NCBI RefSeq assembly: GCF_016132445.1
Contig: NZ_CP046056.1
Span: 2,163,501 to 2,227,500, forward strand
Direction: 5' to 3'
DNA length: 64,000 bases
Source of the DNA: Venatoribacter cucullus
Lineage (GTDB): Bacteria; Pseudomonadota; Gammaproteobacteria; Pseudomonadales; Oceanobacteraceae
Shown here: positions 1-64,000 of the stretch, in pieces
Numbering within the stretch: position 1 is the first letter of the stretch
Layout of the letters: each line of letters opens with the position of its first letter
Translations under genes and position numbers: made by a program
Notes under the pieces: generated by a model
Databases searched by the model: none
What the model was told of the DNA's origin: nothing
The model's input: only the letters and a program-made list of their open reading frames with translations

Positions 1-201
1 CGCAGATGAACAAAACCCTGTGCCATAACCAACCCGGTAACTCAATCAGATAAGGCCAGCATTGTAGCCATTAAGGGGCCGCAGGTCTTGTGCTGTGGCG
101 CGCCGAAGCGGCCAGTGCGCAGAAGCCGAAGCGCCCTGATGACTTTTATCCAAGGCCGGTGCAGACTAGCGCTTATTCACCCCGATTCACCGGAAATCGT
201 C

Positions 202-1104
202 ATGCGCATCGCTATTCTGTCCCGTAATTCCAACCTCTATTCCACCCGCCGCCTGAAAGAAGCCGGCGAACAACGGGGCCACGAAGTCGATATTATCGAC
301 ACCCTGCACTGTTATATGGACATCACCAGTAACAAACCCGCCGTCCGCTATAAAGGCGAAGCGCTGCCGCATTACGATGCCGTGATTCCGCGCATCGGCG
401 CCTCGGTTACCTTTTACGGCACCGCCGTGGTACGTCAGTTTGAAATGATGGGCACCTACTCCATCAATGAGTCGGTGGCCATCAGCCGCTCGCGCGACAA
501 ATTACGCTCGCTGCAGCTGTTATCCCGCAAAGGCATCGGCCTGCCGCGCACGGGTTTTGCTCATCGTCCGGATAATGTCGACGACCTGATCAAAAATGTT
601 GGCGGCGCGCCGCTGGTGATCAAGCTGCTGGAAGGCACCCAGGGCATTGGCGTGGTATTGGCAGAAAGCAAAAAAACCGCCGAAAGCATCATCGAGGCCT
701 TTATGGGCCTGAACGCCAATATCCTGATTCAGGAATACATTAAAGAAGCCGGCGGTGCCGATATCCGCTGTCTGGTGGTGGGCGGCAAGGTGGTGGCGGC
801 GATGAAACGTCAGGCCGCCGAAGGTGAATTCCGCTCGAACCTGCACCGGGGTGGCAGCGCCGAAATTGTGCGTTTATCGGCCGCCGAACGCCGCACCGCG
901 GTGGAAGCCGCCAAGGCCATGGGTCTGAATATGTGCGGCGTGGATATTCTGCGCTCCAACAACGGCCCGCTGGTGATGGAAGTGAATTCCTCACCGGGTC
1001 TCGAAGGTATTGAAAGTGCCACCGGCAAAGACGTGGCCGCCATGGTGTATCAGTTCCTGGAAAAAACCACCCGCAGCAGCACCCGCACCCGCGGCAATGG
1101 TTAA
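202..1104 (+). CDS. rimK: RimK-type ATP-grasp alpha-L-glutamate ligase
   Basis: An ATP-dependent ligase of the RimK family, which adds glutamate residues to the C-terminus of ribosomal protein S6. The 300-residue product matches the usual length. The first residues, [14 protein letters not shown], are the family N-terminus, so I chose the ATG at 202; the 38 codons of open frame upstream look non-coding. Visible features are the ATP-grasp nucleotide loop LLEGTQGIG (residues 142-150), the QEYI strand with D187 and R189 (177-189), and the metal/ATP-binding stretch VMEVNSSPG (258-266). The Shine-Dalgarno sequence is weak (GGAAA). The next gene starts 18 bases downstream, so the two are probably co-transcribed. 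Confidence 0.93.
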
Positions 1105-1121
1105 ATACTATTAAGGAATCT

Positions 1122-2147
1122 ATGCAAAGCAGTGTTCTTGAAATTGCCGGGGTCAGCATCCAACCCGGCACAACCCAAAAAATTGAGCTGCCGGTTGGCC
1201 GCCTGTACACCGATGCCTCGGTGGCCATGCCCATCTATGTAAAACGTGGCCGCCGCGCCGGCCCCACCCTGTTTATCAGCGCCGCCGTGCACGGCGATGA
1301 ACTGAACGGCATCGCCATTATTCAGCGCCTGATCGCCAGTAAAGCCCTGAACAGCCTGCGCGGTACCCTTATCGCCGTGCCGGTGGTGAATGTGTACGGG
1401 GTGATCAGCCACAGCCGCTACCTGCCCGACCGCCGCGATTTAAACCGCTCTTTCCCCGGCAGTAAAAAAGGCTCGCTGGCGGCGCGCATGGCCAATATGT
1501 TTCTGGAAGAAATCGTCAGCAAATGCGATTACGGCATCGACTTTCATACCGGCGCCATTCACCGCTCTAACCTGCCGCAGATCCGCGCCAATTTAGACGA
1601 TGAAGAAACCGCCGCCATGGCGCGCGCTTTCGGCGTTCCCGTGTTACTGAACTCCGACGTGCGCGACGGTTCATTACGCGGCTGCGCCGCCGAACGGGGC
1701 GTAAAAACCCTGCTGTACGAAGCCGGCGAAGCGCTGCGCTTTGACGAACTGTGCATCCGCGCCGGTGAGCGCGGCACCATCAATGTGCTGCGCCACCTAG
1801 GCATGCTGCCGAAAAGCCGCAGCCGCAAAACCGCCCTGATCGAACCCGTGGTGGCACGCACCAGCGCCTGGGAACGCGCCACCGACAGCGGTTTTGTGCA
1901 ATACCATAAAGAACTGGGCGACCGGGTAAAAAAACAGGAATTACTGGCCACCATCCGCGACCCGTTCGGCACCGTACTGGCGGATGTGCGTTCCCGCTAT
2001 GAAGGCATCATCATCGGCAAGCAGAACATTCCGCTGGCGCAGGAGGGTGAAGCAATGTTTCACATTGCGTACTTTCATCAGCCGGATGATGTGGTGGGGG
2101 GCATCGAGCAGTTGCAGGATTTGTTGCCTGACGAGGCGCTTAACTGA
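1122..2147 (+). CDS. Succinylglutamate desuccinylase/aspartoacylase family zinc hydrolase
   Basis: A 341-residue member of the M14-like AstE/aspartoacylase family, zinc enzymes that hydrolyse amide bonds of N-acyl amino acids or glutamyl groups. Zinc ligands are visible as the HxxE motif in VHGDELNG (H57, E60) and H142 in DFHTG. The family motif DLNRSFPG lies at about 106-113, and E200/E203 in LLYEAGE are candidates for the catalytic glutamate. The C-terminal 90 residues (GFVQYHKELGDRV onward) resemble a biotinyl-like beta domain seen in this family. AAGGAATCT precedes the ATG. It follows rimK closely, so it may act on the same glutamate-tailed substrate, but that is inference. The true substrate is unknown. 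Confidence 0.85.
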   Translation: MQSSVLEIAGVSIQPGTTQKIELPVGRLYTDASVAMPIYVKRGRRAGPTLFISAAVHGDELNGIAIIQRLIASKALNSLRGTLIAVPVVNVYGVISHSRYLPDRRDLNRSFPGSKKGSLAARMANMFLEEIVSKCDYGIDFHTGAIHRSNLPQIRANLDDEETAAMARAFGVPVLLNSDVRDGSLRGCAAERGVKTLLYEAGEALRFDELCIRAGERGTINVLRHLGMLPKSRSRKTALIEPVVARTSAWERATDSGFVQYHKELGDRVKKQELLATIRDPFGTVLADVRSRYEGIIIGKQNIPLAQEGEAMFHIAYFHQPDDVVGGIEQLQDLLPDEALN

Positions 2148-2378
2148 CGCTGTTGGCCAGCCCGCCGGGCTGAGGTTATTGCCAGCCCTGGCGGGCTGGT
2201 TGGCTGCCACTGCGTGGCAGCTTTTTGCGGCTTCCAGCCGCTGTTAGAGCTGCCGCTGCGCGGCAGCTGATGCGGGGCTCCGCCCCTGCACCCCAATGTA
2301 AGGAGAGGTGTCTCCTTACAATCCTCTCTGGCCCGCGTCCCAGCTGATCCTGGCTAAAAAAATCCGGTTAAGCCAACG

Positions 2379-2428
2379 GATCGTAAGGCACGTCCTGTGC
2401 CACGATCCTTGCCCGGAGTCATCCGGGC
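2379..2428 (+). repeat. 50-base inverted repeat, left arm
   Basis: This arm starts with GATCGTAAGGCACGTCCTGT and ends with ATCCGGGC. Its reverse complement is found at 2637-2686 with 3 differences in 50 bases. It contains an imperfect GATCGTAAGGCAC/GTGCCACGATC stem followed by a GCCCGGA/TCCGGGC hairpin. Confidence 0.9.
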
Positions 2429-2636
2429 ATGGCTACCGTATTTTTTACCTGCGGGCTGGCCCGAATGGGCCGGGAAAAACCGCAGCAATCTGAATAGATT
2501 TTTGCGGCCTACGGCCGGATATTTTCTTTTGGTTTTTTGGTTTTGCGCGAAGCGCACAAAAAAACGTTGCCGGCGAAGCCGCTGCGGTTTGAACCGCGCC
2601 TATAGCACGCCGAAATGAAGCGTCATTGACAGGTCC

Positions 2637-2686
2637 GCCCGGATGATTCCGGGCGAGGATCGTGGCACACGACGTGCCTTACGATC
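2637..2686 (-). repeat. 50-base inverted repeat, right arm
   Basis: This is the partner of the arm at 2379-2428, in opposite orientation. It lies inside a larger potential multi-branched fold closed by TATAGCACG (2601-2609) with CGTGCTATA (2722-2730) and by GTCATTG (2622-2628) with CAATGAC (2699-2705). Confidence 0.9.
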
Positions 2687-2899
2687 CGTGGCCGTCGGCA
2701 ATGACGGTGAATGAGGAAATACGTGCTATACAGCGCAAAGCTGGAGCGCGAGGATAAGTTCCTCGCAATCGGGGTGCAGGGGCGGAGCCCCGCATCAGGT
2801 CGCCAACGGCGGCCTGTCCAGCGGCTGCAGGCCGCATAAGCCGTCACGCAGTGACGGCTAAACCAGCCCGGCAGGGCTGGCAGCGGACTGGCAATAACA

Positions 2900-3712
2900 T
2901 CAGCCCAGCGGGCTGAAAAACTCCCGCACGGCATTGCGGTACGTTTGCTCGAGCACGTCCTCAACGCGGATACCTTTCACTTCAGCGATTTTCTCAGCCA
3001 CAAAGGGCAAATACACCGGCGCATTTTCCACGCCACGGAACGGCACTGGGGTTAAAAACGGTGCATCGGTTTCCAGCAGTAAATGCGTCAGCGGTGTAGC
3101 CGCGACTACTTCGCGCACGTTGTCGGCTTTATTGAAAGTAACAATGCCATTAATGCCTAAACAAAAGCCCAGTTCCACCGCCACCTGTGCCAGTTCCATA
3201 CCCGAAGTGAAGCTGTGTACCACCCCTTTGCGGCGCAGCTGCGGCGCGTATTCACGCAGCATCGCCATGGTGTCGTCGTCGGCTTCGCGGGTGTGAATCA
3301 CCACCGGTAAATCACACTCGACCGCCAGCTGTAATTGGCGGGCAAAGACCTGACGTTGCACGGTGCGGTCGCAGTGGTCGTAAAAATAATCCAGGCCGAT
3401 TTCCCCTACCGCCACCACTTTGTCGTGGGCGGCGTGGGTCTGAATGTAGCCGGCGGTATCGTCGCTGAATTTCGCCGCTTCATGCGGGTGTACGCCGAGG
3501 GTGGCGAACACATCAGCAAAGCGTTCCGCCAGTGCCAGTACGCCGGGCATATTGTCCGGCTCGACGCTGATGCTCATAAAGCGTTCTACGCCAATGGCGC
3601 GGGCGGCGGCCAGAATCTCGTCCGGGGCGGCGGTTTTTAAATAATCGAGGTGAAAGTGGGTCTCGATAATCGGCAGGCCGTAGGCCGGAATGGTGCGGTT
3701 TTTCTTGCTCAT
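2900..3712 (-). CDS. TatD-family metal-dependent hydrolase
   Basis: A 270-residue TatD-family protein, a TIM-barrel metal-dependent hydrolase; characterised members are 3'-5' DNases. The metal ligands are visible: HFH at 19-21 in ETHFHLD, E103 in VGEIGLDYFYD, H139 in VVIHTREADDD, H165 in VVHSFTSG and D215 in LLETDAPFLTP. The start at 3712 follows the lumazine synthase stop by 3 bases, so the two form a translationally close pair. The stop codon sits in the outermost hairpin of the adjacent palindromic block (TCAGCCC...GGGCTGA). Which of the TatD, YcfH or YjjV subgroups it belongs to cannot be settled by eye. Confidence 0.9.
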   Translation of the reverse strand: MSKKNRTIPAYGLPIIETHFHLDYLKTAAPDEILAAARAIGVERFMSISVEPDNMPGVLALAERFADVFATLGVHPHEAAKFSDDTAGYIQTHAAHDKVVAVGEIGLDYFYDHCDRTVQRQVFARQLQLAVECDLPVVIHTREADDDTMAMLREYAPQLRRKGVVHSFTSGMELAQVAVELGFCLGINGIVTFNKADNVREVVAATPLTHLLLETDAPFLTPVPFRGVENAPVYLPFVAEKIAEVKGIRVEDVLEQTYRNAVREFFSPLG

Positions 3713-3715
3713 AAC

Positions 3716-4189
3716 TTACAGCGCACGGGCGGCAGCGGCTAAGCGCATGGCCTGGTCGGCCGCGTTGGCCAACTCCTGCCCTTTCAGCACAAAATGACGG
3801 ATAAAATAATTGCTGTGTTCGTCGTGCTCGTGGAAATGATGCGGGGTCAGCACGGCGGTTAATACCGGCACTTCGGTTTCCAGCTGCACCTGCATCAGAC
3901 CATTACACACGGCCGCGGCAACAAAATCGTGGCGGTAAATACCGCCGTCCACCACCAGTCCGGTAGCGGCGATGGCCTGATAACGGCCACTTTTAGCCAG
4001 TAATTTGGCCTGCAGGGGAATTTCGTAAGCACCCGGAACTTCAATGGCATCAATATTTTCAGCGGCATAACCACGGGCGAGCAGTTCGGTACGGAATCCT
4101 TCCACGCCTTTCATCACGATGTCGGCATGCCAGGCGGCATGAAGAATGGCGACGCGTTGGTGTTGCGGAGCAAAAGTGCTGTTGGTCAT
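3716..4189 (-). CDS. ribH: 6,7-dimethyl-8-ribityllumazine synthase, RibH2-like
   Basis: Lumazine synthase, which condenses a ribityl-aminopyrimidine with a butanone phosphate in the penultimate step of riboflavin synthesis. The 157-residue product shows the substrate-binding W20 in AAWHADIV, the VPGAYEIP loop (51-58), and R86-H87 near the usual catalytic histidine position. The HADIV and TPHHFHEHDEH signatures resemble type II enzymes (Brucella RibH2, decameric) more than the icosahedral RibH normally found in a ribD-ribE-ribBA-ribH-nusB cluster. It stands alone here with a tatD-like gene, away from other rib genes. I saw no FMN riboswitch in the 170 bases upstream. Confidence 0.88.
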   Translation of the reverse strand: MTNSTFAPQHQRVAILHAAWHADIVMKGVEGFRTELLARGYAAENIDAIEVPGAYEIPLQAKLLAKSGRYQAIAATGLVVDGGIYRHDFVAAAVCNGLMQVQLETEVPVLTAVLTPHHFHEHDEHSNYFIRHFVLKGQELANAADQAMRLAAAARAL

Positions 4190-4358
4190 GGTGTCGGATT
4201 CCGGTTGGTTCGCTGAAGATCAACCGGGCTGGTTACCGGCTGCGCCGGCAATATAGGCAGTTTGACGGATGGCGTCAAAGGTGAAGCCGGCAACGGACTG
4301 TGCCGCTGCCGTAAACGATGTCCGGGGTTGTGTCGTCCACAAACCCCGGCGGAACGCA

Positions 4359-5801
4359 TCAGGCCTGCGGGTTACGCGGACGGCGCGGTGCGGAGGAGCG
4401 GTTCTGCGGGCGGGCGCTGTCGCTGCGGTTACCATCGGCACGGTTACCGGCACTGCGGTTTCCGTTGGCCGCGGCACCGGCGCTGCGGGGTTTCTGGCTC
4501 TGACCTTGTCCTTCAGCACGACGCTGGCCGTCACCTTGCGGACGACGCTGGCCACGGCCGGCACCCGGCGCGCGGGGTTCGCGGTCAAAGGTGTCTTTAA
4601 AACCTTTCGGATCTTTGGCTTTTTTCGGTTTGCGCGGTGCGCGCGGACGCGATTCCGGTACCGCTACCTGCGGTTCAAAACCGGCCAGTACGCGGCGTTC
4701 AATGCTCTTACCGATCAGGCCTTCAATGCCTTCCAGGTCTTCCAGCTCTTCCGCGCACACCAGCGAAATGGCTTCACCGGTGGCGCCGGCGCGGCCGGTA
4801 CGGCCAATGCGGTGCACATAGTCGGCCGGCACGTTGGGCAGTTCGAAGTTCACCACATGAGGCAGTTGTTCAATATCCAGACCACGGGCGGCGATATCGG
4901 TGGCCACCAGCACGGCAATATCACCGCTTTTGAATTCGGCCAGTGCGCGGGTACGGGCGCCCTGGCTTTTATTGCCATGAATGGCCGCGGCGGTGATGTC
5001 GTTTTTCTGCAGGTGTTCCGCCAAGCGGTTAGCACCGTGCTTGGTACGGGTAAATACCAGCACCTGCTTCCACTGGTTGTCTTTCAGCAGCTGGCTGAGC
5101 AGTTGCGGCTTACGTTTTTTATCGGCCGGAATGACCCACTGCTCGACACTGTGCGCGGTGCTGTTACGCGGGCTGACGTCGATTTCCAGCGGATCGTGCA
5201 CCAGGCCTTTGGCCAGGGTGCGAATTTCGGGCGAGAACGTGGCGGAAAACAGCAGGTTCTGCCGCTGTTTCGGCAGCAGCGCCAGAATTTTTTTAATGTC
5301 GTGAATAAAGCCCATGTCGAGCATACGGTCGGCTTCGTCCAGCACCAGGAACTCGACCGCATCAAAGCGGATGGCGTTTTGCTGGTACAGATCAAGCAGA
5401 CGACCGGGGCAAGCCACCAGCACATCCACACCACGACGCAGGGCAATCATTTGCGGGTTAATGCTGACGCCACCAAATACCACGGTAGAGCGCAGCTGCA
5501 GGTATTTGCCGTATTCGGCGACGTTTTCGCCGACCTGGGCGGCCAGTTCGCGGGTTGGGGTTAATACCAGGGCGCGGGTGCGGTTAGCACCGGCGGATTT
5601 GCCATTCTGCAGCAGGTGCAGCATCGGTAAGGTAAAGCCGGCGGTTTTGCCGGTACCGGTCTGGGCGGCGGCCATCACATCGCGGCCGGCCAATACGGCC
5701 GGAATGGCTTGTGCCTGCACGGGGGATGGAATGGTGTAACCCTGTTCGGTCACGGCTTTAAGAATAGGTTCGGCCAGGCCGAGATCAGTAAACTGAGTCA
5801 T
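4359..5801 (-). CDS. rhlE: DEAD-box ATP-dependent RNA helicase, RhlE type
   Basis: An RNA helicase for RNA and ribosome remodelling. All core motifs are present: Q motif with F4 and Q29, motif I AQTGTGKT (46-53), Ia [12 protein letters not shown] (155-158), SAT (186-188), ARGLDI (305-310) and [10 protein letters not shown] (330-339). From residue 381 the protein is a 100-residue low-complexity tail rich in Arg, Pro, Asn, Gln and Gly, typical of RhlE-type enzymes and likely to bind RNA nonspecifically. I start it at the ATG at 5801 (MTQFTDLGL), preceded by AGGAAT; the 22 upstream codons do not fit the family. It is probably monocistronic, since 170 bases separate it from the SDR gene. Confidence 0.93.
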
Positions 5802-5971
5802 GCTAGAGGTATTCCTGAGAAGCTGACGTAAGAGGTACAGCGGTACGGCGTCAGCAACCCAGACCACGCCGGGCAGGCCCGGGATTTTGCCACCGGACAG
5901 TGCCGGCGTTAAGAAGGGGCGGACTGTACCGGAACCCCGGCGGGTAGTCCAGCACAGCCGCGGTTGCGCGG

Positions 5972-6724
5972 TTATACCGCCAGATAACCACCATCGGCCG
6001 CGTAGTAGGCGCCGGTAACAAAGGACGCGGCATCACTGAGCAGCCAGGCCACCAGAGCGGCAATTTCCTGCGGTTGTCCCAAACGCCCGACGGCGTGTTT
6101 GCTTTCCAGCGCTGCCACCACCTCCGCCGGTAAACCACCGTCGACCATGGGTGTGTGCACAAAGGCAGGGCCCACCGAGTTGATGCGGATATTGTCCTGC
6201 GCGTGTTCTACCGCCGCACATTTGGTTAACCCCACCACACCGTGTTTGGCGGCCACATAGGCCGGCGCACCAGCAAAGGCAACCTGCCCCAGAATGGAAG
6301 CCATATTCACAATGCTGCCGCCGCCGTGTTCGCGCATATACCGCAGCTGTTCGCGCTGGCAGTAATAGACACCGTTCAGGTTAATGGCGATCACTTTATC
6401 CCAGCCATCCAGCGGATAATCGGCCGAGCTGGCGGAAGGGCCACCGATGCCGGCGTTATTCACCGCCAGATCCAGACCACCCAGCTGCTTAACGGTTTCT
6501 GCGGTTGCTGCCGCCACGGCCGCGGCATCACTGACATCCACCTTCAGACCAATGCATTTCACGCCCAGCGCAGCAACGCGGGCCACGGCGTTATCCAGCT
6601 GCGGATTAATATCCCAGATCGCCACATCGGCACCGGAACGGGCCAGGGTTTCGGCAATGGCCAGACCAATACCGGAGGCCGCCCCGGTAACAATGGCTTT
6701 TTTACCCTGCATTTCGTAATTCAT
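5972..6724 (-). CDS. SDR-family NAD(P)-dependent dehydrogenase
   Basis: A classical short-chain dehydrogenase/reductase of 250 residues, the standard length. Visible motifs are the Rossmann glycine motif TGAASGIG (13-20), the NNAG motif (89-92) and the catalytic set S143, Y156 and K160 (YVAAK). Aspartate 38 at the end of the second beta strand (IWDIN) suggests NAD rather than NADP. The ATG at 6724 has a strong AAGGAGA ribosome site 7 bases away; the 26 upstream in-frame codons are rejected. The substrate is not predictable; FabG-like and hydroxyacyl dehydrogenases look similar. It lies downstream of the sensor gene on the same strand, separated by a GC-rich hairpin. Confidence 0.88.
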
Positions 6725-6809
6725 AACAATCTCCTTGTGAGTTTGATCCTGAATGTTCAGAACGCTTTCAGGAGCTCTCACCATGGCACAGCATGATGAC
6801 AATGGTATT

Positions 6810-6829
6810 GACCCGGCTCAGGCCGGGTC
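6810..6829. terminator. GC-rich hairpin at the sensor gene 3' end
   Basis: GACCCGGC and GCCGGGTC form a perfect 8-base stem with a 4-base loop. It overlaps the last codons and stop of the sensor gene. No T-run follows on either strand, so it may be a 3'-end stabiliser or a weak terminator. Confidence 0.45.
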
Positions 6830-8698
6830 GGAATTCACGGCTCGCAATGGCCGCAGCAGGAAAAACAAAATAACCGGCATCAGCAGCAACCAGAATAAAC
6901 CGATAATAAAGGCCGAACGCTGCACGTCCCGCAGGGCACTGGTAAACAGCCGTTGTTCGGTGACCACAAAGGCAAAATATTCTTCACGGTCGCTGATACG
7001 GCTGAGGGAAGACACAAAAAAGTAATAATGTTCGCCACTTTCACCCTGCGGCACCATGGCCCGGCCGTTACCCCGCGCAACCATATCCAGTACCGCCGGA
7101 TAGGGTACGACCGACAGGGCAATATCGCGGGGTATTTCACTGTCATGCAGCCAGCGTTCCTGCAGTTGCGCCAACACATTGCCGGGTAAAGCGGCGATGG
7201 CGCTGTTCAGAATGTCTGCCAGTGGCTGTAAATCTTGCCGCAACTGAAAATGTACCGTCGCCGGTAATGCCTGCAGCCCGTTTATTTCACTGTGAAAAAC
7301 CAGATCACGCAGAAAAAACTGTCCCGCGGTGCGTCTTAAAATGGTTTCGCTGTCGAGGGTGGCAAACGCCTGACCATTGGCCACCATTTCCAGGGCCGTC
7401 CGGGTGGAATCAACAATTCGCACGGCCAGATTGGGGTAGCGTTGCTTCAGCACCGCATTCAGCGACCAGCCTTCCGGCATCACCAGCACTCTGGGGTATA
7501 AATCCTCCAGATTGGCGGGGGCAGCAGTGTCTTTACGGGTAACCAGCGTGTAATCCAGCGTCAGCCAGGCGTCGGTAAAAATCCCCCGCGCCCGGTTTTC
7601 ATCCGTCGCAATCACCGGCTGCAGTATTTCCAGCTCGCCTTTATTAAACAGCTGAACTAATTCCGGCCAGCGATAGCCATTAATAAATTCCAGTTCCAGC
7701 CCGGTCATACCGGCCAGCAAGCGCAGTAAATCAATACTGTAGCCTTTGGGTTCGCCGGCAATGGCAAAATCAATAGGGGCCCAGTCGGGCTCGTTGGCAA
7801 CGCGGATTTTGCCCAGACTTTTAATATAGGCTTGCTGCGCTTCGCTGAGGGCTAACGGTGGTGGTTTGGGTAACGCCCGTTGCTGTACCGTGGCATGATT
7901 ACTGGCCAGTAATTCACCGCTGCGCTGAAATAAAAATAATTCACCATCGAGGCTCAGCGGCTGGCTGCGTAATTGATCGGACAGCGCCGAAAAGGCCACA
8001 TCCACCGTCAGCACTGCCGGCCGTTCAGTGGCTGCCTGACTGGCGGGAATCTGCAGGGAAAAACTCTGCCCCGGTGCCTGCAGATGCTGAAATAAATACG
8101 GGCGGGTTTTATAGACTTTGTTGCGGGTGGCGTTGGTAAACCATAAGCGCTGAGTCGCGTCGTAATCACTGCGTTCGCTGCGGGAATAATTCGCCTGCAG
8201 CTGTTCATTCAGGTAGGTAAACCGGCGTTCGCGTTTGGCTCCTTCCCCCTGCACGACAATTTCCACCCAACGGTCACTGGGCATTGCCTGCAGCTGGAGG
8301 CGGACATCATCGCTGGTATTCAGGTTCACCAGCTCGTAAAAATCGCCGTTACCAAAGCCGATATAAATGGCATAAAAGACCGGGTTACTGCGCATGACTT
8401 CAGCAAACAGTTCTGCGGTATCCGGATGCACCCATTGCTGCTCCATCAGATTGGGGTGCCGGGCCAGAATACGCACAATCTGACTGGCGCGGTTATCAAT
8501 ACCGCTGAGGTAATCGCGGGTGGTGGTCGCGGCCAGTTCGTAGCGGGCCTCAGCGGAACTGAGGGCCATGCTGCGGCTGAAATAATAATGCAGGGCAATT
8601 GCCAGCACCGAACTGATAAGACTGACGGCAACCACCACCAGTACCATGCGTTGCCGCCAACGCCAGCGCTGGCGTTGCAGATCTCCTTCCCACTGCAT
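6818..8698 (-). CDS. Membrane-anchored periplasmic sensor with SBP_bac_3-like domain and no output domain
   Basis: The 626-residue product has a basic N-terminus, a membrane segment at about 18-39, and a roughly 220-residue periplasmic part resembling a dCache-type sensor (YYFSRSMALSSAEARYE onward, with the YIGFGNGDFYEL strand). A substrate-binding-protein-3-like domain follows, beginning near KIRVANEPDWAPIDF and GYSIDLLRLLAG. A second membrane segment lies at about 595-616, and the protein ends 10 residues later (RPLRAVNSDPA). Histidine kinases, GGDEF or HD-GYP proteins with this front end normally carry a cytoplasmic output domain here, and none is encoded in any frame downstream. The ATG at 8698 has GGGAG upstream. 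It may be a truncated receptor or one that signals through a partner. Confidence 0.75.
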   Translation of the reverse strand: MQWEGDLQRQRWRWRQRMVLVVVAVSLISSVLAIALHYYFSRSMALSSAEARYELAATTTRDYLSGIDNRASQIVRILARHPNLMEQQWVHPDTAELFAEVMRSNPVFYAIYIGFGNGDFYELVNLNTSDDVRLQLQAMPSDRWVEIVVQGEGAKRERRFTYLNEQLQANYSRSERSDYDATQRLWFTNATRNKVYKTRPYLFQHLQAPGQSFSLQIPASQAATERPAVLTVDVAFSALSDQLRSQPLSLDGELFLFQRSGELLASNHATVQQRALPKPPPLALSEAQQAYIKSLGKIRVANEPDWAPIDFAIAGEPKGYSIDLLRLLAGMTGLELEFINGYRWPELVQLFNKGELEILQPVIATDENRARGIFTDAWLTLDYTLVTRKDTAAPANLEDLYPRVLVMPEGWSLNAVLKQRYPNLAVRIVDSTRTALEMVANGQAFATLDSETILRRTAGQFFLRDLVFHSEINGLQALPATVHFQLRQDLQPLADILNSAIAALPGNVLAQLQERWLHDSEIPRDIALSVVPYPAVLDMVARGNGRAMVPQGESGEHYYFFVSSLSRISDREEYFAFVVTEQRLFTSALRDVQRSAFIIGLFWLLLMPVILFFLLRPLRAVNSDPA

Positions 8699-8761
8699 AG
8701 ATCAACTCCCTAACCGCTTTTGTTCAGACTGCCAGACAGCAGCGCCAACAATCAAGCGTCG

Positions 8762-10513
8762 TCAGATAATCAGTTCAGCCGTCAGGTCCTGACAGGCAAC
8801 CGCAATAATATTCTGACGGATCTGCTCGGCCGCTTCACGGCCGGCAATACTTTCCGCCAGTACCAGTTTGCGTTGTTCATCCGTCGCCACGACGCGAAAG
8901 TATTCCGTTACCTTGCCATTCATGTTGGCCGTCATGGTCAGTTCCACCTGCAGTTGTTCCGGGGAGCGTAGCTGGGCCTGCCGCTGATACAAAGGGCGCC
9001 CCATAAAGCGGCGCACCATGCGTACCTGGCCGGGGCGAATATCGGCCTCCAGGCTGCGCCCCAGTGACGACACACCCAGCCACAGCACCAACAAACCCAT
9101 TGGCGTAAACAGCAGCGGAAACAGCCACAACATCCCGCCGTCGTCACGGGCGACCTGCAGCATAAAAATACCGATACCGGCAAAAAGCAGCCCCATCAGC
9201 ATAAACAGCACACTGGTGCCGGCATTGCGGGCCGCGGCGCTGTGCAGCTGCAGCGTATCGCCCTGTTGCCGGGCGGCAATCTGCCGGGTAGCGGATTCTG
9301 CCGCCTGTTGCCGGCGTTGCTGCTGTTCCTGTTGCTGTACGCTGGTCGGCGCCTGCCATTGCGCCCGCCCGGCACCGGCGGCCACCGGAATAGTCCAGCT
9401 GCGCGACAACGGCAACCGCAGCCTGGTATCGCTGTTGGGCTGCGGCACCCGTAATTCACCTTCACAGGTTAAGGTCCAGAGAATACTGCCACGGTAACCG
9501 GGCGCTCCGCTGGCGGGTAACTCTTCCGGCACCTCAAACTGCATATACATCCGGTCATGTTCGGGTATGGCCAGCCGTTCTTCCTGCCACAGTACATCCC
9601 TATGTGTTCTGCGATTCTTGCTGCTGCCACTGCTGTACACATGCACACATTCAAGCCGGCAGCGCAAACGCGACACCGGACTGCGGCCGTCCAGCTCAAA
9701 ATAACCACCGACCTGGCCACCGGCATAACCGGGCAATGGATCCGGAAAAAACGGTGTTGGACCAATCCGTTTATAACCGCGGAACGACAACCAGCCGGCC
9801 AGCACCAGACCAGCACCAATTAACGGAAAAATAAGTACCGCGAGAATGCCATGATTGCCTTTGCCCAGTTCATCCGGAAGCGCCCACCAGGCCGGCGAAG
9901 TAATCAGAATAAACGTTGCACCAATGCCATACAGCAACCAGCCGGAATGACGTTCATTGCTGGCAATACCAGCGGGTAAGGCACTGTGCTCACCGGCTAA
10001 CAGACGCTGCTCCTGTTCACCGCGGCGGTCAGCGCGCCACGACCAGACCATAATACCCGCCCCGATGCCGCCAAATAGCAGCATAAAGACGCCACCAAAC
10101 ACCAGCATGGGAACGCGGACACTGCGGTCAAGCACCGCCTCATCCGGCTGATGAGGATTCACCCAGGCCGTTACTTGCCCCGTTTCCTGCTGGCGTTGCA
10201 GGTGCCGGTAAAGTTGTTCCCAGTAATCACCGACATTGTCATAGCCGGCATAAAAACTGATGCGCCCGGACTGGTAGGTCTGGCCGGCGTATTGGTATTC
10301 ATAGCGGCCCACCACTTTACTGGCAGAGTCTTTATTGAATTTAAGCTGCAACTCACTCATCTGCGCCGGGACAGGTTGCCAGGCCATGGCCAGCGCCGTC
10401 TGTCCCAGCGGTTTTAATACGGAGAAATAACCCGCTACCAATCCGCCCAGCAAAAAAAATAAACCAAACAATAATCCGCCAATGGATTTACCGCTGCCGG
10501 CCCGCTTAGCCAT
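8762..10513 (-). CDS. DUF3592-type membrane protein, long paralogue
   Basis: A 583-residue predicted membrane protein. The region from about 15 to 160 has the DUF3592 pattern: a membrane segment, a beta-rich extracytoplasmic stretch (VVGRYEYQYAGQTYQSGRI) and a second membrane segment after VNPHQPDEAVLDR. More membrane segments occur near 195-255 and 430-485, and a Gln/Arg-rich linker lies at about 385-420. The middle part aligns by eye with the whole adjacent gene (shared FGGIG, HSGWL/HGSWL, RIGPTPF/RIGATPL and PLPGYAGG/ALPGRVGG blocks), so the two arose by duplication. The genes are 4 bases apart. No enzymatic motif is visible and the function is unknown. Confidence 0.75.
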   Translation of the reverse strand: MAKRAGSGKSIGGLLFGLFFLLGGLVAGYFSVLKPLGQTALAMAWQPVPAQMSELQLKFNKDSASKVVGRYEYQYAGQTYQSGRISFYAGYDNVGDYWEQLYRHLQRQQETGQVTAWVNPHQPDEAVLDRSVRVPMLVFGGVFMLLFGGIGAGIMVWSWRADRRGEQEQRLLAGEHSALPAGIASNERHSGWLLYGIGATFILITSPAWWALPDELGKGNHGILAVLIFPLIGAGLVLAGWLSFRGYKRIGPTPFFPDPLPGYAGGQVGGYFELDGRSPVSRLRCRLECVHVYSSGSSKNRRTHRDVLWQEERLAIPEHDRMYMQFEVPEELPASGAPGYRGSILWTLTCEGELRVPQPNSDTRLRLPLSRSWTIPVAAGAGRAQWQAPTSVQQQEQQQRRQQAAESATRQIAARQQGDTLQLHSAAARNAGTSVLFMLMGLLFAGIGIFMLQVARDDGGMLWLFPLLFTPMGLLVLWLGVSSLGRSLEADIRPGQVRMVRRFMGRPLYQRQAQLRSPEQLQVELTMTANMNGKVTEYFRVVATDEQRKLVLAESIAGREAAEQIRQNIIAVACQDLTAELII

Positions 10514-10517
10514 ACCA

Positions 10518-11492
10518 CTATGTCCTTTTTATTGATGATGCTTGTAAAACCGGCAACACCGGCACCCGCCAACTGCGGAAAAATTCTGTGTGCTCACCAT
10601 CAGGCTGTTCTAAAACACCGCCGCAACTCAGTTCCCAATGAATCCTGCCCTGCTGGCTGTCACCGGTGGGCATACAGGACAGCGGAATTAAAAACGACAT
10701 CTGTACCCGCCCGCGCTGCACTACGGCCGTTTGCTGATGTTGCCAGCGCAGAAAAAACTCGGTGCGCCGGCGGTCCGCAGGGCCAGACTGCACCATCTCA
10801 AGACAACGGAGTGTCGCTGCAGGTGGCTGCCGGAACCGTCCCGGCGGGCAGCGGAACCAGCCACTCAGCGCCCCGCCCACCCGGCCGGGTAAGGCTTCGG
10901 CCACCAGCGGTGTGGCACCAATACGCTGAAAACGCCGCCACAAGGTAAACGCCCGCCAGCACAACCACAGGCCGCCGACCGGTATCAACACCAGCAGCAG
11001 CCGGCCGTATTGCTGCTGCGCCAGCGCTTGCGGTAAAAACCACCACAGCGGCACCGAAACCACCAGCAACAAACCACCCAGCCAGCCAAATAACCAACTG
11101 CCATGCTGCTGAATACTGGCAATACTGGCGCCCGCCGGCGGGCCATTCTGCAACAATTCGCGTTGCTGCACATCGGCACGGCCGGTGGTCCAGAACAGAT
11201 ACAACAAACCGCTGCCGATACCGCCAAACAGCAACAATAACAGCGCCACAAACAGCAGCTGATCCGGGCGTACCGGCAAGTATGCCAGCCCGTCCCACCC
11301 CTGGCTTTGCCAGGCCTCCAGTGCCGGTACCAAAACCAGCCAAACAGCCGGCAGCAGTCCCGCCAGGATAAACAACAGCGCAAACAACAAAGAAGACAAG
11401 GAACGCCCAGAACGGGAGTAGAAAGACACTGGCACAACATCCTGGTCGGAGCCGGAAAAACGGCGATTAACAAAGATCCCGGTGTGGGTCAT
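10518..11492 (-). CDS. DUF3592-like membrane protein, short paralogue
   Basis: A 324-residue membrane protein, the upstream member of a tandem pair. Predicted membrane segments lie at about 33-58, 75-98, 128-150 and 158-180. A C-terminal soluble domain includes RRTEFFLRWQHQQTAV, parallel to the NRRTHRDVLWQEERLAI stretch of the longer paralogue. It lacks both the N-terminal DUF3592 beta domain and the last third of the partner, so it is either a shortened duplicate or the ancestral core. The start at 11492 has no strong ribosome site. The stop lies 4 bases before the next start, implying co-translation. Function unknown. Confidence 0.65.
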   Translation of the reverse strand: MTHTGIFVNRRFSGSDQDVVPVSFYSRSGRSLSSLLFALLFILAGLLPAVWLVLVPALEAWQSQGWDGLAYLPVRPDQLLFVALLLLLFGGIGSGLLYLFWTTGRADVQQRELLQNGPPAGASIASIQQHGSWLFGWLGGLLLVVSVPLWWFLPQALAQQQYGRLLLVLIPVGGLWLCWRAFTLWRRFQRIGATPLVAEALPGRVGGALSGWFRCPPGRFRQPPAATLRCLEMVQSGPADRRRTEFFLRWQHQQTAVVQRGRVQMSFLIPLSCMPTGDSQQGRIHWELSCGGVLEQPDGEHTEFFRSWRVPVLPVLQASSIKRT

Positions 11493-11641
11493 CAGACTGG
11501 CAGGCTAACAAAAAATACACCCAGGTAAAGGCCGGATTCCGCCACCCGGCCGACATTCACCGAAACCCCGGCCTGGCGGGTTCTTATTCCGGCCGGATTC
11601 ACTATACTGACGGATCATTCATCGCCCGGCTTCGCCATGCC

Positions 11642-11965
11642 ATGCAGAAACGCCCCTCGAAAAACACCGTTCGTGAACAACTGTCGCAGGAAGTAGAAGA
11701 TTTTCTGCTGCACGGCGGCGCCGTTACGGAAGTACCCCGCGGTGCCTCGGGCTTGCAGGATGGCCGCTATGGTCAGCCGGTGGCGTTCGATAAACCCCGG
11801 GAAGAACGCACGCCGGTCTCGGATGTGCTGAAGGTGATTGACCAGCGCCGCGAAGAGCAGCGCAAAACCCATAAACCTGCCGCTTCAAAAAAACCCAAAC
11901 GGCCGCGTAAAAAAGTGATTTACGACGATTTTGGTGAACCGGTGCGGGTAGTCTGGGAAGAATAA
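11642..11965 (+). CDS. Small charged protein resembling RNA polymerase-associated SutA
   Basis: A 107-residue, highly charged protein. The block REQLSQEVEDFLLHGG followed by VTEVPRG and a YGQPV motif resembles the conserved core of SutA, a Pseudomonas protein that binds RNA polymerase and supports transcription in slow growth. The acidic N-terminal tail of SutA is absent, and the protein instead ends in a basic lysine-rich tail (KPAASKKPKRPRKK) with a short acidic end. A TATACT -10 lies at 11603-11608. I chose the ATG at 11642 over an out-of-frame ATG 5 bases upstream. The SutA assignment is from memory of the motif and is tentative; the gene itself looks real. Confidence 0.6.
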   Translation: MQKRPSKNTVREQLSQEVEDFLLHGGAVTEVPRGASGLQDGRYGQPVAFDKPREERTPVSDVLKVIDQRREEQRKTHKPAASKKPKRPRKKVIYDDFGEPVRVVWEE

Positions 11966-11977
11966 CAGCGGCCCGGT

Positions 11978-12352
11978 TTAACCCGGGTGCTTATGCCAGG
12001 GGTTAACCGCGGCCTTAGCAGTGTTTTTTTTCCCCGGCGCAGGTTTGCTTTTGGCGGGCCCGGCGGCGGCCATACTTTTCAGGCGCGTACGAATTGCCGC
12101 AACATCCTCCCCCTGTACCCAGCCGATATATACGGCCTCGGTCTGCGCCCGCGCCCAGGGTGTGCGGCGTAAAAAATTCAGGCTGGATTTAATACCGGGG
12201 TTACTGCGGAAACAATTAATCCGCACCAGATCACCGAGCGTCGCCCACCCCAGTTCCTGCACCAGCCGGGTTAATAATTGTTCCAGCGTCACTCCGTGCA
12301 GCGGGTCTTTGGCAGCACCAGCAGAGGCATTATCAGCGGGTGAAAGAGTCAT
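11978..12352 (-). CDS. VF530-family (DUF2132) putative DNA-binding protein
   Basis: A 124-residue protein whose middle section matches the VF530 family: DPLHGVTLEQLLTRLV, then LGDLVRINCF, and SLNFLRRTPWAR (about residues 17-75). The structure of a Vibrio homologue suggested a DNA-binding helical fold; the role is unknown. Normal members are about 75 residues. Here a basic Ala/Pro/Lys-rich tail of about 40 residues follows (KPAPGKKNTAKAA), which could add nonspecific nucleic-acid binding. It converges with the SutA-like gene, with 12 bases between the stop codons. Confidence 0.82.
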   Translation of the reverse strand: MTLSPADNASAGAAKDPLHGVTLEQLLTRLVQELGWATLGDLVRINCFRSNPGIKSSLNFLRRTPWARAQTEAVYIGWVQGEDVAAIRTRLKSMAAAGPAKSKPAPGKKNTAKAAVNPWHKHPG

Positions 12353-12402
12353 AAGCAGAAGTCCGGTGGCCGTTAAGAATAAGGAAAAATTGTAAAAGAA
12401 AA

Positions 12403-13662
12403 TCAGCGCCGGGTCTTGGCTTCAATCCACTGCGCCATGTACTGAGTGCTTTTCAGGCTGTGGTGACGCAGCATCTGGCTGTAAAAATGTTGCCGGCGAT
12501 GCTCAGCAATGCTGCCCTGCAACTGCAGTAACTGTTGCTGCAGGCGTGGAGCATGCACAGCATAGGCAAAGCGCTGCTGAATCAACCCCAGCCCCTGCTG
12601 CTGCAATAACTGCCACAGTGTTTCATCGCGGTATAACCGCACCGCCGCGGCAGCAAACTCTTCGGCACCATTGGCCAGCAGTACCGGTTCCGCGCCGGCA
12701 TCGTACATACCTTCGGCACCGATACCGGTGGTAACGGCCGGCGTGCCACTGCGCGCCGCATCGATTAATTTGCCTTTTAAACCGGCTCCAAAACGCAACG
12801 GCGCCAGCATTACCCGTGCCTGCTGAATAACCCGGATGGCATCATCGGCCCAGCCTTTTACCAGAAACCCCTCGCGGGCATTGTGCAGCTGCGTGGCTTT
12901 CGGTGGTGGGTAAGCACCATAAATATGCAACTCAGCCTGGGGTAATTGCTGGCGGATACGCGGCCATAATGCTTCTTTTAAATAGCGTACGGCATCCCAG
13001 TTCGGTTCGTGGCGGAAATTTCCAATAGCGACAAAATGCTGGCGCTGAGAAAAATCCGGTCCCGCCGCCCGAAGCGGCAGATCTTCCATAAAGGGCAGAT
13101 ACAACAGCTGCGTGGCCGGCACCTGAAAGCGCCGCTGCAATATTTCTATTTCCGCCGCTGAAATCATCAGGCTCAGATCACAACGCAAAATAGCGGCAAT
13201 TTCCCGCACCGCCACTTCACTGAATAAAAACTCATTGTCGACCTGCAACGGCAGCGGCGCCTCTTCAGCCAACAATTTTACTGCGGCTTTGAATTGTTGC
13301 TGGCGCGCATGGCGCAAACAATGCAGGTCTTCGGTATCCAGAATGCGCAGCGCCTGCGAACAGAATTTTTCTACCCGCCAGCCGAATTGTTCTTCCATCA
13401 TAAAGCGGTCAAACAACACCAGCGCGGGCTGCAGCTGCTGCACATAATCATCAAAAGACGAGCAATTTAACGCAATGCGTTGCGGGGTAATGCCCAGTGC
13501 CGGTAAATCGGCCGCGTGCTCACTGAATTCCGCCGGCGAGGCGTAATGCACCTGATTGCCGCCGTCCTGGAGGGCACGGATCAGCTGCAGCATACGGCTG
13601 CCGGCGGCTGACGAATTGGGCTCGGGCCAGACATAGCCAATAATCAGGGCGGTTTTATTCAT
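12403..13662 (-). CDS. Glycosyltransferase, GT4/GT-B type
   Basis: A 419-residue protein with a GT-B plan. The N-terminal part starts ALIIGYVWPEPNSSAAGSRM, a typical donor-free domain with a glycine/serine loop. The C-terminal half carries the nucleotide-sugar-binding pattern GAGLKGKLIDAARSGTPAV and the following TTGIGAEGM, as in GT4 enzymes. The start is placed at the ATG at 13662, where the family begins, although its ribosome site is weak; 33 extra in-frame codons lie upstream. It stands alone and divergent from a membrane protein gene, so the acceptor cannot be guessed. A cell-surface glycan is likely. Confidence 0.82.
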   Translation of the reverse strand: MNKTALIIGYVWPEPNSSAAGSRMLQLIRALQDGGNQVHYASPAEFSEHAADLPALGITPQRIALNCSSFDDYVQQLQPALVLFDRFMMEEQFGWRVEKFCSQALRILDTEDLHCLRHARQQQFKAAVKLLAEEAPLPLQVDNEFLFSEVAVREIAAILRCDLSLMISAAEIEILQRRFQVPATQLLYLPFMEDLPLRAAGPDFSQRQHFVAIGNFRHEPNWDAVRYLKEALWPRIRQQLPQAELHIYGAYPPPKATQLHNAREGFLVKGWADDAIRVIQQARVMLAPLRFGAGLKGKLIDAARSGTPAVTTGIGAEGMYDAGAEPVLLANGAEEFAAAAVRLYRDETLWQLLQQQGLGLIQQRFAYAVHAPRLQQQLLQLQGSIAEHRRQHFYSQMLRHHSLKSTQYMAQWIEAKTRR

Positions 13663-13779
13663 AACAGTGGCTGCAGAAAAATAGCGATTATACGCCATTA
13701 GCCGCAGCCCGGCGCCCTGCCTCTTCTGTATTACGGCGTGGGTGCTAAACTGCCGGCTCACCGTTGCGGAGTATGCATT

Positions 13780-14595
13780 GTGCTGTTGCTGGCAAAAATT
13801 CTGGTTACGTTTTTCACCGTGTCCTTACTGGCCCAGGTGGCCGAGCGCATGAGCCCGCGCCATGCCGGTTTATTGGCCGGTTTTCCGTTGGGCACCGCCA
13901 TTGCGCTGTATTTTTTTGGCTGGGAACAAGGCACCGACTTTGCCGCCCGCAGCGCGGTCTTTGCCCTGGCAGGCCTGACCTCGGCTATCTGCTTTGCCTA
14001 TGGCTACTGGCAGGTGGTGAAACGCCGCGCCGGGCTGCGGTGGTTACCGGTGGCGGTGCTGAGTGGGTTTGCCTGCTTTTTTGCCAGCAGCCTGATCCTG
14101 CAGTTTTTACCCGCCAACCGCTGGGTCAGCCTGACGGTGGTGGTCGCGGCCATTTTTCTGTTCCGTACGCTGTTCCGCGACATTACCGAAACCCAGATTA
14201 ACCGCAGCGCACCGCCGGCCAACTGGCTGGCCGCCCTGCTGAGCAAAAAATCCAATACCCTGATGTTCCGTGCCAATATCGCGGCCGGCTCCATTCTGCT
14301 GATTACCGGACTGGCGGCCGTTATTGGTCCGGAACGTGCCGGCCTGCTGGCGGCCTTTCCGGTAAGCTTTTTCCCGCTGCTACTGATTCTGCACGTCAGC
14401 TATGGCACGGCGGTGGTCAGCGCCACCATTAAACATTACCCGGATGGTATTGGTGCGTTGGTGGTATACGCCCTGGCGGTCAGCTATCTGTACCCACTGC
14501 TGGGGCTGCATTGGGGCACCGCCAGCTCCCTGCTGTGCTCGGTGGCGTACCTGCTGGTCTACGGCTGGCTGCGCGCGCGCCGGCAACCGGCCTGA
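13780..14595 (+). CDS. Multi-pass membrane protein with duplicated halves
   Basis: A 271-residue hydrophobic protein with roughly 8-10 membrane segments. The two halves carry the same motif: MSPRHAGLLAGFPLG near 24-38 and IGPERAGLLAAFPVS near 182-196, each followed by a long hydrophobic stretch, which suggests an internal gene duplication as in many small transporters. The start is taken as the GTG at 13780, preceded by GGAG at 8 bases; the longer frame from 13738 lacks a ribosome site. No family name comes to mind. A transporter or permease-like role is inference from the duplicated topology. Confidence 0.75.
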   Translation: MLLLAKILVTFFTVSLLAQVAERMSPRHAGLLAGFPLGTAIALYFFGWEQGTDFAARSAVFALAGLTSAICFAYGYWQVVKRRAGLRWLPVAVLSGFACFFASSLILQFLPANRWVSLTVVVAAIFLFRTLFRDITETQINRSAPPANWLAALLSKKSNTLMFRANIAAGSILLITGLAAVIGPERAGLLAAFPVSFFPLLLILHVSYGTAVVSATIKHYPDGIGALVVYALAVSYLYPLLGLHWGTASSLLCSVAYLLVYGWLRARRQPA

Positions 14596-14605
14596 ATCAC
14601 CGGTA

Positions 14606-14625
14606 GCGGCGGGTTATTCCGCCGC
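14606..14625 (+). terminator. GC-rich hairpin after membrane protein gene
   Basis: GCGGCGG and CCGCCGC form a perfect 7-base stem around GTTATT, 10 bases after the stop codon. No T-run follows, so its terminator strength is uncertain. Confidence 0.45.
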
Positions 14626-14631
14626 GCCCCG

Positions 14632-14895
14632 GGGAGCCTCTGAATAACTCTGCACAGCTCTGCGCGAGTCTTTCCGGACGGCAGAGCAAGGCGGCGAATG
14701 CAGAGAATGGCGAGTTCTTTTCAAATTCGCCAACACCGCTATGTGGGCCGGAAAGCCGCGCCCTGCGGGAATTGCAGGAAAGTCCTGACTCGGTGTCGCC
14801 GGTTTTTGCCAGAGCCCGCTATGCCTGCAACCCAGCTTCGTGATTCAGAACTTTCCTGCAATCCAGAGCGGGCACCGAGTTATTCAGAGGCTCCC
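14632..14895. mobile_element. MITE-like element with 19-base terminal inverted repeats
   Basis: A 264-base non-coding stretch bounded by perfect 19-base inverted repeats: GGGAGCCTCTGAATAACTC at 14632-14650 and its reverse complement at 14877-14895. Inside is a further inverted pair, TTGCAGGAAAGT (near 14773) and ACTTTCCTGCAA (near 14850). It has no transposase frame, so it fits a miniature inverted-repeat element mobilised in trans. No obvious target duplication is visible. A 17-base exact copy of one end recurs at 24494-24510, which supports dispersal. Together with the flanking bases this fills the gap between the two neighbouring genes. Confidence 0.65.
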
Positions 14896-14899
14896 TAGC

Positions 14900-14908
14900 T
14901 GCTATAAT
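14900..14908 (+). promoter_or_regulatory. Extended -10 promoter next to the MITE-like element
   Basis: TGCTATAAT, a perfect extended -10 (TGN-TATAAT), begins 5 bases after the element's right end. It is placed to drive the gene at 14972. No good -35 exists, and any upstream contact would fall inside the element's terminal repeat. Confidence 0.55.
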
Positions 14909-14971
14909 GCCGGCCTTTCTGTATCCGTTAAGCCCAAATGCCCTTTACGGGCCTGCCTTGTGGAATCTGCT

Positions 14972-15541
14972 ATGAACGAATTCACCGTCCCCGCCTACCT
15001 GCAGGATGCCCGCCAGCTGTTGTCTGAATCAGGCTTTGCCTGCACCGGCCGCTGGTATCACGGCACCGCCTCCGGCCTTATTCCTTCCATTCAGGCCCAC
15101 GGCCTGCATGGCAGCGGTGACCTGGAACTGCTGACCCGTCAGTTCAAAACCCTGGGTACCATTGGTCACGACATCAGCGACCACAAAGATCCCTTGTTTA
15201 TTACCCAGAGCAAAGAGCTGGCGTATTTCTGGGCCAATGAAAAAGCCCACACCCGCAGCGTCTATATGAAAAGCGACGAACAGCCGGTGGTGTTTGAACT
15301 GAACCTGCCGGAAGACCTGCAACAACAGGTAACCACCGACGCCGGTGGTGCGGCACTGGTGCTGGAACCGGGCAACCTGTATCTGCTGTGGCTGGGGGAA
15401 CTGTACGACGCCTGTGGTATCAGCAAGCCGGACATCGATCCGCTGCGCGGCGACCGTATGGATTATCTGAACAAACTGGGGCTGGCCTATCTGAGTGCAC
15501 CGGTGGCGCCGGAGCATTTGTTGTTGCTGCAACCGAACTGA
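14972..15541 (+). CDS. Uncharacterised protein with ADP-ribosyltransferase-like N-terminal motif
   Basis: A 189-residue soluble protein. The segment RWYHGTASGLIPSIQAHGL (about 27-45), followed by DPLFITQSKELAYFWANE (about 76-93), has the H-G-T ... G-L ... F-x-T-x-x-x-x-A-x-x-Y/F layout of the ADP-ribosyltransferase/PARP-like fold shared by several DUF families and RNA 2'-phosphotransferases. A C-terminal catalytic glutamate is not obvious. The start at ATG 14972 lacks a strong ribosome site; the upstream in-frame codons run into the MITE-like element. A short terminator-like hairpin follows the stop. Function unknown; the fold call is pattern-based and tentative. Confidence 0.65.
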   Translation: MNEFTVPAYLQDARQLLSESGFACTGRWYHGTASGLIPSIQAHGLHGSGDLELLTRQFKTLGTIGHDISDHKDPLFITQSKELAYFWANEKAHTRSVYMKSDEQPVVFELNLPEDLQQQVTTDAGGAALVLEPGNLYLLWLGELYDACGISKPDIDPLRGDRMDYLNKLGLAYLSAPVAPEHLLLLQPN

Positions 15542-15600
15542 TCGCAGCCAACCACCGGACAGTATATTACCTTCCGGCTATACTGTTGCTTTATCTGAAT

Positions 15601-15626
15601 AACCCGTTGCAGAAAAGCGGGTTTTT
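15601..15626 (+). terminator. Probable intrinsic terminator
   Basis: AACCCG and CGGGTT pair across an 11-base loop, followed by TTTT, 60 bases after the preceding stop codon. The stem is short, so confidence is moderate. Confidence 0.5.
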
Positions 15627-15682
15627 CCGCTACCTCTTAAGTAGTAGGCTTGGGGCTTTGTGGCTGACCGTCCGTAAACATC

Positions 15683-15889
15683 ATGAAACAACGCCTCGCC
15701 TTTACTCTGATGATGTCATTCACCTTATCGGTGCTGATGACCCTGTGGATCACCTTTATCAATCTGGGCGCCGCCCCGGACTTCTTCGCCCGTTGGCTGA
15801 AAGCCTGGGTACTGGCCTGGCCGACCGCTTTTGTCATTGCGTTTATTACCGGCCCGACCATTCAGAAATTGTCGCTGCGGTTTAAGTAA
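15683..15889 (+). CDS. DUF2798 small membrane protein
   Basis: A 68-residue protein with two membrane segments (about 5-27 and 39-60), matching the DUF2798 family: start MKQRLAFTLMMSFTLS, then the central WLKAWVLAWPTAFVIAF. These proteins often occur as one or two copies of this two-helix unit; this is a single-unit version. The function is unknown. It converges on groL, with a bidirectional terminator between them. Confidence 0.82.
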   Translation: MKQRLAFTLMMSFTLSVLMTLWITFINLGAAPDFFARWLKAWVLAWPTAFVIAFITGPTIQKLSLRFK

Positions 15890-15943
15890 CACTCCGATTC
15901 CAACCAATACCCGTCAATCCTGAGCAGTGAATAACGACCATAA

Positions 15944-15972
15944 AAAAACCGGCCCTCGTGAGGCCGGTTTTT
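15944..15972. terminator. Bidirectional intrinsic terminator between DUF2798 gene and groL
   Basis: AAAAACCGGCC and GGCCGGTTTTT form an 11-base perfect stem with a CTCGTGA loop and runs of T on both strands. It serves the plus-strand DUF2798 gene and the minus-strand groES-groL operon. Confidence 0.9.
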
Positions 15973-16024
15973 CAGTGCCCTGAATGCAGGCGCTGTTCTG
16001 CTGAGCAGGCTCAGCGGTTGGGCA

Positions 16025-17701
<1,677 letters not shown>

Positions 17702-17713
17702 TTAACAACAGAA

Positions 17714-18007
17714 TTACGCTTCGATAACGCCGTAGATTTCGCTTTCGTTCAGGATCAGCAGGTCTTCACCATCGATTTTGATGGTGTTGGAGCCGGAGTA
17801 CTTACCGAATACCACGGTGTCGCCTACTTTGACCGACATGGCAACAACGCTGCCATCGTTGGAAACACGGCCAGTACCGACGGCAACCACTTCACCCTGA
17901 TTCGGTTTTTCAGCAGCAGAACCCGGCAGCAGAATGCCACCAGCGGTGGTTTGCTCTTCTTCCTTGCGACGCACTACCACGCGATCGTGTAAAGGACGGA
18001 TTTTCAT
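17714..18007 (-). CDS. groES: Co-chaperonin GroES (10 kDa)
   Basis: The 97-residue lid of the GroEL chamber. [14 protein letters not shown] is the canonical start, and the mobile loop region [13 protein letters not shown] is present, ending EIYGVIEA. I set the start at ATG 18007, with GGAGAAAA upstream, and discard the 9 extra upstream codons. It is the first gene of groES-groL and is preceded by a heat-shock type promoter. Confidence 0.98.
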
Positions 18008-18092
18008 TTGAGGTTTTCTCCACTGTTTAAGCAATGTTTGCTGATAACCGGGGCAGCCTTATCAGGCGGGCCCCAAAATTGTGTGCTCGGTT

Positions 18093-18120
18093 TCTGGGGG
18101 TGAGACCAAGGCTTTTCAAC
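18093..18120 (-). promoter_or_regulatory. Sigma-32 (heat-shock) promoter of groES-groL
   Basis: On the minus strand, GTTGAAA is followed after 13 bases by CCCCCAGA. This fits the sigma-32 pattern of CTTGAAA, a spacer, then CCCCATNT, and lies about 90 bases before groES. No CIRCE inverted repeat is visible, so control by RpoH rather than HrcA is likely. Confidence 0.75.
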
Positions 18121-18138
18121 ACCCCCGGGTAAAAATTT

Positions 18139-18633
18139 TCAGTCTTCGCGGCGGTATTCACCATCGATCACATCCGCTGGCGGCTGACGCTGCCCCGGCT
18201 GGCGGGTAATGCGGTTGTCGGTGGCATCGAATACATCCCGCTCGCCGCCCACGCTGTGGCTCTGGTACATGGTGACGGTTCCTTTCATCTGCAGCGCCTT
18301 TAAGGCTGACCCCGCCAGAGCCTTACGCACCGGCGGCAGCAACAACAACGCGCCGAGAGCGTCGGTAATAAAGCCGGGCACAATCAACAGCGCGCCGGCA
18401 AAGGCCAGCAGAAAACCCTCGGCCAGCTCGCGGGCTGGCAAGGTACCGGCGGCCAGTTTTTCACGCGCCCGCAACAAGGTCATTAAGCCCTGGGCGCGGA
18501 TCAGCACCATACCGACAATGGCAGTGAGAAGAATCAGACCAACGGTCGACAGTGCGCCGATAGCCGTACCAACCTTAATCATGACGGTCAGTTCCAGAAT
18601 CGGCAGCACTATAAAGAGGATAAGAAACGGCAC
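18139..18633 (-). CDS. fxsA: FxsA-family membrane protein
   Basis: A 164-residue inner-membrane protein with about four hydrophobic segments in the first 115 residues, starting MPFLILFIVLPILELTVMI, with conserved GALLIVPGFITDALG in the middle. E. coli FxsA (YjeG) suppresses F-exclusion of phage T7 when overproduced; its normal role is unclear. It lies just upstream of groES, the common gammaproteobacterial neighbourhood, but groES has its own promoter. The C-terminal 50 residues are polar and variable. Confidence 0.9.
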   Translation of the reverse strand: MPFLILFIVLPILELTVMIKVGTAIGALSTVGLILLTAIVGMVLIRAQGLMTLLRAREKLAAGTLPARELAEGFLLAFAGALLIVPGFITDALGALLLLPPVRKALAGSALKALQMKGTVTMYQSHSVGGERDVFDATDNRITRQPGQRQPPADVIDGEYRRED

Positions 18634-18697
18634 GGGCAGCTCCGGTGAATAACAACAGAGCGTTATATGGGTGCCCGGGCCGGGATTACAAGCCTGC

Positions 18698-19546
18698 TTA
18701 CTGAATCTGTAAGGCAGCCACCTCGGGGTGGCGTTGTTGCCAGCCGTCGATCAGGTACTGCTGGTCAATATCCCAGGGGTGAAAACCGGTGCGGAAGAAT
18801 TGCCGCATGGATTTCAGGTTGTCGCGCAGAATGCCTTTTTTGCCCCAGAAAAAGCGCGTGGCTTCAACCCATTCTTTCAGGCTGGGAAAATGCCGGTCGG
18901 CCTTCAGTAACAGGAACTGGTAATAGGCAATACGCGAGAACAGGCTGAACATTGAAATCACCATTACCCGTTTGCGCATCCGCTCGTTGTTCACCTTCAG
19001 GCGGAACACATCAAAAGCCACGGCTTTGTGCTCGATTTCTTCCACCGCATGCCAGATCAGCATATTGCGCACGGTAGGGTCGACCGGATCAAGAATCTCG
19101 GGATTTTTCAGCAGAAACTCCGCCATAGACGCCGTAAAGTGTTCCATCGCCACCGTTAAGGCCAGTTGCCGGCCACGCCCGAGGTGCTTTTTCAGCATGG
19201 CCACCCGTTGCTGCAAACGACCAGTAATTTCCTGCATCGGGAAGCCCATGTCACCGATGGCCTTATTCAGACCTTCGTGCGAATGGCCGTGATGCGCTTC
19301 CTGACCAATAAAGCCGCGGATCTGTGCCAGTAATACCGGATCGTCGATTTCATTCTGGTAATTGCGCACCGAATGAATAAAGAAGCGTTCGCCATCGGGA
19401 AACAGCGCCGACAGCGCGTAAAAAAACGTACTGACCAGCGAGTTGTTATTAAAGGTGTATTTGTTCATCGGGGCATCGGTATCGAAGGCCATGCGCCGTG
19501 GTTTGATCTCAAATGGCCGGGGTTGATTATGGTTATTCTGGCTCAT
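18698..19546 (-). CDS. PF10118-type putative metal-dependent hydrolase
   Basis: A 282-residue helical protein of the family annotated as predicted metal-dependent hydrolase. Likely di-metal ligands are seen in GQEAHHGHSHEG (about 89-100), MEHFTASMAEF (about 138-148) and HAVEEIEHKAVAFD (about 171-184), a ferritin-like E-x-x-H layout, so an oxygen-activating di-iron role is also possible. The ATG at 19546 has GGAG at 8 bases; 15 upstream codons are discarded. The gene is alone on its strand. The biochemical function has not been established as far as I know. Confidence 0.82.
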   Translation of the reverse strand: MSQNNHNQPRPFEIKPRRMAFDTDAPMNKYTFNNNSLVSTFFYALSALFPDGERFFIHSVRNYQNEIDDPVLLAQIRGFIGQEAHHGHSHEGLNKAIGDMGFPMQEITGRLQQRVAMLKKHLGRGRQLALTVAMEHFTASMAEFLLKNPEILDPVDPTVRNMLIWHAVEEIEHKAVAFDVFRLKVNNERMRKRVMVISMFSLFSRIAYYQFLLLKADRHFPSLKEWVEATRFFWGKKGILRDNLKSMRQFFRTGFHPWDIDQQYLIDGWQQRHPEVAALQIQ

Positions 19547-19732
19547 TGGGTTTCTCCGCGTCAGGCCGGATAAACACCGGCACCCGGGCACTATGGCACA
19601 GCAAAATAAGGCTGGCCGGGTGAAATACGGGCAATCCGGCGCTGACCGGCGGCGGCTTTGTACCGGTTGTCGTCACGCATCCACAGCCTTCAGTGTTAGA
19701 ATCGCCGCCGGTATATTTCTTCAGGTTGTGTC

Positions 19733-21124
19733 ATGCGTTCTTCCCGTCCCCGCTCTGCTTCCAATTCCCGCCGCGCACCGGCCAAACCGCGCAACAACGG
19801 CAAAAGCCGCTCTGCTGCCCAGAACAGCGGTATCCGGGCAGAACTGCAAACCCTGTGGACGCAGTGGCAACACAGCACTCCCAAACCTCCGCTGGACCGC
19901 TGGCTGCGCGCCCAGCGCCATCCCAAAGCTGAACTCAGCCAGGTGCTGACCCACAGCGAAGCCATGTTTCATGCCCTGCGCTTTCAGCAACTGGCCTGCG
20001 CCCTGGAAGCCCTGCTGGACGATAACAACCTTGATCTGAACGCCTGGGATAGCCGCTGGCAGGAAGACGACACCCGCCAGCTGCACCCCACCGCCTTCTG
20101 GTACTGGATTGAACTGCGCAGTCTGCGCGGCTGGGGTTTTACCCGCGCCGTGCGCCAGCAGGAGCAGCGGCTGGCCTTATTTCAGCGCCTGGAAACTCAG
20201 GTAAAAAATGCGCCGCAATCCCCGCTGGCACTGCTCTGGCACGGCATACGCCCGCAGTGGCTGCCGCTGCTGCAGGAACGCGCCCGCCGCAGTGGCTGGG
20301 CCACGGCCGACCTGCAACGTTTTCTGAATATGCAGAACCAGCAACCACCGCTGTGGCTGCGGGTGAATGAACTGCAGGGCCCGGCCGATACCGATACCCT
20401 GCGCCAGCTGCAGCAACAACTGCAGGAAGACGGCATCAGCGCCCAGCTGCGCGATAACGCCCTGTGCGCCACCGGCGGCAAAGGCGTGCAGCAAAGTGCG
20501 CTGTTCCGCAGCGGCCGCATTGAAGTGCAGGATTTCGCCAGCCAGCAGATTGTGCTGGCACTGGACCCGCAACCGGGTGAAAAAATCTGGGATACCTGCG
20601 CCGGGGCCGGCGGCAAAAGCCTGGCACTGGCCAGCCGACTGCAGAACAAGGGCGCGTTAGTGGCCACCGACCTGCACAGCTACAAACTGGATGAACTGAA
20701 ACGCCGCGCCAGCCGCGCCGGCGCGCGCAATATCCGTACCTTCGTCTGGAACGGTAACGAACCGCTGCGGTTGCCACAGGAAATTGCCCGCCACGGTGGG
20801 TTCGACAAAATTCTGGTCGATGCGCCCTGCACCGCCACCGGCACCTGGCGCCGCAACCCGGACGCCCGCTGGCGCTTTAACGACAGCAGCCTGCAGGAAC
20901 TGCTGGCGCTGCAACAACAGTTGTTAACCCAGGCTGCCGCCGCACTGCGCCCCGGTGGCCTGCTGGCCTACGCCACCTGCAGCTGGCTGAGCGCCGAGAA
21001 CGAAGAACAAGTGGCCCGCTTCGCCACCGCCAGTGGCTTCAGCGTGCAGGAGCAGCGCTTACTGGGTGCCCCGCACCACGACAGCGACTGTATGTTTGTG
21101 GCGCTGCTGCGCAAGCCGGAGTAA
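19733..21124 (+). CDS. RsmB/NOP2/Sun-family RNA (cytosine-C5) methyltransferase
   Basis: A 463-residue RNA m5C methyltransferase of the RsmB/Nop2 group. The SAM-binding loop is WDTCAGAGGKSLALA (about 285-299). Catalytic cysteines are present in DAPCTATGTWRRNP (about 363-376) and YATCSW (about 412-417). The N-terminal 30 residues are basic and disordered (RSSRPRSASNSRRAP), and the next 230 residues are helical and gene-specific. Length and N-terminus differ from classical RsmB (NusB-like domain not evident), so the target RNA is uncertain. It converges with speC at a shared terminator. Confidence 0.88.
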   Translation: MRSSRPRSASNSRRAPAKPRNNGKSRSAAQNSGIRAELQTLWTQWQHSTPKPPLDRWLRAQRHPKAELSQVLTHSEAMFHALRFQQLACALEALLDDNNLDLNAWDSRWQEDDTRQLHPTAFWYWIELRSLRGWGFTRAVRQQEQRLALFQRLETQVKNAPQSPLALLWHGIRPQWLPLLQERARRSGWATADLQRFLNMQNQQPPLWLRVNELQGPADTDTLRQLQQQLQEDGISAQLRDNALCATGGKGVQQSALFRSGRIEVQDFASQQIVLALDPQPGEKIWDTCAGAGGKSLALASRLQNKGALVATDLHSYKLDELKRRASRAGARNIRTFVWNGNEPLRLPQEIARHGGFDKILVDAPCTATGTWRRNPDARWRFNDSSLQELLALQQQLLTQAAAALRPGGLLAYATCSWLSAENEEQVARFATASGFSVQEQRLLGAPHHDSDCMFVALLRKPE

Positions 21125-21166
21125 TCCGGCTGTCTGCCATTGCTTATTCCGGATTAGGCTCATAAA

Positions 21167-21200
21167 AAAACACCGCCGTGCTGACGCAGGGCGGTGTTTT
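21167..21200. terminator. Bidirectional terminator between the methyltransferase gene and speC
   Basis: AAAACACCGCC and GGCGGTGTTTT form an 11-base perfect stem around a 12-base loop. The minus strand has a longer T-run (7), so it is strongest for speC. Confidence 0.85.
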
Positions 21201-21222
21201 CGGCAGTCGTGTTACGGCTGAA

Positions 21223-22386
21223 TCAGATGCAGAAAGATTTCAGCGGCGGGAAGCCGTTGAATTCAATCGCACTGTAAGTGGTGGTGTAAGCACCGGTGGA
21301 GAACCAGTACAGACGGTCACCCATAGCCAGATTCAGCGGCAGTTCGTACTTGTAGTTTTCGTACAGAATGTCCGCGCTGTCACAGGTCGGGCCGGCCAGT
21401 ACCACTTCTTCGGTTTCGCCCTTTTTCTCCACAAACAGCGGATACTTGATGGACTCATCCATGGTTTCGATCAGGCCACCGAATTTACCGATGTCGGTAA
21501 ATACCCAGCGGTGCAGGCTGGTGCGGTCTTTGCGGCTGATCAGGACCACTTCGCTCACCAGCAGGCCGGCGTTGGCCACCAGCGAACGCCCCGGTTCCAG
21601 GATGATTTCCGGGAACTCATCACCAAAGTCTTCACGCAGGAAACGGGTGATTTCTTCGGCGTAGGTTTTCAGGTCGTTGGTACGGCTGATGTAGTTGGCC
21701 GGGAAGCCACCGCCCAGGTTGATCATGCGCAGGTTAACGCCGTCTTCGTCTTTCAGACGCTCAAAAATTACCTTCACTTTGGCAATCGCAGAATCCCAGG
21801 CGCCAATGTCACGCTGCTGTGAACCTACGTGGAAGGAAATGCCGTAAGGCACCAGACCCAGGTCACGGGCCAGCAGGCACAGGTCCATCGCCATATCGGT
21901 CTGACAACCGAACTTACGTGACAGCGGCCAGTCAGCGGTTTCTGAACCTTCGGTCAGAATGCGCACAAATACGCGCGAACCCGGGGCGGCCTTGGCAATG
22001 TTGCGCAGGTCGGCTTCGGAATCGGTAGCGAACAGGGTAACGCCTTTCTCGTAGAAGTAGCGGATATCCTTAGGCTTTTTAATCGTATTGCCGTAGCTGA
22101 TACGATCGCCTGTCACACCCTCGGCCATTACCTTGTCCAGCTCATAGCGGGACGCCACGTCAAAACAGCAGCCACGGTCACGCAGAATACGCAGCAACTC
22201 CGGCATCGGATTCGCTTTAATGGCGTAGTAGGTTTTGGCGTAAGGAAAGGCTTCAATCAGCTCATCCAGCTGACGGGTGAAGGTCTTACTGTCCAATACC
22301 ATAAAGGGGGTATCGTGCTGGTCGGAAAAAGTCTTAAGACGGGCAAAGGTCTCGGCGTCGTAGTAGTCTTCAGGCTTGATAACCAT
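21223..22386 (-). CDS. speC: Ornithine/lysine decarboxylase, PLP fold type III
   Basis: A 387-residue alanine-racemase-fold decarboxylase, the same size as Pseudomonas SpeC, that converts ornithine to putrescine (polyamine synthesis). The PLP lysine is K57 in YYAIKANP. Other active-site motifs are HVGSQ (186-190), GGGFP (225-229), EPGR (264-267) and GPTCDSAD (332-339) with C335 and D336. Some relatives prefer lysine, which the sequence alone cannot exclude. It is transcribed divergently from an ABC exporter across a 262-base region holding several inverted repeats. Confidence 0.93.
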   Translation of the reverse strand: MVIKPEDYYDAETFARLKTFSDQHDTPFMVLDSKTFTRQLDELIEAFPYAKTYYAIKANPMPELLRILRDRGCCFDVASRYELDKVMAEGVTGDRISYGNTIKKPKDIRYFYEKGVTLFATDSEADLRNIAKAAPGSRVFVRILTEGSETADWPLSRKFGCQTDMAMDLCLLARDLGLVPYGISFHVGSQQRDIGAWDSAIAKVKVIFERLKDEDGVNLRMINLGGGFPANYISRTNDLKTYAEEITRFLREDFGDEFPEIILEPGRSLVANAGLLVSEVVLISRKDRTSLHRWVFTDIGKFGGLIETMDESIKYPLFVEKKGETEEVVLAGPTCDSADILYENYKYELPLNLAMGDRLYWFSTGAYTTTYSAIEFNGFPPLKSFCI

Positions 22387-22485
22387 TGGGCTCGCTACCT
22401 CCTTACTCGGTAGTGATAAGAGTGAAAAAAGTCGCGCAAAGATAGGCTTATCTGAGCTGATGTACAGCGATAATTCCTTGTCTTA

Positions 22486-22506
22486 ACGATCATGGTTTGT
22501 GATCGT
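22486..22506. promoter_or_regulatory. 21-base inverted repeat, candidate operator between speC and the ABC exporter
   Basis: ACGATCA and TGATCGT are perfect 7-base arms around a 7-base centre. A second, longer palindromic structure (GATCAG ... CTGATC with an inner CTTTG/CAAAG) follows at 22519-22549. Both lie in the shared upstream region of two divergent genes. Confidence 0.45.
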
Positions 22507-22590
22507 AACACGACTGGCGATCAGTTTCTTTGCTCAAAGCCGGCTGATCATTTCTGCAGAACAGTGTTACCAAACCGCTTCGCTTACAAT

Positions 22591-22610
22591 CTTAGCCCCT
22601 CTCGGCTAAG
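22591..22610 (+). other. Hairpin in the leader of the ABC exporter
   Basis: CTTAGCC and GGCTAAG form a perfect 7-base stem 39 bases before the start codon, with GTTTTT about 10 bases downstream. It could act as an attenuator, but there is no direct evidence. Confidence 0.4.
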
Positions 22611-22648
22611 GTGTCGGGCTGTTTTTCAACCAATTTGTCCTCGTCATT

Positions 22649-24493
22649 ATGCTCCGACTGTTTGAACGTTTTGTGAACCCCTTTCCGCCCGAACACCCGC
22701 AGCAACCCCCACAGGGGCTGTATGCGTTTTGCCGTCATTACACCCGCGGGCTGGAATGGCCGCTGCTGACCATGTCAGTGCTGACGGCGCTGATGGCCAC
22801 GCTGGAAGTCACGCTGTTCAGTTTTATGGGCGAACTGGTGGACTGGCTGGTACAGAAAACCCCTGACACCCTGCTGCAGGAAGAAGGCTGGCGCCTGGGC
22901 CTGATGGCGGTAACACTGGTGGTGATTATGCCGACCGTGGTGTTCCTGCATGCGGCTCTGGTACATCAGACCTTGCTGGGCAACTACCCGATGCGCATCC
23001 GCTGGCAGGCCCACCGCTATCTGCTGAAGCAAAGCTTATCTTTTTATCAGGACGATTTTGCCGGCCGGATTGCTACCAAGGTCATGCAAACCGCGCTGTC
23101 GGTGCGCGAAACAGTGATGAAGCTGCTGGATGTGATGGTGTACATCCTGGTGTATTTCACCTCCGCGCTGGTGATCGTGGCGATGGCCGACTGGCGCTTA
23201 ATGCTGCCCATGCTGGCCTGGCTGCTGCTGTATATCGGCGTACAGCTTTATTTTGTGCCGCGGTTGAAACAGGTAGCCACCGAGCAGGCCGATGCCCGTT
23301 CGGCCATGACCGGCCGCATCGTCGACAGCTACACCAACATCCAGACGGTGAAGCTGTTTTCCCACACCGACCGCGAAACCGCCTACGCGCAGGATTCCAT
23401 GCAGGGCTTTATGGATACCGTGTACCGGCAAATGCGCCTGGCCACCGGTTTTAACGTAGCGGTCAACACCATTAACTACCTGCTGGTGTTCGCCGTGGCG
23501 GCCTTGTCGATTGCGCTGTGGCTGGACAGTGCCATCAGCGTTGGTGCCATTGCCATTGCCATTTCACTGGCGCTGCGCATTAACGGTATGGCGCAGTGGA
23601 TTATGTGGGAAGTAGGCGCGTTGTTTGAAAACCTCGGCACGGTGGCCGATGGCATGCAAACCCTGGCCAAACCGGCGCAGATTGAAGATGCCAATAATGC
23701 CGGCCAGCTGCAGGTACCACAGGGTGAAATCCGCCTGGAGCACGTCGCTTTTCATTATCCGGGTCACGATGGCAAACCCGGCCGCGAGGTGTTCGGCGAC
23801 CTGAACATTCATATCAAAGCCGGTGAAAAAGTCGGCCTGGTTGGCCGCTCCGGCGCCGGCAAATCGACGCTGGTGAACCTGTTGCTGCGTTTTTATGACC
23901 TGAACGGCGGCCGCATTCTGATTGATGGCCAGGATATCCGCAGCGTCACCCAGGATTCCCTGCGCAAGCATATTGGTATGGTTACTCAGGATACCTCGCT
24001 GCTGCACCGCAGCGTGCGCGACAATATTCTGTACGGCAAACCCGATGCCAGCGAAGCGGAACTGCTGGAAGCCTGTCGCCAGGCCGAAGCCGATACCTTT
24101 ATTGTCGACCTGTACGATCCCGACGGCAACACCGGGCTGGATGCCCAGGTCGGTGAGCGTGGCGTAAAGCTGTCCGGTGGCCAGCGCCAGCGTATTGCCA
24201 TTGCCCGGGTGCTGTTAAAAGATGCGCCTGTTCTGATTCTGGATGAAGCCACCTCAGCACTGGATTCGGAAGTGGAAGCCGCCATTCAGGCCAGCCTGTA
24301 CCGGCTGATGGAAAACAAAACCGTCATCGCCATTGCCCACCGGTTATCGACCATTGCCGCCATGGACCGCCTGATTGTGCTGGACGAAGGCCGCATTGCC
24401 GAACAGGGCACGCATCAGGAACTGATCGCCCGGGGCGGCATTTACGCCCAGCTGTGGGCGCACCAGACCGGTGGATTTATCGGCGACGACTAA
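22649..24493 (+). CDS. ABC exporter, fused membrane and ATPase domains
   Basis: A 614-residue half-transporter of the MsbA/multidrug type. Six membrane segments occupy about 35-330. The nucleotide-binding domain follows with Walker A GRSGAGKST (399-407), signature LSGGQRQRIAIAR (from about 508), Walker B ILDEATSALD (from about 530) and the switch histidine in AIAHRLSTIA. It should act as a homodimer or heterodimer exporting lipid-like or drug-like molecules; the substrate is unknown. No strong ribosome site precedes the ATG. A solo copy of the MITE-like terminal repeat directly follows the stop. Confidence 0.93.
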   Translation: MLRLFERFVNPFPPEHPQQPPQGLYAFCRHYTRGLEWPLLTMSVLTALMATLEVTLFSFMGELVDWLVQKTPDTLLQEEGWRLGLMAVTLVVIMPTVVFLHAALVHQTLLGNYPMRIRWQAHRYLLKQSLSFYQDDFAGRIATKVMQTALSVRETVMKLLDVMVYILVYFTSALVIVAMADWRLMLPMLAWLLLYIGVQLYFVPRLKQVATEQADARSAMTGRIVDSYTNIQTVKLFSHTDRETAYAQDSMQGFMDTVYRQMRLATGFNVAVNTINYLLVFAVAALSIALWLDSAISVGAIAIAISLALRINGMAQWIMWEVGALFENLGTVADGMQTLAKPAQIEDANNAGQLQVPQGEIRLEHVAFHYPGHDGKPGREVFGDLNIHIKAGEKVGLVGRSGAGKSTLVNLLLRFYDLNGGRILIDGQDIRSVTQDSLRKHIGMVTQDTSLLHRSVRDNILYGKPDASEAELLEACRQAEADTFIVDLYDPDGNTGLDAQVGERGVKLSGGQRQRIAIARVLLKDAPVLILDEATSALDSEVEAAIQASLYRLMENKTVIAIAHRLSTIAAMDRLIVLDEGRIAEQGTHQELIARGGIYAQLWAHQTGGFIGDD

Positions 24494-24515
24494 ACCGAGT
24501 TATTCAGAGGATCCC
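24494..24515. repeat. Solo terminal-repeat copy of the MITE-like element
   Basis: ACCGAGTTATTCAGAGG (24494-24510) is identical to 14874-14890, the right end of the element at 14632-14895, and the next five bases match four of five. No partner repeat is found nearby, so this is an isolated end or a deletion remnant. It begins immediately after the exporter stop codon. Confidence 0.6.
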
Positions 24516-24657
24516 CAGCCCCGCCCTCTTGTTTTTCCAGCGTAAGCGGGGTAGCTTCTGTTTATTATTTTTTATTACCGCCGTCCGGCAGCGCAGCATA
24601 TTAATGACTGCGCCTGCTGTTTTTTAACGGCGGCTGTTTATTGATTGTGAGGATAGT

Positions 24658-25059
24658 GTGAGTACAAAACCCGAAATTATTCTGTCGGCACTGGATCTGG
24701 AACGCCTGGAACGCTTGCTGGAAAAAACCCAATTCCCGGGTAAAGACGAACTGGAATCGGAACTGGAGCGGGCCAATGTCATGGACCCGAAGGATATTCC
24801 CGGTGATGTCGTCACCATGAACTCCACCGTGCGCTTCCGCGAATTACCGGACGATGCCGAATTCAGCCTGACCCTGGTGTATCCGAAAGACGCTGGCCAG
24901 GAAGGTACGGTATCCATTCTGGCACCGGTTGGCGCCGCGCTGCTGGGTTTATCAGTGGGTGCTGAAATTGAGTGGCCAAGCCCGAAAGGCCGGACCCTGC
25001 GCGTCCGTATTGAGGAAATTATCTACCAGCCGGAGCGCGCCGGGGAATTTCACCGTTAA
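24658..25059 (+). CDS. rnk: Rnk, nucleoside diphosphate kinase regulator
   Basis: A 133-residue member of the Rnk/GreA C-terminal family. A short N-terminal coiled coil (LERLERLLEKTQF) is followed by the GreA-like domain: VTMNSTVRFRELPD, LVYPKD, VSILAPVGAALLGLSVG and IEWPSPKG. Rnk proteins bind RNA polymerase near the secondary channel and were named for effects on nucleoside diphosphate kinase and alginate in Pseudomonas. The start is GTG at 24658 with GAGGA 4 bases upstream, which decides the frame. Confidence 0.9.
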   Translation: MSTKPEIILSALDLERLERLLEKTQFPGKDELESELERANVMDPKDIPGDVVTMNSTVRFRELPDDAEFSLTLVYPKDAGQEGTVSILAPVGAALLGLSVGAEIEWPSPKGRTLRVRIEEIIYQPERAGEFHR

Positions 25060-25170
25060 TCGTTATAATATGGATTTTTTGCGCCAAACCGGTCACAAAT
25101 CCGCCTGCTCCGGTTCAGCTGACCGGTAACGGGTAATATACTGCCGCCTTCATTTGTGCAAGGAGGCAGT

Positions 25171-25791
25171 ATGCCCATTAAGTTTTCTGTTCTTACCCGT
25201 CCGTTAAAAGAAAAAATCCGCAATACCGACCACACCGAATTAAAAAGCTCCGGCTTCTGGATTGGTCATTTCCTGATGATTCTGGCCACCATTATCGGTG
25301 TTTATCTGGCGGCTCAGGCCGGTTTAAAACAAGCCATTCTGTTTGATGAAATTACCAGCCTGCAACGGGGCCACCACGTACGCTCCGCTCTTATTGATGA
25401 ATTACAGGATAATATTCAGTTGCTGACGGCTTATAAAGAAAACTACCTCAGCAAACAGATTTCTGGCCAGGAATTACAGCAAAACAACCCGGACTTATCT
25501 TTTTACATCTGGACCAGCATGCAGCAGTCACCGGTTACCCTGGAAATTCCCGGTTATTTCCTGAATGGTATCCAGCGCTTTTACCGCGATGTAAATGACA
25601 TTATTGGCAAAGCTGAACAGCGCACCTATGCCGCCAGCCATGCCAGAAAATTATTGGATGAACAGCTGCAACAGATAAACAGCACGCTGTTACCGCAGCT
25701 GAAAAAGAATATCAGCGAACTGGAACAGCGGTTGTTGCAGCACAATATCCGCATGCCGGATTACAGCAGCGTGAACGAAGGACAACAGTAA
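25171..25791 (+). CDS. Uncharacterised single-pass membrane protein upstream of rhomboid
   Basis: A 206-residue protein with a basic N-terminus, one membrane segment (about 29-50, FWIGHFLMILATIIGVYL) and a long, mostly helical extracytoplasmic part with a coiled-coil-like end (LLDEQLQQINSTLLPQLK). The ATG at 25171 has a near-perfect AAGGAGG. Its stop codon overlaps the rhomboid start by one base (TAATG), so the two are made together. I do not recognise the family. It could be a partner or substrate of the rhomboid, although its N-in topology is not the usual one for a rhomboid substrate. Confidence 0.7.
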   Translation: MPIKFSVLTRPLKEKIRNTDHTELKSSGFWIGHFLMILATIIGVYLAAQAGLKQAILFDEITSLQRGHHVRSALIDELQDNIQLLTAYKENYLSKQISGQELQQNNPDLSFYIWTSMQQSPVTLEIPGYFLNGIQRFYRDVNDIIGKAEQRTYAASHARKLLDEQLQQINSTLLPQLKKNISELEQRLLQHNIRMPDYSSVNEGQQ

Positions 25792-26876
25792 TGGCCAACA
25801 AAGGCTGCCCGGTTTGCCGCCACAGCATTCTGACGCCCACGCAATACCACAGTCAGGAAATTGATGCCTGTTATCACTGCGGTGGCCTGTGGTTTGAAAA
25901 GGATGAAATGAACAGCGTGTTGTCGGCCATTGATAATGGCCATGACAACGTCGATTTTACCGGCCAGCTGGGTAAACGCTCCGGGGTTTCCCAGCGTCAG
26001 TGCCCCGATTGCCAGAAATCGCTGCAGCATTATCAGTTGCTGGAACATTACGATCTGGAAGTGGATGTTTGTCACGGCTGTGACGGCGTTTGGATTGACC
26101 GCGACGAAATTGCAGCGGTACAGCAGTCACCACGGCTGCGTGAAACGCTGGAAAAACTGAACACACAACCTAACTGGAAAAGCTGGGTATTTCAGTTTTT
26201 ATCGCAAATGCCGGTGGAATATAACATCCGCCCGCACCGCACCCCCTGGGTTACCTGGGCCCTGGTGCTGATCAATGTGCTTATTTATTTTTCTTATGCC
26301 GGCAGCGATAACAGCATGATGGCGGCCATTACCAGTTTTGGCAGCACCCCGGCCGAGTTAGCCAATGGGGACCAGTGGTGGACGCCGTTAACCGCTACCT
26401 TCCTGCACGGCAGCCTGCTGCATCTGGCCGGTAATATGTATTTTCTGTGGCTGACCGGCGACAACCTGGAAGACGCACTGGGCCACTGGCGTTTTCTTGG
26501 GCTGTATTTATTGTGTGGACTCGGTGCCGGTTTAATCAGTGTGCTGATGAACTGGAACAGCAATATTCCCAGCGTCGGTGCCAGTGGTGCCATTGCCGGT
26601 TTATTCGGCATGTATATGCTGTGGTTCCGCCATGCCAGCCTGACATTTATGATTATTGTGTGGCAGAAAAAACTGTCGCCATTCTGGTATTTCGGTATCT
26701 GGCTGGGTATTAACCTGCTGGGTATGGTGGGGAATGAAGGCGGGGTGGATTATTGGGCCCATATCGGTGGATTTGTTATCGGCATTATTATCGGTCTGAG
26801 TATGCACCGCTGGGTAATGGCACAAAATCCGTTACTGCCATTATTAGCCCAGCCGCAGGCGCGGGTTTTACGCTGA
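25791..26876 (+). CDS. Rhomboid intramembrane serine protease with two N-terminal TFIIB-type zinc ribbons
   Basis: A 361-residue fusion. Two zinc-ribbon units open the protein, each with two CxxC pairs: C6/C9 with C27/C30, and C71/C74 with C94/C97 (CHGCDGVWIDRDE is the TFIIB-like hallmark). From about 150 it is a six-helix rhomboid: HGSLLHLAGNMYFLW, then the catalytic serine in GASGA (S265) and the catalytic histidine in WAHIGGF (H324). It cleaves membrane-spanning substrates. The cytosolic ribbons may recognise the substrate or regulate access. It is translationally coupled to the upstream membrane protein. Confidence 0.9.
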   Translation: MANKGCPVCRHSILTPTQYHSQEIDACYHCGGLWFEKDEMNSVLSAIDNGHDNVDFTGQLGKRSGVSQRQCPDCQKSLQHYQLLEHYDLEVDVCHGCDGVWIDRDEIAAVQQSPRLRETLEKLNTQPNWKSWVFQFLSQMPVEYNIRPHRTPWVTWALVLINVLIYFSYAGSDNSMMAAITSFGSTPAELANGDQWWTPLTATFLHGSLLHLAGNMYFLWLTGDNLEDALGHWRFLGLYLLCGLGAGLISVLMNWNSNIPSVGASGAIAGLFGMYMLWFRHASLTFMIIVWQKKLSPFWYFGIWLGINLLGMVGNEGGVDYWAHIGGFVIGIIIGLSMHRWVMAQNPLLPLLAQPQARVLR

Positions 26877-26908
26877 GCCGATAGCTGAAATCATTAAAGG
26901 GGATGAAC

Positions 26909-26937
26909 AATCAGCCCACCAACAGGGTGGGCTGATT
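26909..26937. terminator. Hairpin between convergent rhomboid and crotonase genes
   Basis: AATCAGCCCACC and GGTGGGCTGATT form a perfect 12-base stem with a 5-base loop. There is no long T-run, but its size and position between two stop codons suit a bidirectional terminator. Confidence 0.7.
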
Positions 26938-26944
26938 AAGGTGT

Positions 26945-27763
26945 TTATAAAAACGAGCTGCGGTCCCGAAAGGGCTTCGGCTCTTTATCTTTACCCGCCA
27001 GGCCATTGGCCATGGCAATTTTCTGATTTTTACGTCCCAGTAACCGTGCCTGCACCCAACGCTCCCAGCGCAACGCTTTCCAGGTATCGGCTTTCCAGGT
27101 TTTCTTGAATAAATATTTGGTGGCGGCAATGGCATCCGGTGATTTGCCGGCAATCATTTCGGCCAGTTTTTCCGCTTCCGCCAATGGGTCGGCAGCCAGC
27201 TTGCTGATCAGACCGTATTCATAACCTTCAGTGGCCGGAAACTGACGGCCGGTCATGGTCAGTTCCTGAGCGATATCCACCCGGGTTAAACGCGATAAGG
27301 TAGCCATGCCGCTCATATCCGGAATCAGGCCCCATTTCATTTCCATAATCGACAGGTTGGCGTCCGGCGTGGCGATGCGGTAATCGCAGGCCAGCGCAAT
27401 CTGCATACCACCGCCGAAACAATTACCGTGAATGGCGCAGATCACCGGCACCGGCAAATCACGCCAGCAATGGGCAATTTCCTGCGCCAGATTCTGTTTG
27501 GTCCAGGGCCATTTAAGAAACACTTTCGGAATCATCATCGGGTCTTTGGCCACGGCCTTAAAATCCAGCCCGGCGCAGAAGGATTCCCCTCTGGCCGCCA
27601 GGATTACCGCGCGCACGCTGCGGTTTTTCCGCAGCGCTTTGGCGGTGGCAACCATTTCCCTGAACATGGCCATATCCAGACCATTGAGTTTTTCCGGCCG
27701 GTTCAGCCATACCCAGGCGATATGATCGCGGATTTCACACACAACCCGTTGTTCAGTGCTCAT
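26945..27763 (-). CDS. Crotonase/enoyl-CoA hydratase family protein
   Basis: A 272-residue crotonase-fold acyl-CoA enzyme. The CoA/oxyanion-hole segments are AARGESFCAGLDFKAV (about 57-72) and GNCFGGGMQIALACDYRIA (about 113-131), and MEMKWGLIPD follows. The glutamate positions differ from classical enoyl-CoA hydratase, so it may be a hydratase, an isomerase or another acyl-CoA enzyme. The C-terminus is long and basic (KNQKIAMANGLAGKDKEPK). AGGAA precedes the ATG. It is monocistronic and convergent with the rhomboid gene. Confidence 0.85.
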   Translation of the reverse strand: MSTEQRVVCEIRDHIAWVWLNRPEKLNGLDMAMFREMVATAKALRKNRSVRAVILAARGESFCAGLDFKAVAKDPMMIPKVFLKWPWTKQNLAQEIAHCWRDLPVPVICAIHGNCFGGGMQIALACDYRIATPDANLSIMEMKWGLIPDMSGMATLSRLTRVDIAQELTMTGRQFPATEGYEYGLISKLAADPLAEAEKLAEMIAGKSPDAIAATKYLFKKTWKADTWKALRWERWVQARLLGRKNQKIAMANGLAGKDKEPKPFRDRSSFL

Positions 27764-27893
27764 ACATTATTCCTGCTCGTTCATTCAGCCAGATGGCCCA
27801 CAGCCGGCATCATTCCACAGCACTGGCAGACCCGCCATGATCATTCCGGACATTGGCGTAACCGTTACTAACAGCAACCTTATGCAGTCGCTG

Positions 27894-28889
27894 TTATTCC
27901 CAGCCTGTGCTGTGTTCACGCACCAACGACGCCAGCAGGCCGATATGGTCGGGGCGGTCGTTCAGGCAGGGAATATAGTGGTAGTCCTTGCCGCCGCTGC
28001 GCAGAAACAGTTCGCGGTTTTCCACGTCCAGTTCTTCCAGGGTTTCCAGGCAGTCTGCGGCAAAGGCCGGGCTGATCACATCCACCCGCCCAAGGCCTGC
28101 TTTGCCCCAGGCTTCCAGGGTGTAATCGGTATAGGGCTTCACCCACTCTTCGCGGCCAAAGCGTGACTGAAAACTACAGAGCCACTGTTCTTCGCTAAGC
28201 CCCAACTCGCTGGCAACCGCCGCCGCGGTAGCACGGCACTGTGACGGGTAGGGGTCACCACGGTCTTCGTAGCGCTGCGGAATGCCGTGGAAGGACAGCA
28301 GCAGCTTGTCGCCAGTGCCATGCCGGGCCCGGTATTCACGTACCGAGTCGGCCAGCGCCTTAATGTACTGCGGATGCACGTGGTATTCGTTCACCCAGCG
28401 GGTTTCCGGCAGGTGCGGGCAACCTTTTAAACCGGTCGCCAGACGGTCATACACGGCGGCGGTGGTACTGGAGGAAAACTGCGGATACAGCGGCAACACC
28501 AGCATCCGGCTGACCCCGGCCGCCCGCAGCTCACGACCGGCCTGTTCCATGCTGGGTTCGCCATAGGTCATGGCCAGCGTTACCGGAATATCACAGCCGT
28601 ACTGTTCTTTTAAGGCCGCCGCCAGTGCCTGTTGCTGACGGCGGGAGATGGCCATCAGCGGTGAGCCCTCGTCTGTCCACACCGAAGCGTAAGCTTTGGC
28701 CACCCGGCGCGGCCGGAAGCGCAGAATAATCCCGTGCAGAATCAGCCACCACAACGGGCGTGGTACATCCACCACCCGTTTGTCCCACAGAAACTCGGCC
28801 AGATATTCCCTTACGGCGGCGGTGGTCGGTGCTTTCGGGGTACCCAGATTCACCAGCAACACACCAAAAGGGGGACGTTGGGCTGTCAC
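27894..28889 (-). CDS. hemH: Ferrochelatase
   Basis: Inserts ferrous iron into protoporphyrin IX, the last step of haem synthesis. The catalytic histidine lies in LLLSFHGIPQRYEDRGDPY, and the conserved acidic QSRFGREEWVKPYTD follows. VLLVNLGTPKAPTTAAVR near the N-terminus is canonical. I place the start at GTG 28889 because AGGAGA lies 8 bases upstream and the protein is then 331 residues, the family length. A longer ATG frame adds 21 atypical residues. It is divergent from the MFS gene. Confidence 0.93.
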   Translation of the reverse strand: MTAQRPPFGVLLVNLGTPKAPTTAAVREYLAEFLWDKRVVDVPRPLWWLILHGIILRFRPRRVAKAYASVWTDEGSPLMAISRRQQQALAAALKEQYGCDIPVTLAMTYGEPSMEQAGRELRAAGVSRMLVLPLYPQFSSSTTAAVYDRLATGLKGCPHLPETRWVNEYHVHPQYIKALADSVREYRARHGTGDKLLLSFHGIPQRYEDRGDPYPSQCRATAAAVASELGLSEEQWLCSFQSRFGREEWVKPYTDYTLEAWGKAGLGRVDVISPAFAADCLETLEELDVENRELFLRSGGKDYHYIPCLNDRPDHIGLLASLVREHSTGWE

Positions 28890-29099
28890 AGTCTGCTCTC
28901 CTGCCTTGTATAAGTTTTGTTGAAGTTTAACCGAGCGGCCGGGCCGGGTCATCCACAGCCTTTGTATGCCTCTGATAGCCCGGATTAATCAGCCCAACAG
29001 GTTGCCTGGCGGCTCAACAGTGCGTTCCGTTTGCGCTACTCGGCAACCCCATTCGTAGCCGTTACAATGGCGGCTCTTTTCTTGTTCCACCGGATTCCC

Positions 29100-30299
29100 A
29101 TGCCTGCCCTTACCTTACCATTGCCCGTTCTGCTGGCGATGCTGACGGCTATTTCCCCATTAGCGGTGGATATGTATCTGCCCGCCATGGCCATGATGGC
29201 CAGCGACCTGCACACCGATATTCACTGGGTGGAATTGTCGGTCAGCGCCTATCTGATCGGTTTTGCCATCGGCCAGCTCAGTGGCGGCCCGCTGTCCGAC
29301 CGCTGGGGGCGCAAACCGCTGATTATCAGCGGCCTGCTCATTTTTACTCTCAGCAGTTTTTTCCTGATCAGCACGGCAGACCTGACCCAGCTATTATGGT
29401 TGCGGGTACTGCAGGCGCTTGGCGGCGGCCTGGCCACCGTTAACGCCGCTGCCATTGTGCGCGACTTGTTCCGGGGCGCCGATGTCGCCCGCACCTTGTC
29501 GATGGTGGCGATGATTACCATGATGGCTCCCCTGCTGGCGCCGGTACTGGGGGCGATAACACTGAACTTCAGCGGCTGGCGCACCATTTTCTTAACGCTC
29601 ACGGCTTACGGTGGCATTGCGCTGTTGCTGCTCAGCTGGCAGTTGCCGGAAAGTCACCCACCGGCCGCCCGCCATAAGCGCTGGCCCTGGCAGGATTACC
29701 GCCGGGTTATCGGCCACCCCCGGGCACGGCGTATTCTGCTGGCACTGAGCCTGTCGTACAGCGGTATGTTTATCTTTATTACGGCCTCGCCCTATCTTTA
29801 CCTGGAACATTTTGGCCAGTCGCCGGAGCGCTTTCCGTGGCTGTTCGGCGCCAATATTCTGGTGATGATGGCCATGAACCGCCTGAACATTGCGCTGCTG
29901 AACCGTTACCACAGCCAGGTCATTCTGCGCGCTGGCTTAATTCTGCAAGCCGCTTGTGCCTCGTTGCTGGTGCTGGGTTTTGCGCTGCAGCCACAAGTTA
30001 GCCTGTGGCTGATTTTGCCGCTGATTATGGTGTTTATCGGCAGCCTGGGCCTGATTGGTGCCAATGCCATTGCCATGGTGCTGCACCACTTCCGTGACAT
30101 CAGCGCCACCGCCAATGCCCTGGCCGGTGTCTTACAGTTCTGTGGCGGTGCGCTGGCCGGGCTGATCTGGTCGCAACTGCACGATGGCTCACCACTGCCC
30201 ATGGTCGGCCTGATGCTGGTTACGGCGGCGCTGGCGTTGCTGATGTTGTTCCATCTGCCGGCAGAACAACCCGCTGACAGCAACGAGCCTGTCCACTGA
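29100..30299 (+). CDS. Bcr/CflA-type MFS drug exporter
   Basis: A 399-residue major facilitator with twelve predicted membrane segments. It starts LPVLLAMLTAISPLAVDMYLPAM, typical of the Bcr/CflA group (DHA1). The loop 2-3 motif A is GPLSDRWGRKP (about 65-75), and loop 4 carries RVLQALGGGLAT. Such pumps export bicyclomycin, chloramphenicol and similar drugs; the actual substrate is unknown. The ATG at 29100 is favoured over an upstream in-frame start by homology. A TetR gene follows 60 bases later on the same strand, with an operator-like palindrome between them. Confidence 0.9.
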   Translation: MPALTLPLPVLLAMLTAISPLAVDMYLPAMAMMASDLHTDIHWVELSVSAYLIGFAIGQLSGGPLSDRWGRKPLIISGLLIFTLSSFFLISTADLTQLLWLRVLQALGGGLATVNAAAIVRDLFRGADVARTLSMVAMITMMAPLLAPVLGAITLNFSGWRTIFLTLTAYGGIALLLLSWQLPESHPPAARHKRWPWQDYRRVIGHPRARRILLALSLSYSGMFIFITASPYLYLEHFGQSPERFPWLFGANILVMMAMNRLNIALLNRYHSQVILRAGLILQAACASLLVLGFALQPQVSLWLILPLIMVFIGSLGLIGANAIAMVLHHFRDISATANALAGVLQFCGGALAGLIWSQLHDGSPLPMVGLMLVTAALALLMLFHLPAEQPADSNEPVH

Positions 30300-30339
30300 T
30301 GAAACAATAGCGGCTTGATCTCTGAGCCCTGTTACAACA

Positions 30340-30355
30340 GAATGAACGTTCATTC
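30340..30355. promoter_or_regulatory. TetR-type operator upstream of the tetR gene
   Basis: GAATGAACGTTCATTC is a perfect 16-base palindrome 13 bases before the regulator's preferred start. The pattern GAATGAA-NN-TTCATTC recurs at 30998-31013. Autorepression by the neighbouring TetR protein is the simplest reading. Confidence 0.75.
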
Positions 30356-30367
30356 CGGATGATCACT

Positions 30368-30940
30368 ATGGATAAACGCGAACAAATTCTTGAAGCCACC
30401 GCTGATCTGATTGCTGAGCAGGGTCTGCAGGATTGTCCGATGGCCAAGGTCGCGCGCCATGCGGGTTGTGGTGCCGGTACCATTTATCGCTATTTCAGTA
30501 CCAAAGATGAACTGGTGCAGCAGCTGTATCTGCACCTGAATGAAAAAATGGCCCAGCACTGCCTGTCCGGATTAAGCGACGCGGAGTGTATCCGTAAACG
30601 CTTTGACCATTTCTGGGGCAGTTTTTACCAATTTTTACGCGCACATCCGCGCGAAGTGTGTTTATTTGACCAGTTGTGGGCATCGCCGGTGATTTGCAGT
30701 GAATTGCGCGAGCAAGGCATGCAGACCATGCATCAGGAAATCATCAGGTTGCTGGATGACGGCAAGCAAGCCGGACTGATCAAGCCGCTGGCCGATGAAC
30801 TGTTGCTGACCATGACCTTCGGCAGCTTGTTTACCCTGCTGAAGAAGCAGCTGCAAAAACCCGGAACGTTTACCAAACCGGTGCAGCTGCAGGATTTACT
30901 GAATATGTGCTGGGACGCCATCTGCGTACACAGCCATTAA
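30368..30940 (+). CDS. TetR/AcrR-family transcriptional regulator
   Basis: A 190-residue regulator with the TetR helix-turn-helix at about 1-50 (ILEATADLIAEQG, then VARHAGCGAGTIYRYFSTKDELV). The ligand-binding C-terminal domain is helical, with no recognisable effector motif. Both ATG 30359 and ATG 30368 are possible; I prefer 30368 because MDKREQIL is the typical family start and the operator then clears the start codon. It probably represses itself and the 49-codon gene downstream through the two GAATGAA-NN-TTCATTC sites. It may also act on the preceding exporter gene, although no site is seen upstream of that gene. Confidence 0.9.
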   Translation: MDKREQILEATADLIAEQGLQDCPMAKVARHAGCGAGTIYRYFSTKDELVQQLYLHLNEKMAQHCLSGLSDAECIRKRFDHFWGSFYQFLRAHPREVCLFDQLWASPVICSELREQGMQTMHQEIIRLLDDGKQAGLIKPLADELLLTMTFGSLFTLLKKQLQKPGTFTKPVQLQDLLNMCWDAICVHSH

Positions 30941-30963
30941 CACCACTGCCACAGGCAGTATCC

Positions 30964-30982
30964 GGGGCAACAGCCCCTTTTT
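30964..30982 (+). terminator. Intrinsic terminator after the tetR gene
   Basis: GGGGC and GCCCC pair around AACA, followed by TTTTT. It separates the regulator transcript from the second operator and the 49-codon gene. Confidence 0.75.
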
Positions 30983-30997
30983 ATGACACTTTAAGCG

Positions 30998-31013
30998 GAA
31001 TGAACATTCATTC
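30998..31013. promoter_or_regulatory. Second TetR-type operator, upstream of the 49-codon gene
   Basis: GAATGAACATTCATTC keeps both 7-base arms (GAATGAA, TTCATTC) of the palindrome at 30340-30355 and differs at one central base. It lies 24 bases before the start codon of the small gene. Confidence 0.75.
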
Positions 31014-31036
31014 AGGCTGGACAACAGGAGCAGAAC

Positions 31037-31186
31037 ATGAACAAACAGGCTGCCACAACCACTACCGCAACCCTGCCCCACACCCACAGTGTGGCCGGCA
31101 AAAGCCGCCAGCAGACGGCTTTTTACGATGTTTTAACCCAGTTAACCCTGCAGCAACTGCGCCAGCGGGCCAGCCAGCGCAGCTGA
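31037..31186 (+). CDS. Small 49-residue protein behind a TetR-type operator
   Basis: The frame starts with ATG at 31037, with AGGAG 9 bases upstream, and encodes 49 residues. The N-terminus is rich in Thr and Ala, and the C-terminal half is a likely amphipathic helix (AFYDVLTQLTLQQLRQR). No family is recognised. Its own operator, the strong ribosome site and the terminator in front of it argue that it is a real gene. It could be a small regulatory peptide or a remnant of a longer gene. The next gene lies on the opposite strand 10 bases away. Confidence 0.55.
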   Translation: MNKQAATTTTATLPHTHSVAGKSRQQTAFYDVLTQLTLQQLRQRASQRS

Positions 31187-31196
31187 GCAGACAGAC

Positions 31197-31793
31197 TCAG
31201 TGACGGATGGCCTCTTCGCCACCATCACTGTCGGCAAAGGTAGCCGGTAGCACGGACAGACGGTTTACGATCAGCACGCTGTGGTCAGGTATTAATACCT
31301 GACTGTTGCTGAACACCGGGTCCAGCAGAATGCAGGTCGCATCCACAGAATCCAGCCCGACAATAATGGCCAGCGGATAGCCGTAACGGGTATTCAGCGC
31401 CACCACATCGCCCATTTCCAGCTCTTCCCGCTCAGTAATAAAGTCATCCCCGGTCAGTTCGTCCGTTGGCCATGGGGTTTTGAAGCGTGCCAGAGCCACC
31501 AGCTGCACAATGCCCTGAATCACGCTGTCGCTGAGGTTCAGTTCGACATCGCCTTCCAGTTCTTCATCGGCCAGCCGGTCGAGCAGGGTCATAAACAAAT
31601 CGGAATCTTCTTCCGACCAGCGCAGGTCGACCGGATGGGTGCTGCTGCGGTTGGAGCGGAAACTCACTTCGGTGGGAAACTCAGTCGGTGTCTGGTCGCT
31701 GACACCGGCAGGCATTAACAGACTCACGGCTTCAAAACCGCTTTGATCATGGTCGCTGATACGCCAGAACAGGGGTTGCATCTCTGTGCTCAT
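31197..31793 (-). CDS. Uncharacterised acidic protein
   Basis: A 198-residue soluble, acidic protein. The C-terminal 100 residues have a beta-rich look (DDFITEREELEMGDVVALNTRYGYPLAI and what follows), and a helical acidic segment (DSDLFMTLLDRLADEELEGDV) precedes them. No catalytic motif or family is recognised. The ATG at 31793 (MSTEMQPLFWR) is chosen; 25 upstream codons are unlikely. A TATATA-type -10 lies near 31876. The DUF1820 gene follows on the same strand upstream but is separated by 137 bases. Confidence 0.65.
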   Translation of the reverse strand: MSTEMQPLFWRISDHDQSGFEAVSLLMPAGVSDQTPTEFPTEVSFRSNRSSTHPVDLRWSEEDSDLFMTLLDRLADEELEGDVELNLSDSVIQGIVQLVALARFKTPWPTDELTGDDFITEREELEMGDVVALNTRYGYPLAIIVGLDSVDATCILLDPVFSNSQVLIPDHSVLIVNRLSVLPATFADSDGGEEAIRH

Positions 31794-31930
31794 AAGATTT
31801 ACTCCGTTGCTACCGGGTGAGAGGAGCCTGCATGCAAAGGGTGAATTGTGCCTCCGTTTGATTACCAATAGTCCTTATATAGCAGCGCCCGCCAGTGCAT
31901 ACAAGCACCGGCCGGCATCGCCGGAACGGG

Positions 31931-32284
31931 TTAAAGGTCGTCGCGGGGCGGGAAAAAGTGGGTCGGAAAATGCGTAACGTTGGATTTCATATCCGGTTCC
32001 AGCGCTTCGGTAATGCGCGGCGGGCCTTCGCTGTCCACCTCATCAATACGGATAACTGCCGGTAAAGGAATAAAGGTACGCTTCACACCCTGAAAGGTGC
32101 TTTTCAGCTTTTCCTCACCCGGATCCAGCACCAGTGCCGAGCGCTCACCGAACACCAGCTGCTCCAGCTCGATAAAGCCGTACAGATCGCTCTGATACAG
32201 GTAACGGGCGTATATTTCATACACCTCACCCTGCTGCTGAAATACCACCCGGTACAGGGGTTCTGTTTTGTCTTTACTGCTCAT
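31931..32284 (-). CDS. DUF1820 family protein
   Basis: A 117-residue conserved gammaproteobacterial protein. The core YRVVFQQQGEVYEIYAR, YQSDLYGFIELEQLVFGE and VKRTFIPLPAVIRIDEV segments are the DUF1820 signature. The function is unknown. The ATG at 32284 is used; 20 in-frame upstream codons are discarded. It is divergent from miaB. Confidence 0.88.
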   Translation of the reverse strand: MSSKDKTEPLYRVVFQQQGEVYEIYARYLYQSDLYGFIELEQLVFGERSALVLDPGEEKLKSTFQGVKRTFIPLPAVIRIDEVDSEGPPRITEALEPDMKSNVTHFPTHFFPPRDDL

Positions 32285-32397
32285 GGAATGTCTTTCCGGA
32301 CTGAGGAACCGGCAGCGCCGGTTTGCGGGCGCGCAGTATAACACGCAGCCCGCGCCGCCGCAGCCGCCCGCACTGGCGATATGCCCTTACGAAGCAG

Positions 32398-32403
32398 TAT
32401 AAT
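32398..32403 (+). promoter_or_regulatory. -10 element of the miaB promoter
   Basis: TATAAT is a perfect -10 located 42 bases before the miaB start. The -35 is poor. Confidence 0.5.
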
Positions 32404-32445
32404 GCCCGGCCATTTATCCCTGCTGACGAGGCCGGACACAGCGTT

Positions 32446-33795
32446 ATGACTGATCAGGTGAAAAAACTGTACATCAAAACCCACGGTTGCCAGATGAACG
32501 AATACGATTCATCGCGCATGGCCGATATGCTGGGTGCCAGTCATAAGATGGAGCTGACCGACAATCCGGAAGAAGCGGATGTGATTCTGCTGAACACCTG
32601 CTCGATCCGCGAAAAGGCGCAGGAAAAAGTGTTCCATGAACTGGGCCGCTGGAAAGGGCTGAAAGCCAAAAATCCCGACCTGAAAATCGGTGTGGGCGGC
32701 TGTGTGGCCTCCCAGGAAGGCGATGCCATTATCAAGCGCGCGCCCTTCGTGGACATGGTGTTCGGCCCGCAAACCCTGCACCGCCTGCCAGACATGGTGA
32801 ACAAAGCCGCCAACGCCATTCAGGTGGTGGACGTTACCTTCCCGGAAATCGAAAAGTTCGACCACCTGCCGGAACCGAAAGTGGACGGCTGCAGCGCCTT
32901 CGTCTCTATTATGGAAGGCTGCTCCAAATACTGTACCTTCTGCGTGGTGCCCTACACCCGCGGTGAAGAAGTCAGCCGCCCGCTGGCCGATGTATTGAAA
33001 GAAGTGCAGTCACTGGCCCGTCAGGGCGTGCGTGAAGTAAACCTGCTGGGTCAGAACGTAAACGCCTACCGTGGCGCCACCGAAGACGGCGACATGGCCG
33101 ATCTGGCGGAGCTGATCACGCTGGTGGCCGATATCGACGGCATCGACCGCATCCGTTTTACCACCTCACACCCGCTGGAATTCAGCGACAGCTTAATTCA
33201 GGTGTACGCCGAAGTGCCGGAACTGGTCAGCCACCTGCACCTGCCGGTGCAAAGCGGTTCCAACCGCATTCTGGCCGCTATGAAGCGTGGCCACGAAGTG
33301 GATATGTACATTGATAAACTGGAGCGCATCCGCGCCCTGCGGCCGGATATTTCCTTCTCGTCTGACTTTATCATCGGCTTCCCGGGGGAAACCGCTGACG
33401 ATTTTGAAGACACCATGAACCTGATCAACCGCATCGGCTTCGATACCTCGTTCAGCTTTATTTACAGCCCGCGCCCCGGCACCCCGGCGGCGAACCTGCC
33501 CGACGACACCCCGGACGAGGTAAAAAAGCAGCGCCTGCAGATTCTGCAAACCCGTATCGTGCAGCAAGCCATGCAGATCAGCCGCCGCATGGTGGGCCGT
33601 GAAGAGACCATTCTGGTAACCGGCGTATCAAAAAAAGACCCGGGCGAACTGGCCGGCCGTACTGAAAACAACCGGGTGGTGAACTTCCGCCACCACGACC
33701 ACAGCCTGATCGGCAAGTTTGTGAAAGTGCGTATCGAAGACGCCTACCCGAACAGCCTGCGTGGTATGGTTCTGAATCCTGAAGCCGCCTACTGA
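32446..33795 (+). CDS. miaB: tRNA-2-methylthio-N6-dimethylallyladenosine synthase MiaB
   Basis: A radical-SAM methylthiotransferase that adds the ms2 group at A37 of tRNAs with i6A. The N-terminal cluster ligands are C15, C52 and C86, and the radical-SAM CxxxCxxC is C159, C163 and C166 in CSKYCTFC. The TRAM domain closes the protein ([15 protein letters not shown] onward). The 449 residues match the family. The ATG at 32446 begins at [15 protein letters not shown], the canonical start. It heads the miaB-phoH-ybeY-corC-lnt block. Confidence 0.97.
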
Positions 33796-33844
33796 TCATC
33801 CTTAAACCATCGGGCCGCTGGTGCGGCCCCGGAGAAAAGATTCT

Positions 33845-34924
33845 TTGACCGATCCTATTCTGCCTGCCGACGACCATCCGACTACGGCGACCAAGCCCGC
33901 CAGCCCTACCCAACACAGCATCAGCTTTACGCTGGAACCGGATGATGCCGGCCGGCTGGCCAATCTGTGTGGCCACTTTGACAGCCATATAGAGCAGATT
34001 GCCGACCATTTTGGTTTAACGGTCTATAACCGTGGCGGCCAGTTCACCCTGGAAGGCAAGCTGAAGCTGGCCCAGCGGGCCGCCAAACTCCTGCAGCGTC
34101 TGTATGCAGAAACCGCCAACGGCACCCTGATTACCCCGGATCTGATTCATCTGTTTTTGCAGGAAGACGGCGCCGAAGAAAGCAGCGGCCGCAAAAAGAA
34201 CCAGTACGACAGCCATATCATCAAAACCCCGCAGGCGGTTATTAAGCCGCGCGGTCCGCATCAGCTGGAATACCTGCAGCGCGTGCGCGAATTTGATATC
34301 AATTTTGGCGTTGGTCCGGCCGGTACCGGTAAGACCTTCCTGGCCGTCGCCGCAGCGGTAGAAGCCCTGCAGCGCGATGAAGTAAAACGCATTCTGCTGG
34401 TACGCCCGGCGGTGGAAGCCGGTGAAAAACTCGGCTTCCTGCCCGGCGATCTGGCGCAGAAGATTGACCCCTACCTGCGCCCGTTGTACGACGCCCTGTA
34501 TGAGATGCTCGGTTTTGAGAAAGTGGCACGCTACATCGAACGCAATATGATCGAAATTGCCCCGCTGGCCTATATGCGCGGCCGCACCCTGAGCCATTCC
34601 TTTGTGATTCTGGATGAGTCACAGAACACCACCAAAGAACAGATGAAAATGTTCCTCACCCGGGTGGGGTTTGGCTCCAAAGCCGTAATTACCGGTGACG
34701 TTACCCAGGTGGATTTACCGCGCGGAGTCTATTCCGGCCTTAAGCATGGTCTGGAAGTACTGGACGGTGTGCCCGGCATCGGCATTACCCGCTTTACCAA
34801 CGCCGATGTGGTCCGCCACCCGCTGGTGCAGCGCATTGTGGATGCCTACGACCGTTTTGAAGAACAGGACGAACAACGTAAAAGCGCACAACGCGCGGCC
34901 CGCGATGCCGGAGACAACGCATGA
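33845..34924 (+). CDS. phoH: PhoH-family ATPase (YbeZ)
   Basis: A 359-residue PhoH/YbeZ protein with an RNA-binding KH-like N-terminus and an ATPase domain. Walker A is GPAGTGKT (157-164), and the Walker B region is [11 protein letters not shown]. YbeZ works with the endonuclease YbeY encoded next, in ribosome maturation. The start is set at TTG 33845 because GGAG lies 10 bases upstream. The upstream GTG at 33821 falls within a GGGCCGC/GCGGCCC hairpin and lacks a ribosome site. A hairpin so close to the ribosome site could modulate translation. It overlaps ybeY by 4 bases. Confidence 0.92.
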
Positions 34925-35403
34925 ACCTGCTGCTGGACGTGCAGATTGCCGAAGAGTTGGACAGCTGGGGCGCGTACCTGCCCACCGATGACGAACTGCA
35001 ACACTGGGCAACGGCCGCATTGCAGGGGCGCACCGATTTTGCCGAGCCCGAGCTGACCATTCGCTTAGTGCATAACGAGGAAAGCCAGGAGCTGAACCGC
35101 GACTATCGCGGCAAGGATAAGCCCACCAATGTGCTGTCTTTTCCCTTTGATGCACCGCCGGAAGTGCCGATAGAGCTGCTCGGCGACCTGATTATCTGCG
35201 TCCCGGTGGTACAGGCTGAAGCTGAAGAACAGAACAAAACGCCACCGGCCCACTGGGCCCATATGGTGGTTCATGGCTGCTTGCATTTGCTGGGGTACGA
35301 CCATATAAAGGACGACGAAGCAGAAATCATGGAAAACCTGGAGCGGCAGATTATGGCCGGGCTGGGGTTTTCTGACCCTTACTCCGATGATGAGGCATCA
35401 TGA
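34921..35403 (+). CDS. ybeY: Endoribonuclease YbeY (rRNA maturation factor)
   Basis: A metal-dependent single-strand RNase in 16S rRNA 3'-end maturation and ribosome quality control. The zinc histidines are H118, H122 and H128 in [37 protein letters not shown] is the conserved N-terminal block. The 160 residues match. The gene starts on ATGA, overlapping phoH by 4 bases, and its stop overlaps corC by 4 bases, so the three are translationally coupled. Confidence 0.97.
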
Positions 35404-36239
35404 GCGACGACCGATCAAGCCAGCCACGAAGTTGGCTGGAAAGATTTACCGACCTGTTTTCCGACGACCCGCAAAGCCGTCAGGATATTAAAGACATTGT
35501 GCGTGAGGCTGCCGAGCGCAGCATTGTCGACAGCGACACCCTGACCATCCTTGAGGGTGCGTTACAGGTGTCGGAAATGCAGGTCCGCGACATCATGGTG
35601 CCGCGTTCGCAAATGGTTGCCATCGGCATTAACGACCCCATTCAGGAATTCCTGCCGCGGATTATCGAGTCGGCGCATTCGCGCTTCCCGGTACTGGGGG
35701 AAGGCCAGAATGAAGTACTGGGCGTGCTGCTGGCCAAAGATCTGTTACCCCTGATTCTGAATGGCCAGCGCGATTCGTTCGTGCTGCAGGATATTCTGCG
35801 CCCCACCACCTTCGTACCGGAAAGCAAACGCCTGAACGTACTGCTGCGTGAATTCCGTGCTACCCGCAACCATATGGCAGTGGTGGTGGATGAATTCGGC
35901 GGAGCCGCCGGCCTGGTAACCATTGAAGATGTACTGGAGCAGATTGTCGGCGATATCGAAGATGAACACGACGAGCACGACGAAGACGGCAATATCAAAG
36001 TGATGGATGACGGTGCCATTATGGTTAAGGCACTGACACCGGTGGAAGATTTTAATGAACACTTCCACACCCACTTGCCCGATGATGATTTTGATACCGT
36101 TGGTGGTATTGTAATTCATCATTTTGGCCGGGTACCGGAATGCAATGAAAGCATCCGTATCGATCAGTGGCAGTTCAAGGTGGTGAACGGTACCAGCCGG
36201 CAGATCAATCTGCTGGAAGTCACCCGCCCGGAAATCTGA
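35400..36239 (+). CDS. corC: CorC/YbeX CBS-domain protein
   Basis: A 279-residue cytosolic protein with a tandem CBS pair (about 65-185; [11 protein letters not shown] and [13 protein letters not shown], then [20 protein letters not shown]) and a CorC_HlyC C-terminal domain (about 200-275). E. coli YbeX/CorC has been linked to Mg2+/Co2+ handling and ribosome assembly; direct transport is doubtful because no membrane segment is present. It is coupled to ybeY by an ATGA overlap. A strong intrinsic terminator follows its stop, before lnt. Confidence 0.95.
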
Positions 36240-36244
36240 CCTGC

Positions 36245-36273
36245 GGGCACACCAACCGGTGTGCCCTTCTTTT
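36245..36273 (+). terminator. Intrinsic terminator between corC and lnt
   Basis: GGGCACACC and GGTGTGCCC form a 9-base perfect stem with loop AACC, followed by TTCTTTT. It begins 6 bases after the corC stop and ends 24 bases before lnt, so lnt transcription depends on readthrough or a separate promoter. Confidence 0.85.
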
Positions 36274-36297
36274 ATAACCTGTCGCAAGGAAAGTTCC

Positions 36298-37797
36298 ATG
36301 CCACGCTGGCTGATCCCCCTGCTGTTACTGCTTGCCGGTGCGTTGTTTCCGCTGGCGCTGGCGCCTTTCTTCTGGTGGCCACTGGGATTAGTGAGCCTTG
36401 CGGTACTGATGGCAGCCCTGCAGCACAACCACACGCCCCGTCAGGCCTTTGTTTACACCTGGCTGTTCAGCTTTGCCAAATTTGCCGTGGGCGTGTCCTG
36501 GATTTACGTGAGTATTCACCGTTTTGGTGGTACCCCCGCGCCACTGGCCGTTTTAATGGTGGCTCTGTTTGCCGGGTTTCTGGCCATTTTTCCGGCGCTG
36601 GTCTTTGCCCTGCGCCAGCACCTGTTTGGCCAGACACTGGCCTGGCTGACCCTGCCGGTATTCTGGTTTTTGTATGAATGGTTGCGCGGTAATTTCCTCA
36701 CCGGCTTCCCCTGGTTGTTTGCCGGTGATGCCCATCTGCACAGCTGGCTGGCGGGCTGGGCACCCATTATCGGCAGCTACGGCATTTCTGTCTTACTGGT
36801 ACTGAGCGTCACCCTGCTGCTGGAAGTCTGGCAACGCCGCTGTTACGCCCTGCTGGCCGGCTTACTGGTATGGCCGGCCGGGGCACTGTTGCAGCCACTG
36901 GAGTGGACGCACATCACCGGCTCACTCAACGTCAGTGCGGTACAGGGCAATATTCCGCAAAATCTGAAGTGGCGGCCGGAAATGATGGATCCCACCATTG
37001 GTATTTATTACGACCAGACCAGCCAGCACTGGGACAGCGATCTGATTCTGTGGCCGGAAACCGCCGTCACCAAATTGCTGGATCAGTTCCGTCCGGCCAT
37101 GAATGAAATCGCCGCCGAAGCCCTGGAACATAACACCACGGTCATCACCGGCATTGCCTACCGCTACCCGCGCGGCCATGAGCTGGCCGGTGAATTTCAC
37201 AACAGCATTGTGGCCTTCGGCGCCGGCGCAGGTATTTACCATAAACAGCAGCTGGTGCCCTTTGGTGAATTTGTGCCTTTTGAACAGCAGATCCGGGGGC
37301 TGATCCCGTTCTTTGATCTGGAGATGTCCAGCTTCCGCCACGGTCCGGCCGATCAGCCATTGCTGAAAGCCGCTAAAGGCGCAGATACCTTTCTGGTGGC
37401 GCCCTTTATCTGTTACGAAATTGCTTATCCACAGCTGGTTAGCCGTATGGCACAGCAGGCGGATTTTCTGGTGACGGTCAGCAACGATGCCTGGTTCGGC
37501 GATTCCTTAGGCCCCAAACAACACATGGCGCTGGCACAGATGCGGGCACTGGAAACCGGCCGCTGGTTGCTGCGTGCGACCAACACCGGTATTACCGCTT
37601 TGGTCGATCACAAGGGGCGGCTGCTGGAGCGGCTGCCTTACGAACAACGCGGCACCCTCAGCGGCAGCGCTGAAATGCGCCACGGCAGTACGCCTTATAT
37701 GCAGCTGGGGGTATGGCCGCTGGCCATCTTCAGTCTGCTGATTCTGGGGCTGGCCGGTTGGCGGCGCCGGCGGTCCCAATCGTTTACGGAACTCTGA
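36298..37797 (+). CDS. lnt: Apolipoprotein N-acyltransferase
   Basis: Transfers the third acyl chain to the N-terminal cysteine of lipoproteins in the inner membrane. The product has 499 residues, with about six membrane segments in the first 200 and a periplasmic nitrilase-fold domain from about 215 to 470. The catalytic Glu is E254 (WPETAV), the Lys is K316 (YHKQQLVPFGE) and the Cys is C372 (APFICYEIAYP). The ATG at 36298 has AAGGAAA upstream. A final membrane segment lies near the C-terminus. The gene sits beyond a terminator, unlike the tight genes before it. Confidence 0.95.
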   Translation: MPRWLIPLLLLLAGALFPLALAPFFWWPLGLVSLAVLMAALQHNHTPRQAFVYTWLFSFAKFAVGVSWIYVSIHRFGGTPAPLAVLMVALFAGFLAIFPALVFALRQHLFGQTLAWLTLPVFWFLYEWLRGNFLTGFPWLFAGDAHLHSWLAGWAPIIGSYGISVLLVLSVTLLLEVWQRRCYALLAGLLVWPAGALLQPLEWTHITGSLNVSAVQGNIPQNLKWRPEMMDPTIGIYYDQTSQHWDSDLILWPETAVTKLLDQFRPAMNEIAAEALEHNTTVITGIAYRYPRGHELAGEFHNSIVAFGAGAGIYHKQQLVPFGEFVPFEQQIRGLIPFFDLEMSSFRHGPADQPLLKAAKGADTFLVAPFICYEIAYPQLVSRMAQQADFLVTVSNDAWFGDSLGPKQHMALAQMRALETGRWLLRATNTGITALVDHKGRLLERLPYEQRGTLSGSAEMRHGSTPYMQLGVWPLAIFSLLILGLAGWRRRRSQSFTEL

Positions 37798-37803
37798 TAA
37801 CCC

Positions 37804-38169
37804 ATGGCCAAACTGTTATTCCGCCTGAATGGCGTCAGCGATGATGAAGCCGGTGATGTACGGCAATTACTGGCAGAGGCGGGCTTCGATACCTACGAAA
37901 CCGATGCCGGTCGCTGGCGTATTTCCCTGGCCGCCATCTGGTTACGCACCGATGCCGACTATGAACAGGCACGGGCGCTGATTGAAGACTACCAGCAGCA
38001 ACGCGCACAGCGGCTGCAGCAAGACTTTCAGCAACGGCTGGACAGCGGGGAAATTCCGGGCGTCTGGCAACGCTTCCGCGAACGGCCGGTGGATTTTGTC
38101 GCCGTTGCTGTCGCCATTGCCTTTATTCTGGGCCTGATGTTGTGGCCCTTTGTGAATTTTTTTAACTGA
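37804..38169 (+). CDS. DUF6164 small membrane protein
   Basis: A 121-residue protein with a soluble N-terminal domain (about 1-60, LFRLNGVSDDEAGDVRQLL), a coiled-coil stretch (QQQRAQRLQQDFQQRL) and one C-terminal membrane segment (about 97-119). This layout and start match what is annotated as DUF6164. The function is unknown. It starts 6 bases after the lnt stop and is probably part of that transcript. It converges with mutT at 14 bases distance. Confidence 0.8.
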   Translation: MAKLLFRLNGVSDDEAGDVRQLLAEAGFDTYETDAGRWRISLAAIWLRTDADYEQARALIEDYQQQRAQRLQQDFQQRLDSGEIPGVWQRFRERPVDFVAVAVAIAFILGLMLWPFVNFFN

Positions 38170-38183
38170 GGGATGGCAGCGTA

Positions 38184-38594
38184 TCAGCCGAGACGCTGCA
38201 GAATAGCCTGTACGATGCCCTGATTAGCCGCCGGAAACTCAAATTCCGGCAACCGCATAAAGGGTACCCAGCGCACGTCCTGGCCTTCGGCGCCGTGTGC
38301 CAGTAAGGCTGAATTCATATCCGCTGCCACCCAGTACACATCCAGCAGCACGCTTTTATCGGGGTACTGAAACGGAATCTGCAGCAACGGCGCCATCTGT
38401 TCCGGCCGCACGGTCAGTGCCACTTCTTCATCCAGTTCGCGCACCAGGGCTGCTGGTACCGTTTCACCAGCTTCGACTTTGCCGCCGGGAAATTCCCATA
38501 ACCCGCCCTGATGTTTGTCATCCGGGCGGCGGGCAATAAGAATATCGTGGTCATTAACGACCACGACCGCCACCGCCACGTGCACTGTTTTCAT
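38184..38594 (-). CDS. mutT: MutT-like Nudix hydrolase (8-oxo-dGTP diphosphatase)
   Basis: A 136-residue Nudix protein of MutT type, which clears 8-oxo-dGTP. The Nudix box GGKVEAGETVPAALVREL (38-55) continues with DEEVAL; the last consensus glycine is alanine here. VNDHDILIARRP and WEFPGG match MutT. The start overlaps the argJ stop by one base (TGATG), so it is translated with argJ; the secA-argJ-mutT order is common in this group. Confidence 0.92.
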   Translation of the reverse strand: MKTVHVAVAVVVVNDHDILIARRPDDKHQGGLWEFPGGKVEAGETVPAALVRELDEEVALTVRPEQMAPLLQIPFQYPDKSVLLDVYWVAADMNSALLAHGAEGQDVRWVPFMRLPEFEFPAANQGIVQAILQRLG

Positions 38595-39811
38595 CAGGAC
38601 CGGTAATTGGCGTTAATGGTGACGTACTCGTGCGAGAAGTCGCAAGTCCAGAGCTCTTCGCGGGCGTTGCCACGGCCCAGCTCAATACGCACACGGAATT
38701 CGGTACGGGCAAACACCGCCGCACCATCCGCTTCGGTATAGGCTTCACGACGACCGCCATCTTCGACAATCTGTACATCGTCCAGATAAATCTGCACCTT
38801 ATCCAGATCGAAGTTCTGTACACCACTGCGGCCCACGGCGGCCAGAATACGGCCCCAGTTGGCATCGGAAGCAAACATCGCGGTTTTTACCAGCGGTGAA
38901 TGCGCCACGGTATAGGCCACGTCCAGAGCTTCTTTCTGACTGGCGGCTCCGCCCACTTCGATGGTGACGAACTTGGTGGCCCCTTCGCCGTCACGGACAA
39001 TGGCCTGCGCCAGAATCTGGAAGGCTTCTTTCAGCTTGCTGAACACCAGCTGCGCTTCCGGGCTGGCCACATCGTTGATCTGCACGCCGCTGCGGCCGGT
39101 GGCCATCAGCATGCAGGAATCGTTAGTGGACGTGTCACCGTCAATGGTAATGCGGTTGAACGAACAGTCGGCCAGCTCTTTACACCAGGATTGCAGCAAG
39201 CCCGGCGCAATGCCGGCGTCGGTGCCGATAAAGCCCAGCATGGTGGCCATGTTCGGCATAATCATGCCGGCACCCTTGGAAATACCAGTAATGGTGACGG
39301 TTTTGCCGTTCACGTCAAACTGGGTGCTGTACCCCTTCGGCAGGGTGTCGGTGGTCATGATGCCCTTGGCAGCCCGGGCCCAGTTATCAGCGCTCAGGTT
39401 GTCCAGCGCCGCCGGAATACCGCGTTCAAAGGCCGGCATATTCAGCGGCTCACCGATCACACCGGTGGAAAATGGCAGTACTTCCGCAGCTTTCACTCCG
39501 GTGGCCTGGGCCAGCAACTCACAGCTGCGGGTGGCATTGGCAAAACCGGCCTTGCCGGTACCGGCATTGGCGTTACCAGTGTTGATCAGCAGGTAACGCG
39601 GTGCAGTTTGTTGCAGATGCGCCTTGCTGATGTGCACCGGCGCCGCACAAAATGCGTTGGTGGTGAACACACCGGCCACCGAGCTGCCCTCGGCCAGCTC
39701 AATAACCACCATGTCATCGCGGTTGGCATAACGCACATGCGCCTGAGCCACACCCAGACGAATACCATCAACCGCTTTGAACTGTTCAAATACTGTGAAA
39801 TTAACTGCCAT
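38594..39811 (-). CDS. argJ: Bifunctional glutamate N-acetyltransferase/amino-acid acetyltransferase
   Basis: A self-cleaving Ntn-fold enzyme of arginine synthesis that recycles the acetyl group from N-acetylornithine to glutamate. The 405 residues are the family length. Autocleavage should occur before T190 in MPNMATMLG, giving alpha and beta chains. [11 protein letters not shown] lies at 77-87. The start is ATG 39811 ([11 protein letters not shown]). It is followed by mutT with a one-base overlap. Confidence 0.95.
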
Positions 39812-39825
39812 TTTGTGCTGACGCC

Positions 39826-42558
<2,733 letters not shown>

Positions 42559-42656
42559 GGAATTATCGTTATCCGGAAAACAAAATAGGGGCACAGGGCC
42601 AAAGCGCTAAAGGCTACTTATAACCCTGAATAATGACAAGCGCTTGAATCAGAAGA

Positions 42657-43586
42657 TTATCGCAGGGTGCGATGGATATAAGCGGCAGGATCGACCGTAC
42701 GGCCGTTTTTATACACCTCAAAATGGACGTGCGGACCGGTCGAACGACCAGTACTGCCCATCAGAGCGACGACATCCCCTTTGCGGACAATGTCACCGGT
42801 ACTTACTTTCAGCTCATCGCAGTGAGCGTAGCGGGTTTTGTAACCGTTACCATGGTTGATCTCAACCATCTTGCCGTAGCCGTAACGATCGGCCGACCAG
42901 GTCACGACACCGGAGGCCACGGCGATAATATCGGCACCTTGTTTACCGGCAAAATCGACCCCCGCATGCCAGGCCAGACGGCCGGTAAAGGGATCGGTAC
43001 GCTGACCATAACGGGAAGACATCCAGCCTTTGGTGATAGGACGGCCGGCAACAAAGGTGTCAGCACTGATACGGTTGGCGCTCATCAGCGAACCCAGCAC
43101 TTCCAGCTGCTGTTCACGACTGTCTATGCGCTCAGCCAGACCATCCAGAACCTGGTTAATTTCGGTCACCTGATAGGCTTCACCGAGCGTGCCGGCAGGG
43201 CCGCCAACAGCAGGCTGAGCACTGAAATCAAACTCATCCGGCTGCAGATTGGACACATCAACCAGGCGTTCACCAAGCGCATCCAGGCGTAACAACTTGG
43301 CCTGTAATTGCGCCAGCCGCATGGTCAGGGCTTCGAGCTCCTGATCGGTTTGCTGGCGGATCTGCTGCAGCTCCTGACGCTGCATGGAAAGATCACGCTC
43401 CCAGGCTTTGGCAGCATTGAGATCCAGAATACCTTCGTCGGCCAGATGCTGGGCCAGCCAGTAACCACTGGCACCCATGGCAAACGGCAGCGCAAACAGA
43501 ACACCCAGCAACACCGCCCGTGCAGACGCACTGATGGTGTAGGTTCTGGATTCTCCATGACGCCGGCCAACGATGATTATGTTCAT
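42657..43586 (-). CDS. M23-family metallopeptidase with coiled coil
   Basis: A 309-residue envelope protein with a membrane anchor (about 24-46), a coiled-coil region (about 60-110 and 143-165) and a C-terminal LytM/M23 domain. The zinc ligands are H207 and D211 (WHAGVDF) and H288 (GPHVHFE); all are present, so it should be an active endopeptidase cutting peptidoglycan cross-links. The location between lpxC and secA is conserved in this group. The start is at ATG 43586. Confidence 0.9.
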   Translation of the reverse strand: MNIIIVGRRHGESRTYTISASARAVLLGVLFALPFAMGASGYWLAQHLADEGILDLNAAKAWERDLSMQRQELQQIRQQTDQELEALTMRLAQLQAKLLRLDALGERLVDVSNLQPDEFDFSAQPAVGGPAGTLGEAYQVTEINQVLDGLAERIDSREQQLEVLGSLMSANRISADTFVAGRPITKGWMSSRYGQRTDPFTGRLAWHAGVDFAGKQGADIIAVASGVVTWSADRYGYGKMVEINHGNGYKTRYAHCDELKVSTGDIVRKGDVVALMGSTGRSTGPHVHFEVYKNGRTVDPAAYIHRTLR

Positions 43587-43664
43587 ACTCTGTCTTTTCC
43601 CGATCTTTCTGCCTGCGGTTAAGAAACTCTCGTTAAGCGGCTTGTAGCAGTAAGCGACTCAAAC

Positions 43665-43697
43665 GACAAAGGCCACAACTTGATTATGGCCTTTGTC
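43665..43697. terminator. Hairpin after lpxC
   Basis: GACAAAGGCCA and TGGCCTTTGTC form an 11-base stem with an 11-base loop, about 35 bases after the lpxC stop on the minus strand. The T-run is weak. Confidence 0.55.
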
Positions 43698-43731
43698 TGA
43701 CGTTTCTCAAATGCATTCCTGTTTCAATACG

Positions 43732-44640
43732 TTAACCAGCGGCCGCCGGACGCATGTACGAAATAGGTGCGGTTTCTTCAGGAAATTCAACAAATTCCCA
43801 GGCATCCTGCTGCTGTAACAGCTCGCGCAGGAGTTTGTTATTCAGGCCGTGGCCGGATTTGTAACCGACAAATTCACCAATCAGGCTGTGCCCTAACAGG
43901 TATAAGTCACCCACGGCATCCAGAATCTTGTGCTTTACAAACTCATCGTCATAACGCAGACCGTCTTCGTTCAGAACCCGGTAGTCGTCAACAACAATGG
44001 CGTTTTTAACACTGCCGCCCAATGCCAGGTTCTTGGAGCGCATGTACTCCAGGTCTTTGGTGAAACCAAAGGTACGGGCACGGCTGACTTCTTTAACGTA
44101 AGAGGTGGACGAGAAATCCAGACTGGCTTTCTGTCCGCTCTGACGGAATACCGGATGGTCAAAGTCAATTTCAAAGCTGACTTTGAAGCCTTCGTAGGGC
44201 ACGAAGGAGGCAATTTTGTCACCATCACGGACTTCAACTTTGCGTTTGATGCGGATAAAGCGCTTCGGTACGTTCTGCTCGGCAATACCGGCCGACTGCA
44301 GCAGGAATACAAAAGGACCGGAGCTGCCGTCCATAATCGGCACTTCCTGCGCACTCAGTTCAACCACGGCATTATCAATACCCAGGCCCGCCATCGCTGA
44401 CAGCAGGTGCTCGACGGTATCCACACGGGCATGATCTTTAACCAGAGTGGTCGACAAGGTGGTTTCACCGACATTCAGTGCATGAGCAGGAATGTCCACG
44501 ACAGGGGTCAGATCGGTACGGCGGAACACAATCCCGGTATCAGGGGCAGCCGGCTTCAGGGTCAGGTAAACCTTTTCCCCGGAGTGCAGGCCGACACCTG
44601 TGGCGCGGATTACGTTTTTAAGCGTACGTTGTGAGATCAT
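43732..44640 (-). CDS. lpxC: UDP-3-O-acyl-N-acetylglucosamine deacetylase LpxC
   Basis: The zinc deacetylase for the first committed step of lipid A synthesis. The 302 residues match. The zinc ligands are H78 (VEHLLSAM), H237 and D241 (HKILDAVGD), and H264 (SGHGLNN) is the catalytic histidine. It is preceded by an extended -10 element (TTGCTATAAT on the minus strand) and by the ftsZ terminator, so it has its own promoter. Confidence 0.98.
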
Positions 44641-44692
44641 CTGACTGTCCTGCCGTTATTGTGCAAATTTCATACAAATGTAATGGGCCGAC

Positions 44693-44701
44693 ATTATAGC
44701 A
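44693..44701 (-). promoter_or_regulatory. Extended -10 of the lpxC promoter
   Basis: The minus strand reads TGCTATAAT, a perfect extended -10, about 55 bases before the lpxC start. It abuts the T-run of the ftsZ terminator, with no good -35. Confidence 0.55.
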
Positions 44702-44702
44702 A

Positions 44703-44733
44703 CAAAAAAAGAATGCGCGATAGCGCATTCTTT
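44703..44733 (-). terminator. Intrinsic terminator of ftsZ
   Basis: On the minus strand AAAGAATGCGC pairs with GCGCATTCTTT around TATC, followed by a long T-run. The stem overlaps the ftsZ stop codon. Confidence 0.9.
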
Positions 44734-45916
44734 AATCAGCCTGACGTCGCAGGAAAGCAGGAATATCGAGATAATCCATATCAGGACTGTCTGCGACATC
44801 TATCTTCCGCGCGGCGTTGCCGGCCTGACGGGTGATGGTCGGACGATCCAGCTGACTGTAATCCGGCGTACCATCGGCTTTACGCGTTGCCGTATTATCG
44901 ACCACTTTGGTCGGCTTTGGTTCCTGAGCCGCTTGCGCACCACCCAGACCCGTTGCCACCACGGTTACCCGTAACTCGTCGGTCATTTCCGGATCAATAA
45001 CAGTACCGACTACAACGGTGGCGGTTTCTGATGCGAATTCGGCAACCAGGTCACCCACTTCACTGAATTCACCCAACGACAGATCAAAACCTGCCGTCAC
45101 GTTAACCAGAATGCCGCGGGCGCCCTGCAGATTAACGTCTTCCAGCAGCGGGCTGCGGATAGCACGCTCGGCCGCTTCACGGGCACGGTTTTCACCACGG
45201 GCAACACCGGTACCCATCATGGCCTGACCCATTTCAGACATCACAGTACGCACGTCAGCAAAGTCGACGTTGATCATACCCGGACGGGTAATCAGATCGG
45301 CAATGCCCTGTACAGCACCCTGCAAAACATTATTTGCTTCTTTAAAAGCATCCAGCAGTGAAGTGTTTTTACCCAACACGGCCAGTAATTTTTCGTTCGG
45401 AATGGTGATCAGCGAATCCACATGCTCACTCAGCTGCTTCAGTCCCTGGTCAGCAATCAGCATGCGTTTTTTACCTTCGAACGGGAACGGACGGGTAACC
45501 ACAGCCACCGTCAGAATACCCATTTCTTTGGCCACTTCAGCCACCACCGGCGCACCACCGGTACCGGTACCACCACCCATACCCGCGGTGATAAATACCA
45601 TGTCTGAACCTTTCAGTGCTTCGGCAATACGCTCGCGATCTTCCAGCGCTGCTTGTCGGCCAACTTCCGGATTTGCTCCGGCACCCAATCCTTTGGTTAA
45701 TCCATTACCCAACTGGATAATGGAACGTGAACTTACATTACGCAGGGCCTGGGCATCGGTATTGGCACAGATAAAATCCACGCCTTCAATATCGTTTGCC
45801 ACCATGTGCTGAACGGCATTACCACCGCCACCACCTACCCCTACAACTTTAATAACTGCAGATTGCTGCAGATCATCGGCAAGTTCGAACATATCCCCTT
45901 CTCTTTGCTGAGACAT
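44732..45916 (-). CDS. ftsZ: Cell division GTPase FtsZ
   Basis: The tubulin-like GTPase that forms the division ring. The 394 residues include the GTP loop GGGTGTG within AGMGGGTGTGGAPV and the C-terminal peptide DYLDIPAFLRRQAD that binds FtsA and ZipA. The frame begins MSQQREGDMFELADD. The ATG at 45916 has a very strong AAGGAG 8 bases upstream, so I keep it although the family usually starts at MFEL (8 residues later, with AAGGGGAT in front). A linker of about 50 residues precedes the end peptide. Confidence 0.98.
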   Translation of the reverse strand: MSQQREGDMFELADDLQQSAVIKVVGVGGGGGNAVQHMVANDIEGVDFICANTDAQALRNVSSRSIIQLGNGLTKGLGAGANPEVGRQAALEDRERIAEALKGSDMVFITAGMGGGTGTGGAPVVAEVAKEMGILTVAVVTRPFPFEGKKRMLIADQGLKQLSEHVDSLITIPNEKLLAVLGKNTSLLDAFKEANNVLQGAVQGIADLITRPGMINVDFADVRTVMSEMGQAMMGTGVARGENRAREAAERAIRSPLLEDVNLQGARGILVNVTAGFDLSLGEFSEVGDLVAEFASETATVVVGTVIDPEMTDELRVTVVATGLGGAQAAQEPKPTKVVDNTATRKADGTPDYSQLDRPTITRQAGNAARKIDVADSPDMDYLDIPAFLRRQAD

Positions 45917-45955
45917 AGCGTTATCTCCTTAGCGCGCGCTGGTTATTATTTAATC

Positions 45956-47191
45956 TTAAAAATTGACTTTAATCCAATCTTTTATCCGCGATAAATAACT
46001 ATCCTGCGGTTCTTCTGCAGGCATATTTTTGCGGTTATTCGTTTGCTGCTGGGCGGCGAACAAAAGTAAGCCGACACCGGTTGAATAAATGGGATTATTA
46101 ATCACGTCGGTGAGACCACTGACCCCTTGTGGACGGGCAAGACGAACCGGCATATGGAAAATTTCTTCAGCCAGATCCACGACACCTTCCATTTTCGCCG
46201 TACCACCGGTTAAAACGATGCCGGCAGCGACCATATCTTCAAAGCCACTGCGCCGCAGTTCAGCCTGAATCAGGGTAAATAATTCGTCATAGCGTGGCTC
46301 AACCACCTCGGCCAGAGACTGCCGGGAAAGATCCCGGGGCGGCCGGTCACCAACACTCGGAACTTTAATCGTTTCATCGGCCTTGGCCAGCTGCGTTAAC
46401 GCACAGGCGTATTTGATTTTGATTTTTTCCGCATGCTGGGTCGGGGTACGCAAGGCCATGGCGATGTCATTGGTTACCTGGTCACCGGCAATCGGAATAA
46501 CGGCAGTATGGCGGATGGCACCTTCGGTAAAAATGGCAATATCGGTAGTACCGCCACCGATGTCGACCAGACACACACCCAGTTCGCGTTCATCATCGGT
46601 TAATACGGCATAACTGGACGCCAGTTGTTCCAGAATAATGGCATCAGTCTGCAAACCGCAGCGCTGCACACAGCGTTCAATATTCTGGGCGGCATTAACG
46701 GCACCGGTCACCAGATGCACCTTGGCTTCCAGGCGCACCCCGGACATGCCAATAGGCTCTTTAATGCCTTCCTGATTATCGACCACATATTCCTGCGGCA
46801 GCACATGCAGAATGCGCTGATCCTGCGGAATAGCCACGGCCTGCGCAGCATCAATAACCCGTTCAATATCGGCCGGTGTTACTTCACGATCACGCACTGC
46901 CACGATGCCGTGGGAATTCATAGACTGAATATGGCTGCCGGCAATACCGGCATACACCGAATGAATGGTGCAACCGGCCATCAGCTCTGCTTCTTCCACG
47001 GCACGGCGGATGGACTGCACGGTGGATTCAATATTAACCACCACACCTTTTTTCATGCCGCGACTGGGATGGGAACCCAGACCAACAATTTCAATGGTGC
47101 CATCAACACCCATTTCGCCCACGATGCAGACAATTTTTGAGGTGCCGATATCCAGGCCAACCAGCATCTTTTTTTGTTGTACCGGATTCAT
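45956..47191 (-). CDS. ftsA: Cell division protein FtsA
   Basis: An actin-fold ATPase that ties FtsZ filaments to the membrane. The 411 residues include the phosphate loop GLDIGTSKIVCIVGE (about 13-27), DIGGGTTDIAIF (about 216-227) and a C-terminal amphipathic anchor (SYLSRIKDWIKVNF). It overlaps ftsQ by 4 bases and is separated from ftsZ by 39 bases. Confidence 0.97.
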   Translation of the reverse strand: MNPVQQKKMLVGLDIGTSKIVCIVGEMGVDGTIEIVGLGSHPSRGMKKGVVVNIESTVQSIRRAVEEAELMAGCTIHSVYAGIAGSHIQSMNSHGIVAVRDREVTPADIERVIDAAQAVAIPQDQRILHVLPQEYVVDNQEGIKEPIGMSGVRLEAKVHLVTGAVNAAQNIERCVQRCGLQTDAIILEQLASSYAVLTDDERELGVCLVDIGGGTTDIAIFTEGAIRHTAVIPIAGDQVTNDIAMALRTPTQHAEKIKIKYACALTQLAKADETIKVPSVGDRPPRDLSRQSLAEVVEPRYDELFTLIQAELRRSGFEDMVAAGIVLTGGTAKMEGVVDLAEEIFHMPVRLARPQGVSGLTDVINNPIYSTGVGLLLFAAQQQTNNRKNMPAEEPQDSYLSRIKDWIKVNF

Positions 47192-47958
47192 GATCCCATC
47201 TCCTGATCCTGGTGCCAGCGTATCGCTGCACCTTTTCCGTAACGTAAATCCACTGCTTGCACTTTTTCCTGCGGCAGGCGTGCCAATAAGGCTGCTAACC
47301 GCAATACCCGTTCTTCAAAATACTGGCGGCCAAACTCAACCTGCCAGCCATTATTCAGTTGCGTCCGCACCGCTCCGGTTGCCGTTATGTGCAACTGCTC
47401 TACCCGCACGGCATTCCCTGCCAGAACCTGCTGAATACGGCGAAAATAACGTACCGCCTGCTCAGCCTGAACGCTGCTGCCCTGCATCCGGGTCAGCCCG
47501 GCAGTTTCCAGCCCTGCCGGCACTGCACTGAGCATGCCACTGGCACTGAGCAACTGATCGTTATTCCACAACGCCACCGGCACATCTTCATACAGGCGGA
47601 TATCCAGCGTACCCGGCCAACGCTTGCGGACGCTTACCTGCAACACCAGCGGCAAAGCCTGCAACTGGCGGTGTACTTTTTCGACATCCAGTGAAAAAAA
47701 ACTTTCACCCTTTACCCACACCAGCTGGCGGGCAATTTCATCCGCCTGCCAGACAGATAAACGACCACTTACATCAATGGCGGTTACCGGCCAGCTTTGA
47801 TAGCCCCAGCGCATCCCCGCTACCAGCGCCACCAGCAGCAGTGGCAGCAACAACCATTGCCAGCGGATATTCAGCTGCGGCAGCCGCCACTGCCGGGCGG
47901 GTTTCGCCACCGGCCGGGGGGTTGCACCGCGCGGAATATCCGGCTTTTTTTTAGCCAC
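47188..47958 (-). CDS. ftsQ: Cell division protein FtsQ
   Basis: A bitopic divisome scaffold of 256 residues. A basic Arg/Pro-rich cytosolic tail precedes one membrane segment (about 33-52) and a POTRA domain (WPVTAIDVSGRLS), followed by the beta domain. It overlaps ddl by 8 bases and ftsA by 4 bases. Confidence 0.93.
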   Translation of the reverse strand: MAKKKPDIPRGATPRPVAKPARQWRLPQLNIRWQWLLLPLLLVALVAGMRWGYQSWPVTAIDVSGRLSVWQADEIARQLVWVKGESFFSLDVEKVHRQLQALPLVLQVSVRKRWPGTLDIRLYEDVPVALWNNDQLLSASGMLSAVPAGLETAGLTRMQGSSVQAEQAVRYFRRIQQVLAGNAVRVEQLHITATGAVRTQLNNGWQVEFGRQYFEERVLRLAALLARLPQEKVQAVDLRYGKGAAIRWHQDQEMGS

Positions 47959-48877
47959 GGTTACGACCCTTCGCTTCCTGCAACAACAGCGTTACCAGGC
48001 GGGGAAAATCCATGCCTGCCGCACGGGCCGCCATCGGCACCAGGCTGTGATCAGTCATGCCCGGCGCAGTGTTGGCTTCGAGCAACCAGAAATCACCTTG
48101 TTTATCCTGCATCACATCAATCCGGCCCCAGCCCTGGCAACCCAGCACATCAAAAGCCCGCAGTGCCAGTTGCTTTAATTCCGTTTCTTTTTCCGGCGCC
48201 AAACCACAGGGCAACAGATACTGAGTATCAGTGGCCTGATATTTGGCGTCGTAATCGTAAAACTCATGGGTGGTTTTCAGCTGAATCGGAGGCAGCGCTT
48301 CACCATTAACAATAGCGACGGTAAATTCCGCGCCCTGCACCCAGCGCTCAGCCAGTACCAATGCATCAAACTGACTGGCGTAACCAAAACTTTCCTGCAG
48401 CTCTTTGGCACTGTGTACTTTACGCATACCAATGCTGGAACCTTCACGGGCCGGTTTTACAATGGCATCGGCCTGCAAGGCCGTAATTAAGGCATCCCAG
48501 TCACTGTCTTGCTGCAGTAAAAATGCAGCGGGAGTCGGCAAACCGGCGGCCGTCCAGATTAATTTCGTGCGCCACTTATCCATCGCCAGAGCGGAAGCCA
48601 TAACACCGCTGCCGGTATAGGGTTTATCCAGCCATTCCAACACCCCCTGCAGAGTGCCGTCTTCACCACCACGGCCGTGCATGGCAATAAATGCCACATC
48701 AAATTCGGCATCGGTGAGCTGGTTAACTGCGTGGCCCTGAATATCAATAGCGAACACATCCGCCTGCAACGACTGCAACGCCTGCAGCACAGCCTGACCA
48801 CTGCGCAGCGATACTTCCCGCTCGGCTGAATTGCCACCCATAAGGACAGCGATTTTTCCCAGTGCCGCCACACTCAT
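47951..48877 (-). CDS. ddl: D-alanine--D-alanine ligase
   Basis: An ATP-grasp ligase supplying D-Ala-D-Ala for peptidoglycan; 308 residues, DdlB type. [13 protein letters not shown] (about 64-76) binds substrate, and the active-site end is [16 protein letters not shown]. The start is ATG 48877, which overlaps the murC stop as ATGA; a 7-codon longer frame exists but is less likely. It overlaps ftsQ by 8 bases. Confidence 0.96.
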
Positions 48878-50328
48878 ACCTGAACCTCTTTTAACCATTG
48901 CGGTAATTGTTGTGCCATATTCTGTGCCAGTGCGCCGACGTCTCCGGCCCCCTGCATCAATAATAAATCGCCCGGCTGCAGCAGGGTTTTCAGCGGCGCT
49001 TCCAGAGAATCATCACGACCGATAAAGACCGGATCCAGCTTGCCACGCTGACGGATGCTGCCGCATAACGAACGGCCATCGGCTCCGGCAATGGCTTTTT
49101 CACCGGCCGGGTATACTTCCAGCAGCAACAGCACATCGGCGTTGGCCAATACTCTTACAAAATCTTCGTATAAATCCCGGGTGCGGCTGTAACGATGCGG
49201 CTGAAACACCATCACCAGACGCCGTTCCGGAAAGCCTTTACGGATGGCATCGATGGTGACTTCCAGTTCCCGCGGATGATGGCCGTAATCATCCACCAGC
49301 ATCACATCACGCTCACCGAACGGGTATTCACCCAGTACGGTAAAGCGCCGGCCAACCCCAGAGAATTTTTCCAGCGCCCGGATAATATCGTCATCGGCAA
49401 CGCCTTCATCATCGGCAACCGCAATGGTGGCCAGCGCATTCAGAACATTATGCTGGCCCGGCATCCGCAACGTAATGTGCAGAGGGGCCCGGCCGGCCGG
49501 CCGCAGCACGGTAAAATGGGTAAATAAACCCTGTTGCTGCAGGTCAACTGCGCGGTAATCGGCATCTTCTGCAAAGCCGTAAGTAATGGTCTGACGACTG
49601 ATGCGGGGTAATAATTCGCGCACGACTTCATCATCAATGCACACTACGGCCAGACCATAAAAAGGCAGATTGTGCAGAAATTCAATAAAGGTATTTTTCA
49701 GCGTTTCAAAATCACCGCCGTAAGTACTCATATGGTCGGCATCAATATTGGTAACAATGGATACCATGGGCTGCAGATGCAGAAAGGACGCATCGCTTTC
49801 ATCGGCTTCGGCCACCAGATAGCGGCTGGCCCCCAGGCGGGCATTGGTACCGGCGCTGTTCAGTTTGCCGCCAATCACAAAAGTCGGGTCCAGTCCGGCC
49901 TCGGCCAGCACCGACGTCACCATGCTGGTGGTGGTGGTTTTACCATGAGTACCGGCTACCGCAATGCCGTGGCGGAAACGCATTAATTCAGCCAGCATTT
50001 CTGCCCGGCGCACCACCGGTACCCGGCGCTCCAGTGCCGCTTTAATTTCCGGGTTAGCGGCATCAATAGCCGTAGACACCACCACCACATTGGCTGCATC
50101 AACGTGCGCCGCCTGATGGCCTATATGTACTTTAATACCCATATTTTCCAGACGCTCGGTGACCAGCGACTGACGCAGATCGGAGCCGGAAATACGATAC
50201 CCCTGGTTGTGCAGCACCTCGGCAATGCCACACATACCCGCTCCACCAATACCGACAAAATGCATGTGCCGGATACGGCGCATTTCCGGAATAAGATGAC
50301 GGTGGCTCGGATGATTTTGTTCAACCAC
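48874..50328 (-). CDS. murC: UDP-N-acetylmuramate--L-alanine ligase MurC
   Basis: Adds L-Ala to UDP-MurNAc. The product is 484 residues from a GTG at 50328, with AAGGGG upstream, and overlaps murG by 8 bases. The nucleotide-binding start [14 protein letters not shown] and the ATP loop GTHGKTTTT are diagnostic. The open frame extends further upstream into murG but has no family similarity there. A second possible start (MRRIRHMHF) lies 25 residues later. murB, often found beside murC, is absent here. Confidence 0.95.
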
Positions 50329-51400
50329 GGCAAAACCCCTTGATATGTTGCACCACATCACTTGTGGCGGTGGTAATGGCCAGTGCCCGGGCACGTTCAG
50401 CCATTGCCTGTAATTCGTTTTTATGGCCGGCAAAATGCTGCCAGACTGCGGCCAGTTTCTGGCCGTCTGATTCACGTTGTTGCTGCAACAAAGCCGCCTT
50501 CTGATCCGCCAGATAGCGGGCATTTGCAGTCTGATGATCGTCAACCGCAAACGGGAAAGGCACGAACAAGGCGGCACAACCGGCCGCGGCAATTTCGGCA
50601 ACCGTTAACGCACCGGCACGGCAAATAACCAGATCAGCCCACTGGTAAGCGGACGCCATATCATCAATAAAAGGCAACACCTCAGCCTCAATGCCGGCGG
50701 CCTGATACTGTTGCTGTAAAGCTGTGGCATTATTTTTACCGGCCTGATGACGCAACTGCGGACGTTGTTCTGGCGGTAAAATCTGCATCGCCTGCAGCAC
50801 CACATTATTCAGCGCCACCGCGCCAAGACTGCCGCCCACCACCAGTACCTGCAGTGGTTGTCCGTTGCGGCCGGCAAAACGCTCAGCCGGTGCCGGCAAC
50901 GCCACCACATCGGTACGCACCGGATTACCAACCGTTACCGCACCTGGTAACGCGCCGGGAAAAGCCTGCAACACCCGCTGACTGATGCGACTGAGCAAGC
51001 GGTTGGTTAACCCGGCAATGGCATTCTGTTCATGAATAATCAACGGAATGCCGGCCAGCCGGGCGGCTACCCCACCCGGACCAGTAGCGTAACCACCAAA
51101 ACCGACCACCACATCCGGTTTAATCCGCTTAATTATCCGGCGCGCCTGCCACACCGCACGGATAATACGCAGAGGAGCAGCCAATAACCCGCTAACACCT
51201 TTACCGCGCAGACCGGCAATATCGAGAAAATGCAGCGGCAAACCCTGTGCCGGCACCAGATCATTTTCAATACCACGGGCGGTGCCTAACCAGTGCACAT
51301 CGATGCCGGCAGCACGCAATTCACGCGCAACCGCCAGCGCCGGAAAAACATGGCCACCGGTACCCCCCGCCATCATCAGAACGGTGCAGGCTTCAGGCAT
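50321..51400 (-). CDS. murG: MurG, lipid II synthase glycosyltransferase
   Basis: A membrane-associated GT-B enzyme that adds GlcNAc to lipid I. The 359 residues contain [39 protein letters not shown] and [10 protein letters not shown], all diagnostic. It overlaps ftsW by 8 bases and murC by 8 bases. Confidence 0.97.
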
Positions 51401-52544
51401 AGGCCACCTCCGTTTCTGTCAGCGGAACAGCGGTCTCATGCGCAATTCGCATCACAATACCAACCATGGCACAGCACACCAGCAAACTGCTGCCGCCGTA
51501 ACTGTAAAACGGCAGGGTTAAGCCTTTGGTGGGTAATAAACCAATATTAACGCCGACGTTAATCAGCACCTGCAGACCAAATAAGGTGGCAATGCCAATG
51601 GCGATATAAGCTGCATATAAATGGCCATTCTGTTGTGCCTGCCAGGCCACAGACCAGATACGGGACAGCAGCCAGACCAGTAAGCCCAATGCTGCCACGG
51701 CGCCCAGTAAACCGGTTTCTTCCGCCCAGATAGCGAACACAAAATCGGTATGCGCTTCCGGCAGATAAAATAATTTCTGTACGCTTTCACCCAGCCCGAC
51801 ACCCAGCCACTCACCACGGCCAAAGGCAATTAGTGACTGCGTTAACTGGTAACCGGTACCGTAAACATGATCCGGATTCCAGGGATCAAGGTATGCCATT
51901 AAACGTTCAACCCGGTAGCTTTCAGCCCCCAGGGCGATGCCACTGAGCACTAACGTCACCAGCAATGCCAGGAAAAACTGCCCGGCCTTTACCCCACCTA
52001 AAAACAGCTGCGTCAGCACCGCGCCCATTAACACCACAACGGCACCAAAATCCGGTTCCAGCAATAACAGCAAGACCACAAACAACAGCAATCCCACCGG
52101 CTTTAAAAAACCTTTCCAGCTGCTTTGCACTTCATCCTGACGGCGGACCAGATATCCGGCGACATAGAATACCGCTGCCAGCTTCGCCAGCTCAGAGGCC
52201 TGTACTTTAATAATTCCCAGATTCAGCCAGCGCCGGCTGCCGTTCACTTCATGGCCAATAACAGGGGCAAACACCAGAATCAGACCAACCACAGACAGCA
52301 ATAAAAACCACACATCCAGTCTGGCCCAGCGTTGTAACGAAATCTGGCTGACGGCGTAGAGAGCCAATACGCCGGCCAGCAAATAAACGCCCTGGCGAAT
52401 GGAAAAATAAGCGGCGTTGCCGGTGTAGTAATCAGCAATACCGGTGGAAGCAGAACTGACCATCAGCCAGCCCAGCATTAACAAAGCCAGCCAGGGAAAA
52501 AATAATGGATTCTGATGCTGCCAGTGCAAACGCTGCAGGTTCAT
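51393..52544 (-). CDS. ftsW: FtsW, septal peptidoglycan glycosyltransferase
   Basis: A SEDS-family polymerase that works with FtsI at the septum. The 383 residues have ten membrane segments. The SEDS signature is GLTLPFYSYGGSSLL near the C-terminus, and PDFGAVVVLMGA lies in the middle. It overlaps murD by 4 bases. Confidence 0.96.
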   Translation of the reverse strand: MNLQRLHWQHQNPLFFPWLALLMLGWLMVSSASTGIADYYTGNAAYFSIRQGVYLLAGVLALYAVSQISLQRWARLDVWFLLLSVVGLILVFAPVIGHEVNGSRRWLNLGIIKVQASELAKLAAVFYVAGYLVRRQDEVQSSWKGFLKPVGLLLFVVLLLLLEPDFGAVVVLMGAVLTQLFLGGVKAGQFFLALLVTLVLSGIALGAESYRVERLMAYLDPWNPDHVYGTGYQLTQSLIAFGRGEWLGVGLGESVQKLFYLPEAHTDFVFAIWAEETGLLGAVAALGLLVWLLSRIWSVAWQAQQNGHLYAAYIAIGIATLFGLQVLINVGVNIGLLPTKGLTLPFYSYGGSSLLVCCAMVGIVMRIAHETAVPLTETEVAYA

Positions 52545-53875
52545 AACTGCGCCTCCACTAAGGTGCGAAAATACTCACCGCGCTGCACATAGTTGCGGAA
52601 CTGATCAAAACTGGCGCAGGCCGGGGATAATAAAATTACGTCGCCGTTTTGGGCGTGCTGCAGGGCGGTGGCAAAGGCGTCATCCAGCGTGGCAAAATTT
52701 TCCGTCGGACAATGGCCGTTAACAGCGGCAGAAATTTTGCCACCGTCGGCACCAAAGGTCAGTACCGCGGCAGCGTACTGATGGCAGGAATCCGCCAGCG
52801 GTTTAAAATCCTGGCCCTTGCCTTCACCACCGGCCAGCAACCATATTTTACCGTTAATTTCCGGCCCCAGACCGTTAATGGCCGCCAGGGTTGAACCGAC
52901 ATTGGTGCCTTTGGAATCATTATAAAAACTCACCCCCTCGCGCTGCCCCAACCACTGACAACGATGTTCCAGCCCGGCAAACTGCCGCAACGCCGGCAGT
53001 ACCGTCTGTGGCGCCACACCCACCGCCTGCACCAGAGCCAGTGCGGCCATCACATTGGCCAGATTATGCTGACCTTTGATTTTTAATTCTGACGCCGCAA
53101 TAACCGGTTGTTCACCCAGTACAATCCAGCTTTCATTCTGAACACGCTGTAAACCAAAAGCGCCGGCAACCGGAGCATCCAGACCAAAACGGATTACCGC
53201 GGTGCCAGCCGGGGCGGACGTGGCAGCATCGTCACGATTAACAACCGCCAGCCGGCAGCCCTGAAAAATACGCTGCTTGGCCTGCAGATAACCCGCCATA
53301 CCGTCGTAACGGTCCAGATGATCTTCACTCAGATTCAGAATAACGGCAGCCGCGGCATTGAGGTTGCGGGTGGTTTCCAGCTGAAAACTGGATAACTCCA
53401 GCACATAGATTTCCGCCGCCGGTAAATCCAGCACTGGCACACCAATGTTGCCGCCCACGGCCACCTGCTTACCGGCCGCGGCTAATAATTCACCCACCAG
53501 CGTGGTCACGGTGCTTTTACCGTTAGAACCGGTAATGGCAATAATGGGTTGCTGACAACGCTCGGCAAATAATTGCACGTCACCGCTGATCTCGGCGCCG
53601 GCCGCAGCTGCCGCCTGAATAGCCGGCTCATGAATGGCCACTCCGGGGCTGACAATTAACTGGTCGTACGCCGATAAAATATCCGCCTGCAGCGGGCCGG
53701 TAAAAATAGTGGCCCGGGGAAATTCTGCCTTTACCGCCGCCAGACCCGGCACTTGCGTGCGGGTATCACACAAATCAAACGCATAGCCCTGACGCTGACA
53801 CCAGCGCGCAGCCGACAGCCCGGTCATACCCAGACCGACAATCATGCGTTTGTTAATGGTGTGAATGGCAGTCAT
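52541..53875 (-). CDS. murD: UDP-N-acetylmuramoylalanine--D-glutamate ligase MurD
   Basis: Adds D-Glu to UDP-MurNAc-L-Ala. The 444 residues show the N-terminal VGLGMTGLSAARW loop, the ATP loop ITGSNGKSTVTTLVG and NLSEDHLDRY. It starts 9 bases after mraY and overlaps ftsW by 4. Confidence 0.97.
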   Translation of the reverse strand: MTAIHTINKRMIVGLGMTGLSAARWCQRQGYAFDLCDTRTQVPGLAAVKAEFPRATIFTGPLQADILSAYDQLIVSPGVAIHEPAIQAAAAAGAEISGDVQLFAERCQQPIIAITGSNGKSTVTTLVGELLAAAGKQVAVGGNIGVPVLDLPAAEIYVLELSSFQLETTRNLNAAAAVILNLSEDHLDRYDGMAGYLQAKQRIFQGCRLAVVNRDDAATSAPAGTAVIRFGLDAPVAGAFGLQRVQNESWIVLGEQPVIAASELKIKGQHNLANVMAALALVQAVGVAPQTVLPALRQFAGLEHRCQWLGQREGVSFYNDSKGTNVGSTLAAINGLGPEINGKIWLLAGGEGKGQDFKPLADSCHQYAAAVLTFGADGGKISAAVNGHCPTENFATLDDAFATALQHAQNGDVILLSPACASFDQFRNYVQRGEYFRTLVEAQL

Positions 53876-53884
53876 AACAGTCTC

Positions 53885-54967
53885 TTAACGGATTTTTAAT
53901 GTGGCCAGACCGACCAGCACCAGAATAATGGTGATGATCCAGAAGCGGACAATAACCCGCGGCTCCGGCCAGCCTTTTAATTCGTAATGGTGATGCAGCG
54001 GCGCCATCCGGAAAATACGCTTACCGGTCATTTTGAACGAGGCTACCTGCAAAATAACGGAGACGGTTTCAGCCACAAAAATACCGCCCATAATAAACAG
54101 CACAATTTCCTGCCGCACGATGACCGCGACCACGCCCAGTGCAGCGCCTAAGGCCAGCGATCCGACATCCCCCATAAATACCTGTGCCGGGTAGGTGTTA
54201 AACCACAGGAAACCGATACCGGCACCGACAATGGCGGCGCAGAACACCACCAGTTCCCCTGCACCGGCGATATACGGAATGTGCAGATAATTAGCAAAAT
54301 TGACGTTACCCGCTAAGTACGCGCACACGCCCAGCGCCGCACCCACCATGACGGTGGGCATAATGGCCAGACCATCCAGACCATCGGTTAGGTTGACCGC
54401 ATTGCTGGAACCAACGATGACAAAATAGGTAAGCAGAATAAACAGCAGCCCCAGCTGCGGCATCACATCTTTCAGAAACGGCACCACCAGCTGGGTTTCC
54501 TGTGGGCTTTGGGCGCTGTAAAACAAATACGCGCCGGTAATCAGCGCCAGCACTGACTGCCAGAAATACTTCCAGCGTCCCGGTAAACCACGGGAATTTT
54601 TTTCCACCACTTTACGGTAATCATCCACCCAACCAATGGCACCGAACGCCAGCGTCACCAGCAGTACGACCCAGACAAAGCGGTTTTCCAGATTGCCCCA
54701 CAGCAAGGTACTGACGGCGATGGACAGCAGAATTAATACGCCGCCCATGGTCGGCGTACCGGCTTTGCTGAGATGGGATTTTGGCCCCACTTCACGGATC
54801 GCCTGACCAATCTGATATTCACGTAATTTGCGGATAACCAGCGGCCCCAGCAGTAACGCCACCAGCAAGGCGGTAATAACCGACAAAATAGCCCGCAGGG
54901 TTAAATAATTAACCACCGCAAATCCGGTGTGGTACTGAGCTAACCAGTCTCCCAGCCATAGCAACAT
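53885..54967 (-). CDS. mraY: MraY, phospho-MurNAc-pentapeptide transferase
   Basis: An inner-membrane enzyme that makes lipid I on undecaprenyl phosphate. The 360 residues have ten membrane segments. The catalytic motifs are [20 protein letters not shown] (with the key aspartates) and [11 protein letters not shown]. It starts 2 bases after murF. Confidence 0.97.
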
Positions 54968-54969
54968 GA

Positions 54970-56331
54970 TCAGTGTTCCTCTGAATTTTTTTGCAGTGCG
55001 GTAACAACCTGATCCATACCGGCACTGCGCGACCCTTTCACCAGAATGACATCCTGCTGGTTGGTCTGTTGTTGTAAAAATCGCACCAAATCATTTTGGG
55101 TTGCGAACCAGTGCGCTCCGGCACCAAATGCGTCCGTGGTAGCTTTGCTCAGCGGCCCGGTGGCCAGCACATGCTGAATTCCCTGACGACGGGCATATAC
55201 ACCGATATCCGCATGTTGCTGCACGGCATCGGCGCCAAGCTCGGCCATATCACCCAGCACCAACCAACTGCGCGGGGCGTGCTTCAGTACATGAATAGCG
55301 GCTTTAACCGAAGCCGGGTTGGCGTTATAGGCGTCATTCAGAATACGCTGCCCCTGCGCACCGCTTACCCATTGCAAACGGCCGGCCACTGCACCGGCAC
55401 TCTGCAAACCGGCAATAATTGCTTCCGCCGGCAATTGCAGAGCAAATCCTGCAGCGGCCACAGCCAGGGCGTTACGGATATTGTGCTCACCCAGCAGCGG
55501 TAAATTCACCGGCCATTGCTGTGCGCCAAATAACAACGTGAAATGGCTGCCCTGCAAATCGGTCTGGATATTCTGTGCCCGCACATCAGCAGCAGCGCTG
55601 AAACCAAAACTCAGTTGCTGTTTATCCGCCGCGCGCTGAGACCAGCGGCTGTAAAACGGATCATCAGCATTCAGTACCGCAACACCACCGGGCTGAATAA
55701 AATCCAGTAATTCACCTTTGGTCTGCATTACCCCTTCCAGGCTGCCAAAGCCTTCAATATGCGCTTCCGCGGCATTGGTAATAATGCCCACCACAGGTTT
55801 TACCCACTGCGCGGTGTAGGCAATTTCGCCGGCACCGCTGGCACCTAATTCAATTACCGCCGCTTCATGCTGCGGCTGTAACGCCAGCAAGGATAACGGG
55901 GCGCCGATATGGTTATTCAGGTTGCCTTGCGTCATCCAGGTATTGAACTGTTGGCTCAGTACACTGTGCATTAATTGTTTAACGCTGGTTTTACCGGCAC
56001 TGCCGGTAACTGCCACTACCGGGCCGTTAAACAGCGAACGGTTATAACCGGCAAGTTCACCCAGCGCCTGCAGTGTATTGGCCACCTGCAGCTGTACGAT
56101 GCCGGCATTGGCCTGTGCTGTTTCAACCAGTGCCGCGACGGCACCGGCGTTACCGGCCGGTGCAATAAAATCATGGCCATCAAAACGCTCGCCACGCAGC
56201 GCCACATACAGATCACCCGGCTGAACCGTGCGGCTGTCAGTGCTGATACCGGTTACCATCAGGTCAGCATCAGCCACTACCTGAGCACCGGTAACCGCTG
56301 CAATTTCCTGCACCGTAAAAGACTTAAGCAT
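54970..56331 (-). CDS. murF: UDP-MurNAc-tripeptide--D-Ala-D-Ala ligase MurF
   Basis: Adds the D-Ala-D-Ala dipeptide. The 453 residues start at ATG 56331 ([15 protein letters not shown]), which overlaps murE by 8 bases; the longer frame inside murE is discarded. The ATP loop is [13 protein letters not shown], and the middle [15 protein letters not shown] is characteristic of MurF. Confidence 0.96.
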
Positions 56332-57793
56332 GCTGTACTCCGGCGCGCCGATAGCCCTGCTGCAACAACACATCCGCATCCCGGTAAGGATGTTTAACCC
56401 CGGCAATATCCTGATAATGTTCATGGCCCTTGCCGGCAATCAGTACAATGCCGTCGGTGGTCGTTGCCGCCAGTGCTTTAACGATGGCCTGACGACGATC
56501 ATGTTCGGTATTAATACCCGCAACACCGGCCAGTACATCGTTAAAGATCTGCTGTGGATTTTCATGGCGCGGATTATCGTCGGTCAGCCACACCTGCTGG
56601 CTCAGTTCTTTAACCACCGCCGCCATTAATGGCCGCTTGCTGCGATCACGCTCGCCACCACAACCAAATACTGTGGTCAAAGGACGCTGCCATGCACGCA
56701 GGGCTTCCAGCACATTACGCAACGCATCCGGAGTATGGGCAAAATCCACCACTGCCAGCGGGGCATTGTCTTTTACGTATAATTCCATCCGTCCGGCTAC
56801 TGCCTGTAAGCGCGATGCTGCGGCACACAAGGCATTGAAATCCTGGCCCTGCCAGCTCAGCACAGTAATAGCGGCACAGACATTGGCCAGATTAAATTCA
56901 CCAATTAATGGCAACACCAGCTGAGCAATGCCCCAGGGCGTGGTTAATTCCGCATGCATGCCCTGCATATCCAGCGCCAGCAGCTGATAACGGATTTGCG
57001 CATCCGTATCATGGCCGTAGGTGGTTACCGGAGCGCGCAGATTTTTTCCGGCGGCCAGCAAGCGGCCATATTCACCCTCGGTATTAATCAGCGCGTGAGC
57101 CGCGCTGTAATCGGTGAACAACCGGCGTTTGGCAGCGACGTACTGTTCCATGCTGCCGTGATAATCCAGATGATCCTGAGTAATGTTGGTTAACACCGAT
57201 ACCGCAAAGGATAACCCTGCCACCCGTTCCTGCTGCAGGCCATGCGAAGACACTTCCAGCGCCACAAGGTTCACGCCCTGCTGCTGTAATTGTTCCAGCT
57301 GGCGCAAAATTACGGCCAGATCGGCGGTGGTATTACGGGTCGGTTGCAGATCGCCCCAGCGACCATTACCCAGGGTGCCCAACACACCACAGGGCACACC
57401 GCATAATTCCGCCAGTTGAGCAATGTATTGAGTAACAGAGCTTTTACCATTGGTGCCGGTAACCGCTATTAATTGCATAGCGGAAGGGTCATAACGGCGG
57501 TACAGCCATTGCTGCAGGTGACTGCCAACTTCCGGCGCCAGAAAGACCGGCACCATGGGAAAATGCGGGCTGCTTTCACAGCGAAAACCCATATCGCCTT
57601 CGGCCAGCACGGCTACAGCGCCATTGGCGATGGCAGCCTGAATATATTCATCACCATGAACACTCAAGCCACGACGGGCAATAAACACATCGCCTTTCTG
57701 TACATCGCGGCTGTCGGTAACAATATGGTTAAATTCACGATTCCATTCCGGTGGCAGAAAGAAATCACCGGCAATTAATTCAGTCAGCTTCAT
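56324..57793 (-). CDS. murE: UDP-MurNAc-L-Ala-D-Glu--meso-diaminopimelate ligase MurE
   Basis: The ligase adding residue 3 of the stem peptide. The 489 residues include the ATP loop VTGTNGKSSVTQYIAQL, and the DNPR motif in TDDNPRHENP indicates meso-diaminopimelate rather than lysine, as expected for a Gram-negative. It overlaps ftsI by 4 and murF by 8 bases. Confidence 0.97.
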   Translation of the reverse strand: MKLTELIAGDFFLPPEWNREFNHIVTDSRDVQKGDVFIARRGLSVHGDEYIQAAIANGAVAVLAEGDMGFRCESSPHFPMVPVFLAPEVGSHLQQWLYRRYDPSAMQLIAVTGTNGKSSVTQYIAQLAELCGVPCGVLGTLGNGRWGDLQPTRNTTADLAVILRQLEQLQQQGVNLVALEVSSHGLQQERVAGLSFAVSVLTNITQDHLDYHGSMEQYVAAKRRLFTDYSAAHALINTEGEYGRLLAAGKNLRAPVTTYGHDTDAQIRYQLLALDMQGMHAELTTPWGIAQLVLPLIGEFNLANVCAAITVLSWQGQDFNALCAAASRLQAVAGRMELYVKDNAPLAVVDFAHTPDALRNVLEALRAWQRPLTTVFGCGGERDRSKRPLMAAVVKELSQQVWLTDDNPRHENPQQIFNDVLAGVAGINTEHDRRQAIVKALAATTTDGIVLIAGKGHEHYQDIAGVKHPYRDADVLLQQGYRRAGVQHA

Positions 57794-59517
57794 GCCGGAC
57801 CTCCCGCCATCTGTAAGTTTTTTACACTGCCATCATCCGGCGCCACCTGACGCAAGCGCAGCGCCTGTTCCATAATCCGTGAAAATACCGGCGCTGCGAC
57901 TTCACCGCCGTAATACTCACGACCTTTCGGCTCATCAATCACCACCACCAGCACCAGATCCGGATCAGACACCGGCGCAATACCGGAAAATACCGCGGTA
58001 TAAACATCGTCTTTGTAACCACTGCCACCGACTTTATGCGCCGTACCGGTTTTGCCCCCGGCACGGTAACCCGGCACAGCGGCGCGACTGCCGGTGCCGG
58101 CTTTGGAAATAACGGTTTCCAGCATATCCAGCATCTGGCGGGCCACTTTTTCCGACATTACCGGCTGACAGGGCATTGCCACCCCCTGCTCCATCACCAG
58201 CCGCAGCGGCTTATGGCAGGCACCCTGGGTAAAATTGGTGTAGGCATAGGCTAACTGCAGCGGTGACATGGCCAGACCGTAGCCATAAGAAACAGTGGCC
58301 AGACGTAAATTATCCATCTGCTCCGGATAGGGCATCTGACTGATGGCTTCGCCGGGAAACCCCAGCACACTGGCCTGACCGATACCGGCCTGAGTAAAAA
58401 ACTGCCACAAGGATTCCGCACCCATTTGATGCGCCAGCTTCACCACACCAATATTGCTGGATTTGGTAATCACACCGGTAATATCCAGCACGCCGTAATT
58501 ACGGTGATCGCGGATGGTTTTATTGCGGATACGCATAAACCCCGGCGCGGTATTGACTTCAGTGCCAGGGGAGTAACGGCCGGACATTAATGCCGCCGCC
58601 ACGGTAAAAGGCTTAATGGTCGAGCCAGGTTCAATTAAATCGGCAACGGCGCGGTTACGCATATGTTCCGGCCGTAAGGCCGCGCGGTTATTCGGGTTAT
58701 AAGACGGCTGACTGACCAGGGCCAGCACATCGCCGCTGCGCGCATCCAGCAATACCGCGCTGCCGGAACTGGCTTTATGCTGATTTACGGCCGCTTTTAA
58801 TTCCCGGTAGGCCAGATACTGCAGACGCAGATCCAGCGTCAGCTGCAGATCACCGCCCGGCTGTGCCACGTCGCGTACCTGCAGCTGCTTGATAACATTG
58901 CCGTATAAGTCTTTAACCACCTGCCGGGAACCGGGCTTACCCTGCAAATACGCATCGTAGGCCAGCTCCAGACCTTCCTGGCCACGACCGTCAATATTCA
59001 CAATACCCAGTGTGTGCGCGGTGACTTCGGCAGCCGGATAAAAACGGCGGAAATCATCTTCGCCATAAACACCGGCCACCCGGCGGTCCAGTACCTGCTG
59101 CGCCAGCGCTGGCTCCACTTGCCGGCGCAGGTATAAAAAGGAACGTCCGGCCGCGGCGGCCCGCTCCGTACGGCGCACCAGTTCGCGTACGTTTATGCCC
59201 AGGTCAACAGCCACGGCAGGCAACTGCTGCACATTCACCTGCTGCGGATTCAGCCACAGGTTCACCACCGGCGTACTGACGGCCAGCGGCTTACCAAAAC
59301 GATCGGTAATCATGCCGCGCATGGCCGGCTGAACCTCGGTACGTACCGTACGCTTTTCGCCCTGTTCAAACAGGAACGGCTGTTCCACGGTGTGCAGCAT
59401 CACCAGCCGCACCAGCACCGCCAGCAACAACAACGCAAACATGCCCAGCACCAGCCTGAAACGCCAGCGGGTAATGCCTTGTGGTTGTGGTTCCTGTTTA
59501 CGCGGCTGAGCGTTCAT
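57790..59517 (-). CDS. ftsI: FtsI (PBP3), septal transpeptidase
   Basis: A class B penicillin-binding protein. The 575 residues have a single N-terminal membrane anchor (about 21-43), a pedestal domain and the transpeptidase domain with the active serine in STIKP (SxxK), the SxN triad SSN, and KTG in GGKTGTAHKV. It overlaps ftsL by 4 and murE by 4 bases. Confidence 0.97.
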   Translation of the reverse strand: MNAQPRKQEPQPQGITRWRFRLVLGMFALLLLAVLVRLVMLHTVEQPFLFEQGEKRTVRTEVQPAMRGMITDRFGKPLAVSTPVVNLWLNPQQVNVQQLPAVAVDLGINVRELVRRTERAAAAGRSFLYLRRQVEPALAQQVLDRRVAGVYGEDDFRRFYPAAEVTAHTLGIVNIDGRGQEGLELAYDAYLQGKPGSRQVVKDLYGNVIKQLQVRDVAQPGGDLQLTLDLRLQYLAYRELKAAVNQHKASSGSAVLLDARSGDVLALVSQPSYNPNNRAALRPEHMRNRAVADLIEPGSTIKPFTVAAALMSGRYSPGTEVNTAPGFMRIRNKTIRDHRNYGVLDITGVITKSSNIGVVKLAHQMGAESLWQFFTQAGIGQASVLGFPGEAISQMPYPEQMDNLRLATVSYGYGLAMSPLQLAYAYTNFTQGACHKPLRLVMEQGVAMPCQPVMSEKVARQMLDMLETVISKAGTGSRAAVPGYRAGGKTGTAHKVGGSGYKDDVYTAVFSGIAPVSDPDLVLVVVIDEPKGREYYGGEVAAPVFSRIMEQALRLRQVAPDDGSVKNLQMAGGPA

Positions 59518-59762
59518 TTACGCAACACCTGCACTTGTTGTGGGTCGGTCATGTTTAATTGTTTGCGGGCCAGCTGATCCAGCCGGCCATGGGCACTCAG
59601 CGTGCTGCGTTCCAGCAACAGCCTTGTGTACTCCTGCTGCAACGACAAACGCCGCGCATCCTGTTGTTGCCATTGCTGCAGCAATTCGCGGTGCTGATGG
59701 CTCACCGCCACCTGCGCCAGCGCCGCTGCCAACACCAGCAACCACATCAGCAGCGGCATCAA
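59514..59762 (-). CDS. ftsL: Cell division protein FtsL
   Basis: An 82-residue bitopic divisome protein, shorter than E. coli FtsL (121 residues). A membrane segment starts almost at residue 3 ([17 protein letters not shown]), followed by a leucine-zipper-like coiled coil ([18 protein letters not shown]) that pairs with FtsB and FtsQ. The cytosolic tail is nearly absent. It overlaps rsmH and ftsI by 4 bases each. Confidence 0.9.
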
Positions 59763-60694
59763 TGCAACCGCTCGGCAAGCCGCAACACCGCACTGCGGGC
59801 GCGGGCGTTGGCACGCACTTCGTCATCGCCGGGCATAATGGCTTTGCCGATTTTCTTCATGGTGCGGCCCAGCATATCGTCGGTCACTGGAATGCCACGG
59901 GGTAACTCGCGGCCATTTTCCTGCGTGCGGATAAAGCGCTTTACCATACGGTCTTCCAGCGAGTGGAAACTGATAACCGCCAGCCGGCCACCGGGTAACA
60001 ACAGATCGACACTGTCGGCCAGCGCACGCTCCAGATCACCCAGTTCGTTATTCACGGCAATACGGATAGCCTGAAATGCCCGGGTGGCCGGGTGCTTGTG
60101 TTTTTCCCAGGCCGGGTTGGCCTGCTTCACAATTTCCGCCAGCTGCAGGGTGCGGGTAATGGGTGCTTCCTGACGGGCCAGTACAATGGCGCGGGCCATG
60201 CGCCGGCCAAAACGCTCTTCACCGTACTCTTTGAACACCCGCGCCATTTCATCTTCGGCCGTGGTCATTACCCAGTCGGCGGCACTGATACCGGCCTGCG
60301 GGTTCATGCGCATATCCAGCGGGCCATCTTTCATAAAGCTGAACCCACGCTCGGCATCATCCAGCTGTGGGGAAGACACGCCCAGATCGAGCAGAATGCC
60401 ATTCACCTTAGTGATACCCAGCTGCGCCAGCGCCGCCTTCATATCGGCAAAACTGCCCTGCACAATCTGAAAGCGGCTGTCTTCGGCAGCCAGCTCATGA
60501 CCACTGGCAATCGCCAGCGGGTCTTTATCAATACCAATCAGGCGGCCGGCCGGCGCCAGCTTACTGAGCAGTAAACGGCTGTGACCGCCGCGGCCAAAGG
60601 TACCGTCCACATAAATGCCGGCCGGGTCGTTCAGACAACCATCCACGGTTTCGTGCAGCAACACCGTGGTGTGGGCTGATTCAGGCAGGCTCAT
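59759..60694 (-). CDS. rsmH: 16S rRNA m4C1402 methyltransferase RsmH
   Basis: Methylates N4 of C1402 in 16S rRNA. The 311 residues contain [14 protein letters not shown], the SAM loop [16 protein letters not shown] and [20 protein letters not shown], all diagnostic. It overlaps mraZ by 4 and ftsL by 4 bases. Confidence 0.97.
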
Positions 60695-61146
60695 AATGAC
60701 AAACTCAACATTTCAGCCGGTAACTGATCCGGCTGACTGACCATATCCAGATACGCATCGCGGCGGTTATCCCACTGCGACTTGCTCCATAATTCCAGCT
60801 TCTTACCCTGGCCCAGCAGCACGGCCTCTTTCTCCAGACCGGCGTATTCGCGCAATGACGGCGGCACCAGAATACGGCCACTGCCATCCAGCTCCAGATC
60901 CGTTGCGTGACCAATCAGCAAACGCTGAATACGGCGGGCCGCCGGGTTAAAGCTGGGTAAGGCTTCAATCTGAGCCTGAATCGGCTCCCACTCATTAACC
61001 GGGTAAATCAACAGGCAGTGCTCTTCCGTGTCGATGGTTGCCACCAAACGGCCGCCACAGAGCGCCGCCAGCGCATCCCGATGTTTGGTCGGGATCGCCA
61101 GACGCCCTTTAGCATCCAGATTGATCGTGTGCAGCCCACGGAACAT
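60691..61146 (-). CDS. mraZ: MraZ, dcw cluster transcriptional regulator
   Basis: A 151-residue AbrB-like DNA-binding protein, the first gene of the dcw operon. It has two repeated domains, [15 protein letters not shown] (about 9-23) and [15 protein letters not shown] (about 81-95). MraZ forms a ring and represses its own operon by binding GTGGG-type repeats, and a matching repeat array sits just upstream. The start is ATG 61146. Confidence 0.96.
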
Positions 61147-61205
61147 AGGTCCATCCTGTTGATCATGATTAGCAGAGGTGGGTGCTTACTAACGCAAGCA
61201 AATAA

Positions 61206-61239
61206 CCACAAGAACCCACTTCTGCCCACATTTTTCCAC
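61206..61239 (-). promoter_or_regulatory. MraZ operator: four GTGG repeats with 10-base period
   Basis: On the minus strand GTGG starts at 61239, 61229, 61219 and 61209, exactly 10 bases apart, with two of the copies reading GTGGG. This is the arrangement known for MraZ binding. The array lies downstream of the -10 element and before the gene. Confidence 0.8.
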
Positions 61240-61247
61240 TTTGCGAC

Positions 61248-61276
61248 ACTATAGAAACCCAGTTGGTCTTTTGCAA
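61248..61276 (-). promoter_or_regulatory. Sigma-70 promoter of mraZ and the dcw operon
   Basis: On the minus strand TTGCAA (61276-61271) and TATAGT (61253-61248) are separated by exactly 17 bases. Initiation near 61241 would place the GTGG array in the transcribed leader, so bound MraZ could block transcription. Confidence 0.65.
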
Positions 61277-61589
61277 GCACCCAAAACCCCGCCGGAGCGG
61301 CATTTTTACTAGGTGCCACAAGCACTTAGACACAGACTGCAACAGGTGGCAGAACGCCGGTGTTCAAATACCGAACAACACCACAAACCTGCATAGGGAA
61401 GTTAAAGTAAAGTATAAAGTTAGCACCCACTAACATTATGATTTATGAAAATTTTACGGCGTTAGTAATTACAAACATGAAATAAATCTAAGGTTAAAAT
61501 GGCACAGCCACGGTATGTCTTGGCGATTGAAATCCCCTGTGCCAGACTCCGCGCCAGTTTCCCGCCACCGCCATTCTGTGAGACCTGCT

Positions 61590-62231
61590 ATGAAACGCTA
61601 CCTGTTGCAACCCCTGATCAAAGGCTCGATGGTAGTAATCCCGTTACTGGTGACCATCTGGTTGTTGTGGTCGGCCTTACTGTGGCTGAACAGCCTGGGC
61701 AGCAATGCCCTGACGGCGCTGGGCATCGACATTATGTTCCCGGGCATGGGGCTGATAATCATGCTGCTGGCTCTGTTGCTGGTCGGCATGCTGTTTCAGC
61801 TGAACCCGGTCACCTGGCTCTACCAGTATGTGGAAGACGCCCTGCTGCGCTTCCCGCTGGTCAAAACGCTGTACGGTGCCGTAAAAGACTTTGCCGCCAT
61901 GCTGGACAAAGACAAGCAACAGGCGCAGGCGGTTGTACTGGTGGATATGCCGGGGCTTGGACAGGTTATCGGGTTTATTACCGCCACCCGCATTCCGCCC
62001 CAGATTCAGACCGTTAACAGTGCCAGCGATCTGGTGGCCGTCTACCTGCCGATGAGCTACATGGTGGGGGGCTATACCTTATTTATTCCCCGCTCACGCC
62101 TGACCGAGGTGGACTGGTCATTTGAGGATGCCATGCGCTTTGCCCTCACCGCCGGGGTATCGCAAAGCCAGGCCCGCACACGGCACAGCAACACAACGCC
62201 AACTGACGCTGGCGGACAGCCTTTGTTATAG
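61590..62231 (+). CDS. DUF502 membrane protein
   Basis: A 213-residue protein with two membrane segments (about 12-35 and 54-76) and a soluble C-terminal part. The start RYLLQPLIKGSMVVIPLLVT, the RFPLVKTLYGAVKDF segment and the YTLFIPRSRLTEVDWSFEDAM end are characteristic of DUF502. The function is unknown. The ATG at 61590 has a weak ribosome site; 25 upstream in-frame codons are discarded. It is followed 48 bases later by the cyclic-nucleotide-binding gene. Confidence 0.88.
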   Translation: MKRYLLQPLIKGSMVVIPLLVTIWLLWSALLWLNSLGSNALTALGIDIMFPGMGLIIMLLALLLVGMLFQLNPVTWLYQYVEDALLRFPLVKTLYGAVKDFAAMLDKDKQQAQAVVLVDMPGLGQVIGFITATRIPPQIQTVNSASDLVAVYLPMSYMVGGYTLFIPRSRLTEVDWSFEDAMRFALTAGVSQSQARTRHSNTTPTDAGGQPLL

Positions 62232-62279
62232 TGCATATACTTTTATTGACTTATTAACACTGCAACCAAGGCATCCCGC

Positions 62280-63308
62280 ATGGAAGGTACGACCAGCCCG
62301 GACTTAACCCCGGAACAGATTCAGCATTTTATCCCGTTCGATGAACTGTCCGTCGGCGCGATCACTGAACTGCTGCCGCATTTCCGTTTTTACCGGGTCG
62401 ATGCCAAAAAAGTGCTGTTCAAACGTGGCGAAGAAGACAGCGAATGCCATTTCTTACTCACCGGCAGCGTTGACCTGGCCGATGATCAGTTCCGCATCAC
62501 CCCGATCAAGGGCGATGACGACGAAAACTTTCTCGCCCTGGATGCCAGCCACAGTATTCATCGCCATGCTGCCATCAGTCAGACGCCCTGTACCCTGTTC
62601 GCGGTTAAGCGTCAGCATCTGGAACTGATTACCACCTGGTCGGAATTAACCCAGTCCTGGCAACAGGATGACGATAACGCCGACTGGCTGGAAACCCTGC
62701 TTACCTCCGGGCTGTTCAACCGCATACCGCCGGGCAATATTCAGAAGCTGCTCAGCCGCTTTAATGAACGGCCAGTGGCACTGGGCGAACAGATTATCCG
62801 CGAAGGCGAAGAAGGCCACGAATGCTATGTCATCAAACAAGGCAAGGCGCTGGTAACCCGCCAGCACAACAACAAAACCGAGACACTGGCCGCGCTCAGT
62901 AATGGTGACCTGTTTGGTGAAGATGCCCTGATCAGCAACCTGCCCCGCAATGCCAGCATCACCATGAGCAGTGATGGGGTATTAATGGTGCTGACCAAAG
63001 AAGATTTCGACGTACTGCTGAAGCAACCGGTACTGAGCTACGTCAGCGAGGACGAGCTGGAAAGCCTGATCGCCGATGGCGATACCGGTACCGTGATGCT
63101 GGATGTCCGCCTGCCGCAGGAAGTAGCCGCTAACCCGCTGCACCGCGCCCAGACTATTCCACTGGCCCAGCTACGCAACCGCCTGAATGAATTGTCTAAC
63201 GCTTTTGTCTATGTTGTGGCCGGCGAAGGCCGGGCCGAAGCGGCCGCCTATATTCTCAGCGAAGCGGGCTTTGAAGCCCGGGTACTGAAGCAAACCAGCC
63301 AGCACTGA
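62280..63308 (+). CDS. Cyclic-nucleotide-binding/rhodanese protein without a catalytic cysteine
   Basis: A 342-residue soluble protein with three modules. A degenerate cNMP-binding-like domain lies at about 15-120 (VLFKRGEEDSECHFLLTGSV). A second, clearer one is at about 135-255 (IIREGEEGHECYVIKQGKA, then the phosphate-cassette-like LFGEDALISNLPRNASI). A rhodanese fold occupies about 260-335 (TVMLDVRLPQEV onward). The usual rhodanese Cys loop is replaced by VVAGEGRAEAA, so no persulfide chemistry is expected. It is probably a sensor or scaffold. The nucleotide ligand is unknown. Confidence 0.82.
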   Translation: MEGTTSPDLTPEQIQHFIPFDELSVGAITELLPHFRFYRVDAKKVLFKRGEEDSECHFLLTGSVDLADDQFRITPIKGDDDENFLALDASHSIHRHAAISQTPCTLFAVKRQHLELITTWSELTQSWQQDDDNADWLETLLTSGLFNRIPPGNIQKLLSRFNERPVALGEQIIREGEEGHECYVIKQGKALVTRQHNNKTETLAALSNGDLFGEDALISNLPRNASITMSSDGVLMVLTKEDFDVLLKQPVLSYVSEDELESLIADGDTGTVMLDVRLPQEVAANPLHRAQTIPLAQLRNRLNELSNAFVYVVAGEGRAEAAAYILSEAGFEARVLKQTSQH

Positions 63309-63393
63309 GGCGGGAAATAACCCCTACTGGCCGGAAACAACCGGACAATGTAAGACCACTTGCGCCACCACGTTACACAAAGACCACTAAAAA

Positions 63394-63408
63394 GTTACAC
63401 AATGTAAC
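63394..63408. promoter_or_regulatory. Inverted repeat upstream of the peroxidase gene
   Basis: GTTACACAATGTAAC has perfect 6-base arms around CAA. The left half GTTACACAA recurs at 63372-63380, and GACCACT repeats at 63354 and 63382, giving a repeat cluster about 140 bases before the gene. A regulator-binding site is likely. Confidence 0.45.
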
Positions 63409-63546
63409 CCTTCAGGCCAAACTCAGAATACCTACAAAAAACCACCAGCCACCCTCTCTTTTATCGTGATTCACTGCCGCAGCTGCCGGTTATGCCGTCA
63501 GTACTCAACGCACGGCCCAACAATAACGATAAACGGAGATCACCAC

Positions 63547-64000
63547 ATGAACAGTATCTGGGTTACCTGGCCCTCGCTGGTCAAGCTCGGCACCCTCGGG
63601 ATTTTTGCTGGCTTAATTACACTGGCTGCCGAACGGCAGGAGTTGTTCAAAAACAACCTGTTTGATTTCGAACGCTGGGATGAATACAACGCCGACATCA
63701 ACTGTGATGAACGCAGCCTGAATGCCCGTACCGAAAACGGTACCTGTAACATTCTGGAAAACCCGTCAGAAGGTTCGGTTATGCGTCGTTTCGGCCGTAA
63801 CGTTGAACTGTCCGCCGCTCAGGGCGAAACGGAAGCCGACACCCTGTTAACTCCGAACCCGCGTGAAGTCAGTAACGTACTGCTGTCCCGTGGCGATGAT
63901 TTCAAACCGGCCACCTCGGTTAACTTCATTGCTGCCAGCTGGATTCAGTTCATGACCCACGACTGGTTCTTCCATGGCGAAAACAGCGCCGAAAACCCGA
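63547..64000 (+). CDS. Animal-type haem peroxidase family protein (N-terminal part)
   Basis: The first 151 codons of a gene cut by the window end. After a membrane or signal-like segment (about 12-28, LVKLGTLGIFAGLITLA), the protein reads ELFKNNLFDFERWDEYN and later FIAASWIQFMTHDWFFHG. The HDWF block is the distal-histidine motif of the animal haem peroxidase family (relatives of peroxidasin and fatty-acid dioxygenases). GGAG lies 8 bases before the ATG. The catalytic domain and total length cannot be seen. It probably oxidises lipids or halides at the cell surface, but the substrate is unknown. Confidence 0.8.
   Translation, partial: MNSIWVTWPSLVKLGTLGIFAGLITLAAERQELFKNNLFDFERWDEYNADINCDERSLNARTENGTCNILENPSEGSVMRRFGRNVELSAAQGETEADTLLTPNPREVSNVLLSRGDDFKPATSVNFIAASWIQFMTHDWFFHGENSAENP

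Follow-up and report, generated by a model that had tools for sequence, protein, structure and literature searches.

An intergenic block of two inverted, unlike halves in Venatoribacter cucullus as a probable copy of a MITE-related, BIME-like repeat family at gene 3' ends

The block at positions 2148-2902 of the window (by which we mean the whole 64,000-nucleotide stretch of DNA that was analysed) is probably one copy of a composite repeat family that is related to miniature transposable elements (MITEs), resembles BIMEs in plan, appears to be immobile in this genome and sits at the 3' ends of genes. The family is dispersed through the genome, its half-elements can base-pair extensively, they face one another in heterotypic pairs, its islands avoid the gaps between divergent genes, and in relatives the same core is found in MITEs.

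The block is made of two inverted halves whose matching parts come in the same order. A repeat search returned five inverted pairs in that order, namely 2158-2188/2885-2915 (90%), 2180-2201/2861-2882 (95%), 2200-2223/2838-2861 (79%), 2234-2297/2768-2831 (75%) and 2376-2428/2637-2689 (53 nt, 94%), as well as five further pairs that are shorter or out of order. The left half aligned to the reverse complement of the right half with a score of 115, while 200 dinucleotide shuffles scored 20.6 +/- 3.3 with a maximum of 32, and the alignment contains the block CTGATGCGGGGCTCCGCCCCTGCACCCC at 28/28 identity. The mirror-symmetric hairpin mosaic given in the preliminary description, including its near-perfect block of 28 bases, is thus confirmed. 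The block has a G+C content of 60.5%, against 56.2% for the window as a whole, and lies between convergent genes: a plus-strand gene of 341 aa (1122..2147, its stop at 2147), which we take to be desuccinylase/aspartoacylase-like, and a minus-strand gene of 270 aa (2900..3712), presumably TatD-like.

From the gene end to the centre, each half carries the hairpins h1, h2 and h3, the h4 core, and then a long stem with two apical hairpins. On the left, reading from the sequence, the outermost hairpin CCAGCCCGCCGGGCTG (2157..2172) is part of one of the inverted pairs and is followed, all on the plus strand, by h1 (TGCCAGCCC..GGGCTGG, 2180..2199, genome 2165680) at the outer end of the half, an inward-pointing h2 (GCTGCCACTGCGTGGCAGC, 2203..2221, genome 2165703-2165721), h3 (GGGGCTCCGCCCC, then TGCACCCC, 2274..2286), the h4 core hairpin of type A (GTAAGGAGAGGTGTCTCCTTAC, 2298..2328) with its trailing mirror motif CCTCTC, and a body (2340..2459) in which sequence reading and folding place a stem CCAGC...GCTGG with apical hairpins at 2378-2408 and 2411-2428. 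A core-model match at genome 2165772-2165828 (window 2272-2328) covers h3 and h4. The centre (2460..2595) contains T- and A-runs and two hairpins, one at 2505-2517, which is a terminator-like site, and the other GCGCGAAGCGC. The right half, on the minus strand, has a body (2596..2736) whose centroid fold shows a stem GCGCTGTATAGCACG...CGTGCTATAGGCGC with apical hairpins at 2657-2687 and 2637-2654, then an h4 core hairpin of type B (GCGAGGAACTTATCCTCGC, 2740..2766; genome 2166240-2166264, window 2740-2764) with trailing CTCCAGC, h3 (2779..2791; core-model match at genome 2166244-2166293, window 2744-2793), an inward-pointing h2 (GCCGTCACTGCGTGACGGC, 2840..2858, genome 2166340-2166358), h1 (2863..2882, genome 2166382) and an outermost, terminator-like hairpin (2900..2916) that overlaps the stop codon of the right-hand gene. 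Stem and core of the left half are of type A and those of the right half of type B. Both types have separate copies at other places in the genome, and since the types differ the two halves are more than a simple duplication of one sequence.

Searching the single contig of the genome (2,827,114 bases) with the block gave 134 matches, the best with 89% identity over 605 bases. These matches form about 31 islands, 27 of them with the diagnostic core; the islands were grouped by hand, several are fragments of 130 bases or less, and 29 surrounding stretches were examined. Together with the relatives in sister species described below, this bears out the earlier suggestion of a dispersed composite repeat family. 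The same preliminary description had also allowed for the scar of one large inverted duplication at the locus, or for an assembly chimera, and the inverted order of the halves is indeed what either would produce. We give this reading next to no credence: the two halves differ in type, and each type has copies of its own at other loci; the pattern is repeated across roughly 31 islands of one contig; and other species have facing pairs as well. An assembly artefact is accordingly unlikely, and the scar is left unsupported by the unlike types, by the pairing counts given below (20 unlike pairs out of 20) and by the pairs in sister species.

Across the islands, the outer modules of the halves are frequently repeated or absent. 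The hairpin h1 reads GCCAGCC..GGCTGG, h2 reads GCYGYCACTGCGTGRCRGC, and h3 is either GGGGC..GCCCC with TGCRCCCC or a GCGGCC..GGCCGC version. A search for h2 that allowed one mismatch gave 39 occurrences in the genome. Of these, 34 flank a like-oriented core on its outer side, four have no core nearby, and one is found on the far side of an island with a single core. In eight other genomes of the genus, the h2 pattern had 2 matches against 4 for a reversed control pattern. One island (L047 2965-3165) has hairpins of the h1, h2 and h3 types only, with neither core nor body, so these modules can also stand alone. Small inserts of the forms xxxCATGGATGxxx and xxxGCAGGAGCxxx, with a conserved loop and a variable stem, were seen inside half-elements (L041, L052, L055, L038, L062, L214), both in this genome and in relatives and within cores as well as bodies, as if another tiny repeat family inserts into the hairpins of the half-elements. 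REP-like hairpins (GTAGGAGCG..CGCGAT) stand beside some islands or elements, at L048 and L050 in this genome and at L083, L084 and L095 in relatives.

The stem and the core come in three sequence types, A, B and C. Among 48 cores in the genome (one of which was left untyped by the sequence pattern and was assigned to C from its sequence), 40 form 20 facing pairs and eight are single. The pairs are BC (10), AC (6) and AB (4), with no like-with-like pair, while random pairing gives 6.6 like pairs on average and none in 0.037% of trials (P(0)=0.00037). Every one of the 14 B cores is paired, which leaves types A and C among the eight unpaired cores. Facing pairs also occur in sister species (L097, L164). 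A long, near-perfect palindrome, as would arise from like halves, is unstable, and avoidance of such a palindrome may be the reason why facing halves are unlike.

The gene context of the islands is uneven. By our own gene calls, 13 of the roughly 31 islands lie in convergent gaps and 18 in tandem gaps, and no island was placed in a divergent one. For the 27 islands with a core, the flanking strands are +- in 12, -- in 10, ++ in 5 (15 tandem in all) and -+ in none. Divergent gaps make up 7 of the 28 gaps of at least 60 bases in the window and 0 of the 27 core islands (P about 0.0004), a baseline that is small, coming from one 64-kb window and a home-made gene caller.

Such a distribution invites a reading in which the islands belong to a BIME/REP-type system, that is, opposed short palindromes spread, now or once, by a RAYT-type Y1 transposase and having a role at mRNA 3' ends or in supercoiling. 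Like BIMEs, whose units pair Y with Z types, the present islands are scattered between genes as mosaics of oppositely oriented palindromic units that form facing pairs. According to the excerpt of PMC3733652 drawn on here, REPs lie chiefly in gaps flanked by convergent or unidirectional genes, and the heterotypic tail-to-tail pairs, the mosaic make-up and the avoidance of divergent gaps resemble the REP pattern described in that excerpt. However, BIME units measure 20-40 bases against about 300 for the present half-elements; the GTAG/CGTC tag of BIME/REP units was not seen by eye on the present hairpins, a judgment made without counts on single hairpins that are short; and the genome gave no match to Y1_Tnp (PF01797), a domain present in 6 of the 9 genomes of the genus that were searched. 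Because no Y1 transposase was found in the genome, we regard the family as BIME-like in plan and not as a BIME, and consider a true BIME/REP system improbable.

The preferred reading, a MITE-related family, draws on the company that the core keeps in other species. A covariance model for h3-h4, which was built from A/C cores and is weak for B cores, found 49 cores in the V. cucullus genome; 18, 17, 14, 11 and 4 in five of eight other genomes of the genus; 37 in a genome of another, neighbouring genus (G054); and none in 34 other genomes from other genera of the family. Two genomes (G004 and G007) had no match to this model but have a B-like core by pattern. In an order-wide sample of 293 genomes, only the genome's own matches appeared at E 1e-5 (0/292 others) under strict filters that left few candidates scored per genome. 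Loci matching the B-core pattern come from Thalassolituus alkanivorans, T. marinus, a Thalassobium MAG, and Saccharospirillaceae, Oceanospirillaceae and Pseudomonadota MAGs, besides scattered unrelated names; the core model did not bear out the pattern matches from beyond the family, in Nocardioides, Chloroflexi, viral contigs and others, and these are not counted as members. Applied to 40 pattern loci, the core model gave 20 matches in 19 loci, none viral and none with an unrelated organism name, one of the confirmed loci being titled only 'Pseudomonadota bacterium bin02'; the model is an imperfect judge, as it misses the family-type locus L124. No description of the repeat family was recognised in the titles and abstract openings of the open-access papers surveyed, and one may still be published.

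In the sister species, the core lies inside five elements with TAATGCTGTTCACTTAA-like terminal inverted repeats (TIRs) of 17 bp, 567-569 bases apart. Four of the five have target duplications (L164 12/12, L170 12/12, L169 11/11, L165 10/11) and none was found at the fifth (L173). When the flanks of L164, L169 and L170 are joined, they form a terminator-like hairpin with A and T runs on its two sides. The G007 genome also contains a 1423-bp element bounded by CAATGCTGTTCACTTAA, which differs from the MITE TIR TAATGCTGTTCACTTAA in its first base, and which encodes a 444-aa transposase with Nterm_IS4 and DDE_Tnp_1 domains. Two copies of it were read, one with an 11/11 duplication (L162) and one without (L163). 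The IS4-family element is intact (L162 1774-3108, minus strand; L163), and the copy with the 11-bp duplication lies in a terminator-like hairpin. Many contigs of G007, G006 and G004 start or stop near the TIR of this element, so the IS4-family element is probably multicopy there. Its transposase is present in G007, and fragments of it stand at the ends of contigs in G004 and G006; the same search found none in G002, G003 and G008, though all three carry the MITEs. Judged by these ends and duplications, the core of the sister species is carried in IS4-type MITEs.

Two further observations concern the variety of these elements. An 865-base element (L168) is bounded on both sides by such a TIR and has an A-type core in one of its halves, with no duplication, which suggests an exchange of modules. 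A second subtype, with TIR CACTGCTGTCCCACAGTTT, was found as pairs 494-678 bases apart at 7 distinct places (56 loci scanned); duplications were found at two of the seven (L073 10/10, L212 9/10) and none at the other five.

The islands of V. cucullus itself lack these marks. The IS4-type TIR TAATGCTGTTCACTTAA had no match in the genome at up to one mismatch, a search that more divergent ends could escape, and the outer ends of the islands (GCTGTACGCCAGCC) seem, by eye, to resemble the IS4-type TIR. Nor is there a sign of target duplications at the islands, the longest stretch common to both flanks having a mean of 8.5, against 8.3 between unrelated islands (20 islands). The IS4-type transposase of the relatives had no match in the genome. 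A single DDE_Tnp_1 match was found (L039 150-1094, plus strand, 314 aa), about 1.9 kb from an island; the protein is presumably IS5-like and, as a probable member of a different family, was rejected as the partner of the repeats. At a locus of G002 (L233 2480-2910), the left flanking gene has an orthologue with no island behind it; a tatD-like gene lies about 3.6 kb further and the convergent junction is not shared. Because the gene order differs, this is no clean empty site. What follows the left-gene orthologue there, in tandem, we take to be an FMN riboswitch look-alike and a lumazine-synthase-like gene. With neither TIR, duplication nor IS4 transposase, the window's copies are related to IS4-type MITEs but are not members of them. 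The earlier thought that the block might be part of a known insertion sequence holds only indirectly, through the core inside the relatives' IS4-type MITEs, and not at the window's own locus. Signs of mobility are seen in the relatives only, and the MITEs may instead have captured a pre-existing element.

In another reading, the functional unit is a genuine structured RNA or a folded single-stranded DNA site for which transposons are merely carriers. In the h4 stem, 98.9% of cells are paired and 16 cells show double changes against 6.3 in shuffles, although just two pairs contribute these double changes and the sequences compared are relatives of one another. The apical hairpin variants change on both arms (GGCAC/GTGCC, GGCGC/GCGCC, GGTAC/GTACC). 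In B-like bodies, GCGC and a two-base loop are followed by one of three 8-base arms, TCTGGCCC, TGCAGGAC and TATAGCAC, or near variants, and every one of the three is matched by a different complement, at 0 or 1 mismatch, before the GCGC, at 123-129 bases, so that the topology is kept while the stem sequence changes. Against these points, the searched stretch offered no partner with one mismatch or fewer for 17 of 92 B-like arms (overlapping loci being counted repeatedly), and in a cruder fixed register another downstream stretch scored one pair better than the partner in the genome's own B stem (12 vs 11). The arms of a palindrome can, moreover, co-vary without selection, by template switching. 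An Rfam 15 scan of the block gave no family at gathering score and four matches up to E=1, the best with E 0.11, and the distribution of the core is patchy, with none in the 292 other genomes sampled from the order. We hold a structured unit with transposons as carriers to be unlikely.

A bolder form of the same thought concerns the trailing pyrimidine run of h4, which is the mirror image of the 3' arm. Among 27 distinct A/C-type cores, the run varies in step with both arms (A - T - trailing T, or G - C - C) in 26, split 13 and 13, with one exception. For the B type, the agreement is 8/8 distinct cores, 7 and 1, with only one A-T-T; these counts are for family loci only, and with unrelated loci mixed in the B type gives 13/22 distinct. 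The run keeps a parallel register with the purine arm, the arrangement of a pyrimidine-motif triple helix and not that of an alternative hairpin; the idea that the trailing motif pairs with the 5' arm in antiparallel fashion was considered and dropped, as the co-varying position does not fit. The h4 core could thus be a three-strand element, and the half a conserved folded RNA or single-stranded DNA moved by mobile elements between terminators, an idea that we find quite improbable. Possibly very few independent changes stand behind the third-strand count, so shared descent can also explain it.

To return to the preferred reading of a MITE-related family, both halves fold well as RNA, with z values of -9.75 and -6.6 against shuffles and 0 of 100 shuffles folding as well for either half. 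Terminator-like sites, as pattern matches, number 4 in the block against 1.1 +/- 1.2 in shuffles, one of the four being inside the right-hand gene. The absence of core islands from divergent gaps and the folding of both halves agree with the preliminary idea of a bidirectional 3'-end RNA element, as a prediction, and the block probably provides bidirectional terminator or 3'-end hairpins, as far as its sequence indicates. A full copy would be two unlike half-elements placed tail to tail and meeting in a centre with T- and A-runs. The family most likely spread through insertion into terminator hairpins (bidirectional terminators in the clear cases of the relatives), which would leave genes intact and place copies behind them, and the element's own hairpins could replace the terminator broken by the insertion. 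In V. cucullus, the family would have arrived or spread by the MITE route and then lost its recognisable ends and its transposase. From then on, oriented modules may have been duplicated or swapped, reshuffling the copies module by module, with the copies persisting without a transposase and presumably no longer moving. The resulting fixed mosaic behind genes would end transcription in both directions and leave a stable hairpin on mRNA 3' ends.

Among known systems, the nearest on the transposon side are the IS4-family MITEs, with which the relatives' copies share 17-bp IS4-like TIRs and, in clear cases, duplications of 10-12 bp; the window's copies have no such ends or duplications. MITEs are typically AT-rich according to the portion of a review cited here (PMC10969869), in contrast to the elaborate hairpin array of the window's block with its 60.5% G+C. 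The SPRITE, BOX and RUP elements of Streptococcus pneumoniae, as the same portion presents them (PMC10969869), are likewise small, clustered repeats with terminator-like hairpins and nested insertions; the two-half plan sets the present elements apart in a comparison made by description and not by sequence. The insertion sequences whose targets are REP palindromes (ISPsy8, ISPa11, ISPpu9, ISPpu10, ISRm22 and others) likewise use hairpin DNA as a target, going by an extract of PMC1525189, whereas in the sister species the target is a terminator hairpin in the clear cases and the element is of the IS4 type. The family is a large, unusual cousin of known bacterial repeats and not something wholly new.

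For annotation, the family accounts for about 30 intergenic islands in the V. cucullus genome and probably for some contig breaks in its relatives. It also links two classes of bacterial repeats, the BIME-type mosaics of intergenic palindromes and the IS4-type MITEs, and allows them to be compared within one bacterial family, where some species have elements with TIRs and duplications in terminators and another has a dense mosaic without such ends. With both forms in one family, the origin of mosaic palindromic repeats, and of their unlike facing halves, becomes directly testable.
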